A stretch of 64,000 nucleotides of DNA from Phorcus lineatus (lineage: Eukaryota > Mollusca > Gastropoda > Trochida > Trochidae), in contig OV121092.1 of assembly GCA_921293015.1 (NCBI GenBank), positions 46,647,064 through 46,711,063 on the forward strand. The letters are read 5' to 3'. The translations under genes were made by a program, and so were the position numbers. Of the stretch, positions 1-64,000 are shown in pieces. Within the stretch, counting starts at the first letter, position 1; the number at the start of each line of letters is the position of its first letter. The notes under the pieces are model-generated. The model searched no databases, was not told the origin of the DNA, and was given only the letters and a program-made list of their open reading frames with translations.

Positions 1-89
1 TTAAATAATTGAATTTGAATGACCAATAGTTTTTTATAATAGTTACATGGAGCATGGCTTTTGGTTTATTTTCAATTGATTTACATCAG

Positions 90-3000
90 GAATGAAGATT
101 GAAGACATTGTGGACCCCAGTTCCTCAGATTCTGGTGTGGAAACTCACCTGCAAGGTCAGCCAATACAAACAATAGGATCACCAGTTGGACAGAGAAATG
201 TTAACCAGCCCATAAGGCGTCTCTCCGGGGCAGCTAATCAAGGTCAAGGTCAAAACCCAGGAGTCAAGCGGCAACTCAGCTCTAACGATGGAACAGTTGG
301 AGTTAAACCTGCTAAAATGGTTCAGAACAAGCAGATGAATAAAGGTCAAATGAGTCACAGTCAAGGACAGTTGAATCTAGGTCAAATAAGTCAAGGTCAA
401 AATAGGGGTCGAGGTCAAGCTGGTCCCCGTGGTCGAGTTGGTATGAGAGGTCAAATGAGTCGTGGCAATGGTCACAATCAAGGTGGTTTGAACAATAACA
501 TGATGAACCAGAATCAAGGTCATGGTTTTCAGGGTCAAGGATTCCAAGGACATGCACCCATGAATCGTGGAAGGGGACAAGGTGATATGGGTTTCCATGG
601 TAACATGGGCAGAGGTCAGTGTCATAGTGGACGAGGTGGTGGTGATATGAATATGGGAAATATGGGTCCAGGCCCAATGGGGAGGGGAATGCCTGGAGGT
701 CAAATGATGAGGGGTCAAGGTCACCCAAACATGGGAGGAGGAATGATGATGAACAATCAGAGAGGAAATATGCAAGGTCGTATGCAACCCCAGTTTATGG
801 GAGGCCGAGGACAGCAGAATATGAGAGGCCCAGGACACATGAGAGGCCCCATGAATATGCAAGGTCCAAACAGAAGCCACCCCAAGATGCAGGGACCTCA
901 GAGTATGAATATGCGAGGCAATCTAAATAATAGAGGTCCAAGAGGTCAAGCTAACAGAGGCGGTGTTAACAATCGGGGGACAAATAGAGGTCAGAACAGA
1001 GGACAAGGTCAACGTGGTGGTATAGCTGGACCTCCTCCAAAGAAATCGCAAACATCCGAAGAGAGTGAAGCAGAAAACACAAGGACTGTTTTGGCTGCCT
1101 CCCCTGTTCAAACCCGATCTGTGGTTCAGAACGAAGGTCAAGGTCAAGGCGATGGGTCAACAAGAAAGGTTGTTTCTCGAGGTCGAGGAGGAGGAGCTAG
1201 GGGCCGGGGAAGAGGAGCAGCCAATCAACAGGCAGTGGAGAGGGTAAGATATAACTGTTATCGTCCAAAATAAAGACTAGATTAGGAAATCATATAGTTT
1301 GTTTCACTTCAAATCAAAATACACTAGCTACGATTGCTGTAGAGATCGTACCGCAGCCATTGCCAGTTAAGATTGTTATATATATAAGAGTTGATATTAT
1401 AGATGTATGCCTCCTCAAGGCTCTGATAGACCATTGTTCTAGCTGTGTCTTCCGACTGCAAGGTGAGAGAAGACCCTGGTAGAAAGATGGTACATGAGAC
1501 TAATACTAGAGGAAAAAGCATAACAACCTTACCTTATCTTAGGCCCAGTAAATATTCCTATTTCCATAGAATCAGAATTAGGGAAGGTAGGCAGTAAGTA
1601 TTGTATATACATTTAAGATAAACTCAGTGTCCAATCAAGGACTGAAAAACAAGGGGGGATTAGTCACCAAATGGTGAAAAAAATAGGTTTTTTTTTCAAA
1701 AGTGGGTGGGGGTGTTAGTAGCTTTTGAAATCTGTAAATATTTAGTATCTGTAACCTCATCAGATTTAACGTATGAGTTTTACATGGTATCAGTTTGTAA
1801 TAAGTGAATAAAAGTTGACAGATGCATGTCAGTAGTAAACGCTTAACCTACACAAATTATTACAATTCTAATTCTGTTTGCACAAACGTATCTATGTTTG
1901 GCTAATTGTGATCTGGCGAGATTACAAAATATGATTAGTTCGTAAGAAAAAAAGCTTAATGACGTTTTAAAAATTGAGTGTTCAGAACTGCCTCACTGAA
2001 ATGTTAAGAAACGTGAAATATTACTACAAGCTATAAGAGTAGTAGTAGCATGCTTTTTGGATTAAATTTTTTTTATTGTTTCTAAGTACAAACCAGTGAT
2101 TTTTAATCAATGACGTTTTAAAACGACATACCTTGCTCGGTTTAGCTATGCCAATCCATTTCCCTACACTAAATGATTAATAGGTGTGCACACAAAAATG
2201 GCCATCAGTGGTTTTTGCTTGATTATTCATACTTGATTATTTCCTCTACGACAATAGAAAAATTGGATTGAGTAATGAGATTTTTTGATCCTCTGAAGAT
2301 TATAAATTTGGCATAAACTAATGGCCATTGGGAAAAATTTGAAGAAATCAATCAAGTTTATTTCGTAAAAGGCCTTAGGCCCACGTACAATACAGAGTAA
2401 ACAGATATGTGTATTTATACTGTTGTGGCAATTTACAAAAACCTCTACTGGTAACGCAGTAACAATGCTTCCTTAATGTAGTTTGAACAGTTTATGGTCG
2501 TGGAGAGATTGTTACATATTAAGGTATTTACAAAACATTGCTGGTCAATGTGTTATGGTAAAGATTTAAAATATTTACAGCGCAGATCATGATAAATTCT
2601 ACATTCAAACAAGAAATGGAACTCATTTTCTATAAAGTTATCATTACAAATATAGCAGAGTCTTTGGTGCCTTGGAATTCCATCAAATCTACCAATATTC
2701 TTATATAATGGAAGTGAACCTATTCGCAACATTGTTATTTTATGCCTTGCATCTTTGAATTTAAAAAATGGTTAAATATGGTTCAATACAAAATACATTT
2801 TTGATTTTTGAATAAACATTTATGCATTTCAGAAAATATAATCTGCTTATGACAGTCACTTACTCTTAAATGAAATTCTTTTAAAAATCGTTCCTCTTCT
2901 CAAATACCTTGTGCCTCCCAAACAAAACCAAAACCATAATCAAACAAAACATTTTTTACAATGAGTACCCATGTTTTTCTTTCAACTATGTCAAGTTTAT

Positions 3001-6000
3001 ATAACATAAAATAGTTTGCTTGGAGCATTTATAACTGACACCCAACACAAACTTACAAAACCTAACTGTTCAACAACATGCCATTTCTGAAAACCCCATA
3101 TTTCTGAAGCATACAAAAATGATAGGCTTTATCTGAACATTAAAGATTTTAAACAAAATAAATTTCATTTAACTGAGTATCCAAGCAATGCAATGTGAAA
3201 TTCATTCCAAGTCCATCTTGGAATGTTAGTAGAAACAACAAAACAGCTGATCAAAATTATTGAAACTTTGTACATCTCTTGCCTCTTTATTCAGCATCAT
3301 CTGAGAGTCTTTTTACTGCTTTTTGATGGGAAAGTGTCACTATACTAGCATGTATATGAAATTTGTACGCCATGAGACGTATGGTACAAGATGAAAAATG
3401 TATCTACAAATAGTCATTTGAAAACAATTTATTATTTACTGTAAGGCGGATTGATTGAAATTACAATTAAAGATGATTTTAAGACCTTGCTTGCTAGTGA
3501 ATAAAGGGTATGTCATACATACCATGTCTTTGTCAGCAAAGAATATTTGCTTGAGAACTTTGAAGTTTGATAGTTAAACTTGAGGATTCACTTGTAACAT
3601 TTATTTACAGAAGATTGTAATGGGACCAACAAGAGTTCGTGTGACTAACCTCTCTGCCTCAACATCACAGAACTCTCTAGATCATCTCTGCAAAACAGTT
3701 GGGAGTGCCAAGGTTAGTTGTGTATCCTCAAAAGATAAATGATTCTTGATAATGATTGGGCAGAAAGATGTGAGCATGGTCTACATCTAGGTCTGAAATG
3801 TGAACTAATGGGAACTTGTGGATAGATTTAGTTAATCACTCTCTATTTTTGTCTTGTTTTTTAACCCTCAAGTTGCTGAATATTATTTTGACCAGTTTTG
3901 CCCCCATGGCTGAATTTTCAAGCACTCGCCTCGCTACCGTTAATGCGTAATTAGCACCAGTGGCTGAATTTTCCAGTGCCGCGAGTCGCGACTGTTTTGC
4001 CAATATATGGTTTGTTTACGTGGCGAAATACGGATGTAAATATCGTTGTATACAAAACTAGTCGGCGAATACCGTATAACAAATGGATGATACTTACCTG
4101 GCACTTTGAATGGAATTTATATCACCCTTAGAACGGTTTCTATAACCGAAGTAAACTTGTTTTTAATTCGAGCGCCGTAACTCTAAAATTGTGAGAGCGC
4201 ATGCGCGAAATCAAAACAAAACTAAAGGCGAATAGTTCCTCTTGACATCGATATAAAAATTATTACAAAAATATGTCTAGAACGAATTTTACAATTATTT
4301 AAAAATTGTCTTTATTTCAAACTCTACAAAATCATTTCATCACTGAGTGCACAGAGACAAATTATATAGGGAAATGAAGCTAATTTATTGCTCTATATTT
4401 TACGATAAATTTCATGATGATACGCCATCCTAAACGAAAGATATAAATTACGAAAGCAAGGTAGTGATAAACCCCGATAACGTTCTGACCCCCACAGTAA
4501 TATTACTAAGCTAGTAGCCCCGGGCAAACACACGCGCTCAGCGCGTGCAGGCGGGGTGCCCCCGCTGAAAAATACACTCACACATAATATAAATTGTCTT
4601 TATTTCCAACTGTATAAATCAAGTTTTTCGCTTTGTATACATGCAACTTATATATGGAATTGAAGGCAATTTATACTTCTTGACGAAGAAATAAAACATA
4701 ACAATCTTTCGCACTGTAATTAGAAGTTATTACCAACGAAACGTAGGTATAGCTAGTGAATAAAATCTTTGATAATCGCCTTACCGCGACATTTGTCGCA
4801 TCATTTCCACACGTTTTATTTTGATGCAAATATGGGCAAATTACACATGAAAAGGAAGGTATTTATTTCTTCATTACGATGATATAAAAATAATAGATAT
4901 AAACCACTTGGTTTGGAATATATATAGTTTGAAAATATGGTACCCTTAGGTATTTGAGAACAGAATTTGATCATTGCGACATCCCTTAACACTCGTTTAT
5001 TTTCTCGGAGTAATTTGCAAATTTTATATAGAATTGAAGACGATCCTTTCCTCTTTATTGTGATATAGAAATGTTGATAATGCGCTCTGCCGTTAAATGG
5101 ATAGGAAGTGTAAACATCACGTTAATAAAAATCGCTTCTCGGTTAACAAAATATGAATAGAGAAATTGCCGGTTTGTGCGATGCTCGCCGGGTCTTTACT
5201 GATTTTCGTTTACATACCAATTTTATATGGAAATGAAGATCATCCTTTTCTCTCTAATTTGATATATAAAATTTCAAAATGTGCCGAGAATTTTATGTGA
5301 TATAAAGTGCGAGAAAATGGTAAAAACCTAAAGAATAAACAAAACTCACATTTTTGCGGCACTTGCTGTATCTTTATTTTACATAGCATATATACAAATT
5401 TTATATCAAATCGAAGACAATTATTCCATCTTTATCACGAGGTAATTAATTTCAATATATGCCTAGCTGTTGAGAAGATACGAGCGAAAGAAAGGCATAT
5501 GTCAAAATCGCCGTTCAGTTCACATGATTTGAATAGAGAAATTAGCTTTTTGTGCATCGCTTGCTGTGTCTTAGTTTATTTTTGCGCATGCACAAATTTT
5601 ACATGGAATAAAAGACAATCTTTTTCTCTATCTTGTGATATAATTTTTTTTTTGATACGATGAGCACCTCATGTGAAAATTGATGTGACAAAATGGTGCA
5701 AAACTAAAATTATGTAAAATCACCTTTTTTACGGCACATGCTGTATCTTCAGTTCAGGTAGCGCATGTTCATAATTTATATCGAATTGAAGACAATTTTC
5801 TGCTCTTTCAAATGATCCCACCTGTATTGAAATCCGCCCATGGGTTTAGATCACAGGGCGTGCGATAGCAAGGTGAGCTTTTGTTTTGAGTGCGCACGCC
5901 TGAGCAAACGATAACATGCGCGTCTCGATAAGCTCGTGCGCGAGGGGAGCAATAATTCACAAGCCTATAGCAAGCCCGGCGGGTAGTGGGGGAAAATTGA

Positions 6001-7379
6001 GCGTTTGTAATGCATATTTTCGGTACGATAAACATGACCAATATCTATAAAACTTTCGGAAAATATGCCCCCATTCTTTAGAACAACAACGAAAAAAACA
6101 TCGGCGGCTTAGCGAAAGCCGGATCATAAATACAAGCCTCCAACCGACACGACTGCCGTGCAATTTTTTTCCGGGATCTGCTACACAGTACAATTGCGTT
6201 GATTAGTAAATGCGTCAGATTATAAGTCCGGCTTCCGGGGTTCGCCAAGGCTAACTGCGGCGTAGTTTAATTTCTTCCCGGACCATTCCGTAAACCGCGG
6301 CTTGAGGGTTAACATATGTTTTATATCGGCATCTAATTATAGGTGATTTTATAAAAGTTTTACAAAAAGTTTGGCAGTAATACGCAGATATACGCAGTGT
6401 CTGTGCATTCGGTGTGCCTTTGAAGTTCAGCTTTCTGATTCATGTCTTATTTGATTTGTTGACAGTCAATAACGCTGAACAAGGTGGAGAAGTTTGCGGT
6501 GATCACGTTCAACAACAACAGCCAGGCGACGACCTTCTGCAGTAAATACAACAGGTAGGAGGACATGTTTGTATTTAACCATGTGGAACTGTTATACAGG
6601 GGGTAATTAGTTGTGGATAAATGGTTCATATCCGGTCATACTCATGCCAAGCTTGTCTGCTGGAAAGACCTTTTTTTCATAACAAAAGGTTTGGATGCAA
6701 TATATATAGAGCATATTTGATGAGTCCATGTCACGATAAATGTTTACATAATGATTGCTCCCTAATCTCGCTGAGTCTCATGTGAATGGGATCTTGCAAC
6801 GTCCGTTAGGATTTTTTCCCGCCATTATCAAACCATGGCCAAATTCATGTACTCATGCTTTGAAGAATAAATACTTGGTTATCATGAAACCGGAGTTCTT
6901 CATTATATCACAGTCTATGTCATGGTTTATTTTGAACACCAGCACTTGTGTTGAAAGCATTGCAGGTCATTGGATTGACACATTTTAAACACAACATCAT
7001 TTTTCAAAAATTCACATAAAGAAGCATTGAAAATTTATATTCTGCCTTTGGGCTGCCTGAGGGCGTTGTATTTAAAAATATGAACCATGGCATGACTACC
7101 CTTGTAGGTAATTATCCATTTGATTTGAGTGCAGATCTGTCAAAAGCTTGCAGGGTGTTGTGCAAATACAGTGCCACAGTTACATATTTTTGTCAATCTT
7201 CATTGAAAACCACCCATGCATAGTAGTAATTCTGAAGCAATTGAAAGATTAAATAAGAGATTGCTTTCCAGCACAGACATCCTTTTGCTATTCCTCTCTT
7301 GAATGCATGTCTTGAAACCATGTCTCTTTTCAGACACATGATTGACTTGTCTCACATCAATGTTGAGCTGATGGAGTGA
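90..7379 (+). CDS. RGG/Gln-rich RNA-binding protein with C-terminal RRM (RBM33-like), 5'-truncated by window
   Basis: Coding exons 90-1243, 3611-3712, 6466-6554 and 7334-7379 (TGA 7377-7379) join in frame with GT..AG introns, phases 0, 0 and 2. From the Met at 92 this gives 462 aa. A 3' splice site (ATCAG) precedes 90, so that Met is probably internal and upstream exons lie outside the window. Residues 1-384 are low-complexity, rich in Gly, Gln, Met, Asn and Arg with many RG/RGG and GQG motifs. Residues about 388-462 form a compact RRM: RNP2-like VRVTNLS, degenerate RNP1-like KFAVITF, ending RHMIDLSHINVELME. RGG-plus-RRM proteins bind RNA in the nucleus or RNP granules. The short RRM at the very C-terminus resembles the RBM33 family; that name is from memory and uncertain. 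The exon chain itself is well supported. Confidence 0.8.
1244..3610 (+). other. Intron 1 of the RRM gene, with a LINE-like 3' end
   Basis: Begins GTAAGAT and ends TTTACAG. AT-rich with no supported coding exon. Positions 2356-2396 (TTTATTTCGTAAAAGGCC...) match a segment at 39203-39240; see that entry. Confidence 0.7.
2356..2396 (-). repeat. Retroelement 3'-end-like motif, copy 1
   Basis: TTTATTTCGTAAAAGGCCTT followed by AGGCCCA and ATACAG recurs at 39203-39240 in the same orientation. On the minus strand it reads GGCCT..GGCC(C)TTTTACGAAATAAA, a small GC hairpin followed by a poly(A)-signal-like end, as at many LINE 3' termini. No reverse-transcriptase reading frame is visible nearby, so this would be a 5'-truncated copy. 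Confidence 0.4.
3861..6312. mobile_element. piggyBac-type non-autonomous DNA transposon (TTAA target sites)
   Basis: The left end reads TTAA-CCCTCAAG (3861-3872) and the right end CTTGAGGG-TTAA (6301-6312). This gives 8-bp terminal inverted repeats starting CCC, flanked by duplicated TTAA, the hallmark of piggyBac insertion. The element proper is 3865-6308 (2444 bp) in intron 2 of the RRM gene. No transposase frame is present; the internal open frames are short and unrelated. The interior holds about seven diverged copies of a roughly 190-bp unit, recognisable by TTTATAT.GAA.TGAAGACAA at about 4345, 4648, 5020, 5218, 5396, 5597 and 5777. Both termini are richer in GC and CpG than the middle. 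Confidence 0.75.
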
Positions 7380-10300
7380 AGTCAGAGTGATCTCCCTTCC
7401 CTGACAATCCAAAATGGCTGCTCCAAGACGTCAAGAAATGGTTGATGGTAAATCCTTATGTAAGATAGGCACTTGTATTGTGGTCTTGAACTTTTTTATT
7501 CCTATCCACTGCCATTGTGTATATTTATATCGGATGTTTTTCAATTTGTAAACCAAAAACTCAGTTTTGAGTTAATGATTAGCTTCAGATATGTTCATGT
7601 TTGAAGCAGTGTTGGTTGCCGACTTTGATCATGTGAAAGAACAGGACTAAGGAGAATAGTTGGATCAAGATAGAAGTGACATTTGACAGTCTGTTGGAAT
7701 ATGATCTGCTGAAAAGAAAAGAGCTCAAGTTTTCAAGAGGATTGATCCATTATAGGATTACAGACAAGAACTAATAAAAGTCTTGGTGTTACCCATTGTG
7801 CATTTGCAATCAGTTTGACAAAGACACAGGGGATTGTTGATCTTCAGATCAGGATTGAATCACCAAAACTGAGAATTCCTTGTGCTGACAATTGTCTCAG
7901 ATTTGAAATTGTGAACAGTATTTGATAGTGCCATAAATGGACGCCTTTGTGAATTTTCCCATTATGATCCACTGTCTTTTATCAGTAGTTCATGCCTAAA
8001 TAATAATGCAGATTATCACTTTCAACCAGGACCTACCCAAATCATGCAGTGGTTCAAATGCTTGTTTTAGTTATTTTGAAGGATAATCATATACCACATT
8101 GGAAGTGCCAGATTCCGTCTGTATATATTCAAATCATGGTGCTCTGGCACCAAGAAATTAACATGCTTAGTTGTTGAATGATTCAAGCAAACAAGGCAAA
8201 TAGTTTCATCTTCTAGAGTGGGCTTTAATACATATAAGAGTGGGCTAAAACAAATGATGTGAGAAGGGTTAATAAATTGTGACTCAGCACTTGCATAAGA
8301 AGTGTTTGTATATCTGTACAGTTTAATCAGTGACAAGTCACTGAAAAAGACTTCATTTTTGGTTTTGACATTGTCTCTAGCAGAAAATTGAGGAAAAACC
8401 ATCTGCACAAATGTATGTGAATTGATTAAAGCCAACTCGAGAAAACTCATCTGTCGTTACGGTTAAGGGGATTCTTTGTTCTTAATTTTACAAATAGAGA
8501 ATTTTTGTAGGGATAAAGTCTACAGGATTCTTGTAGAACTCATTGAAATGAGTGAGACATTTGTGAATGATCATCTGTCTTATTCTAGGATTGATAGTAA
8601 GGTGAAAAGATAAACTGATTGGCGATAAGAATATCAATTTCTCAGGGTTAAATCTCGTTGGCATTCATTTTAGGCATGGAGATAATCATGAAAATGTAAG
8701 TTGATGTAAAGTTGGTAAAAAAAGTCATCAACTTTTCTAAGACATTTCTGTAAAAATTGCTATGTAGGTTAAACTTTGAGATGATTAATGTTTATACTGG
8801 CATGCCATCAGGTAAAATTTAAATAATTCTTGATAAAAGGATACTTGCATAAATTACTTTCTTTATTAAATTCAATTACTTGTTAATCTGTAAAAATATC
8901 TATAGCAGTTTGTTCGAATCCCTTACGTCCTTCAGTTACTTCTGTTGTATCTGTTAACATTGTAACTCTTGGACACTAAAATTAACACTCATTTATTTTT
9001 GTGTTTTAAATCAAAAGTATCATGTACGTATGGTCCCTCAAAAATGATTAGGGAAAATTAAAATACAATCTCATGTTGCAAGTAATGTATTTCAGTTTTA
9101 TAAGACAAATGAAGTTTCTTCTAGATGAGTTTTTCTAAAAGTCATGGCTTACTTCATTTTCTACAAAATTAATTATTACTTTGGGTTATTATATGGGGTA
9201 TTATTGTGTGCTTTTTGCTGTCTGAATTTAATAAACTTGACCACAATGAACTAAAATCTAAGAAAAACTTAATATCATATTTATTTTTAACAGGTGAGTG
9301 TTGAGAAATTTTGAATCAAATTAAACCAAGTTGGTTATTTCAAGGAAGTTAAATGGGCCAAGGGGCTAGAAGTATGCTTAGATTTTCCTATTAGTGGTTA
9401 GAAAAAAAAATTCTCTGTCAATGATAACTTTAGCTTGAGTCAACTTCTATGATATTTTCTGTTTGTTAAATTCTACTTGCAGTCTTTTGAGTGTATACAA
9501 ATAATAAAATCTTATGGTTGTCCAAATGTATGGTATAAAGTGACAAACTATACCAAGGAAGGATTGAATGACTAACAAATTCGTTCATGTACAGATAAAA
9601 ACACATCTTACAATTCTTAATAATCTTCATTGTCAGTTAGAATAATTAACTCTTCCCATCTTTTCTTCTAAAAGTAATGTACAATTTTAAGGTTTAACTT
9701 CATCAGAAGATGGCATGCCAGAAAGTTTAACTCCAAACTTTTGGGCTGCTATTGGGTGACTTATAGCCTAAGCAGGTGTAGATAATAACTCAGTCTGAAT
9801 TTTGGTTGCTGAAGCTATTCCCGGTATTTCATTAGTTTGTCCATCATCTGTCTTAATTTATATAGCAAGCCACAAAGTGCTTTGAGATCGTTTGAATTAT
9901 CCTTCATTCATTGTGTAAAATACCATTGGAAATCAAAATGAGGCTTTTATAACATTCAGTGAGCTTGATCCTTTCATCATGCTGTTGATTGTCTTGAGAA
10001 AGGTTTGTTTGTACAGTTATCGACTTGTGATGTAAATTTCATATGCTGTATAATAAAATACTAATGCCTATTGGTTTATTGTTGAAATGTCTTCAATTGG
10101 TAAGTTATATGTGAGTTTAATGACTGTAGTTTCTTATAATCTGAACATTGTGATGATTTTTAAAGGATGTGAGTACTGGTTGTCTTTGAAACATTGAGGT
10201 GGTGAAATGGGTTTTTTTTCTTCTGAACATAAGCAATTGAGTTGTATTACTTTATAATTGATACATTGAGGTTATTTTTAAGGGATTAAGACAGGTATTC

Positions 10301-12560
10301 CATGTGTGTGGCCTGTGCAAAGTAGCGACATTCATTACGTGACATTTTTCTCAAAAACTAGATTATTTATTTTACTTTTAATAACATTCTGGCAGTATGA
10401 GCTGTAAGTAACAAATAGTTTAATCTAAAGTCACTGCACATGTTTTGTTTGTTCAAATTTCCCTTATTCATTCATCAGTTTTATGCAAAATAGTTTTTCT
10501 TCAGAGGGGAAAACATCTTTGCCAGATCATTCACAGTTGAAGAACAAGGTTTCATGTATCAAGCAAAAACTACAAGTTGCCATTTTTGTGTGAGCATCTT
10601 TAAATGCATTGAGTAAGGGAAATCTTGGTGAGCTACTAAACCCAACTTCTTATTTTTGTTTAAGAAATTCTTGTTTTTTTCCCCCGTTTATCAAGCCCCT
10701 TTCTTACACATAAATTCCTATTGTCGAAATACATGGTCAGATTAGATTAATATTCCGCATGGTACCGATTGAAGTATAAATTTACCTTAATTTGTAACAA
10801 TTGATTTGTTCACTTTCACAATCGAAGTGTGCATTTATTCAAATATCCTTTTATCATTAACAAGTACTGACCAGCCACATGGAATCACTTGATGTAATTA
10901 CTGGTCTAGGATTGAAAACTTTTAGACTTCCAAGTTGTTATTAGGCTTGTGTTTACAATTATCCTACATCGATATGGCACATCAGTTTGGAACAAGTTTT
11001 TTGCTTTGAAAAATATTTTTATTGTTCAGCTATTGATTTGGATTTGAAACATATGGTAATGGTTGTAACATGATTTAGAACTGAAGTTTTTAAGGACTAA
11101 GATGCTTTTATTCTAAAACTTAAATTATTTCTAATGAGGGTGAGTTGAAAGGTTGATGGTTGTAGTTGATAATTATGATTTAAATTTTATCTCATAAACA
11201 TATTACGGTGTAAGGTTTTTATTTTGAGACTAAAAATGGTTTATGGATCTTGAGAGTGTCACTCTTGTCATGGATTTGAATTTGATTTGCACTTCCATAC
11301 AGTTCTTCCTGAAAGTCAGGCCAAAGTAATCTTCATGACATGCACCAGACCCATTGACTTCCTACTGTAGGCCTTGCAGCAATTCCCTAACTTTTCATGT
11401 GCTTGCTGTCCAGGCTGCTGCGATGAATCTCGATGGTCCAATTAGTAATACTGAGAATTGCATTTTAATGATGTGGGAGCTGCACTTAACTCATTAATTT
11501 TGGCTGATTTGCAGCAAGGTTTAAATTAGCACGCGATGGAGCCTGGCGCAACTTAAAGTCATGCTAGAGAAGTTGGGCCAATGTGAGTAGCTATTTGTTT
11601 TAAAATAGCGGCGGCTAGAGGTTAGGTTAGAGTGGTTCTTGGATAGTCAGACTAACGATTTGGGAAGTTACTTTGTTAGACCTGAAGATATTTTATCCCC
11701 TGATTATATAAACTTTGAAAAAATGTCGTTTTTACAAAAAAACAATATGTGTTTGTGAGGGGTGTAAGATGGAAATAAACAGTCTGATTAATGTCTTGGA
11801 CTGGCTTCAAAATGTCACATCTTGCTAACAGCCACTTCGAAGAAATATCCTTTACAGATAGGATGATTTTGGAAGAATCTAATCATTGAATACTGTTAGA
11901 CTTAGCAGAAGGGCTTGATATAAATCTTGGAATTGGCTAGAATGTTTTCTGATAGTTGTGCTCATACAGTTAGCTTTTAATTACTGGTGTATTATTTGAT
12001 TAAGTCAGCTATTCTGTTTTCACGATTTGTCTGTGTTAGGAGTTGTTGAATTCATTGCAGGATTTTTTGAGTAAGGAGTATAGTGTTCCGATGGTTTTAT
12101 TTTGTTGTTCATATTCTGGGAGATGAAAATGTTATTCTAGTATCTGAAAATAAAGGTTTTCTTTTTATATAATTTTGGAAACCAATGAAATCTTCATTCA
12201 AAATTAAACAATCTTATAAAATGATGAAATTCTGCATATTTCAAAATTGGTTATGAAAGTATATTAAATAAATAACATTTAAGAGTTTTGTTATTCTGTA
12301 GCCACCTCTTTGTTTCAAGAACATTCTTTTGTAGATATAATATAATTGAAAAGACATGGTTTGGGTAAAAAACGTCAAAATCTTCCATTGCTGAAGCCAT
12401 GTTAAATTATTTAGATATTTTGTGTGGCCAGAAAATCTTCAGTGTTTCCTGGCTTGCTTGTGTCTTTGTTAAAAAGATTTTAAAATACTTTTTTTCTGAA
12501 AGTTTTCTAGAGATGTCAAGACGTTGCTTCATGTTTCATTAATTAGTCTGTGTAATTGTG
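7380..12560 (+). other. 3'UTR of the RRM gene, then a long non-coding stretch
   Basis: The nearest poly(A) signal after the stop is AATAAA at 7773-7778; others lie at 9230-9235 and 10052-10057. No exon with convincing splice sites and conserved protein sequence is seen on either strand. The longest frame (8067-8450, minus) looks random. A slightly GC-richer patch at about 11390-11600 has no recognisable content. Confidence 0.5.
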
Positions 12561-12563
12561 TTG

Positions 12564-12774
12564 CTAATTACTTCTCTGTGTAATGCATCTATTTCTTGTA
12601 AGGTCATGATTAACTATCACATTTTGAACTGACAAATCTTTGTTCGGGCCAGTAACATTCAAGATTAGCTGGCCGACAGAAGCAGTTACAGGCAATTCAC
12701 ACTCTGTATTGAAGCCATACATTCCAAGTCCTACAAATCTAGTCTGTCGATTCATTTTCAAGCCGATTAAGATT
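12564..12774 (-). pseudogene. Possible PHR-domain-like exon or fragment
   Basis: On the minus strand an AAAACACAG acceptor precedes 12774. The frame that follows contains NRQTRFVGLGMYGFNTECEL and later PVTASVGQLILNVTGPN. The R.VGLG.YG core recalls the PHR domain of BTBD and MYCBP2-type proteins, in which a hydrophobic-V-G-G-LYG strand is typical. The frame closes at 12564 and no partner exons were found within several kb. It may be a fragment, a pseudogene or a coincidence. The frame on the other strand (12640-12849) is probably its shadow. Confidence 0.25.
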
Positions 12775-14130
12775 CTGTGTTTTTGTTTCGTAGTTACTTC
12801 TAAACCAGTACTCAAAATTGATTACTTGCAATGCCATCCAAATAATTAATTAGAAGTCATCATCTCAAGTGTTCAATTATCCTGAAATCTTGCTTTGGGG
12901 AGAAGGCGCAAGTAGTTGTAAATTACTTTTAAAGTCAAAAGTTCAAAATCTCAAAAACATTTTCCTTTATTTATTCATTTTCTGTGGTATGCGCTGAACC
13001 TGTTGAATTTGTATAATAGTGTATGGCATTTACATAAATCCACTGTGAGAGGTATGCTTGTGAATTTCAAAGATAAATACTTTTGTGGGTAGTATATCTC
13101 TCCTAGTGTTCAAAATGTAAGTTTTAGGTTATCAATTTGAACTATTGCTGACTTTTCCATGTTAAAAAGCTGCCATTTGCTCAACGAACAATCTGTGATA
13201 TTATGATGATTTATTCAAGTTTTGCAGTATTTTTGAAGAATTTTTAAGTCTATTGACTTGGTGAGTATAATTGTTGTTGACTTTTTACCTGTATTTGTTA
13301 TTTTTACTATTTTATATTTATTACAGGTTTTTGTTAATGTACATATTTTATATCTATTTCCATTTTTGGAAGATAATCATGTTTTACTTAGAGGAGGTGT
13401 CTCATAATTTTGCTGTAAGTTGTTTGTTTTAATGGATATGTTAATCAACTTTCATTTTGATTGATTTTAAAACCTATTTAACAACTTAAGTGTAATGTTA
13501 AAAAGAGATGGTAAATTAATATTTTAAATATCATTATCATGAGAAAAAATGTGGAAAAACTAAGAGCAATGAAGAAATGTTTAAGTGTTGTTGTAGAATA
13601 TTAATTCAAATTCATTTTGATAAGTTAACAGAATTTTAGCCTGTAGCTTCTAGGGTAATTTTTTTTTCAATGTTAGTATTTCAGAACAAGAAATTTATAC
13701 AATGTCTGTTGTTGTTGATAAACCATGAACTGGATGTGAGAGTGCTTTTCAAGATAGATTTGTTGAATTTAAATAATCTTATAATTTTGGTTTTGAATTG
13801 CTAAATTTGTTCCTTTAGGAATTAAAATGGTAAGTAGTTGTGTCGGGAGTTGTTACGCAGAGACTGTGAGCAATGGTAGAAAGGAGAGGAAATCTATGCT
13901 TTTACCTGTACTCATAATTTTTGACACATGTATTTATATAAATGTAATATTACTGTCCATGCAATACTATGTTTAATATGAGTACCTAAATATTTTCCTG
14001 AACAAAACTGATGGATTTCCTATTTTCAGTCATGAGTGTTTCAAACAGAGAATAACGTATTACTGAGGCAATTAATTTGAGGTGAACAAGAACAAAAATT
14101 CCTCAGAGACTTCATATTTGCAAGCACCGT

Positions 14131-14226
14131 AATTTGAACACAACGTCATTATGACAAACTAATATTTCTCCCTAGTACATCTTTTGATAGATATGAACCC
14201 TGATATGATTGTGCCTATAGGCAATG
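14131..14226. repeat. Dispersed repeat, copy shared with 59.13-59.27 kb
   Basis: TTTGAACACAACGTCATT and, about 30 bp later, CCTAG.ACATC..TGA...ATATGAAC followed by ATATGATTGTGCCTATAGGCAAT correspond to TTTGGAACGCAACGTCATT and the matching downstream block at 59130-59265. The copy here lacks about 45 bp of the middle. It is probably an old MITE; no ends were resolved. Confidence 0.4.
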
Positions 14227-14352
14227 AATACAAAGAGTTGAGGCAGCTGTACCACTGACAGGAATTACCTATAGGATACTCATGGGCCCATCATTGAATA
14301 TAGGTTTATTATGATCAGAGGCCAAAGATTTGAAAGTAAAGAGTGATTGATA

Positions 14353-14373
14353 GGCAGGCAGGCAGGCAGGCAG
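14353..14373. repeat. (GGCA)n microsatellite
   Basis: About five uninterrupted GGCA units. Confidence 0.85.
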
Positions 14374-15639
14374 CTAATCCAGCTAATTTTCGGAAGTGTA
14401 AGCTAGGGCTTGATAAAGAAAACTGAAGCAACAAGAAGGTTTTACCTGTACAACACCTGAACTCCAGTTCGTGGTTCATTCAACTGATCGTGTAGTTGAT
14501 CAGCCAAATTCTCAAACAACATCCACATGTTTTATTTTTAGGCTGTTTTTAGGTTTCAAAATCAGGATAATGATGCGGTTTTTGAAATGATATAGTTCTG
14601 ATAATTGAATAGAATACGATTCTACTTAAGATCTCGGAGCATTCTTAGACTGAGGTGATCATTACTCAATGTTATTTACAAAGAGTACGAGCTGTGTGAA
14701 ATAAGAATCTGACCCTAACTTGACGAGGATCCTGGCTCGTGCCCTTTTAATCCAGGAAGGGCAGACAGTTGTATGAATCTTATGAATGCCATTCCTTAAC
14801 CAAGGGTAAACACTCCGGTAAAGCGGCAGTTTCGTCAAATTTTCACAAATATACATTAGTTTATGCCTATGTCTTCAGAGGGTAAAAACTTCTCATTTCT
14901 CAATCCATCATCCTAAGTCAAAGAGGAAATAATCAACAGTATTTTCAAATGTAATTAGTTATAGTTTTCAGACATTATTTTGTGATATTAACAAAGTAGT
15001 AAAAGTAAGAAAGTAGTAAATCAAAGTTGAAAGGAAGACTAATTTTAATGAGGCTGTTATACAGAAAGTTAAGTTTTAAGAGCTTGTACAAACTAAATGT
15101 AACAGTTGAGATTTAACACCTTTTTGTGACCAGCATGTTGTTAAAAATTGTCATTTGTGGATGTTGTTTGATGGATTTCTGGACAACCTTTCTCTTTTTC
15201 AGCATTAGCCTTTTGTCCAGACATTTTGTTTGATCTTTTGATCTTTTCTGCATAATATCCATCTTTTCTAAGTGGATATTATATTCATTTTTGATGAGCA
15301 CACTGTCCAATAATCATTTAGAAAGAAAATTCAAGAGATCTTTTTAGTTTTTTAACATCTTCACATGTTGGCTGAAATAATGCGCTAAAATAAAACATAA
15401 CCCACTTCTTCCAGTGTGCAGATAAGGTTTGTTAGTGTGTGCTTTTGAGCATTACCTTGTTCAAACTGACATTGAGGGAATTTTCATAATTATTTTCTTT
15501 AGTTGTAGAGGAAATTTTCGATTATAAGTGTGATATGTTGGATAGAATTTTGAACAAATGTTTACCGTTGTGATTTTAAATTTGTAAATTTTACTTAGGC
15601 TGAAAGTCAAATGTTTTTTTTGATTAAAGCAAATGATGG

Positions 15640-16262
15640 CTTTCATGAAAGTGAAATGTTTGTTAGGATGAAAGTATAATGTTCATTTGTGTGAAAGTGA
15701 AATGTAATGGTATGATGAAATTGAAATGTTTTGATTAAAGTTAAATGTTAGTTTGGATGAAAGTGATGTGATGACTTGGATGAAAGAAAATGAACTGTTG
15801 GTTAGGATAAAAGTTAAATGTTTGTATGGTTGAAAATATAATGTTCATTTGTATGAATGTAAAATGATTCCTCGGATGAAAGTAAAATGTAAGTCTGGAT
15901 GCAAGTAAAATGTTTGTTTGGATGAAAGTGAAATGTTTGTTTGGATGAAAGTATAATGTTTGTTTGAATGAAAGTAGATTGTTTGTTTGGATGAAAGTAG
16001 ATTGTTTGGATGAAAGTGAAATGTTTGTTTGGATGAAAGTGAAATGTTTGTTTGGATGTATGTATAATGTTTGTTTGGATGAAAGTCAAATGTTTGTGTG
16101 GATGAAAGTATAATGTTTGTTTGGATGAAAGTATTATGTTTGTTTGGATGAAAGTAGATTGTTTGTTTGGATGAAAGCATAATGTTTGTTTGGATGAAAG
16201 TGAAATTTTTGTGTGGATGAAAGTAGGTTTGTGTGAAAGTAGATTGTTGGCTTGGACTAAAG
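15640..16262. repeat. 23-bp minisatellite, about 25 copies
   Basis: The unit is close to TGTTTGTTTGGATGAAAGT plus a variable AAA/ATA/AGA end, about 23 bp. It is best preserved from 15895 to 16205 and decays on both sides into spaced GATGAAAGT motifs. Because 23 is not a multiple of three, all frames share the motif, which creates long artefactual minus-strand frames rich in HPNKHFTFIQT-like strings. These are not genes. Confidence 0.9.
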
Positions 16263-19200
16263 TGAAATCATCATTGCATCAGTAACAAATGAGCTTTCAA
16301 CAATAACTTTGAAAAGTTTTAGTCTTTGTTTGATCAATGTCTAAATAACTTATGTCCCGACAAAAGGCTAAAATATTAATTGAATCTGTCAAATGCTTTA
16401 TAAAATGCAATATCTTTGTCCTTTAATTCTTGTAGTGTAGTAAATACGATCATTTGTTTGAACTAAAAAAAAAATTCTAAATCAAATTTTCTTTCAGTCA
16501 GTTTATCACTCGGTACTAGTGCATTTTGTAAAAGCATTTGACATTACTTTTGTTTTCAGCTTTGTTTCTACTTTTTAATCAATGTTTCCAGCCATTAGAT
16601 TATCAGAATATTTGAAGTTCATTAATCAAATAATCTTGTATGTTTACAGTATGAAGTCATTTTGAATGGGTTTTTTTGTCTGTAAAGTCTAAGATATTTC
16701 AATGACTTCTGTATTACATATTTGTAATGTAGTGACACATTATTCTTTGTAAAAGGTGGGTTTGTTTTTTTATTTGGGCTGATATTGCATTTATGTATCG
16801 ATAGTATTTTCAAAAAGAAATTTAGGTTCATCTCCCTCTCTCTCTTACCCCCCCCATTCTTTGACCAATATATCAGTGGTCATGCATTTCTCAGACAATG
16901 TAATCAGAATTATTACCTGCAAATTAAGATAATGATTCTGATATTCATTTGGCCTTATGCACATACAATCACAACTACAATATTAGACAACATCGCAACA
17001 GTAACTTGTTTGACAAAAAAAGTTTTTCATGGAAGGTTTGCTACTTACAGCCGATGCTTCTACTTAATCTGTGATTATTAAAGTCATTGGAAATTACCCC
17101 TTTTAACATTTTTGACCTAGGAATTTCATCATCTGACTTTTAAAAAGCAAGGACATGTCGAGAAAAGACTTAAAAGTGATATTATGAATATTGGTTGATT
17201 GCTTGAAGTCCAAGATGAAAACTTCTCATGGAACAATTGTTGCTAGGCTAGTGAAATGTGAACACTTAAAAAATAAGTCACTTACCTATATAACTGTATT
17301 TTATTCAGAAATAAGTATCAAAGTAAGCAGGCATTATGGATGGGTTTTTTCTTCAGGGTAACATTGATTTAGATTTTCACATAAGTTAGTGTGAAGTATT
17401 TTCTTCATGGAATTGATCAAGCTGTGAAATAAAAAATTACAAACCAATCTTCCTCCAAATTAATGTTGTAATGGCAACTTTGATAATATTCTGTTAGTCT
17501 AACTGGTTGTTTTCATCTTTTGAATTTTGTCATGAAGAAAAAGATTATATATGATATTTTTTAAAATCTCAAGCTTTCCACAGAACACTCGAGTCATGTC
17601 TACCCGAGTAACTTGTGTTACAAGTAGATCACTTGATTGGCTAGAAATACACTCTCCTGATCAGTTGCAATCAATTATTAGTGCTGAATCAAAGACTGTT
17701 TTAAAGTCAACATCTTAACTTATCGAAAACTGGTGAGAAACTTTAATACTTATGTATTTTTGAATGTCAAAATGCAAGGTTTTGCAAACTATAGTCCACT
17801 TGTAACAGAAGCAATGAGGGAATAGGCTGAAGTAGGCTCTTTTAGGAGAGAATGAAGAAATTTATGTTCAGTTTTCTAAAAATTTCAATAAGCTGTTATA
17901 AATGATTTTGTAATTTCATAGCAGGATTTTTGTTTCATTGATTTTTACAAAATGTCATATATCAATCCTTTGCTTCATTAAATTCATCGTTCTTGTATTA
18001 GATTTCTGAAAATAATTTTCTAATATACCAGATTTTTTTAGTATTTTCAGCTTCCAGCGGTTAATGTAGAAGAATAAAAGCAGATATTTCCTGTGTCCAG
18101 TTAAGCTGTATGAGAGCCCCTTTGATGTGACGGGGTGAACTATAAACTTTCCTTGTGCAATTCTGTGATTGGACGATTTTGTCCATTGTCTTTTACCCGA
18201 CAGCATTGTTACCTTTGAAATGGTGCTCAGTTATACATTCATATATACACTTTGTTAATAAATTGTTGTTGACAAGTCAATGTGTTTGTTATCCTGGTTT
18301 GGAGAAGGAGTTGGTATTGCACAATTCCTGTTGACGAAATGTCAAGAATGAAACTCTGATGGATTCGATGGAGGCACCATAGCACGGAAACAATGGGATC
18401 TCACAAAGAGTTAAAGAATTGTTACCAACTGAAAATTAATCATTTTAATCAATACATAATGATTTCTTAACTAAATGTAGACCTTTGCATTCCATTATCA
18501 TTACTCAAATGATTTTAAGGCTAATTTAAACCTTGTTGCCAACCAGTCAAAATTTGTGTTTTGAGTGCAGCGCAATTCTCAAATGATTTCTCAGTGGACT
18601 TTTGAGATCAAAGCAGCCAAGACAATCAGCACAGAAAGGTACAATAAATGTGGCAGGGCCTTTCTTAGGAAATCATTGGGTTGGCATAAGAATAGGCCAT
18701 AGGTGCACAGAAGAGAGTTTATGTGAGAAATAGGATACCCTATTCATGATTCAAGCACCTGTCACTTTCTCTCATCCTGTCATTGAACCCTGGGGTTGTA
18801 TTTGAGGAAGTACGGTAAACATAGTTGGATCCTTTTGAATAAAATACACTCATGATGCAAGAAAACAACAAAGGAATCGTAGTCAAATGTTTATTCAAGT
18901 GGTGCAGAAAATGACGTGAGTGCTGATTTTGATAGACCATCACTTCTTTGATAACTTTGAAACTATACATGTATATAATGTCAGGATTTTTCTCACCAGG
19001 GTCCATGAGACAGCTTAAATAGATCAATGTTAAGTAATAAGAATTACTTGACCATAGTTTCAAGAAATGTTCTTGTCTTATTATAAGCTTTAGGGCTTTC
19101 AAACAGTTTCTGATGAAAACAGCAATGCAAATGCAGCTGTAGAAAAAATATGACCAACAAATTATTTCCCTTGTGGTATGACATGACATATTTGCATGAA

Positions 19201-19427
19201 AATCCATTGATGAAGTTGTGATAAAATCTTCGCCCAAAAGTGGATGCATCTGACCTAAATGAGCAAAGATGTCAACACAAGTTATGAGTAAAATCAACAG
19301 TCACTTTCTGTCTCTCCTCTTGGTTTGGGAAAAATATCATTAACATAAAGAAGATATCCTGTAAAAGTCAGCACAAATTTATGTGGAATGAGTATTTTGA
19401 GATAAATGTCTGATAATTGAAATCGTG
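16263..19427. other. Non-coding stretch; 3' flank of GALNT gene A
   Basis: AT-rich. The part next to 19427 is the minus-strand 3'UTR of GALNT gene A; TTTATT at about 18888 is a possible poly(A) signal on that strand. The 185-codon minus-strand frame at 18740-19297 has no recognisable domain. Confidence 0.5.
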
Positions 19428-22400
19428 TCAGCTCTTTGATACTATAAAATTCTGTTTTTCTGTGTTTTTACATATACTTAGTTTGAGCCCGGAGCCCTGT
19501 GCACTTCCTCCTGCAGACAAACACTTCCCACTGGCTGGGTTGAACAGCTGACCCGAATTCCTCTGAAAGAGGAGAGAAACATTTGTTATATTATATAAAA
19601 AGTCTATAACATTGGTATATTTCCGATCACACTGTCTGCGACAGTACAAGTTCTTATACTTTTTCGGGTTGAGTCCCTTTGCGGGATTGGATTGTTCAAT
19701 TTTATAACACATTTAATCAAAAGGTTTTTGTCTTTAAAAGAATCTTTTTACCTTATCTAACCAGATCCACACCTGGGGACCCCCAGACTTGTGACACTTC
19801 ATGGCGAGAGGTTCAGCAGAGTTGTCCCCCTTGTTGAGCGAACTCTCAAGACACTTGCGAGTGTTCAATAACCCAAACTGATAGTCAGAAAGCTCCTGCC
19901 AAACCTGCAACATGAAAAACATGAATTAACAATTACAAAACAAACAATTACATCACCCCCAACTAACCCAGCAAAGCACTCCAGCCAATCATTAAAAAGG
20001 AAGAAGTCTTTGATATTTCAGGCCTCTGATTGTTCAAACTGTAGAAGGTGACAGGTCACAGACAGGCCACCTGACAGCAAGGTATCAGTGATAGGTTCCA
20101 GCTGATTTCAATGAGATTGGGCATGGGTCATATCTAAGTTTTAAACTCAAATTCCTCTTTTGCGTCATAGAAGCATCTTCTCCAGTATTGTTCTTTACTC
20201 AAAATGCTCAGTGGAAAGCAAGACAGCAACCACTTCAAGTTTTTAGATCTTATGGTTTTAGCAATGGAATCTAGTCTTTCAGGATCATAGCAGCTTGCTT
20301 CACAAAGATAAAATGGATCAAAAAGTTTACAAGAGATAAGGGCTCAAAGTTTCCCTGAATACGCAAAATAGCTTACTCAGAGTCAAGACAAACTAAGAAG
20401 AGTCCAAAAGTGGGGGGATGTGTTTGGGTTGAACTCTCCACTGATTTCAATCAATTAGTAACACATGAATGCTAAAAAGTACTTTGGATTCTAGATATCA
20501 GTTCCATTTATCTAAAGTAACTTTATATCTTTTTATTATTGGTCATGCTTCTGAAGATTGGGAGCTAAACATAAATTTCATTTATCTGTCTTTATTGTAC
20601 TCAATGATTCAACATGTAATGAAACAAAATATTTGATATTCACTTCTTGGTCTTACGTGCTGTGAATTAGGACCTAGACTTTATGAAAGGCTCCAATTTT
20701 AATACAGTCATTATACAGGCCTATGCCTTCACTTCCTAACCTGCCACAATTTCAATGAAGTCTGGTAACTTCACATGCCACACAATTACACAATGTTGGG
20801 CAATGAATCATGTGTTCAAGCACTCAGGCTAAAAACCACCCATCCCTTGATGAAAATCTTGCTCAACTTCATGCCCCCATAGTAAGTTTAGGGTGTGAGA
20901 GAGCTGTGATCTGTAGCAAATTTGTGTCATTTATTTTTTCAAAAGAGTAAATGATATGTGATTCATGATTACTGTTATTGAGAGAATGGACTTGCAAATT
21001 GACTTAACCTTTACAAAGCTCTAAACCTACTACCAGATGATGGCCATTTAACATGATGTGACCTATCCAGAAATTTCTTTTGTACTATTAACTTTTGGAG
21101 TCCAGTACAGCTGAAACCTGTCAAAGTTCCAGTCTATCACCATCTTTATCCAAGACAATCCACAATACACCACACAGGCAGTTGTCTACCATCATTTGTC
21201 AACACCTTCATCAGATCCGCATCACGCATCAAAGCTGTAGGAACACCCGCGACGATGGATGCGATGTGTAGAGACAGATATGGATACTTCCCCGCCGATG
21301 TCTTCTCTCTGTGGACCTGTTCCTTCTGCTATGTTTACCTCTTCCAGTCCAGGAGTGGGCTCACAGCTAACTTCAATAGGAAAACCCCGCGACTCGTGGA
21401 TCAAACCTCCCTTCTTGACTACCTTCCTGATGTCCAGAACCTAACTGCCAGGGCTCAGATTTGTGACTTCCAGTCTGATGTGGACTGCGGACGATGGGTG
21501 TCGTGCTGTGAGAGTGCTACTGCTTGTTGTGAGGAGCAGTTGTCACAACATAACGAGGTGATAAGTCTAGTGTGACTCTATATTTACTGCCAATTCATAG
21601 CCACGTTAGCTAAGTTTGGTTAGTTGTCTTTTCCTGGTAATTTATATTGATGAAGTAATATGAGCAAAGGAGGTATTGAGGTATTTCTATTGATGATGAG
21701 AGATCATAAAACATACGCAAAATTCTCCATTTAAGTTTTCCCCCCTAAAATTATTTGTTTTTGGTTTTCATAACATGAAATTCTTATGGGTCCAATTAAG
21801 CCTTATGTGGTACTAAACAGCCACCTTCAACAATCCATACCTTATGAAAATATGACGTATACTGCCATTAGACAATCGTCCTTGTAGGCCTGATGAGCTA
21901 AAAATGCAATAACTTTGAAACTACAGAACATGTTGAGTGATGACACTGAAGGAAGCCACTGTCCAGCTACATGGGATGGAATCACCTGCGTGGAAGCAAC
22001 GGCGGCAGGGACAACGGCTGACGTACCGTGTTCTTCGTCTTTGTTTTCAATTCATGATCCAACACTCATCACAGGTGCGTTAAAATTTTCTCGGCAAGGC
22101 AACACTCGAACATGTCTCAATCACTGACTTAGCCATGCTACATTTAGTTAGTCTTATGAGTGCAACGCCGACTTTGGTGATAGATAGTAATCTCTAGGAG
22201 TTTCCTAATTGGGCTATTGGTTCCAGATACAGTAAGCAGAGATGACAGAAAGATGACTGCAGCAAGACTAGAATAAGTCGGTGATTGAGATGAGTGCAAG
22301 CTCTGCCTTGCGGGGCAAGTTGGGATGATTCATTCTTTCACTCCTGCGTCAAAATCTTTCCAACACATTTTGTAGCATATGTTCGGTCCGTTTGCTTATT

Positions 22401-25400
22401 GTAAGTTTGGTCACTCACGCTTGTCCACTAACTGACAGAGGGGTAAGTGTCTTAACCAAAAGACAATGGAGAAGAGATGGCTTTGTACCAATAGTGTGGT
22501 TTGAAGTGAGGCACTATGGTTGCCCTGGTGCAAAACGGCAAAATATTTTCAGTGTTCAGAACATTTTTATAAAACCTTTGAGTTGATACAAATTTTTAGG
22601 ATGCTTTAAATACGTGAAAACAGTGGAAGTATCTACATGCAAACTCACTGTCACACTGCAGAAATGTAGTTGAAAGTCCAAATAAAAATGTAGTGTGGAT
22701 GTATCTTTGGTATGGCGCAAGATTGCAACATTCGGCCCACAGGCGTCCAAAGCAAAAATATGATTTTCTGTAAATTGGACAAATTAATATCGACTTATTA
22801 TGATTAACCTGACCTTTCCCTTTCTGTTTGACAATGACTTTTGACAGGTCTGAATAAACCAATTATCATATTTCACTAAGATTTGACCTTACCTTGCTAG
22901 ACACATTGAGGCCATTACTGTCATTATAAAATTCTTATGTGATGGCCATTTAGTGTCCTAAACATGGCAGTCAAGGAGCATGTTTCTACTGTCAACAATT
23001 GTTAACTGTTGTAAATTGACATGCTTGCAATACACCCTATGCTGTTGATTCTTAAATGGCAGACAGTGGAAAATGTTTTAGAATAATAGACAGAGTTGCT
23101 CCTTCACAGAGTAATTTTGGTTAACCCATAAACTGCCATATTAAAAATTGTACTAAGTTGTATTTTGTTTACAGGAATTTGGTCTATGATACCTACCATA
23201 TTTGTTTTGATAGGAATTTGGTTTTTGAAACGCTCTCTGTTTAGTTTACAGGAACATGGTATACAATAGGTAATGCATTTAGTTTACAGGAACATGGTAT
23301 ACAATAGGTAATGCATTTAGTTTACAGGAACATGGTATACAATAGGTAATGCACTTAGTTTACAGGAACATGGTATACAATAGGTAATGCATTTAGTTTA
23401 CAGGAACAATGGTGAGCGATAGGTAATGTATTCATTTTTAAATTGTAAGACTAACCAAAACAATAATTTTCAATTCATTAAAAATCTTTCTAGAATCATA
23501 AATTCTAAACAGATTATCCCAAATGTTTAAACAAAGTCAGGTTACTGGATATGCATATCACCAATCACCAACTCAAAGGAGATGACAAAAAGAGATGACT
23601 TTTAGTTACAAATTTGTCAGGTGCTACATGTGATTCTATCAGACCAATAATGATATGGCCAGTAAAACTTAATAGGTTCATTCGATTACAACTCAGCAAA
23701 ATGTTCAATGGTTTCAAATTGTGCCAAACTTGCTCAAAGATTTTTAAAGATTTAACTAATCGTTTTATGTTTATCTGTTTTTATGTTATATTTTGTTTAT
23801 AGGAATGGGCTCCAAGGAATGCACAGAGCACGGAACATGGTTTCAGCACCCTTACTCACACCAGGAATGGACCGACTACACATCTTGCTACCAATGAGGA
23901 TAGTTTTTCCGACAAGCTTCAGATTTGGTTACCGGATTTAAGGGATGATGAAGAGAGAATATTACACTTGGAAGTGTGTCATATGACTTTTATGAAACGA
24001 GCGTGAATGTTTGTGTTTTTCACAAATTCAAACAAGTTTCTTTATTACCGATTCTATTCTATTTGAAACGTGTGGAAGTATTCAGAAAACGACTTGCTTC
24101 CATTACGACTGCCAGTTACAGTTACTTCACAGATGACAAAATATAGTAACTCATGCTTAGCTAGGCAAAAGTGCACATGTGCTCATATTAAAAATATGTC
24201 ACTACTAACCATATGGGTACTTAAAGAGATTATGATACATCATCTTGGAACATTTTGGAACCCCTTGCTAATAAAGTTTCAACATTCTTATTTGTATTTA
24301 AAAACTTCACTGACAAATGTTTGGATACTCTATGTGAATGCTGTGTCAACTTCTTCTTGTAAAATAAAAACTGCAACTACAAGTGTTGTTATTCTTCATA
24401 AGAGTCTACAAATGGTAAGACAAACTGGAAAAATCTAGATTTCTTAATTGGGCTGAGAGCTGAGTTTTAAGGACACATTATTTCAATAAAATAATGATAT
24501 CCCTGTCTCTTTTCATAGAATTGAAAAGCAATGACAGTGGCCATCTTGGATGTGGTGAGAAAAACCCAACTGGAATCAATTTGAGCCTTAAATTCTTCTC
24601 AAACACTATACAATTTCATTTGCTATCACAAACAGCCAATGCTTTTAGAGTCTTCAAAATAGATCATATTCAAAATAGCTACTGAATCATGGCTTATGCC
24701 TTGGTGACAGCAAGCAAGCCTTCCATGCAAGAGCTGCTTTCATTGGCTTAAATTGGAAGCTAGTTTGTGCTGCAATTTTTCGCTTAAAGGGGATCTATAA
24801 ACAGAGTGTAATGTAGGATTCTAATAACTCGAGCTACCTCGGTGAAGAGCAAATATCATAAAACATACACTTGCAGATAAAATCTAAAGCATCTAAAAAA
24901 TCATGAGTACCTGAATGTTGGGATCTGTTTGTTTCTTGCACGTCTCCAAAGTTAACTTGCTTTTCCTTCCTCCATCCTGACTTGTCGTCACACATAGCCC
25001 GGACGCACTGTGCTTCAGCTGGGGAAAATAAACATAATAGAATCCTTTTATGTTGATAAACTAGAGAAAAATGAGTGTAAATGAAGTTTTATCTATGGAG
25101 CTCAAACCCAAATAAAACATTTTAAAATTTGAAAAAAGAATTTGTACATCTTGCAATATTGATTATCATGCAGATCAAAAACCTTATAAATCTATGGAGA
25201 GGATTTCACAAATACTTCATCATGAGTCATCAACACCAATGCCATCACGCTCCATCAGGGCGTTTTCTAGCAAAGCTCCTCTAATTCTCTGATTGTCTTC
25301 ACAGGACTTGCCTCTTAATGATACAAGCTAGTTACTCATAGCTTTACAGCATCTAGACTTTCACTGTTTGCTTATCCTGTCACTTCCAAAATTGCTATAT

Positions 25401-28400
25401 TTCAAGTCATTTAACCAGCTGGTATATAAAGGTGCTAGGAGGATAATTTCAAAAAGCAATGTGGGGACTGAAGGAGTGTTGCAGATGAAATACAAGAACA
25501 GAACCCTATACTCACGTGTCCTCTCTGTACTTCAAACGTTTTCTCCACCTCTGGTTGTCGAGCTCCCAAGTGTGGGGCTTGAGATCGCTCGCCTGGGATA
25601 CCCTATAGATCATGAAGATCACATATCGTGAATAGTTTCTTTCTTAAATCACTTTTCATTTAATTTTCTCTGTCTTTCTTAATTATGGAGTGGTTGGTTT
25701 TTGATTTGCCAACTCAAGTATCAAGTTCATAAATAACATGCTGAGGACCGTCAACCTAACTCAACTCAATTCTAGTCAAGCACATCAGAGAGTATCTTGT
25801 CTCAGGGTAAACGTTCATTTAACACCTCAATCTCATACCCTGGGATTCAACCCGGGTCAACTCTGTCCGCCATGACATGCGGATTAGCAAATCAAATAGT
25901 TTTATAGCAATGGTAAGCAATAACATTTAGCCAGTTCTTCTACATACCTGCTCAGGGTATACATTATCCAGATACCATTTGAAACTCTTGCATCCTAACA
26001 TCTTACGCAACTCTCGCCGCTCGCTGACGTCTCCAGCGTTCATTTTTTTTGCCTCCGGTCTGAGCTCCAGGAAATGTTTCTTGAAAGAGAGAAATGGAGT
26101 TTATCAATCAATCCACCTCTACCCTCTCTCTATCTGAATAGCAATAGTATGTAACACACTTTATATGAGTGTCTAGGTTATAAATACTAACTCTATAGAA
26201 CAAGCACCTGAATGTCAAGTGCAAGAGACTAGTATCAACAGCCAGGGAGAGAGTCGAGGTGGATTTATTGATGAACTCAATACATTACGGTTTACGATAC
26301 TCCATTTCTTTTCGAGCATGTTGATTTTCACTCATTTTAATTCATTTCTCATATGATTATAAACATAAATTGGGTTAATGACATTTGGCCATGAATTGAA
26401 AATACCTTACCAGGACCACTTTTGGTGACAACATAATTCTATTGTTATTGACCTCATTGGATATTGTATTGTGATGTAACACAAAAACTGAACTTTAAAG
26501 CCAATAAATATTTGTCAAATGGTATGCAAAAACAATGCTAGAATTCCCTGTAATTACCAGGTAGTCATCCATCCACACTAGCGCCAGTCTGAGAGAGTTC
26601 CTCGTGGTTGTGTCTACACCATGACTCTTAGAACTGTACGGCTTAAAGTGACGGAACACGTGGCCGACGTGTGAACACGGAATGACCTCTAGACGACCTC
26701 CACACATCCAGATCTGTTGGAAGCAAGTGATGATTAATTCAACAAATCTTATTTGGGTACAGCATTTGTGATTTACACAAAAAGCTGACATATTGACATT
26801 CAGAGTGCAATCATGATAAGTTACTTGTTGAAATTACAACTGTCAGACTGCTAGGACATCTTCAAAGGCTTGAAATCCTTATCACCATTTGACTCATGTC
26901 AATTATCTACCAGTTGGTTTCTTATAGCTTCATATCATGCATATATTCAACACTGGTCACTGCATTGTTCTATCATAAATTATTTCATTGGTTATTTCCT
27001 GTACATATAAAGTCAACAGATACAGGACAAAAACTGGATTATAGAAAAGTTAAAATTGGTAAATTCCATGCTAGTATAATACCAACTCACCCTGAAAGAT
27101 ATCTCAATATTTTCACCACCCCATACATCCATTTGGGAATCGTATCCTCCGAGCTCATGAAAATAGGATTTGTCCATCGCAAAAAGTCCTCCTGGCATGG
27201 TTGGCGACCTGTATCAAGATGTTATAACATCATTTTGATTCAAAACTACCGATTGACCAACAGTGGCTTAGATATTTGAGTCGCGAGAACGGTAGGCAAA
27301 CTATTTTTTCTTATTTTGGGGGGGGAAATATGATGATTTTGGAGAAAAAACTTTTTTGATACAGCCATACATCAATTTGATTACAAACTACCTTAGACCA
27401 ATAGCGGCTTAGATATTTGAGTCACCAGGACGGTAGGTAAACTATTTATTCTTTTTGTGGAAAAAATAATGATGTTGGAGAAAAAAAATTCTTTTATTTA
27501 TAAAGCCATACAATTTAGAGGTGCTGCTAGTGAACAAAATGGAAGCACAATCCTTCTTTAATGCCTTTTTCATTGGAAATATGAATAACTTTACAAAAGA
27601 TGATGCAGTTGGTTGAACCAGTGTAACAATTGAAACTGCTCCACACACAAAATGATGCACTGATGTCAGACAAACATTCAGTGAGTGAGTTACTGTTCAG
27701 CGCTTTAGCAATACTTCATACAATATGGACGCAATAAAATAAGCCTTAAAGGTTAATGAAAGGTTCTACTTACTCAACAGGCTCGATGAGTTTATCCACA
27801 TTCGGGAGGTATCGGTCGGGCAGATTGTCCCACCTGTGCAGGAGGGACCAGGTAAAGCCGCCTCTCGCTCTGATTACGGGAGAGGAACGGTACATGAAGG
27901 TGTTAGGGTCGATAATATCCACAATGGGAATCACCACAGACGTCCTTTTCTCCTTGATTCGCGCCAGTAGTGGTTCTAACCATTTCCTGTTGGGTTCGAT
28001 ATGGCTGTCAAGAAATACTAAAACCTGGAATAAGAATAACAAGAATGCAGATTCATGGAAAAGAAAATGAGACATTCTTGCTATAACTAAGGTAGTGTGT
28101 CTTATAATATTTTTTAATTCATTTTCTATGTTTGAATAACAAGAAAGATAGCAAGAGAAGGAACACAAGTTTTATATTTTATAATTATTTTTCCAATGAA
28201 GCCCATAAAATATCCAGAACTCGGCAGCAATGTCATTAACAGTTGTTTGATATTGCAAAGACAACAACATAGGTGAACTTGCACTTGAATGTGCACATAT
28301 GGAAACTGTCTCACTACATATGGTCTATTAGAAATATGTTCTCTTGATTTTCAATATAGATACAGATGATTTTGCTAGAGGCAATAAAACCAAAGTAGAT

Positions 28401-30453
28401 CACCTGCCCTTCAGCATACGAGGCTCCCAACAGTCGAGCCCGGATAAGCCCGAGTCTCTCAGCACTTCTTACCAGCCTTACTTTGGGCAGCTTCTCCATG
28501 TACCGGGATAGTCGACCCTTCAGGTGATCTGCAACACATACAAGTGTTTGCCACTAACATTGCAATGTCTCCAGCAACTAAAATTAAGCGAGAGCTAGAC
28601 AAAATTTATATGTTCACATGTGCACATATGAAATTATGACACAGCTTAAGTTTCACCATACATATTTGCAATAAAGGCAGTAATAACTTACCCATATCAC
28701 TGGCGTCATCGACTAGTATAATCTCCTGTAAGTATTGGTCTGGAGTGCGAGCCAGGATGGTCTGAACAGACCTGACGAGAGTGGACCACGCCTCATTGTA
28801 GAAGCACATCACTATACTCGCAGTCGGCAGGTCCTCTGGGTAAGTAATGTCTCTACATCTGGAGAGGGTAAACGTTTTAATGGAACAACATGTTTTTTGG
28901 TAGTCTTTGATATGTGTCAAATACCTTATCTGCTGGTATGAATTCATCATATATACCATTTCCCTTATATTTATCCTAAAATGTCATATATTGACAATTG
29001 ATAATTTTCAATAAAAATCACATGTACCCTACCTGATTTTTTAACCCAATAAACATTTTCAAGTCAAATCTTATTCCATCAGTGTACTGGATAAATTATA
29101 GATAAAAATTATTAAAAGCACTGATGACATGATAATACTAAACTAATAATAGGTGTCATTCAAATTAACTTTGTAGACTATCATGAAATAAATTTTCGGC
29201 AGGCTGCACTAACTAGCAAAAGGCAAAATTATGAGTTCACTGTGTTGTTTTCCTAACCAAGTTTACTTTTACTTACTTAATTCAACAAAAATAACAAATT
29301 ATTTTACCAAGTGATAACAGTGAACAACTTACAATTCATTTCTTGAATCTCTTATGGTTCTGATTTCCCCGAGTCTCTCACTGATCAGTTCATTGAAACC
29401 CTGAGTTCCCATACCTGGACAAAACAGATAACACAATTCATACCTGAATACAAAACAGATAACACAATTCATACCTGAATACAAAACAGATAACACAATT
29501 CATACCTGAATACAAAACAGATAACACAATTCATACCTGAATACAAAACAGATAACACAATTCATACCTGAATACAAAACAGAAAACACAATTCATACCT
29601 GAATACAAAACAGATAACACAATTCATACCTGAATACAAAACAGATAACACAATTCATACCTGAATACAAAACAGATAACACAATTCATACCTGAATACA
29701 AAACAGATAACACGATTCATACCTGAATACAAAACAAGGCAATTGGGAATAAATTTTCCTGAAGCTAAAACATATTTATAAAGATTATTACCTGAGGAAG
29801 TGTCTCATAGCATATGTATTTCAAATCTGGGCGCGCATCTTTTAGTAAAGGAAGAAAGCCCACTAAGTTAGGTTTTGGATTATACGAGACAAACATGCAA
29901 GACTTTGTGATTTCTGCCATCTAGAATATGATTGTTGAATCGGGCCTTGTAGTTCCTGGACAAGGAACGGCATTGCAGAATCTTATTACATGTATGAGAA
30001 TGAGGGTAAAATATACCAAAGTTTCAGTTTCACAAATGTGATATTCCATTTTCAGGCTGATTACTTTTAAGGATTCAGCTATCATGGTTTTGTTTTCTCT
30101 TACCTTTCAATAGGAGTTTCTCATCACTTTTATTGTGTATCATTCCTTGTTTGAACAGTTCAACATCATCTTCTTTAGTCCAAGTAACCTTTATCAAATC
30201 TCCAGGACTTTTCACAATATCTTTTTTCATTGTTTTTCTGTCCAAATTTTCACTTCTACTTGAGAAATATTTCATGAAATCCATTTCTTGTGAGAATACA
30301 TACTTTGAAAAATTCTCAAATTGTTCACATTGTAAAAGTTTTAAAGTTACAAATGCTACTGAACAAACCACAAAAACTTGTAAACAGAATTTCAAAAACA
30401 TGGCTGAAGGGTCTTGAGAATTCAGATTCTTATTCTCTTTATCTTCATATCAC
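19428..30453 (-). CDS. Polypeptide N-acetylgalactosaminyltransferase, gene A (complete, GALNT11-like)
   Basis: Golgi type II enzyme that transfers GalNAc from UDP-GalNAc to Ser/Thr, starting mucin-type O-glycans. Coding exons (high to low): 30401-30104, 29414-29333, 28858-28692, 28528-28404, 28024-27774, 27208-27091, 26713-26558, 26079-25948, 25602-25516, 25018-24911, 19904-19752, 19562-19428. They sum to 1812 nt, 603 aa, with no frame break; intron phases are 1,2,1,0,2 then 0 six times. A 5'UTR acceptor lies at 30453. Seen in the protein: a membrane anchor at about residues 4-22, a basic stem, [19 protein letters not shown], the metal/UDP motif DSH at 230-232, [11 protein letters not shown] at 337-347, the metal-ligand His in CSHVGHVFR (365) and VWMDDY near 393. 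A C-terminal ricin-type lectin domain follows (about 473-603). One lectin repeat has CLE where CLD is usual. Confidence 0.93.
21255..23897 (+). CDS. Predicted secreted Cys-rich protein made of a class B GPCR hormone-receptor (HRM) domain only
   Basis: Exons 21255-21557, 21927-22074 and 23803-23897 (TGA 23895-23897) join in frame (phases 0 and 1): 546 nt, 181 aa. The protein has [22 protein letters not shown], then [11 protein letters not shown], an AG.T...PC stretch and [19 protein letters not shown] followed by TDYTSC. C..TWDG..C, G.W...P and W..YT.C are the signature of the HRM ligand-binding domain of secretin-family receptors. The TGA comes three codons after the last HRM cysteine, with no GT donor next to it, and no seven-helix exon was seen downstream. 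The product would be a soluble ectodomain. The start is uncertain: Met 21255 or 21264 gives a weak hydrophobic leader ([15 protein letters not shown]), while an acceptor at 21341-21347 (CTTCCAG) could instead join an unseen upstream signal exon. The gene lies antisense inside intron 10 of GALNT gene A. Confidence 0.65.
22095..22318. repeat. Imperfect inverted repeat (foldback)
   Basis: GCAAGGCAACACTCG followed by CATGTCTCAATCACTGACTTA (22096-22131) is repeated in reverse complement at about 22271-22312 (TAAGTCGGTGATTGAGATG ... CTTGCGGGG). It sits just inside the second intron of the HRM gene. It may be a MITE remnant. Confidence 0.5.
23243..23430. repeat. 38-bp tandem repeat built on a splice-acceptor-like unit
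   Basis: About 4.5 copies of a 38-bp unit beginning AGTTTACAGGAACATGGTAT. Looser relatives at about 23163-23222 read TTTTGTTTACAGGAATTTGG. All resemble the true acceptor of HRM exon 3 (TTTTGTTTATAG/GAATGGG at 23793-23809). The array lies in the preceding intron, about 400-600 bp upstream of that acceptor. Confidence 0.85.
23957..24005. repeat. Short dispersed repeat shared with 44.95-45.00 kb
   Basis: Both places read AATATTA, TTACAC.TGA..GTGTGTC, then ATATGACTTTTA..AAAC.CG. Here it lies in the 3'UTR or flank of the HRM gene; the other copy is in intron 5 of GALNT gene B. Confidence 0.5.
25745..25905 (-). mobile_element. Probable tRNA-derived SINE fragment
   Basis: On the minus strand a B-box-like GGGTTGAATCCC follows GCGGACAGAGTTGACCC, as in tRNA-headed SINEs. 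It differs from the SINE family at 43.5 and 53.7 kb. Intronic in GALNT gene A. Confidence 0.35.
26084..26316. repeat. Foldback inverted repeat next to an exon acceptor
   Basis: AGAAATGGAGTTTATCAATC and AATCCACCTCTACCCTCTCTC on the left are matched in reverse complement by GAGAGAGTCGAGGTGGATTTATTGAT and ACTCCATTTCT on the right. The hairpin begins a few bases upstream (gene sense) of the exon 8 acceptor of GALNT gene A at 26080. A small MITE is likely. Confidence 0.6.
27235..27512. repeat. Two tandem copies of a unit of about 140 bp
   Basis: TTTGATT.AAAACTACC... TGGCTTAGATATTTGAGTCG at 27235 recurs at 27375 with the same order of motifs (GGTAGG.AAACTATTT, ATGATG.TGGAGAAAAAA, ACAGCCATAC/AAAGCCATAC). 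It lies in an intron of GALNT gene A. Confidence 0.75.
29425..29737. repeat. 31-bp minisatellite carrying copies of the exon 2 splice acceptor
   Basis: About ten nearly identical 31-bp units (CAGATAACACAATTCATACC plus TGAATACAAAA). On the minus strand each unit contains TTTTGTATTCAG/GTATGAA, nearly the same as the real exon 2 acceptor of GALNT gene A (TTTTGTCCAG/GTATGGG at about 29410-29422). The array starts directly at that acceptor, so it appears to have grown from the splice junction itself. Confidence 0.92.
29792..29920 (-). other. Orphan exon-like open frame in GALNT A intron 1
   Basis: A minus-strand segment of exactly 129 nt (43 codons) is bounded by TTCTAG before 29920 and GTAATAAT after 29792. 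It starts with ATG and contains [19 protein letters not shown] and [13 protein letters not shown]. In the phase set by GALNT exon 1 it reads into a stop after 13 codons, so it is not part of the enzyme. It could be a poison exon, an alternative first exon or a remnant. No family recognised. Confidence 0.25.
30422..30448 (-). promoter_or_regulatory. Upstream ORF (8 codons) in GALNT gene A leader
   Basis: In the 5'UTR part of the first coding exon, ATG at 30448 opens an 8-codon frame ending in TGA at 30422-30424, 20 nt before the main start. It could lower initiation at the main ATG; this is inferred from position only. Confidence 0.4.
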
Positions 30454-30698
30454 CTGGAACATAAAATAAAAATATGAGACTATTTTATATATTTCAACGT
30501 TTAAATGTACACTTAACTAGAAGTCTATTGGATGTTTAATTGACATATTGAGAACGTTTTTTAGACGTCTATACAACCTTTAATAGTACAGGTACAGGTG
30601 ATGTTGCCACTATTAACATAACACTATCTATATAATTTGCTAGAGATACAGTCGTTAAACCAAACGTTCATTTGAATCAAATGATTACAAATTATGAC

Positions 30699-30874
30699 CA
30701 GGGATTGGGAAAGACACCTATTATAATGGGCCATATATAGAGCTTTTAGTCATTTTCAGAAATTTTAAATGGGCCATTCCCCTTAGTAGCAATGGTAACA
30801 TTCCAAATTTGAATGGGCCATTTTTTCATCTGATGTGCAAAATGGCCCATGGCCCCTGCCTTTCCCAATCCCTG
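30699..30874. mobile_element. 176-bp MITE with perfect 15-bp terminal inverted repeats (hAT-like)
   Basis: Begins CAGGGATTGGGAAAG and ends CTTTCCCAATCCCTG. CAGGG-type ends are common in hAT elements. The flanks share ATGAC but not a clean 8-bp duplication. The interior repeats ATGGGCCAT several times. No coding capacity. Confidence 0.75.
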
Positions 30875-31651
30875 CATGACAATTTAATATTACAGAATTT
30901 TTAAAAAATGACATCATAATATTAACAGGACATACATGTATATCATATAGCTTAATTCATTGGATATAGTCACTTGCCTTGTTTTGGTTGACATTTGCAC
31001 CCCCTCAATACAAAAGTCATGAATCCGGTCCTGTTTAATACTGACATCAGCTTGTGACGTTTTAGAACAATATGTTATTGTTACGATATTAGCCTTCAGG
31101 GCACACTATAAAGATGACTAGGTTATCCTGAGGCCTATGATCAGATCATAATGCCTTAATTCACAGTGTGTAACTGCAAACTAGTGCAGTGTTAAATATT
31201 TACCGGTTACCCAAACCAAACAAAGACAGATTTGTCAATTACAAATACACGAGCCTGTCTGATTATTGAATTATTGTGTTCATACTTTTACCAACTTACA
31301 TTAAGCGATGTGCACATAATCTTGCCTTTGTACAAACAGACGTGGGTGACATGTGCTTTTGTTTACGGAAGTCAATACCATAAAGTCGCTTACAGCAACA
31401 AAATATTTGTAATCCTTCATAATAATTTTTTTTTTACATAAACTCACATTAGTATAATGTGTCTTTTAACATTAATATAGGAAAAATGTACTTTTTTCCT
31501 TTGAATGTTTTAAAACAATTGTTACTTTTTTAGCATCTAAGCGATCTTATTGTGACTGTGATTTCGTTTAGACGAAACGGGTTTGATGGTTAACCTAACA
31601 GTTGTTGTGCAGTTCGTGAAATATTCCCAATAAAAGATTCTAAGAACATAC

Positions 31652-31757
31652 TTGCATGATTATTTCCTTTGTTTTGAACAAATGATTTTTTTCTTGAAAT
31701 TATTTCTCACAAAGTAAAGTTATAATTCAATGGACAATCAAATAGATTTAATTAGAT
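31652..31757. repeat. 106-bp direct repeat, copy 1
   Basis: Matches 32795-32900 without length change: TTGCATGAT, TTTTTTCTT.AAATTATTTC, TCAC.AAGTAAAGTTATA, and GGACAATCAAATAGATTTAA then TTAGAT. Confidence 0.8.
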
Positions 31758-32794
31758 GTAATCTTAATTAGATTGTCCCTGATTATAATTCCTTTTCTAC
31801 TTTTTAACAAAATTTTCCATGTATTTTTTAAAACTGTACCCAGTGAAGACTAAAAAAAATAGTATGTGATTATCTAATGGGCTGTCATCCATTTGTAATC
31901 TTAATGTTTTCATCCTTTCATCCATTCTCTCTTGGAGACAGAAGTCGTCACATCATTTATTCCTATATAACCTCTGTTTTAGTAGGAGCTCTTTTCGGGG
32001 TTTGGCAGGTTCTCCTTAAAATATTGCTACATAAACTATAAAACTTAACTTACAATATTTCAGCCAATGAAAACCCCACATACATGGATAACATAATTGT
32101 TGTCACAGAGGACTATGAAATCATGCAGTCTTTAAAATAAGGTGAAATTTGTGTTCTGTAGAGACGACTCAAAGTGTAAAGTGCATATTCATAAAAAGTT
32201 TGTTTTAAAAAAATAAAAAAAGAATACTGAAATAACTGAGGTTAGAAAGATAACTTTTGAAACGGCGTCACTAAAACTTGCACAACTAAATATGATTGCA
32301 TCCAATACAGCTTCAACATTTTTAGACCACAAATTCAAGGTGACCGAACTGGATTTTCTCGATGGGTCACTAAAGCAAATCTTTCATCCTAATAAACAGA
32401 CAAGGATGCTGAAACCTTGTGTAAAAATAACTGAACTTGTAAAATAGTAACTGCACGTTTGATTAAAATTAAATCTCATTAAAATAGGTTTATTATCTTA
32501 TTTTATCATTCATATAATTAACATGTCCCACACGAACTACATATTTGTTTAAGATTCAATGTCCTTGAAATCAGAACTAACATTTGATTATTCATTTTAT
32601 TTACATGCTCAACTTGATCGCTATTTTAAGATCTCAGGCATTCAACTTGATGCAGGTGTATTGTTGATCTTTCACCCGGTTATGAAACCAGATTACACCT
32701 TACGGCGCTATTTCATCTAACTGCACTATCAGCACAGCGTTAAGAATGTTTAGATTTGAAAGTGCACTTGTAGTCATATAAAAAGCTATATCGT

Positions 32795-32900
32795 TTGCAT
32801 GATCAATTCCTTTCTTTTGAGCAACTGAATTTTTTCTTAAAATTATTTCTCACGAAGTAAAGTTATACTTCAAAGGACAATCAAATAGATTTAATTAGAT
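32795..32900. repeat. 106-bp direct repeat, copy 2
   Basis: Second copy of the repeat at 31652-31757, same strand, 1143 bp away. The spacing could mean a segmental duplication or flanking copies of an element. No LTR features (TG..CA ends, primer site) were seen. Confidence 0.8.
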
Positions 32901-33424
32901 ATGCGCTTTTACAAGGATGGAGGTCATTTCTTCATTGTGGCTGAGAATTATAAAAGACGATTAAAGAATTCTTTCAGAGTCAATAGGTCATTGACTTAGA
33001 GCAACTTTATGCATAAATTCACAGAAAGTGAAAGTCATGCCAGAAGTCTATGACCTTTCAATGAATCTTCAAGTAAGACAAAGTGAACACTTTTAACTCA
33101 GTATAATCCTGGCTAGTAGAGATCTATTAACCCTTGATAGACCATTACCTACATGACTTATGACCTGTTGAACTACAGAAAAAATAGCTCTATTTCATGC
33201 AAATTTTTAAAGAAGATTTCTGCTAGTTGCTGACTAGTTGCACCAAAATGTGATCCATGAACACAGCCTTAAACATTCCAGTAACAAACAGAACATGCAA
33301 CGGACATGGTAAATATTTATCTCCCATCTGTTTTGGTGAATCATCCATTAAACTGTCACTTTAAATAAATGCAAAATGAGGATTTTGTACCCCAAGTACC
33401 AAACTGAATCTCAAGCGAGGTGAG

Positions 33425-33510
33425 GTGAAGAGAAAGGGGTTTAACACCGCTTCGAAGAGTATTAATCAGGGACACCATTGTGGCTATGCTTTGCGGTGAA
33501 ACCTGCGAGC
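33425..33510 (-). mobile_element. SINE tail fragment, reverse orientation
   Basis: On the minus strand it contains ATGCTCGCAGGTTTCACCGC, AGCATAGCCACAATGGTG and CTTCGAAGCGGTGTTAAACC. This matches the 3' half of the SINE at 53.66 kb. Confidence 0.55.
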
Positions 33511-34480
33511 ATTGCCATTAACTGCCAAACCATAGATGGTAGTGCGCTGATATTAAGTGAAGCTTTGAAAATAAACTTACAGGGAGTTTATATTAAAAAA
33601 CAAAATCAATATCACAACCATTGGCTTCTGATTTCTATCAACTTCTATGAACTTATTGACTTCTCCTATATGGAATACCTTAAAATTTAGTTGTCATTAT
33701 CACACAACCATCACACTGTTCTTGTGAAAATAATTCTATACTCACACACTACAAATTAACTAAAACTATTGTCATCTCAGTCCTTTGAAACCAAAACAAC
33801 TAGCACATTATCAAGCGTAATGTGTTTAATGTACCGAACATACAGGAATGAAAACATGATGACATGTTCAATAATGGAAATAGCACTTGTTTTTTAATAT
33901 TTGTCATAGAAAGCATATATACAGACATTGTCACTAGATCAACATGTTTACCAATTACTCTTTTGAAAGTTAACATTATACAAACAATTGCATCAGCTAT
34001 ATTACAGTTTACATTATATCAGGCTCATCATCAAATGAATAAACTCATTTCAGTATCGCGTTGAGTTTTATGTCTCTTTTCCCCCTTGAGATCTTCTTGA
34101 TGATAACTTTATGTTCAATCTCAAGTTCATTAAAGTAGAAAGTAATTGTATAAGATGTCTGACTGAGATATACCACAAGGAGTCAGAAACTCAATGTTTA
34201 AGTTAGATCAGTTGCATGGTTACCAGATGAAGATCAGTTGAAATATGATCTGTTAAACTGAAGTCCTCATACACATCAGAACGTTAATGAATTGTTCCAC
34301 AATTGATTCAAAACTGCTTGGGAACCTCAGAAAAATTCTATTTTACAAGTCTCTGAACCAGTTCATTTTCAAGCTCTTGTCCAAAAGTAAATTTTTACTT
34401 ATAAAAACTTCAATAATTTTTGAAAACTGGTCAAACACTGCTTGCTTGACTTCATATCTTCACACGATATCATCAGGAGC

Positions 34481-37294
34481 TCACCGCTTTGGAGGTTTAG
34501 TAGAGATCATAACCTGTACGGGATGACACAAGTCCACGAGATCCTGTTTCTTGGAGAACTTCTTTCCCTGTAGGTTTGGCTCAAGGACCAGGTTCAGCTC
34601 AACACTACAAGACTCAGACCACAGGGCATGGGAGACAACAATGTCCGTCTGGAGTCGATGTCGTAGAGGTCCGATCTTTGTCCAGGCTTTCGTGCTTGGT
34701 GTGAGAATCTGGACCTGTTGATCTGGATATCGGACTTGGACCTTCAATCGATGGACGTCGGGAAGGTTCTCCACAGTGGCATCAAGTGTGATCGTTCCAG
34801 TGAGACCGGCTGCAAATTTTACTGGGTTGTCAGAGAGGTTTTCAACTGGTTCATGTATGACTACTTTGGCTTTCCGGACAACTTGTGTGGAAGGAAAGGC
34901 CACTGGTCTGACCAGGGGCAGAGCACTCTGTATGAGGTTTCTCACTGTGTTCAGTTTGGTGGGATCCATGGTGTCCAGGCTTGAGAGAACTTGTTTGGTG
35001 AAGTTGTCTCCGCTAATGTTATTAGCTTCCAGGAACTGTTTGATGTGTTTCAGATACTGCTTATATGCCTCTGTGGCTCTGAATTGCTCAACAAGAGAGG
35101 ATTTGCTGAGTGTGACTCTGAGTTGGAGGGTAACAGCCTTGAGTTCAGTCTGTTTAATGAGTCCAAGCTCGTTGTTACTGAGGCCCATGAAGAGAGTCTG
35201 CAGCTGAGTGGTTAGCTCGAGAACTTTGTCAATTGGGGCCAGGATGTTGTCTGAGGCTGTCAGGTTACCAACACATGACTGCATTTGGGACATGATCTGT
35301 GTGATAATGAGCTGAGTTCGGAGAAAGGCACAGATGCATTCTGCAGAAGTTGACACCCGGGTGTCCAAATCTTTCACCCGTTCAAGATCCTGAACAGTCG
35401 TCTGAAGCAGTTGTGATGCAGCCTCATTGTCCATTCCTTGAAGAGTTGCTAGGCGACCAAGGCAGTCACTGCGGAAAGCATCAGTGTTTGCATTTGGAAT
35501 GGTTACAATTTCATGTTGACGTCTTTCCCTGTTTTGAAGAGCTGGAACCATTTGAGGCTGACTGTCTCGAAGGTAGATATAATGCCTCAGAGTATGTTCT
35601 GGCAACATAGGCATCAGAGTTGGGCAGTTTGAAGCAGCATTGAATATGAGAACCAAGATACTGATGTAAGCTGGGTCGTCCATATCAGGAACCGGAGTGT
35701 TGAAGAATGGGTGAATACAGAGTAGATCTCTTGTCAGTGTGAGACAAAGTTGTGGATGGTTCTTACCAAGAAACTTTGTACATTTCCAGACTGACAGTCG
35801 GTCTTGGGGATATCTCTGGAGGTTGTCAAGGAGGGCCATGACAGTGTCGTTCAGACATTCCTTGTTTGATAGACGCATGTCACACAGCATATCTCTCAAG
35901 TCCTTTCGAGTTTTTCCCGAGAAGTCCTGAAGGACTCCAAGCATTATTTCTAGTTGATCTTGTCTCAGCACAATATGGTGAGATATTTTTCTCAGACTGT
36001 TGATTGCATTTAGTCGAACACTCTCAATCTCGTCATTGAACATGTCAATTATACTGTCTTGGGACAAGTTAGCAAATGACCAGGATTGAGCTGCCAGTTC
36101 ACAAAGGGAATCAAGCGCTGCATTTCGCACTTCATAAAACTCATCTTCAAGTCCATGTACGAAAGCACCACATGCACCGATATTCATCAGACTGATATTT
36201 TCCGGGTCAAGTTCTTCTTTAGGAGCATCGTCCGCCCATTTCTGACCTGTAGACCACTCTCCAGATTGAAAGAGTTCTTTAGCCCTCTCATGAGCACTTC
36301 GTTTTTTTCTCATATTTGACATCAGTTTCTTGTCAAGGGTTTGTTCGAGAAATCTTGGACTAACCTCATGAAGTGACCCTAATAGCAACGCTGCCTCCGT
36401 TCGCACTTTCACAGATATGTCGTTGATCATGTTACATATCTTTGCGAATCCGTCATCAACAAGTCTTATTTCTTCATCAGATGTTTCACAAATGGTAACC
36501 ATACTCTCTGGAAAAAGATGGCATAAGACCCATATGACTTTGACTGCAGTCATACGGACATCTTCATAATCATCACTGAATGCTTTACAGGCATGCTGAT
36601 GGATGCTGAGATCAAGCTGAAGACCTCTCTGATGAAAGTTCAATATTGCTTGAAATGCGCTTGTTCTTACACGTGGGTCTTGGTCATAAGTGAACTTAGC
36701 AAGCAGTCGCTGAACATCAGTGAGGTTTTCCCCTTCTTGTTTCCACTCATTCGACCAAAGCATTCCTATCAGTTCAAGACCACTGCTTCTAACACTGTGT
36801 GATCGGTCTCGAAGATGAATTTTGGCATTTTGAAGTATCTGAGGTTTGAATGCATAGCAACTTATTGGAAGATTTCTACCAACTGAAGTTAGGGTTTTCA
36901 AAATCTCACACAGAACTTTGTGAGATTTCTCTGAAGTTAGCGAGGAAATAAGGTGATCTATAACAAGATCTGGTGTAAAACATGGAATCCCACACATGCG
37001 ACCGAGAAGATTGGATATTTTCGCCCTGACAACTGCCTCTTTCTCTCTATGGTATTGTTCCATTAATTCTGCTGCCACGCCATTCAATGCATCGCCGGGC
37101 ACTTGAAACAGTCGAGACTCAAAGGTGACAAGAAGTTGTAAAATGTCGTGTGATGAAGTTTGTGATTGTAAATCTAAGTGAAATTCTGGAACAGGCACTC
37201 TGTGCTGTAAACGTAACTTTTTCACAGGCTTTGGTTCTTCGTGGATAACTTGACTGTATTCTGCCAACGCTCGTTTCTTCAATAAGGCTGCCAT
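34481..37294 (-). CDS. INTS4: Integrator complex subunit 4, single uninterrupted exon
   Basis: INTS4 is a HEAT-repeat scaffold of the nuclear Integrator complex. With INTS9/INTS11 it forms the module that cleaves snRNA 3' ends and attenuates transcription. The frame gives 937 aa from Met at 37294, close to the animal INTS4 length of about 960. That Met starts MAALLKKR, like other INTS4 proteins; an upstream in-frame Met (37336) adds 14 unlikely residues. Conserved blocks seen: DQDPRVRTSAF, EEIRLVDDGFAKIC, FLEQTLDKKLMSNMRKKRS, AHERAKELFQSGEWS, GACGAFVHGLEDE, MFNDEIESVRLNAI, HPFFNTPVPDMDDPAYI and C-terminal VMISTKPPKR. The N-terminal two thirds are alpha-helical HEAT repeats; the C-terminal part is beta-rich. 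No intron or frame break occurs, whereas many animal INTS4 genes are multi-exon. Tandem with GALNT gene A, divergent from GALNT gene B. Confidence 0.96.
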   Translation of the reverse strand: MAALLKKRALAEYSQVIHEEPKPVKKLRLQHRVPVPEFHLDLQSQTSSHDILQLLVTFESRLFQVPGDALNGVAAELMEQYHREKEAVVRAKISNLLGRMCGIPCFTPDLVIDHLISSLTSEKSHKVLCEILKTLTSVGRNLPISCYAFKPQILQNAKIHLRDRSHSVRSSGLELIGMLWSNEWKQEGENLTDVQRLLAKFTYDQDPRVRTSAFQAILNFHQRGLQLDLSIHQHACKAFSDDYEDVRMTAVKVIWVLCHLFPESMVTICETSDEEIRLVDDGFAKICNMINDISVKVRTEAALLLGSLHEVSPRFLEQTLDKKLMSNMRKKRSAHERAKELFQSGEWSTGQKWADDAPKEELDPENISLMNIGACGAFVHGLEDEFYEVRNAALDSLCELAAQSWSFANLSQDSIIDMFNDEIESVRLNAINSLRKISHHIVLRQDQLEIMLGVLQDFSGKTRKDLRDMLCDMRLSNKECLNDTVMALLDNLQRYPQDRLSVWKCTKFLGKNHPQLCLTLTRDLLCIHPFFNTPVPDMDDPAYISILVLIFNAASNCPTLMPMLPEHTLRHYIYLRDSQPQMVPALQNRERRQHEIVTIPNANTDAFRSDCLGRLATLQGMDNEAASQLLQTTVQDLERVKDLDTRVSTSAECICAFLRTQLIITQIMSQMQSCVGNLTASDNILAPIDKVLELTTQLQTLFMGLSNNELGLIKQTELKAVTLQLRVTLSKSSLVEQFRATEAYKQYLKHIKQFLEANNISGDNFTKQVLSSLDTMDPTKLNTVRNLIQSALPLVRPVAFPSTQVVRKAKVVIHEPVENLSDNPVKFAAGLTGTITLDATVENLPDVHRLKVQVRYPDQQVQILTPSTKAWTKIGPLRHRLQTDIVVSHALWSESCSVELNLVLEPNLQGKKFSKKQDLVDLCHPVQVMISTKPPKR

Positions 37295-38476
37295 TTCAAT
37301 GGTTATTGTTAGCGATTTCAGCCTTTTCCAGAGCACTCCGACAAGCGAAGTGAGACGGACAAATATGAAGAACAGCTACACGTGCAAAACTGTTGAAACG
37401 AAAATCGCTGACATTATCAGAATTTAGATTTAATCAGTATGGGTGAAGATTATGCCATAATTCAGTTGAACTTATTAAAATAATATATTATCCTTTTTCT
37501 ACCAAATGCAGTCTGCGGGGGTAATGAAATCCTTTAAACTTTTCAATTCCCGTTTTAAGCTTTTGGAAAAGTGCATTTTGCACACGGAAAAATACGATCG
37601 TCAAAATCTATCCGTTAGTAATAACGACCATGAAATAATTGTTATTGCAATATTTTCTATATTCAATATTTCTAAAACAAATATATATTGACCTCAAAAT
37701 TCGTGATTAGATGTAATGTGAGGCATTTTGTCGATTTGAGTGGACCAGATTGTCTAATCGAAAACTGGACTCATTCTTCCCAGACAGGCGTTTCGTTTGC
37801 TCCCGCAATAACCAGTCAATGTTTGACACGATTTTTGGACAGAAGCAGGTGCTTGGATTCCGTCTACCTCGCCCACGTTTCCTCCAAGTATGCATGCCTT
37901 AGTATATACTTCATAAAAAGAATTACGTGTTCTTTATAAATCTTGTCTTTAATCTGTCCAGAAGGTTTATCATTTCTGAAACATGATCTGATAGTGGTAG
38001 TCTCAGACTATGTCACCATATTATGATCATCCATCTCAAAAAGAGATATGAATAATTCTTTCTAAAAAGTGTTAGTTGGGAGTATGAATAGACGTTTAAG
38101 TTAAAGTATGACAATCACATTTTCAGGCAATTATTCATGTGATCTTTGATAATCAGACATCAATTGTTTTCATTGATAATCAGTTTATTTTATCACATTG
38201 TCAAAAAAGTTCAAAGACGATATGGCAATAATTTTTCTGATTTTTATCACTAAAGAGTTACAAACAAATCCTCAATAAGTGAGGAGATATTGATGAATCC
38301 CTGATGGATGGTTTTAGCAAAGAAGTCTGTTTAGTCTAGTCTGTTTTAATTTGTTTTGGGTCATAATATATTATATATTGTGTGTTATTTCAAAAAGATT
38401 CTGATTATTACAATTATTCAAATGGTATATCATATTCCTCCTTGTAACAATTTACCTTACTTCTCATTTCCTTTCA
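37295..38476. promoter_or_regulatory. Divergent intergenic region between INTS4 (-) and GALNT gene B (+)
   Basis: 1.2 kb between the INTS4 start and the acceptor (CTTTCAG, ending 38477) of the GALNT B leader exon. It must hold the INTS4 promoter and probably the GALNT B first non-coding exon. A GC-richer stretch at 37770-37890 is a candidate. No TATA box could be assigned. Confidence 0.4.
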
Positions 38477-38480
38477 GGAG

Positions 38481-38507
38481 ATGAGGGACGGTCCATCAGT
38501 ATCCTGA
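38481..38507 (+). promoter_or_regulatory. Upstream ORF (8 codons) in GALNT gene B leader
   Basis: ATG at 38481 followed by eight codons in all and TGA, 108 nt before the main start. GALNT gene A also has an 8-codon upstream ORF. Confidence 0.4.
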
Positions 38508-38590
38508 CCTTTAGACTAAAGGGGTGGAGGTCAGAAGAGGGACGGTCCATCAGTATCCTGACCTTTAGACTAAAGGGGTGGAGGTCAGAA
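38483..38590 (+). repeat. 54-bp perfect tandem duplication in the GALNT B 5'UTR
   Basis: Units 38483-38536 and 38537-38590 start GAGGGACGGTCCATCAGTAT and are identical. Each contains CTTTAGACTAAAGG, a self-complementary stretch able to form a hairpin in the mRNA leader. Only the first unit retains the upstream ATG. Confidence 0.92.
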
Positions 38591-38615
38591 GAGACAGGCT
38601 TTCCTCATCTAGAAA

Positions 38616-41600
38616 ATGCCTCGTTTAAGACAGTTTAAACAAGTTTTCTTCATCCTAATTTTCTTCATTGCTGTATATTTTGTAATTCATCGAGGGTTGA
38701 CTAACATTGGTACACCTGGACGAATGCGATTGAAATCAAACAGTCGTTGGAAGAATGAGTTCCACCCTCACCCCCCTGATGAGTCGGCTGTATTGACTGA
38801 AGAAGAATACAACCTGAAAAAACTGCTAGATTTAGGACGGATAGACACACCAGATGATCAGCGCAAACATGACCAAGGTAACACCGACTCATTTCAGCAA
38901 TCTGCCTATTTCACATCTCTAAAGAGCCTGACCTATCGGCTTCTAGTCCACCATCTTGTTTTAGGGCAAATGACAAGAAAAAGAAGGGCACTGTTATTTT
39001 ACTAATTTTACAACATTATAAAAAAAAACTTTATGTACAGATAGAATATCTGCACATTCACTTATTATTTCTGATAAGACTTATCAACAATGCCTTGTAA
39101 TACAGTAATAGGGTTTTCACACTCATACCACCTATGAATGGCTATACATCTCATTCTTGTTATACTTTACCGAGTGTGCCCTCTCATGTATCTAGTATGT
39201 ATGTTTTATTTCGTAAAGGGGCCACAGGCCCATAATACAGATATTGTACAGAAGCTTCTTGCATTACAGAGAGCTATAAAATGACACAAATATTTCAAGT
39301 GTTTGCATACAGGCAAATCTTACATTATTAATATAATACATAGTCATCGTAATGGGATATCTTTGATGTAATTATGTTTTGCTTTGTAGCTAGGAATAAA
39401 AATTTGCAAAGATTTCTTAAGATTATGCCTCATGTATCTAGTTGTCAGATCTAATTCAATCAACATGTTACCCTTAGGAACATGCTTCAACTGGGTTATG
39501 TTATAATCATAAACTGAAAACAAACGTATAAACTGGAATTTCCCTTTGAATCGTTTCCACAAAATATACATGTACACCCCGGTAGAACTGTTCTTATAAG
39601 TGGCATTTTGGAAGTTGTAGAGTTAAAGAAAAACAATAAAGAATTTGACTCTCCATAAACCTGGTTTTCCTCTTCCTCAATTAGCCATTACCTATCAATC
39701 AATGTCATAATTATATAGCTTCTTACCATAAAATATAGAACCTGTCAATTGTGAAATTCTAATGTGATTAAAAAAATATGATTGAACAAAGCCTTAATTA
39801 AGTGCATTAGCTTAAGTTAAGATCAAGCAAACATTTGTGAAAAAAGAATTAACTTCTTTGTCAAAAGTTTGGCTGATCTCTTCAACTCATCCATTTTCTT
39901 GTTGATAATTCAGTTATGTTACTAATGTGGAAAATGATTTCATATTTTCATTCCAGGGTATCACCAACATGCGTTCAATGTGCTAGTCAGTGATAAGTTG
40001 GAGTACGTGAGACCGATAGCAGATACCAGGCACCCAGCGTACGTGCTAGAAACAGTTCTTTTACATGAAATATTATAACTTGTGTAATGTGGAAAACATC
40101 TTAAGAATGTAAAGTCTTTAAAGCTGTGTACAGACTCTATGGGCTAAGCTTTTGTTAGCTTGTTCAAACAGATTAGAAAGCTTAGATTTATGAATAATAC
40201 TCTATGGTAAAAAGTTGTATTAATTAAACATTCAATGTCCCAGTGTTTGATAAATCAATACTGATATTACACTTTATGTAATATCATAGTATGCTGACTG
40301 AGTTTTGAAACGTCAGTATGCATGAAGTCATAATGTTTCAGTACTTCACTCATTAAATAATTAAAACCTAACTCTTTTATTATAATTGTATTGAATGGAT
40401 CACCAGTTAACAATCTCTGCATATCCATTAAACAAAAGACTGAACAGCGGACAACTTCTCAAGATTATATTGTTCTGTTAAAATTAAAATATCCTTTAGA
40501 AATTACCCGCTGTTCAGTCATGTCTTTGATGGATATAACCCCGTCTCTTTCGATTCAGGAAATTATGTTTATTTGATTTATCATTGATTTTGAAAATATT
40601 GATTTGAATATTTATAAATTATTTTGCAGATGTAGGAACACAGAGTTCAGTGAGGATCTACCCACAGCTAGTGTTGTGATCTGTTTCATCAACGAAGCCA
40701 AGTCGGCCTTGTTAAGAACCGTCCACAGCGTGATAGCTCGCACCCCGAAACATCTCCTACATGAGATCATTCTAGTTGATGACTTCAGTGAACTGGGTAA
40801 GATATGTCGGAAATCTGTTTGTGAAGCTTTCTACCATGACAGTTCAAACAAATTTGTGAACATCTTCTCCATGTCATGATGTTGTTGAAGACTTCAGTAA
40901 TCTGGTTTAGATAGTTATATCGGATTTATCTCTTTGTGAAGTTTTCTATAGATCAGGACAGTCATACAATTGATATACCCCTTAAAGAGGCATTGGCTTA
41001 TTTTTAAGAGAAAAATAATTTATTTCTTCAAATGATTACCAGAGAAAAATAAAAAAGCTAAGTGTATCAGACTAAAGCAGAGGGACTACAATGATTGTTT
41101 TTATTATTTCTCGGTAGCATTCATGATATTTGTCAAAAAAACCTTCTCATAACCAGTAGTATTTGTCCTTGTTGAAAAGAAGAGATCAAACATATACTAC
41201 GCTATAACGAAGACAAGATGGTTTGTTCACATTATTGGCAGTTATCTTAGTCTAAGTTTGAAGACTCATATTTGAATCTTGGAGCACAGTGGTGTAGTGG
41301 TAAGCACTGACCTCTAGGGCTGGGACGGGTAATCCGGATACCCGGGTACCCATCACATTACCCGGACCCGTTTTGATCACGTGACAAGTAAGTGAAGAAT
41401 TCATTCTAACGTCAGTATATGGTATAATTTCATGCACAATGAATTTGCAAATCTAGGAAGCCAAGAAGGTATAGTACGAACAGAACAACATCGTTCAGTG
41501 GGACACCAAATGTCCATTCCTCATACTTGATTATATTTTCTAAGAGCTTAACTTATTGTAGAGACTGTACGTCTTTTTATATTTACATCAGTAGTCGGAT

Positions 41601-44600
41601 CTTTATCTTTTGGATGCTTGTCATCCACGTGTTAATTAACTGAAATAATGTTCAAACACGTTGAACCCCAACTCACTCACTCACTCAATGTTTCTCGTAA
41701 CTGAGCAGTAGCTAAATTTACGTTACAAGCATTTAATAGGAAAAATGATGTGAGACGTAAATTAACTATCTGTCTGGTTAAATCAATTAAATATCATAAA
41801 CTATTGAAACGTGCACTCGATTACAACAGACCTAGCTATTTCACTTTGTTGCAAATAGAAAAATGTCTTATCCTCTAAAAGTGAAATGTACATATGTTGC
41901 GTAGAAAGGTTGCCTCCAATATAAACCATAGACATTATGCATGACCCGATCTGACGTATTGGTTTGTGAATGGCTAATGAGGGAATCTGCATAGATTGCG
42001 ATCTCTTCATCCAATCAGCAGTGCTTGTATTTGACACGACGATTGCAATCAAGAAACTTTGGAAAGGATATAGACTTCGGTATCAGTGAAAATTTACTCA
42101 ATCGAATCTATTCTCATAAATGTCTTTCCATGTCAATTTTTTTTTATCGTGGCGTATTACTACTAAAAGATAATGTTTCTGTGCATACGTTTTATCAGAT
42201 TCATAATACAGCAAAATACAGTGCAAACTACTGGCGTTTCGACAATGTACAGTCAAAAGAATTTAAGCATCAATGTGTAGTGTTATGCCATCGATCGTTT
42301 GTATGTTGCCGAGAGTTTGTAATGTAAATCATTTTACATTGACGATTTTCCCCTTCCTTATGGGCCAAACTGAGCCTAAGGCAAAATAATGTTTTTCTGG
42401 TCTGATGAATAATTTACAATACTGTTATCACGGGTATCCGGGTCGGGTCAGGTAATATAAGTGGTCGGGTACCCGGGTAGAAAATTTAGACTCGTCCCAG
42501 CCCTACTGACCTCTCATGCAAATTACCCAAGACTGAATGCCAGGTTGAGGTGCCAAGTATTTGTGATGTTGGCCTTTTACTTGGCAAGAAAGTTAATCAA
42601 CCGAGCTGTTCAAACAGGTATCTGTAAACAGGAAGGTATGGACCTAAATTAATCATGGAATAGATTCATCAAAAGTACTTTTCAAGCAGGGGAAAGAGAG
42701 ACTTTGTGCACTTTGAAAATGCCATTACATGGAGATAGAGCAATACAAATGGACTACAGTGTTGTATCATTACTATAACAATTTTCTACAGAGGAATTGA
42801 AAGAAGATTTCCTAATGTACGTCCATGACAAGCTGCCCATTGTGAAGGTGTATCGAACGAGTGAGAGGTTGGGGCTGATTAGGGCGAGGATGTTTGGAGC
42901 AAAGAAGGCAACAGGGGAGGTAAGTTTGTAGATACAATTTTACGAGTAACATTACATTAACATAATTTTTTGTTATCGTGTCATGTTAATCATGAGAGAA
43001 TGTAGGTAGGAAAACTGACCAAAAAATTTTGCAATCGAGACATCAGGTTCTAAAAATGATTGTATTGAATCCTTGCTGAGAGGGAAACGTTGTTGAATAC
43101 ATTAATTGGTAAGTTTGACTGACAAAATTCCATAAAAACTATATATAATAGGATTTTACTCCTTCACTGATCATAGTGCCAGGATGAAAGTTATTAATGT
43201 AGTGTTTAGAGATTGGCGTATTAATGATGTGATGGCGGATTAGAAGGAAATCTGCACCAGACATTTGTTTTATGATACTGTCCTGTTACTATGGTACCAA
43301 ACCGGTATTCATGGAGGACCAATGTGAATAAAAAATATTGATTTTCATGAAACATTGCATGATAAAAGGCCCCTTTATCTGGTTACTTTTGATCTTTGAT
43401 AGAAATTTTTCAGTGTATTTCTTAAATTTTTAAATTAAGAAACGAGCACTATTTTTCCTTTTCCAGCTTAATCTTATGCAACTTAAAATGAATTAAATTT
43501 CCTAAGCTAAAAAGCGGCAAGATAGTGCAGTGGTTAGCATGTTAGGCTTCGGATGAAAAGATTCGGGATTCAAATCTCGCCAGGCAACTTTGTCTGCAGT
43601 AACTGCTGCTCTGTGTTTAGTAAGGTTAAGGTTCAGCGCAGCATCGACCATGGTGCACAAGGTCAGCTGATCCTTGAAGGTTTCACTGCATGACATAGCC
43701 AAAATAGTGTAGTGGGCTTTCTCCCTGCAATATTATATTCTATACTCTTGAAAGCAGCGTAAAAACCAAATATGTACTAACCTCATCTAAACCATAAAAT
43801 AACTGAACAAAAGCTTCTTCAAAAAGCGCTACTGAGTAACAGAAGCTGTTATGTGTACTTGCCTCAGTACGTCACTCATACTCAGAAGCAACTTTTTCTT
43901 GACGGTTTTATGCGTCAAGTATGTAAAGGGTTAAGAACTAAGTATCTGGCAATAAGCTTTTAACAAAACAAAACTGCGATGTTTCTATTGTAACCCATTT
44001 GTCCACCCAGGTGCTTGTATTCCTGGACAGCCACTGTGAGGTGAACACTGATTGGCTACAACCTCTTTTGGCCCGAATTGCTGTCAGCCAATCGAACGTG
44101 GCGATTCCAATCATTGATATGATCAGCCCTGATACCTTTGGATACGAGGCATCACCGCTTGTCCGTGGGGGATTCAACTGGGGCATGCATTTCAAATGGG
44201 ATGATCTTCCAAAGGAAATATCTAAGGACCCAATTCGCAGGAGCAAGCCATTTGCGTAAGATCACAAAGCTAAGGTTATGAAGGTTAAAATTCATCACTC
44301 TTTACATTTGATCTTGGATTTTAAACTGTTTAATGCTGTAAAACTTTTCTTATCTTGCTGGAGTATACCTTTTTCTTGAATCATACATGTTTTCACTAGT
44401 TTTTAATGAGGTTTTCTCAAATTTATGCTTATATTTGTCATTTTCATTTGTAACATTTAACTTCTTTTTCTCATTATTACTTTTCTATTTGTTTTTTTAC
44501 GAAGTGAAGATTTTTCAGCATAAATGTGAATGTGAAAATCTTGTTGAATCGTGTTTTTTTCAAAATATAGAGTGTTTTTGCTTTGTCAATTCTTGGCAAC

Positions 44601-47600
44601 CTCAAAGATACTCTTATAGTACTATCAAATTCATAAGCACTAAGCTGAAAAACTAGCACAAACAATAAAAGGAAATGGAGCAAGGGTTAATTTACCTTGT
44701 GAGATAGGGGACCACCAAGTATTATTCCTCTATTTATTATCATAAGGAGTGAAATATTTTCAATATGATCACATGTGCACACATCCTTTTCTCCTAGCAA
44801 CGATTGTTTCAGCGCAGTACAAGATTTTGTTGTCTGTGACGTCATAAAAGCATTGTTCGTGTTGTCAATGAAGTGGGCTATTGCAAGAAAAGCAGACTAT
44901 TTTCTGAATATTTTTTCAAAGCATTTTTAATTCAAAATAAAGGTAATGAAAGAATATTATTATTACACCTGATTGTGTGTCATATGACTTTTACAAAACT
45001 CGTGCGGCTTTGAGTATAACCGTCGTTTGTGTTTAGTGATAAAAAAATTCACATTCATTTTGTTAAAGTTATTTTACACACATACTTTAGTAAAAGTCTA
45101 CATGTATCAACTTTGGAAGGAAATGACTAGTATTTTCCTCCTCCTTTAGGTCCCCCACAATGGCGGGAGGTTTGTTTGCTATGGACCGACATTACTTCCA
45201 CAAGATGGGGGAGTACGACTCAGGAATGGACGTCTGGGGAGGAGAGAATCTCGAAATATCATTCAGGGTAATTGGAACAAGCTTTGTCAATGCAAATGCT
45301 ATGTGATACCTGTTATAATGGATCATTATATCACTGCTCTGCATTTGACTTGTTTTTCAACGAACCTCTACAATGTTTCTCTAACAAACCATTATCCTTA
45401 ACCATTTGTAACTTGTTTCTACTTGAAAGTAATGTGTATACAAAGACTCATCTATTAGAGTTGTTAGAAATATTTGAATCTGTAAGTACCTACCTCTATG
45501 TATATAAATATTTATAGACAAAATTTATTTCAGATCTGGATGTGTGGAGGAAGACTGGAGATCGTTCCGTGTTCCCGAGTCGGACATATTTTCCGGAAGC
45601 GGCGACCGTATGGTTCCCCAGGGACAGGGGACAGTTTCACCAAGAACTCGCTCCGACTCGCTAAAGTGTGGATGGATGACTACATAGTAGGTCCACATTT
45701 ATTGATTATTATCAGCTGTTGAGATTGGTGGGTTCATACGCATCATCCTGCTAAATCAGCGTACATGAATCTGCTGTCTCTCCTTCCTAATACCCTGATC
45801 TCTTTCAAGCCAAAAGCCTCATATGACTGTTAACCTCAAGCAATGAGCTGAGGTCAGCACGGTCTGAATGACCATTTTCAAAGGAATAAAGTTTGTAAAT
45901 ATTGGCTCCAGTGGGATTCGCATTCCTCTTCACAGCCGTTGCTCGCACGTTATGACATAATCTCAACAAGCTTATCACAACGAGGTTGGTAACTGACTTA
46001 CCATTCAACCATTAAAATCAATTTCAAACAGCGACAAAAACATTTAGATAAATATATTCAACAGACGTTAAAACAATAGAGGTACTTTTGTTGATATAAT
46101 TGGTACGATATTAATGCTGCTTCCAGATAAAGAAACGGTACCTAAATACAGTAGGTAACAGAAGCATGAGGAAATCGCCCCGCACGTGCATACTTCGTGT
46201 CTCGGGATCACAATTTGCACATGCCTAGGTGTTCCAATTCATGCACACCTCCAACTTGGTTGGTAACTATAACTTACCATTCGTTCAACTTGATCGTGAT
46301 TAATCCACTTATGACTAGGTTTTGTATGAGCTTTACTGGTGTGCGAACGTGCGTGCTATGAGATTGTTTTCAGACCAATGTAGAGAGGAAAGCCCCTGAC
46401 AGAATATGTTAGAGTCAATATTTGAAAACTTTTACTCCCAGGAACACGGTCAATTTTAATCACACTGATGTCAGCTTCAGGGCATAAGACTTGGCTGTGA
46501 GCAGCACAGGGCTTATATCAAGCTTGGGAGGGTGACAGTAAATTATGCTTGATGTTAAGAAAGTTAGCGTTATGAATAATCTTCATTTGAAGTCTATGAA
46601 ACTTCCTCTCATGCTTACACTTGGTACTTTAAGTCTTGCTGAGTTTCATCACCGTCTCTGTGCAAGCTCTTCAGTGCTCTGCACTTGATCTTGATTGTCA
46701 ATTCAGAGATCTCCTCGCTTTACTACAATTTTGCTGACAAGAAGGCTGTAGTCAACCACAAATGTTTTGCTCTATTCCTTAGACTGATTGATATAGACTG
46801 ACTCCAATTATGCCAAGTGAGAAGAAAATTCAATAGTATTTTAATACATTTTGTTGTCATATCAGTGAAAAATAATGAAGTAATAAAATAGATGAGAAAA
46901 AGAATAATTTGATTATAACCTGCTGTTAATGTTTCAGTGCATCAATATTCAATTACTGGAGTCATACAGTAAAATTATGCTGTCTAGAGAAATTCTAAAA
47001 TATTGTATATATTTCAAATAGGGCTCCTTATTTTTAACATACATTAACCCTTCTTCATGCAAATTTTTAATCTTTGTATGTCGTACTGTGAAACAATTGA
47101 CTTTGTTCCAGAAATACTACTACAAGATAAGCCCTGGTGCTCGTAACGTGGACGCCGGAGACATATCGGACCGAGTCGCTCTGAGGAAGAAGCTGAACTG
47201 TAAATCATTCCAGTGGTACCTGGAGAACATCTACCCAGAACAGGTGCTTGCTTCATTTCTCCAATCTAAAAGTGACTGCCATCATCTTCCAGGTCCTACA
47301 TCTTGTTTTTGTCAATACTTAGTGACTATGCCCTTATAATATAAATTTCTTGTTTTGAGTATGGACAAATTAATGAAAAAATGATTTCATCAATGATGAT
47401 TTTATAGCCTTTTTAAATCAGTGGCCTTTTGGTAATAATTCCCTTTGTAAGCTTTGATCCTAATAGAATCACAATTCAATGTGTTACGGGTTCAATCTTT
47501 CAGTTTCTGAAAGGTTAAAGTCACATTCTAATTGAATCATCCTGGTAAATCAGCGTATTTGAATCCGCTCAACTCCTTCCTAATACCCTGATCCCTTTCA

Positions 47601-50524
47601 AGCCAAAAGCTTCAAGCTCCTTGCATAATGATATGGTGAACTTAGCCACGAATATCAAGCCAATCAAGTCGCACGAGGCATTTGGCCCGAAAGAGATCAG
47701 GGTATTAGGAAGGAGCTGAGCTAATTTAGCAAGATATAATTGAATATGTTTGTGCTTGTTCTCTTGATGCAGCTGAAGAACCTGCCAGGTGACAGAGTTG
47801 CCAAACCAGTGGGCACATTGAACCTGAATAAGTTCCTGAAGAATAAAGTCGAGCCCAAGGTTGTGAGAACTGGAGTGGTATGTAGACGTGTGTTTGTCAA
47901 GTACGAATAGCTGGTGAAAGTTATCAATGGAGAGTAAGAGCCTTGTCACTCTCTCCCACAAATATGGCTTAAGTAATAAATTCCTACCCTAACCTCTTTT
48001 GTAGTGAGAGCTCTTCTCAGGCTTCCTTAAGGCTCCAACACAAACTGTCTTTTAAGTTTCAGCAAAAAATGCATGAATGGATAGTGTATTTTTATCTTAT
48101 ATAAGTAGAATATATATGCAATTCCTAAACAACGATCCCAAACTAGTCCCAGCCGTGCTCGCAGCTTGCACTGCAATACATGGCCACAATGGTGTTGCAT
48201 ACTTCCTCCCTGCAATGAAACTAGCAGCCGCAAAGTAAGGGAAATACTCTTTAAAGTGGCGTTAAATCCCAAATCACCTCTACATAATCATTTGATAGTA
48301 TAGGTTTACTTGGTCGCAAGACCTACCTAAGCTTCCTTCAGGTTCAAATGCAAACTGTTTGTTAAATTTCAGCAAATAAAAACACTGCATGCGAGGATAG
48401 CATATTTGTGGCTTCAATGCAATCCCAAGACAAGGTGTTCTTGCATATCCTTTCTAGCCCAAAAAGAGTTCCTATTATTACAGAAGTTAGTGTAGTAATT
48501 TTTTACCTGAGCTACCTTGGTGTTTGAGAAAATGGAGCCTCACATATATGTTAACCCTGATAGAAAAGGATGGTGGTAATTATTATTTACTTCTTGATGT
48601 TTCAGGAATCATCCTCTTCAATATTTTGGTAATTGATTACTTGTCACTAAAATATTTTTATAGTTTTCTTATGTTGATGTTCTATTAGTGTGTTAGGCTT
48701 TGATAGTTCATACAAAGTTGTGTTAGCTTTAGATTCCATAAGGGAAGTAACTCCTGCAACTCACATTGAACTTACTGCCAAGTATATGGAACATGCAATG
48801 TTTTTGTTAACATTCAGAAAAGTTAAATCATTTAAAAAGAAATTGATAATTGATTTAATTCATTTTTATCTATTTTTATCTATTTGTATTTATTTTATTT
48901 TATTCTGTTTTATTAACAAAAGCTAAAGCACATAGCGTCGGGACTGTGTGTGGAATCTGAGAACGACATCTATACAAAGAAAGCACTGCTTCGGCTCGCC
49001 ATCTGTAAACCTCTCTCAACAAGCAAGGACCAGGTGGGTTCGTTAAGGTGAAATTTTCCTAAGGGTATAGAATGAAAATAGGAATAACATTGTGAGAGCT
49101 TTATCGGTAATATAAAGAGATTCTCACCCAAGTGTCTTCTGATATCAAATATATCAACCTGAGTTGAAAAAAGTTACAAATGTGGCATGTTGAGGATAAT
49201 CTGAATGTTATCTACAGATGTATCTATATGTGATGTTAGGAAACACGAGGACAAGATTTTATGTCATCCAAAATCATTTTTCATGTAGTTTCCATGAAAA
49301 ATGTAATCCCGTCACACTGCAAAACCCATAGAGTTCCAAATCAGTGATGTTATTACTTGTTGATGACAGGGCATTAATCAAAGTGTACTGTCAGAATGAT
49401 AACTCTAAGGAGATACTGGTTGATTTCCCACAAGCGATATCTCCTTTGGAACACACTTTTGGATGATAAAGATTGTTTTATCTGCAACTGGTCTTTATTT
49501 CAGCTGTGGTACGAGACGGAGGAGAACGACTTGCGTCTGTCCAACTTGTTGTGTCTCGATGTGGCAGATTCTGGTGGAGCCATCTATGGTCGAACTATGA
49601 AGTGTGGCGGTTTTGCTTCTCAACATTGGACATGGACTAAAAAGGTATGTTTTTCACCTTTGTGCTTTGTTTCATGTAGTTTTTAGTTTCACTTTCATTA
49701 AAGGATCGTACATAATGACAATGGATATGTTTTGTGTACATTCATGTTGTCACAGTGTTGTTCCCAAGTATAGCCATTTTGGCTTTGAAGTCCTTAACAC
49801 AAGCAACTGAATCAGTGAAGCAGAATCATATTGAGTGACCATTTGCAGTAATAGTAACTAGTCAGTCTCATTTAATCTTCCAGAACCCGCAGGTTAGGGG
49901 TTAAACTTTTGAGGAAGATGTTCCCTTGGGCAAATATTCTATCTCCACCGAAATTCTTTCTTCCAAGGTACCTCCATGTAGGCTTGAATTTTGGAATCTT
50001 GATCTGTGGCAATTAAGAGCAGTTGTGCAATCAACTAGATTTGTTTCAAATAGAGCAGTGAGAGAATTCCACCTCCAGCATCTGCGTGTAAATATATACA
50101 GCTAGGATATGTTGAGTGGACCTTGAAACACTGGAGCCTACTAAGGAAGTGTGACTTGCATAGCTTCTGTATAGTGAGATTGTAGGTAGTGCTTTGACCA
50201 TGTTTTAGTATCTGGAAAGGTATAACATAAAAATATCCACATCATGATTATCATTATTAGAGAAAGGGAACAACACTGCCCAATGCATGCGCAAGGCACC
50301 AGGCAGATCTTTTACATAACAGTCGTTCTTTAAGGTCCGATGACTTCAGTTTGTTGAATTTGTTCAATGGTTGACTTTAATTGTTTCAGGGAGGTGTATC
50401 CCAGCTGTACAACCCGGGGAGTGGCAAGTGCCTCACAGCGACAGGGGTAGTCCCGGACTCTTTCCTCAAACTAGCTATGTGCTCTGATCACTCCATCATG
50501 AACTTTGACCTCTTGCCTTCATAA
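38616..50524 (+). CDS. Polypeptide N-acetylgalactosaminyltransferase, gene B (complete, GALNT11-like)
   Basis: Golgi enzyme that starts mucin-type O-glycosylation. Coding exons: 38616-38877, 39957-40038, 40630-40796, 42792-42919, 44011-44255, 45150-45267, 45534-45686, 47112-47243, 47773-47877, 48923-49033, 49504-49644, 50390-50524. They sum to 1779 nt, 592 aa, with no frame break. Intron phases (1,2,1,0,2, then 0) equal those of gene A, and five exons have identical length. Seen in the protein: membrane anchor at residues 10-24, [31 protein letters not shown] at 219-221 inside [31 protein letters not shown] at 324-334, [17 protein letters not shown] (His 352), VWMDDY near 379, and a C-terminal ricin-type lectin domain with one CLD and two QxW-like motifs. 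[11 protein letters not shown] and [16 protein letters not shown] point to GALNT11. The usual aromatic of NEA(W/F)S is Lys here. Confidence 0.95.
39203..39240 (-). repeat. Retroelement 3'-end-like motif, copy 2
   Basis: GTTTTATTTCGTAAAGGGGC followed by CACAGGCCCA and ATACAG, the counterpart of 2356-2396. Read on the minus strand it ends ...CTTTACGAAATAAAAC, like a LINE 3' terminus. It lies in intron 1 of GALNT gene B; the element body on its high-coordinate side (to about 39590) is unresolved. Confidence 0.4.
41280..42640 (+). mobile_element. tRNA-headed SINE split by a hAT element
   Basis: Left part GGAGCACAGTGGTGTAGTGG plus TAAGCACTGACCTC continues after 42505 as CTGACCTCTCATGCAAA and AGACTGAATGCCAGG. 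Without the hAT insert it reads as a tRNA-like head with an A-box-like GTGTAGTGGTAAGC. Confidence 0.55.
41315..42505. mobile_element. 1.19-kb non-autonomous hAT transposon with exact 8-bp target duplication
   Basis: Ends TAGGGCTGGGACG at 41315 and CGTCCCAGCCCTA at 42505 (one mismatch region further in), flanked by the direct repeat CTGACCTC at 41307-41314 and 42506-42513. An 8-bp duplication with TAGGG-type ends is diagnostic of hAT. Subterminal regions carry many copies of CGGGTA/CCCGGGTACCC on both sides, typical of transposase-binding repeats. No transposase frame remains. It sits in intron 3 of GALNT gene B inside a SINE. Confidence 0.85.
43505..43800 (+). mobile_element. tRNA-derived SINE, copy 1
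   Basis: A-box-like GATAGTGCAGTGGTTAGCAT, B-box-like GGGATTCAAATCTC, then a body with CAACTTTGTCTG, TTCAGCGCAG, CCATGGTGCA, GGTTTCACTGCATGACATAG, TTTCTCCCTGCAAT and CTCTTGAAAGCAGCGTAAAA. The same order occurs at 53655-53945. Confidence 0.8.
44700..45010. repeat. Dispersed repeat region in GALNT B intron 5
   Basis: Contains TGTGACGTCATAAAAGCATT, similar to TGTGACATCAAAGCATTGTT at 59155, and the AATATTA...GTGTGTCATATGACTTTTA block shared with 23957-24005. Likely fragments of old DNA transposons; borders unresolved. Confidence 0.35.
45741..45832. repeat. One arm of the foldback MITE family of 47.5 kb
   Basis: ATCATCCTGCTAAATCAGCG, then CTCCTTCCTAATACCCTGAT and CTCTTTCAAGCCAAAAGCCT match the left arm of the element at 47538. 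The opposite arm is absent. Confidence 0.6.
47538..47737. mobile_element. 200-bp foldback MITE with 8-bp target duplication
   Basis: The left arm (CATCCTGGTAAATCAGCG ... CTCCTTCCTAATACCCTGAT ... TTTCAAGCCAAAAGC) is mirrored by the right arm (GGCATTTGGCCCGAAAGAGA ... ATCAGGGTATTAGGAAGGAG ... CTAATTTAGCAAGATAT). AATTGAAT flanks both sides (47530-47537 and 47738-47745). It lies in the intron before exon 9 of GALNT gene B. Related arms lie at 45.7 and 62.5 kb. Confidence 0.8.
48140..48290 (+). mobile_element. SINE tail fragment, same family as 53.66 kb
   Basis: AGTCCCAGCCGTGCTCGCAG, CACTGCAATACATGGCCACA, CTTCCTCCCTGCAATGAAAC and CTCTTTAAAGTGGCGTTAAA follow the order of the SINE 3' half. No tRNA head. 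Confidence 0.6.
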
Positions 50525-53500
50525 CCTTTGACACCCTGAGCTCACATTTACAGAGCTCTAGGTTATTTGTCAAGGGTTTGCTATAGGGAGCCTCATGGCT
50601 ATGGGTTATGGTGAAAATTGTTATCCCAACTGTATGTAATACCTTCTATCCGTAATTATTATACCCCTGCCTTACAGGGGAAAAGGGGTTAGACCAACAA
50701 ATGATTTTTATTTTTTGTAGTTCCGATGGAAACATAACTAAAACAGTGACTCTATGACCAAGTCCTTTGTCCGAAGCATCACTTACAAAGTGACTATGAC
50801 AAAGTCCTTTGTCTGGATTATATGTCCTAAAAAATACATCTTAACTTCACCAAACTGTCTTTTATTTGTAACGTTTGCATATTTTTTATGTGTCATTGAA
50901 ACATACCATTTTACTTTTATCCAACGTCACTCAGATGTTAATCTTTACAGTAGATTTGATGTTTTTTTCTTTCAAGAAAGCCAGACTATAGTTTGAAGCG
51001 GGGGTATGTGAGCTGTGCTCACTTCTTTACTTGTTTCATTTCCAGAGCAGAACTCCAAACTGCTCATGCATCTCTTGCATGAGTATTGCCCACCAATTAG
51101 AATTTATGAAATTTATTTTTTTGTCATGGAAATGAGTTGAATTTTAACTCCATAAATATATAGCTTCATTTCCATAACTCAAAAGCTGCTCATCAAATCT
51201 TGCTGAAAACTTGTATGTTTGTTACCCACCAACTGAAGTGATGCCTTTTGATATTTTGAAAAAAAGGTTCCCTTCCCATGGGAACAAATTGACCTTGGAC
51301 GCTTTGGATAGCTTTGTTTCTGGAGCAGAACTAAAGAATTCTCTTCTTAAAATCTTCTTTATGACAAATTTGTATTTTATAATCACAAAAATATATGTTA
51401 GGAATGGTGGGATATGTCATCTTCTGATGATTTTGGTTTTACGATTGTTTTATTGAGTCCTGAAAAGCTTTACAAATATACAGATATTCCACATGCCAAC
51501 ATTTTCAGAGGTGCTAAAATATGAATAACACAAGTTTGTATCATTCAACAAGCTGGCTTCAGTACTTTGAATAATGTGATAAATGCAATCTGACTACAAA
51601 ATTGTGATTAAATTTTGTTTTTTGCTTTGCAGTGAGTGTAAACATGAATACTGACCTCAGTTTTATATTGGAGAGTCTAGCTGCAAGAATACCTCTTTAC
51701 ATGAACATTATTACATGATGTGTTTTAATTCATTTTTACTGAAAATCTTTTTATTGTTATGCAGAAAGATCATGGTTGTGGCTTAAATTATTCATTCAAC
51801 TCTCAAACTATGGTATATTTATTTCTTTGTAAGGTTTATGAACATAATTTGAGATCTTTGACAGGCATTCTGGAAAATGAGTTAATGAAGAATGCTTAAA
51901 AACAATATGATCATCTTTGTCATATCGGCGCCTTCCCAAATAGAATAGGTTTATGTCTATAAACCTGCCTTTATCTTTCTAGAGGGGTTTAGGGAATTCA
52001 AAATATTCAAGGGAAGAGATTGACAAACACATCATTCACACCATACTGTCATTTCTTCCCTGAATGATATAACATAGTAGTTCAATGTTAGTTTTACAGA
52101 GGTTTCTATAATATAATACCAAAAGAAGCCCTTGAAAATCCTTAACTGCTTTACTTTAGCTAAGGCAGTCAAGACTTGCCTAACTCTTCTAGACTAGAAT
52201 GGTTCCTTATTTTCTCACGGCGGCAGACTAGGCTATTGCAAGGTGAGGTTGCATGAATTTATGTTCGAAGTCAACAATATGTTTTTATCAACTTTGAAAC
52301 AGTGTTTATGTTGTTTTCCTTCCAGATATATAACCTCAGGTTGAAAGATGATTTAGTTTCGATCTGTTTACTTCTGTTTTGTTTAGATTATGGACCAAAG
52401 CCAATGTGTTACGAGTATGTTAGACAACCAGTGAGTTTATTCATGGGCATCAAGTTTGATTTTGTTCTTATATGTCTTCTACCAGTAAAACTTACTTGTT
52501 TTATTGTTTTCTTCCATTATTGCATAATGCTCAAAGGATTGTCACCTTTTAGATGTGAGATTATTTTGCAAATATTTTATCATTTGACCCTTGAAAATCG
52601 TTAAAAATGAAGTCTGTTCATTCAATAAAAGCTTTATGAAAGAAAAATGTTTGAATGCGGCCAAAGGAAGTTTGATATTAGTGCAATGCTCGGTATATCA
52701 TTTCTTATTAATTCAATAGCTTTAGATTGGTTCCAAAACAGGTTTATTTTGGTTGAAATTGATGCTTGAGTTGTATGTGTGTACCTGTGCAATATCTTGC
52801 TTAAAGTGTTGGTTAGAATTGTTGATCCATGGCATACATGTTCATCAATAAGAATGAATCTCCTTTGTTTTATATATTTTCAGTACATATTGCCATGTAT
52901 ATTAAGATGTTTAGACCTGACAAAAATGCTGAAATGATAAATTAGAAGTTAGATATCCTTTTATCTTCCCATTCCCTGGTTCCTCTTCAAATTTATTATT
53001 GAAATCTTTGTTTTATCTGTTATGGCCGTATAATGCATTATATTTTTTATAAATCAAAGAACTAAAAACAATATTGTAACTGTATCATTACATGATGATT
53101 ATCTGGTTTTGTTTTTATAGGAATATATTCATTTAATTTGCATAATGACAAACAATGTGTTTAAGATAAATCTAAGTCTCTCGAGACATAATTCTGATAT
53201 TATTCTGATTTAGGATTCTTTTATGTTGACTTGTCCTGAAATGAAAGTGCACAATCATCATAAAAAGGCAGTGAGGGGAGAATGCAATTTTTTAGGGTTG
53301 AAATATTTTCTATGACTTCACAATGTAATCATTGAGCAGTCTAAAAAACAATTATTTCTCAATGTGTACATTTTTCATTATATGTTATCATTACTTGTAA
53401 ATTAGTAAAAGAACAGTGATATTACCTTAATTAAGCTGATAGAAGTGTACCAATGGTTCAACAGAACCGACCAACTTGGGAGGATATAACTGTAGCTGTA

Positions 53501-53650
53501 ATTTTGTAATATGTTGAGTGTAATTCTTACAATGCAATTAAGGTTAAAAAACCACCACCAAATTTACCACTGGCCAAAGAGTGGAATATTCTATGAGAAT
53601 ATCTCTGCCATTTCATCTACTAAATTTTCTTTATTTTTGCAAGGAATTCA
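50525..53650 (+). other. 3'UTR of GALNT gene B and downstream non-coding DNA
   Basis: No strong poly(A) signal close to the stop; AATAAA at about 52625 (TTCAATAAAAGC) is the clearest. A motif pair ATACCCCTGCCTTACAGGGG (about 50660) and GCGGGGGTATGTGAGC (about 51000) suggests a further short element. No coding exon recognised. Confidence 0.45.
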
Positions 53651-53654
53651 GCCA

Positions 53655-53945
53655 ATCAGAGGGGGCAGGATAGCGCAGTGGTTGGTGCGCTTTGCTACGG
53701 AACAAGGGGTCCGGAGTTCAAATCCCTCAGCAACTTTGTCTGATTAAGAGAACTGTTATACAGGCAGTTTGGGTGCGATGCTACATTGAATTTCAGTGCA
53801 GTACCACCCATGGTTTGCTAGTTCCAGCCGATGCTCGCAGGTTTCACCGCAATGCATAGTCACAATTGTGCTTTCTCCCTGCAATAAAACTATCAGATAT
53901 GAGTAAAACACTCTTGAAAGCGGCATGAAACCCCAAATTATCTCT
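53655..53945 (+). mobile_element. tRNA-derived SINE, copy 2 (best preserved)
   Basis: GGATAGCGCAGTGGTTGGTG (A box) and GGTCCGGAGTTCAAATCCC (B box) 30 bp apart form a tRNA-like head. The shared body follows: CAACTTTGTCTGATTAAGAG, CATTGAATTTCAGTGCAGTA, GATGCTCGCAGGTTTCACCG, CTTTCTCCCTGCAATAAAAC, CTCTTGAAAGCGGCATGAAA. It is not a functional tRNA gene: no full cloverleaf could be drawn. Confidence 0.82.
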
Positions 53946-54199
53946 CACTTCAACCAATAAAGAATATCCTGCTGTCAAACGGGTCACCAAGTCTGTGACA
54001 CACCATGCAGTTTGTTGCTTAACTATTGTAGAGTCTTCTTCGAGAGGCATTTAAGAACTTTGAATAACTATAAGGAAAAGAAATATGTTGATATCAACTT
54101 TCTTTTACATGGGTGCAACATTTCAACACAGATTCTAGTGTCATTCCCAATAAGAGAATCTGATGTCAAAACATTGCAAACCATGAGTAAAAAAGTTTT

Positions 54200-54560
54200 A
54201 AATAGAGGATACTCAACGACCTTCCATTTAATACTTTTTTAATTAAACTAGTTAATGATTAAGTATAAAACGAGTGAAAGTGAGTTTGATACCAAATCAT
54301 TAACGAGTTTAATAAAAAATAGTATTGAATGGAAGGAAGTTTAGTATTCTGTTTAATACTTGACCTCAAGCATCAAGCATGATTGTTGAAAGTGTACTGA
54401 ACGAAACATTTCTGCGACTTGGCCGCCATTGTGACGGCAGTGCCAACTTTGTGATGTCACAACCACACAATATTATGACGTCATACGTGCAGCGGTTTAA
54501 TATCGATGTATCAATATTACACTGCGGTATCTTCCACGGGCAAGTCATAATACATATTTC
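54200..54560. repeat. Diverged foldback/MITE-like region
   Basis: CTTCCATTTAATACTTTTTT at about 54222 is mirrored by AAAAAATAGTATTGAATGGAAG at about 54314. Paired GTGATGTCACAAC and TATGACGTCATA, and CAATATTACACTG, follow. No target duplication was identified. Confidence 0.4.
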
Positions 54561-55287
54561 TTTTCAGTATGATTGTAGTCAGCTCAATAGGACTAGGAAC
54601 TTGATCTTGCTTTCACATATCTAGTCTGGAATGGTAATGTGCTGTGGCTTGAGAAGTATTTATTGCTCACATTGTGTTAGATGAATGTTTCTATGCAGTA
54701 TGACATCCTTGTATGTGTTAATCAAGATACAAATGTAAATTAGGTTTTAAATGTTCTGTGAAATTTGATTTTACTATTGACAATGACATCCAAACAATGA
54801 ATATCTTGTCTTAATGATGTGAGTTTTTATTATTGTGTAAAAATGAAATGAAACCATTCTGGCATGTTTGTGAAGATGTTGTGTGAGTATGAAATGGTTG
54901 AACTTTGAAAATGTAATTTTGGTTACAATCTATATAAGATTGATGATGTTTCACTTTAACTTCGAACAGAACGTTTAGATAAATTGACAAATTAAGATTT
55001 TCAAATTTGTATTAAAATAGAAATATTTGGTTTTGTTTCGTTGATGTATTTTCTTAGTATATTACTGGATATTCTGGGTGTTTATGCTGGTTTTTTTCCC
55101 ATTTTTATATAACAATATTTTAGAAAAAAAAAGTCATAAAAGAACAAAAACTCAAAAGGCGTAGCCAAAACACGAACGAGTCTAACTGCAATCAGTCACA
55201 AACCCCCAAGCCGTAAATAACAAACATTGCAGGAAACCCTAACAAGTGACCTGTAAATAATTGCATCAAACCTGTTGTAGTGGAAGC

Positions 55288-56116
55288 ATCTTCGATAATC
55301 CAGGGTAAAAACGTTCTGATAGTTCTACTCTATTTACTCTTGATCCATCTTCGATAATCCAGGGTAAAAACGTTCTGATAGTTCTTCTATATTTACTCTG
55401 ATCCATCTTCGATAATCCAGGGTAAAAATGTTCTGATAGTTCTACTCTATTTACTCTTGATCCATCTTCAATAATCCAGGGTAAAAACTTTCTGATAGTT
55501 CTACTCTATTTACTCTTGATCCATCTTTGATAATCCAGGGTAAAAACGTTCTGATAGTTCTACTCTATTTACTCTTGATCCATCTTTGATAATCCAGGAT
55601 AAAAACGTTCTGATAGTTCTATTCTATTTACGCTGATCCATCTTCGATAATCCAGGGTAAAAATGTTCTGATAGTTCTACTCTATTTACTCTTGATCCAT
55701 CTTCGATAATCCAGGGTAAAAACGTTCTGATAGTTCTACTCTATTTACTCTTGATCCATCTTCAATAATCCAGGGTAAAAACGTTCTGATAGTTCTACTC
55801 TATTTACTCTTGATCCATCTTTGATAATCCAGGGTAAAAACGTTCTGATAGTTCTACTCTATTTACTCTTGATCCATCTTTGATAATCCAGGGTAAAAAC
55901 GTTCTGATAGTTCTTCTATATTTACTCTTGATCCGTCTTCGATAATCCAGGGTAAAAACGTTCTGATAGTTCTACTCTATTTACTCTTGATCCATCTTCG
56001 ATAATCCAGGGTAAAAACGTTCTGATAGTTCTTCTATATTTACTCTTGATCCGTCTTCGATAATCCAGGGTAAAAACGTTCTGATAGTTCTACTCCATTT
56101 ACTCTTGATCCATCTG
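55288..56116. repeat. 59-bp satellite, about 14 tandem copies
   Basis: The unit starts ATCTTCGATAATCCAGGGTA and continues AAAACGTTCTGATAGTTCTA, then CTCTATTTACTCTTGATCC. Copies differ by single bases (TCGATAA, TTGATAA or TCAATAA; ACGTT or ATGTT) and by small deletions in the last third (CTTCTATATTTACTCTGATCC). The mixed order of variants suggests shuffling by unequal exchange. Confidence 0.95.
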
Positions 56117-57787
56117 AGGCTCATCAAGATAATTATATTACCTATCTTTGCAGGGGTTTAAATCCAATCAGCTGTCTTTGCTGGCATGTCCAGTGGACCA
56201 ATCAACTGACATCAGTCCTCACACCTCTCACCTTTGCAGTTATACAGTACAGACATCAACTACAGACATCGGTAGATTTGAGTTTCCATAATGTATGTCA
56301 TCAGTTTAACAAGGAACGGTATAAATTGACTGTCCCTGACTTTCCCTAATGGTACCCACAAGTCATGGTTTATCCAACTTATACTTAACACTTTAACTGA
56401 ACACAAATAATCTTATCTTTATTGAGGAGGAATGTGTTACTGATAATATCAAGATACTTGCCAGGGACAGAGGCTGTTATTATTTAGTGCTGGGGAAGCA
56501 TGATTGAATCAGGTTTGAGGGAAATTACAAAAAAATAATGTACTCCAAGAACTAAAGAGTAGCGCCACTGGAGGTTTATAAGTGTAATAGAGTAAGAGTA
56601 AATATTGGATGGTGGTTCTGACCGTATTAACCTTTTCTCTTCAGACACACTTGAATGTCTGTAGAAAAGCAGTTGAATCTCTTAAACTACTCACTAGAAT
56701 TTTTAGCTACCCACTAGACTCTCTTTAGATACGCACTAGATTCAATTTTATGGTCCTGAAAAAGAAAGGTGATAAGATAGTTACATAACTTGGTTTCTGA
56801 AGGTTAAAATTGAAATAAATTCCTTAACCCGTGAGGTTCGGAACAAGTGTTGATACGACAACTGTAACAGTGGCGGACCAACACCCCTCCTAAAACACCT
56901 GTAAATAGAGTGAATCACCAGAGCCAATCCTTCTCGCTTTTCACATGGTTGCTGGATCCGCCACTGAACAATATCGACCTTTTCAAGAATTGTCATTCTT
57001 TCTGAGTCATGACCCCTTTCAAAAGATTTCAAAATGATTTCCCTTGGGAATGTTCTCTGAATGGGTTCGAGTTGCGACGTAATCTACATAGCTGTCTTAC
57101 AGAGAGCAGATTCCACAGTCAAGGACCAAATGGGATTTTGGTTGAACGCTCCTTCAAGGAGCATTCCAATGCTAGTATTATTACAGGAAGACAACTAAAC
57201 CGGCGGGAATTATTTCAACATCTTCAAGCAATTTTAGGCATTTGTAACAATTGAGAAGTAAAACATATTTTCTTGTTGGCAGCCCCAATTTTTAAAAATC
57301 TTTATCTTATGAAAAAATTAATATCATTTTATACTGACAGGTAAAATCTTATTAATATGTCAGATTAAAGTAAAGTTTGATTTTTTTGTAAATTTTTATA
57401 TCGGTCTTTGAATAATATTTCTGATTGTACTTCTTTGAATACACCATAAATAAAAACATATTTGGAATTGTTCACTCTGAATAAGGTGTGGGAGTTGGAA
57501 TAATGGCTAGTGTTTACGATCTGGAAGCAATCACGTCACAAACGTCAATTCGAAGTGATTAATGCGGAATAGTGACACATTTTTCATTTTACAAAATACT
57601 TCTGAGAGGATAATCGATTTTCAAATAAAACCCAAGAAGGACGTTAAAATTCAAAGGCCATTGTTCAATGTAAGACAAATTCAAATTGTAACATACTTTT
57701 TGACATCAGTTCATCAATTAAATTCACATTGTTGGAAAAATCTTTCGGGAGTATACTCTCGTCGTTTAGGAAAGTGATAAAGAAATT

Positions 57788-58170
57788 TACCCCTTAGAAA
57801 TGATTAAAGCATATGCTGAAACGTGAGCTCTCACGGGAGTTTTTTGTGATAAATAATTATTCGTACTTTGAGAACTCCTTCAAAAATCTCAAATCATTTT
57901 CAGGGGTAATTGTCGTTGTATTGTATTGCGTGGAAGTTTTAAGACTTGGTTTAAAAATGAAAATCCCAAGAGATGAGCTACCAGTCAACAGCATGAATTT
58001 CCTTTTACACAAAAACTAAAAAAATTGATAAACATTTGGACATATGTCAATTGTAGTAGAGATCAAATTTTTTTTATGAAGTAAAAAACAACTTTTTGTC
58101 GTAACTGTTTTAAACTCAACTTTCCTACATTTCATTTTTAAAACCAAGTCTGAAAACTTCCACGCATCTC
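57788..58170. repeat. Foldback element with two nested inverted repeats
   Basis: GCGTGGAAGTTTTAAGACTT plus GGTTTAAAAATGAAAAT (57926-57963) is matched in reverse complement at 58130-58167 (ATTTTTAAAACCAAGTCTGA ... CTTCCACGC). A smaller pair, TTACCCCTTAGAAATGATT (57788) and AAATCATTTTCAGGGGTAA (57890), lies beside it, with the mini-hairpin CGTGAGCTCTCACG between its arms. Confidence 0.65.
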
Positions 58171-59129
58171 CTCTTTCTTGTAGTGTTGGTTGTTGAAATT
58201 TTCTGAATCAGTCTAATTACTTAAGAAACAAAAAAAGGATAAAGTCACATGAGATGTAACCCCATCGAGCGCGAACGATTGCCACAAACGCCTCCTCTTT
58301 TGTTGAAGGAGAGGCTTTGCTATCTGTGAGACAGTTTGTTGCATTTCGTTTTGAGAAATTAATGAACGTATGTCATGGATGTCTGTTAATAAAAGTGCAA
58401 AGTATCCATAACTACAACAGTGATTATACTATCCTATAGTCTGGCTGATGGAAGCAACCCATTGGTAAATTCCTCCAAGACTGAAATTGAAATGTGATCA
58501 GACGGGTTGCCATCAGAATCTTAAACCGCACTTCCGGTCACGCTGCTATGGTTACCTTGTTCGAATTGTAGGTGTATAAGACGCAACACTACTCTTTTCT
58601 GATATGCCAAAATTAATTCCTATGAACCTACACTTCTTCATAGCTGTGTTTCTTTTGTGGAGTCTACTGTACCCCACACAAGATGCGTAGTGAAAGTACT
58701 TGAATGTACGGTCAGAAAATTACAAAATTCGGGGATGACATTTTTATATTAGAAAAACCTCTGTTATATAGCAATAACGAAATCTTTAAGAAATTGTAAA
58801 TAAATATGTTATTATAATTCCAGGATATAAAAAACGTAAATGAATAAAAGACCTTGTCTTTGACGCTTCCGTTTCATTAATTAGGGAAATCTTTTACGTT
58901 TGTAAACAGTTTAGCTAATTATAAATATATACTATATAGAGGATATTGTGTCCATGACATACAATGTTTACGACGTGAGGGCCTAAATATTAGTATTTCC
59001 CGAGCGAGAGCGAGTGTCGTGAACATAGTGTGCCATTGGCACGAATGTGATATTCTGTTTATAATCGAAGCCGCAAAATCAAGGGAAATTATCAAAATCA
59101 ACTACCTTTGCTTACCCGCCCTCATAACA

Positions 59130-59265
59130 TTTGGAACGCAACGTCATTGGCGAACTGTGACATCAAAGCATTGTTAATGACGTGACGTTACAATGAAAAA
59201 TTGATATTTTGTCCTAGAGCATCGAATGAAAAATATGAACCTCAATATGATTGTTCTCGTAGGTA
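59130..59265. repeat. Dispersed repeat, copy shared with 14.13-14.23 kb
   Basis: TTTGGAACGCAACGTCATT then CCTAGAGCATCGAATGAAAA, ATATGAACCTCAATATGATT and GTTCTCGTAGGTAAT parallel the copy at 14131-14226, with an extra internal block containing TGACATCAAAGCATTGTTAA. Confidence 0.4.
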
Positions 59266-60239
59266 ATATTTGTTTCACTTTGGTAGAATATCAGGTCGTT
59301 AATACGCTGTCACATGTAAATTCGTCAACATCGTTGCAAATGCCTGTGGCAAGCATGTCCACTATCTCTTATGAATAACACTTTGGCAAATTGAAATGCG
59401 TTGGTAAATTGACCACGTACAATTTTTGGGTTGCTATTGTGTAGTTAAAGAGGTTCTCCATTTTTTCATGCAAGCGTGTTTATAAAAACATAACTCACTA
59501 ACAAACCACGCGAGAGAAGTCGAAGTCCGAACTAACTAGCGTCAGTAAAAGCTTAAGGATAGCAAAAAGTAAATTATCACTGTCCCTTTTTGATTACAAA
59601 TGTATTTTTCAAAGTCAACTTGACCGGGGCTTGGTATGTGTCAGAGGTGATAATTTTTACATTCCCTCGACAATCAGTCATATTCCTCTTGTCAAGAATC
59701 GTAAGTCCTCCTCAGATTAAAGGCCGCGGAGTCAACGTGATTCTTGACCAAGTACCACTGTGTAGAATAATGATAGACCATCGGAGAACAACACATCCAA
59801 GTGGGAAATACAAGTAGGAGTCATAGAATTTCTTAACGCAAATCAATGTAATCTTACCCGTTTGATATTTTTGCTCTGCTCCTAACGACAGCTAATTTCG
59901 CCATTATAATGGATACTTGTAGGTTTGTGTCACCCGGCTATTGGAATCAAGTTTATTCCTGAAGAAATTTCTCAACCAGAATGATTTGAAAAGCAGACTC
60001 TAGGGTATGTTCAATTAACTGATTTTTCTGAATTAAAATTTGTTAATGGGGCATTTAATAGACAGACAGAAAAATACTGTGATATTTATTAGATCGTTGA
60101 ATAAATATGAGGATATTTTTCTGAAAAAATTATCTGTTTGAGTGGCATTCTAGAAGTTGTCGGTATAATCTTATCATGTTTTCCTACCTGTATCCTTTCA
60201 TGTTATTGTTACCTCATCCTGTTATCATTGTTACCTTGT

Positions 60240-60362
60240 TTTCCATCCATATGCAACTTGTATAAAAATGCTGTATCTTACCATATCACCATTGCTTGAA
60301 AACGGTATAAGAATCTATACCGAAACGTCGCTACCAGTACAATAAAGAGGTCGATTATACAT
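60240..60362 (+). mobile_element. Probable retroelement 3' end (hairpin + CGAAACGTCG + AATAAA)
   Basis: GGTATAAGAATCTATACC forms a small hairpin directly followed by GAAACGTCGC, then AATAAAGAGG 20 bp on. Hairpin-GAAACGTCG endings are common at 3' ends of Penelope-like and some LINE elements. No polymerase frame is visible nearby. Class assignment is tentative. Confidence 0.35.
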
Positions 60363-61734
60363 AAAATTCCTTGTTGTGATTATGAAAAAATTATATCAAA
60401 TCATGATTCCCTTAATTAAATAAATGTTTAAACAACAATCTAGAAGTGTTAAAGTAAATACTACATAATGTGATAGTTATTGAATGAGAAAGTAGATTTT
60501 AACGGCCTGTTAGCTACATTTTATCTGTTAACACGTTGACTTTACTATCCAAAAGATAGATCAGGGGAAAATCGTTCCAAAGAATGAGAAATAGACGAAA
60601 AGAAAGGATTAGTGAGAGAAAGGTCTTTGAATGACTGGAATTTTTCATGCTTCTATTCGTTGACCTGTCCACCCCTTACAAGGCTGTCATGGATCTCAGG
60701 GTGGCAAATGAAACCTTAAACCCCCACACCGCGATTAGGTTTTACATCTAGTGTATTACTCATCGGAAAAAATCTGCCCTTTCTTGTGACAATAAAATAT
60801 CCTTAAGAAATGCTCACACAAGCATGAATATCATATTTATATGTCTTACTCAACTTACTCACCCAATATGATTGTCTCGGTGTTAAATTCAAGATATGTT
60901 TATATATCATTTGCAAGTGTAATGGGTTGAAAAAAGGGAAGGAAAACTTCAAAACTTTTATCAATAAAGATCAAAATCTTTATAGAAGGGATACAAATGA
61001 CATGACAAATGACAATACTACCTTTTCAAAAGCCTCGTTACTTGCATTTCACAACACACCAAATTGAAAACGAAGCTTTTGATAACTGAAACTATTCAAT
61101 TTGAAAAAGGTTATTGTTAAGTACCTGCTCCCAGAATAATTAATTCTCTCATATGAATCTCCTAATACTAAAATTGATCATAAATAGCATGCATAACTTT
61201 TCTCATTTTATTTAATTGTCAAAACATGCACTTTAATATAAATCACGTGCATTGCTGTATTTTGATGAATTCTTAAACGTTTGCTAAATTATCATTAAAC
61301 TTATCGTTTCAAATGTGAACACTGAATTTGACGTTGAGGTTAGAAAATAGTTTACAGCGTGCAAGTCGGAATATGTTAAATGTTTTATACATTATTTTAT
61401 GAATTCTAATGCCTTGTCATTGCTTGACTTTGAATGATGATCCTTTTCCATGTCTGCATTAAATTGTGCCCTGTGTATGTTGTAACCTAACACCAAATTG
61501 GACACTGCAAATATCGTTCCAGAAGTAAAACTAGAAGAGCGGCGTAAATGTCGTAGAGAGGTTAGTGTATATATATCGAACTCAGCTGAAAACCTAATTA
61601 TCTAAGTACCTATATACTGCGTTAGTGTCTGACCTTGCCGATCTAATTATGACTAGATAAAACCAATCACTTGTACCTCTTGGCTGTTCCTGATCTATAT
61701 TGGCCTCGTCAAAATGCCTTAAATGTGACCCGAC

Positions 61735-61798
61735 CTCCACCCCCATTCCCTCCGCCCCCCTCAACCCCAACCATTCCCCCAACCTTTCCCCCCCTAAC
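61735..61798. repeat. C-rich low-complexity tract
   Basis: About 65 bp dominated by CCCC and CCATTCCC runs, in otherwise AT-rich DNA. Confidence 0.8.
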
Positions 61799-62037
61799 TC
61801 TCAAATAATGCCGCTGACGTTCTTCCCTCTTTGCTGATAACTGGAGTAAAAATATCAAACTAACACAACCTCTATGGAGAAAGTCTCAGCAATTTTTGAC
61901 CTGGTTTTAATGAAATTACTTACCTTCCATGATATATGATGAACCTTTGGTTAAATAAAAAGCTAAACTAACAACGTTCCCTAGTTCAATGTAGTAAAAC
62001 CAATCTAAAAAAATGCTTTTTCTTTTTGGTGTTGTAG

Positions 62038-62308
62038 CACAATCACCAGGCACACACTTCGTAAGATTCAACAAGAAGACGAGATGCATGTGGATTTTCA
62101 TGGGTTTATTTCATCTATGTACTCTGAACCAATCTGGCCGTCGACCGCTTTCCCTGGGCACCCTCACGACGCCCAGCGCGTCCTTTCTCACATGGCTGGT
62201 CGTGGCTGTCACCAGCCCATGGCTGAGTCCTGGCCGAGACTCAACACCTCAGTCCCGTGGTTGAGACTCAACCCTCTCTCCAGGACAATCGTTGAGAATG
62301 AACTTTGA
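62038..62308 (+). CDS. Candidate 3'-terminal exon of an unidentified gene
   Basis: A T-rich tract and TTGTAG precede 62038. The following frame (phase 2) runs 89 codons to TGA at 62308 and reads TITRHTLRKIQQEDEMHVDF, then HGFISSMYSEPIWPSTAFPG, HPHDAQRVLSHMAGRGCHQP, MAESWPRLNTSVPWLRLNPL and SRTIVENEL. It is clearly richer in GC than its flanks and its composition is protein-like. I do not recognise the family, and no upstream exon was found in the window. An in-frame ATG at 62084 exists, but the acceptor and open frame before it favour an internal or last exon. A second frame (62013-62264) is also open, so the reading frame is not certain. Confidence 0.35.
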
Positions 62309-62477
62309 AGTCAAACCCGGGTCTTATATACCCAACAGACTCAGTTGTCAACACATTGTCACTTGACAACAGCTTAATGATAGTACATACTTAGGGAATA
62401 CTTGGGGATGGGATTAGCAGAGTATAACATGGTGCCGCTGTTGCTGGATGCGAGTCGTCTCATTAGCTGGTTCGAGA

Positions 62478-62576
62478 GCTAGCGAAACGAGGCTTTTGGC
62501 TTGAAGGAGATCAGGGTATATGGAAGAAGTTAGAGCGGATTCATATACGCTGATTTAGCAAGACGAATCCGTTTCG
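62478..62576. repeat. Right arm of the foldback MITE family of 47.5 kb
   Basis: CGAGGCTTTTGGCTTGAAGG, AGATCAGGGTATATGGAAGA and GCTGATTTAGCAAGACGAAT match the right arm at 47665-47737. The left arm is missing or too diverged. Confidence 0.6.
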
Positions 62577-63930
62577 TTTCCGTAATTAACAATCATGACA
62601 AGGGGTTATTTATGTAACAAAGACAATTCATATAGCTGCCTCCGATACCGCCTAGTCGTTGCAACATCCTGGTAGTCTAAGATACTCGAATGGTAACAAA
62701 CATTGAAATTTGAAAAATCTCTTGGCTGACTTTGAATATTCCGCTGATGAAAATTGTTTATATAGCAACTTTAATCTTTCACATCAGTTATTTATAATTT
62801 GAGTAAAACAATTCAATGGAAGGTAATTTAGATTGTAGGTAAAAGGGTGATACATTTAATTGAATCTTGATTTTTATTGTAGGTCGAAGTCTTAAGAAAA
62901 AATACATTGAGTTTCAAAAGGTTGTAGGCATTAATTTACTCAAAAAGGTTTTTTCAGCAAAGGTTTGACTAAATGAATACTTCCAAACAAACTACCAATT
63001 GTGTATGCTTGACAAGAAAATAAATGACATTCTCTGTTTCCTTGACGTCAATACGCCAACAGAATTGCTACGTTGATTAGACCTGCAAGTCTCTCGAAAC
63101 TTGTTTCACTAAAAACCTTTCTGAGGAAATTGCCTATCCATTCCAGCTCTTAGCTCATGCTTTCATGTTTTCAGCCAACCAGGAGGACAGGTTTCTTCTT
63201 CAGCATCAAATGTGAATTTCTGAGCATGCGCGAGTGTTTAAAGTTCAACGTTACGAAATACTTGTTTCCTCTCTTAGAATGAAGGATCTCATTAATGCCG
63301 ATGAAGGATATCAAGGGACGCAATTAAAATGTGAGAAGACAAGCTAATGGCCTCTCCAATCTCTCACCAATTCACGTGCTCGTAAAAGAGACATCACAAT
63401 AGCTCATTCATCACAGCTCAAGAAACATGCATTTTACAGTTTTAAATTAGAATTATTAATTATTTCTTTAAAATTCCCCCATTAAACATCTGTGCAAAAT
63501 GTTTTATCCCCAGAGGGTCAAACAACCAATCACGTGTCAAGCCAAAACTGCATTCGTCCATTTCACCTTTAAATTATTTGATTAGGATAAATAGATTTTC
63601 GTGGCTTATCCGAACTGGTACGCTCGTATCCAATGATCACTTATCAAAATAAGCTAATGATAATGATAATACAATTTGAGACAATCTGCCATTCCAATTA
63701 CCACGAAAGCTTTTCAAGCAATGTCTTGAAGTATTATATATCCCGGTAGAATCGTCTCATTGCTGTGAATCTCTTGGTGAAATCGCTGACGAAAACAATC
63801 CCTTTGATTGTCATTATGATTGTTAAGAACCGGTTTTCGGCTACAGATCTAAACATTCATCACAGAATGAAGTATTCCTCACGACAATAAAGTCCCTCGT
63901 ATTGAATATGTCTGACGTTGGTGATGATTT

Positions 63931-63970
63931 GATACGGTGTGATACGGTGTGATACGGTGTGATACGATGT
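63931..63970. repeat. 10-bp tandem repeat, four copies
   Basis: Three identical GATACGGTGT units followed by one with a single change (GATACGATGT). Confidence 0.9.
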
Positions 63971-64000
63971 GCTGCCGTCTCCATGACACTTCCCTTTCTG

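Follow-up and report, generated by a model that had tools for sequence, protein, structure and literature searches.

The window analysed here, a stretch of 64,000 nucleotides of Phorcus lineatus DNA, is part of contig 19 of a genome searched over 958 Mb in 74 contigs. Between positions 21255 and 23897 its + strand carries three exons that join in frame into 181 codons without any stop, followed by TGA. We call this the HRM gene, after the hormone-receptor domain that it encodes. The three exons and the cysteine-rich protein of 181 residues proposed in the initial annotation were recovered in frame at the positions given below, and the stop lies where it had been placed, two codons separating the last HRM cysteine from TGA.

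21255..21557, + strand: exon 1, N-terminal cysteine-rich domain common to five paralogous receptors, 101 codons, ending in phase 0
21558..21926, + strand: putative intron 1, 369 bp, with no counterpart in any of the five paralogues
21927..22074, + strand: exon 2, encoding the HRM domain's first half, with a strong donor at 22075
22075..23802, + strand: intron 2, containing a 38-bp minisatellite at 23240-23432
23803..23897, + strand: exon 3, encoding the HRM domain's second half and ending in TGA, without the donor present in four of the five paralogues
23945..24239, + strand: diverged copy of a dispersed high-copy element, about 48 nt past the stop, in the downstream flank or 3' UTR
24270..24275, + strand: AATAAA, a possible polyadenylation signal read directly, which by our own estimate could easily arise by chance in an AT-rich stretch this long

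Pieces of a second gene flank these exons on the - strand. At about 28.8-27.1 kb, three Glycos_transf_2 pieces scored 24.0, 18.5 and 22.5 bits (cut-off 23.3) and one Glyco_transf_7C piece 27.4 (cut-off 23), two of the four exceeding their cut-offs; at about 19.5 kb a ricin-type lectin piece reached 26.7 bits, below its cut-off of 29. We name this gene GALNT-like because the order of the glycosyltransferase, C-terminal and lectin pieces fits, and the HRM gene looks as though it lies antisense between the catalytic and lectin exons. The antisense nesting in a GALNT intron suggested at the outset is thus consistent with the flanking glycosyltransferase and lectin pieces, provided that the name is right.

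The C-terminal part of the joined protein matches the HRM family (PF02793) in the Pfam search with 57.2 bits and an E-value of 2.2e-15 over profile positions 2-64 of 66, the curated cut-off being 26.2; the complete C-terminal HRM domain read from the letters in the initial annotation therefore withstood an HMM search. Scored in longer open frames containing them, exons 2 and 3 separately reach the cut-off, with 32.3 and 26.3 bits. For exon 1 alone, Pfam gave no family match with an E-value of 1 or lower, and its fold, predicted alone, was uninformative (mean pLDDT 40.5). The best solved relative is the CGRP receptor ectodomain 3n7p (9.4e-12), found with a 173-residue version of the protein that has another exon 2 start; the match spans query residues 97-171, and the hits comprised CGRP and calcitonin receptor ectodomains, others being weaker. 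C-W, C-P and G-x-W are described as named ectodomain motifs of family B GPCRs (PMC7200681). The HRM gene has G-x-W, as GTW, and lacks the other two: the usual Trp after the third HRM cysteine is absent (CV; CW occurs only in L044 among the five paralogues), and the Pro after the fourth is replaced (CS; CP in all five).

Searches with the HRM-gene protein and with the paralogue L053 found five further genes with the same N-terminal domain (L053, L056, L055, L044 and L059), all situated on contig 19, which makes a six-gene class B1 subfamily on one contig. Their identity to the HRM gene over exons 1-2 is 53% for L053, 51% for L056, 35% for L055 and 33% for L044; for L059 it is about 37% where the two align. 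Exon 1 alone, searched locally against the fetched loci, matched paralogue exons at 1.5e-38 and 8e-38, and its DNA aligns to L053 and L056 without internal gaps. All 14 cysteines invariant across the five paralogues are kept in the HRM gene. All five also carry the motif C.RW..CC.....CC, and because of this the CGRW.SCC....CC of the HRM gene, which had been taken for an unusual addition, is on this comparison the normal N-terminal domain of the subfamily. Calcitonin receptor is the best match of three membrane pieces of L053 (1.2e-13), and for the putative ligand of the HRM gene product the relatives suggest the calcitonin side of class B1. At least 18 of at least 20 HRM matches in the genome lie on contig 19, among the matches listed, from which L059 is missing; judged by these matches, the contig is a site of class B receptor expansion.

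Exons 1 and 2 form a single exon in all five paralogues. Ranked by a simple matrix with approximate frequencies, the donor at 22075 is strong (top 0.5% of + strand GT sites in the window) and that at 21558 fair (top 3.8%); the acceptor at 21926 is mediocre, with pyrimidines at 7 of 14 positions. Intron 1, searched as a 380-bp stretch, has no other full copy in the genome, where just a piece of about 41 bp recurs, and on this account we rejected a transposon origin. Exon 1 starts with ATG, and inspection by eye recognised no signal peptide in it. Its hydrophobic stretch of 15 residues aligns with a conserved cysteine-containing segment, which in L055 follows a leader-like MSVLARGVVGWGLLLACMVTLSPG. 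A leader in an upstream exon of the HRM gene is possible, and the leaders of L044 and L059 presumably lie in upstream exons.

The dispersed element downstream gave 1428 first-look candidates in the genome, 40 of which were scored. In best alignments the window copy is 67.7-69.9% identical to six of the seven fetched copies, whereas among themselves those six reach about 86-89% in the best alignment of each listed pair; with the seventh copy, the window copy aligns in pieces only. The window copy looks old, since it is more diverged from the other copies than they are mutually. No inverted repeats were found in it; when copies of the element were aligned, ends resembling inverted repeats could be made out by eye. 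The flanks of the HRM gene match only dispersed repeats or pieces of up to about 90 nt elsewhere, the upstream flank short pieces only (40 candidates scored each), and for this reason we rejected a recent segmental duplication as the origin of the gene.

The paralogues show where a membrane half would be expected. Membrane exons were read 0.6-1.8 kb past exon 3 in L053, L044, L056 and L059, and L055 has a 7tm_2 match 5.7 kb past its exon 3, so that the five together place them 0.6-6 kb past the last HRM exon. Among the matches listed, a 7tm_2 match follows on the same strand, at most 26 kb downstream, for 16 of the 18 HRM matches of contig 19; the two exceptions are the HRM gene and C19:3682174. 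The 7tm_2 matches listed come from 150 scored candidates out of 183, and the membrane exons of L059 were found by local search and not among them. This set contains no 7tm_2 match in the window; from there to the contig end it has two, neither of them on the + strand but both on the - strand. The + strand frames from exon 3 gave no 7tm_2 in Pfam searches of three frames over 23.8-38.5 kb and of one frame over 38.5-53.5 kb, and tblastn for membrane exons in the window gave weak matches, the best of those listed at 0.08. The other unpaired HRM exon, C19:3682174, belongs to a different subfamily, and queries from the subfamily of the HRM gene found no forward-strand membrane-exon match in the roughly 9.7 kb downstream of it.

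Profiles built from paralogue membrane exons were run on the six frames of the window, with reversed sequence as control. The best scores were 9.2 bits for TM3-4 (reversed, 11.3), 13.3 bits over 12 positions for TM2 (reversed, 11.2) and 9.3 bits for TM5 (reversed, 9.1). L059, left out of the profiles as a positive control, scored 44.5, 34.5 and 13.8 bits for TM3-4, TM2 and TM5, which makes the TM3-4 and TM2 profiles good tests and the TM5 profile too weak a one. The TM2 match at about 42.1 kb (13.3 bits) is 18 kb distant and far under the control value of 34.5, and was taken as chance. At the DNA level, L053, L056, L055 and L044 have a phase-0 GT donor exactly 12 nt past the codon of the last HRM cysteine; L059 is without it. 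The HRM gene has no GT 12 nt past its last cysteine codon, and TGA stands before that place.

Thus no credible seven-helix exon was found in the window by profiles, Pfam or tblastn, in agreement with what had first been noticed there, and the earlier view of an HRM ectodomain with a gene of its own also holds. By descent, this gene is, as far as sequence comparison tells, a truncated class B1 receptor with a presumed full-receptor ancestor, because membrane exons occur in the five paralogues that share its N-terminal domain, while the HRM gene lacks both the donor and the membrane exons. The alternative offered in the initial annotation, a truncated receptor remnant, is accordingly right as regards descent (paralogues, absent donor, no membrane exons found); as regards function, a remnant and a soluble binding protein are both candidates.

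Comparison of substitution patterns bears on function. For each gene, we counted the residues that do not vary among the other four in the comparison, from which L056 was excluded because it nearly duplicates L053: the HRM gene keeps 34 of 38, L055 34 of 38, L044 34 of 39, L059 34 of 38 and L053 34 of 34. Pairwise omega by three methods is 0.33-0.45 for the HRM gene and L053, 0.23-0.38 for the HRM gene and L056, and 0.31-0.39 for L053 and L056; pairwise dN/dS against L055 and L044 was saturated and discarded. A codon model over 165 sites gave omega 0.49 on the HRM gene branch against 0.21 elsewhere. Setting this branch to omega = 1 costs 0.74 lnL (2 delta lnL 1.5), and making it equal to the rest costs 1.64 lnL (2 delta lnL 3.3); neither is rejected at 5%. 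With a separate ratio also for the L053/L056 stem, omega is 0.38 on the HRM gene branch and 0.34 on the stem. The protein branch is 0.67 long, against 0.23 for the stem of that nearest pair. In simulated drift with substitutions only and no indels (2000 runs per setting), the frame stayed open in about 0.2% of runs over the whole branch (P about 0.002) at 0.81 substitutions per codon, a value estimated under omega = 1; in 2-3% at 0.4 per codon; and in 13-15% at 0.2. Drift along the whole branch is therefore unlikely. Overall the results on selection go in both directions: the HRM gene was probably under constraint for part of its branch, and this may or may not have continued past the loss of the membrane half.

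The explanation that we favour starts from a class B1 peptide-hormone receptor that would have lost its seven-helix exons. The exon closing the hormone-binding domain, without a splice donor, would then run into the stop and become the last exon. If transcribed, the gene would yield the cysteine-rich N-terminal domain and the HRM fold only, with no membrane anchor, as the stop at the third codon past the last HRM cysteine and the missing donor at the paralogues' position indicate. Its most probable role would be that of a soluble peptide-binding protein competing for a calcitonin/PTH-like ligand with its five sister receptors, and the gene would have no product besides this soluble form. We give a receptor-derived soluble peptide-binding protein, presumably expressed, secreted, able to bind its ligand and acting as a decoy, a probability of about 0.5. 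That the locus is devoted to a secreted class B ectodomain, having shed its membrane half and been kept as a soluble hormone trap for the five sister receptors on its contig, so that it does permanently what soluble CRFR2 alpha achieves by splicing, is a tentative proposal to which we give somewhat less than even odds. Several observations count against the soluble role: omega is distinguishable neither from 1 nor from that of the receptors, and the protein branch is long; no signal peptide is recognisable and the Pro after the fourth HRM cysteine is changed; splicing of exons 1 and 2 depends on a mediocre acceptor at a place where the paralogues have no intron; and if the membrane half was lost recently, the frame would still be open even without any function.

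Nearly as likely as the soluble protein is a decaying receptor remnant, a pseudogene whose ectodomain exons are still without stop or frameshift. The branch omega indistinguishable from 1, the long protein branch, the absent donor and membrane exons, the 369 bp that separate exons 1 and 2 and that the paralogues lack, the unrecognised signal peptide and the appreciable survival of an open frame under drift of 0.2 substitutions per codon all suit such decay. However, a frame drifting over the whole branch would rarely have stayed open, the HRM gene keeps its cysteines and invariant residues like the full receptors do, exon 1 is free of gaps against L053 and L056, and its pairwise omega with these two resembles the value between them. 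We consider it quite improbable that the HRM gene is part of a full receptor, in which exon 3 would end one transcript as an alternative last exon and another transcript would use membrane exons far away. Soluble forms of class B receptors are reported to arise by alternative splicing, as in CRFR2 alpha (PMC10914602), but the window holds no credible membrane exon, no + strand membrane match lies further along the contig among the matches listed (150 of 183, without those of L059), and the donor is missing at the paralogues' position. A chance assembly of unrelated open frames is refuted: it is untenable because exons 2 and 3 separately reach the HRM cut-off, and both the HRM match of the joined protein and the matches of exon 1 alone to paralogue exons speak against it.

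The novelty of the soluble-protein candidate is moderate: it is a truncated, frame-intact class B1 receptor paralogue and not a new kind of protein. If it is expressed and secreted, a class B receptor ectodomain has its own gene, full-length paralogues in the same genome are ready comparators, and one can test directly how a soluble hormone trap arose through losing membrane exons. If it is not expressed, it is an ordinary truncated paralogue within an expanded receptor family. Among the papers listed, none dealt with a stand-alone HRM gene by its title or abstract opening, which is no evidence of the absence of such genes.

The closest functional parallel is the soluble CRFR2 alpha of rodents. 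This splice form is described as being released in vitro, and a change of its level as altering anxiety behaviour in male rats (PMC10914602). What the two would share is a class B1 receptor in soluble form; release from cells is reported for the rodent protein (PMC10914602). They differ in origin, the rodent form being ascribed to alternative splicing that omits exon 6 in a gene which encodes the membrane receptor as well (PMC10914602), while no membrane exons were found in the HRM gene. The calcitonin and CGRP receptors resemble it through the HRM part, of which they include the best solved relative; unlike it, they are full receptors, their match excludes its N-terminal cysteine-rich domain, and in it other residues replace the Trp that follows the third HRM cysteine and the Pro that follows the fourth. 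Finally, a lineage-specific expansion is described for the lophotrochozoan family B GPCRs named calcitonin-like, Cluster A and Cluster B (PMC7200681; PMC8557429), and the subfamily on contig 19, compared on expansion alone, is similar to them in being a lineage-specific class B expansion.

Class B receptors are strongly expanded on contig C19, the contig that holds the window: this contig alone carries 18 of the 20 HRM matches listed genome-wide. HRM matches were also seen at other loci:
C1:32730485-32744378, two HRM matches (L037 and L038), lying within unbroken frames 392 and 419 aa long
C19:3682174, (-) strand, an HRM exon (L050/L063) of a different subfamily from that of the HRM gene

Both matches on C1 are adjoined by matches to the seven-helix membrane domain 7tm_2, and the pair look, from their sequence, like intronless class B receptors. 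For the C19:3682174 exon, no downstream 7tm_2 match was present among the matches listed (where 150 out of the 183 candidates were scored), and membrane exons were not found over approximately 9.7 kb downstream with queries drawn from the subfamily of the HRM gene.

Upstream (5') of the start codon of L056, one of the five full-receptor paralogues on C19, repeats similar to the beginning of exon 1 (ATAACGATGGAGATGTG) were recognized by eye. Repeats also occur in intron 2 of the HRM gene:
23240-23432, minisatellite with a 38-bp unit, 5.1 copies and 94% matches

Every unit resembles an acceptor followed by GGAACATGGTATACAATAG and a donor (GTWYTIG). The unit is similar to the GTW segment in the HRM exon, a likeness possibly due to chance.

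Two further features lie in the window:
34481-37336, (-) strand, uninterrupted frame of 951 aa spanning a region with Integrator subunit 4 domain matches
about 40670, (+) strand, family 2 glycosyltransferase match (43.9 bits, two stretches)

The domains matched in the former are the HEAT, 8-helix bundle and C-terminal Ig-like domains; the frame lacks introns and could be either a retrocopy or an INTS4 gene free of introns. The latter is possibly a second GALNT-like gene, oriented opposite to the one surrounding the HRM gene.
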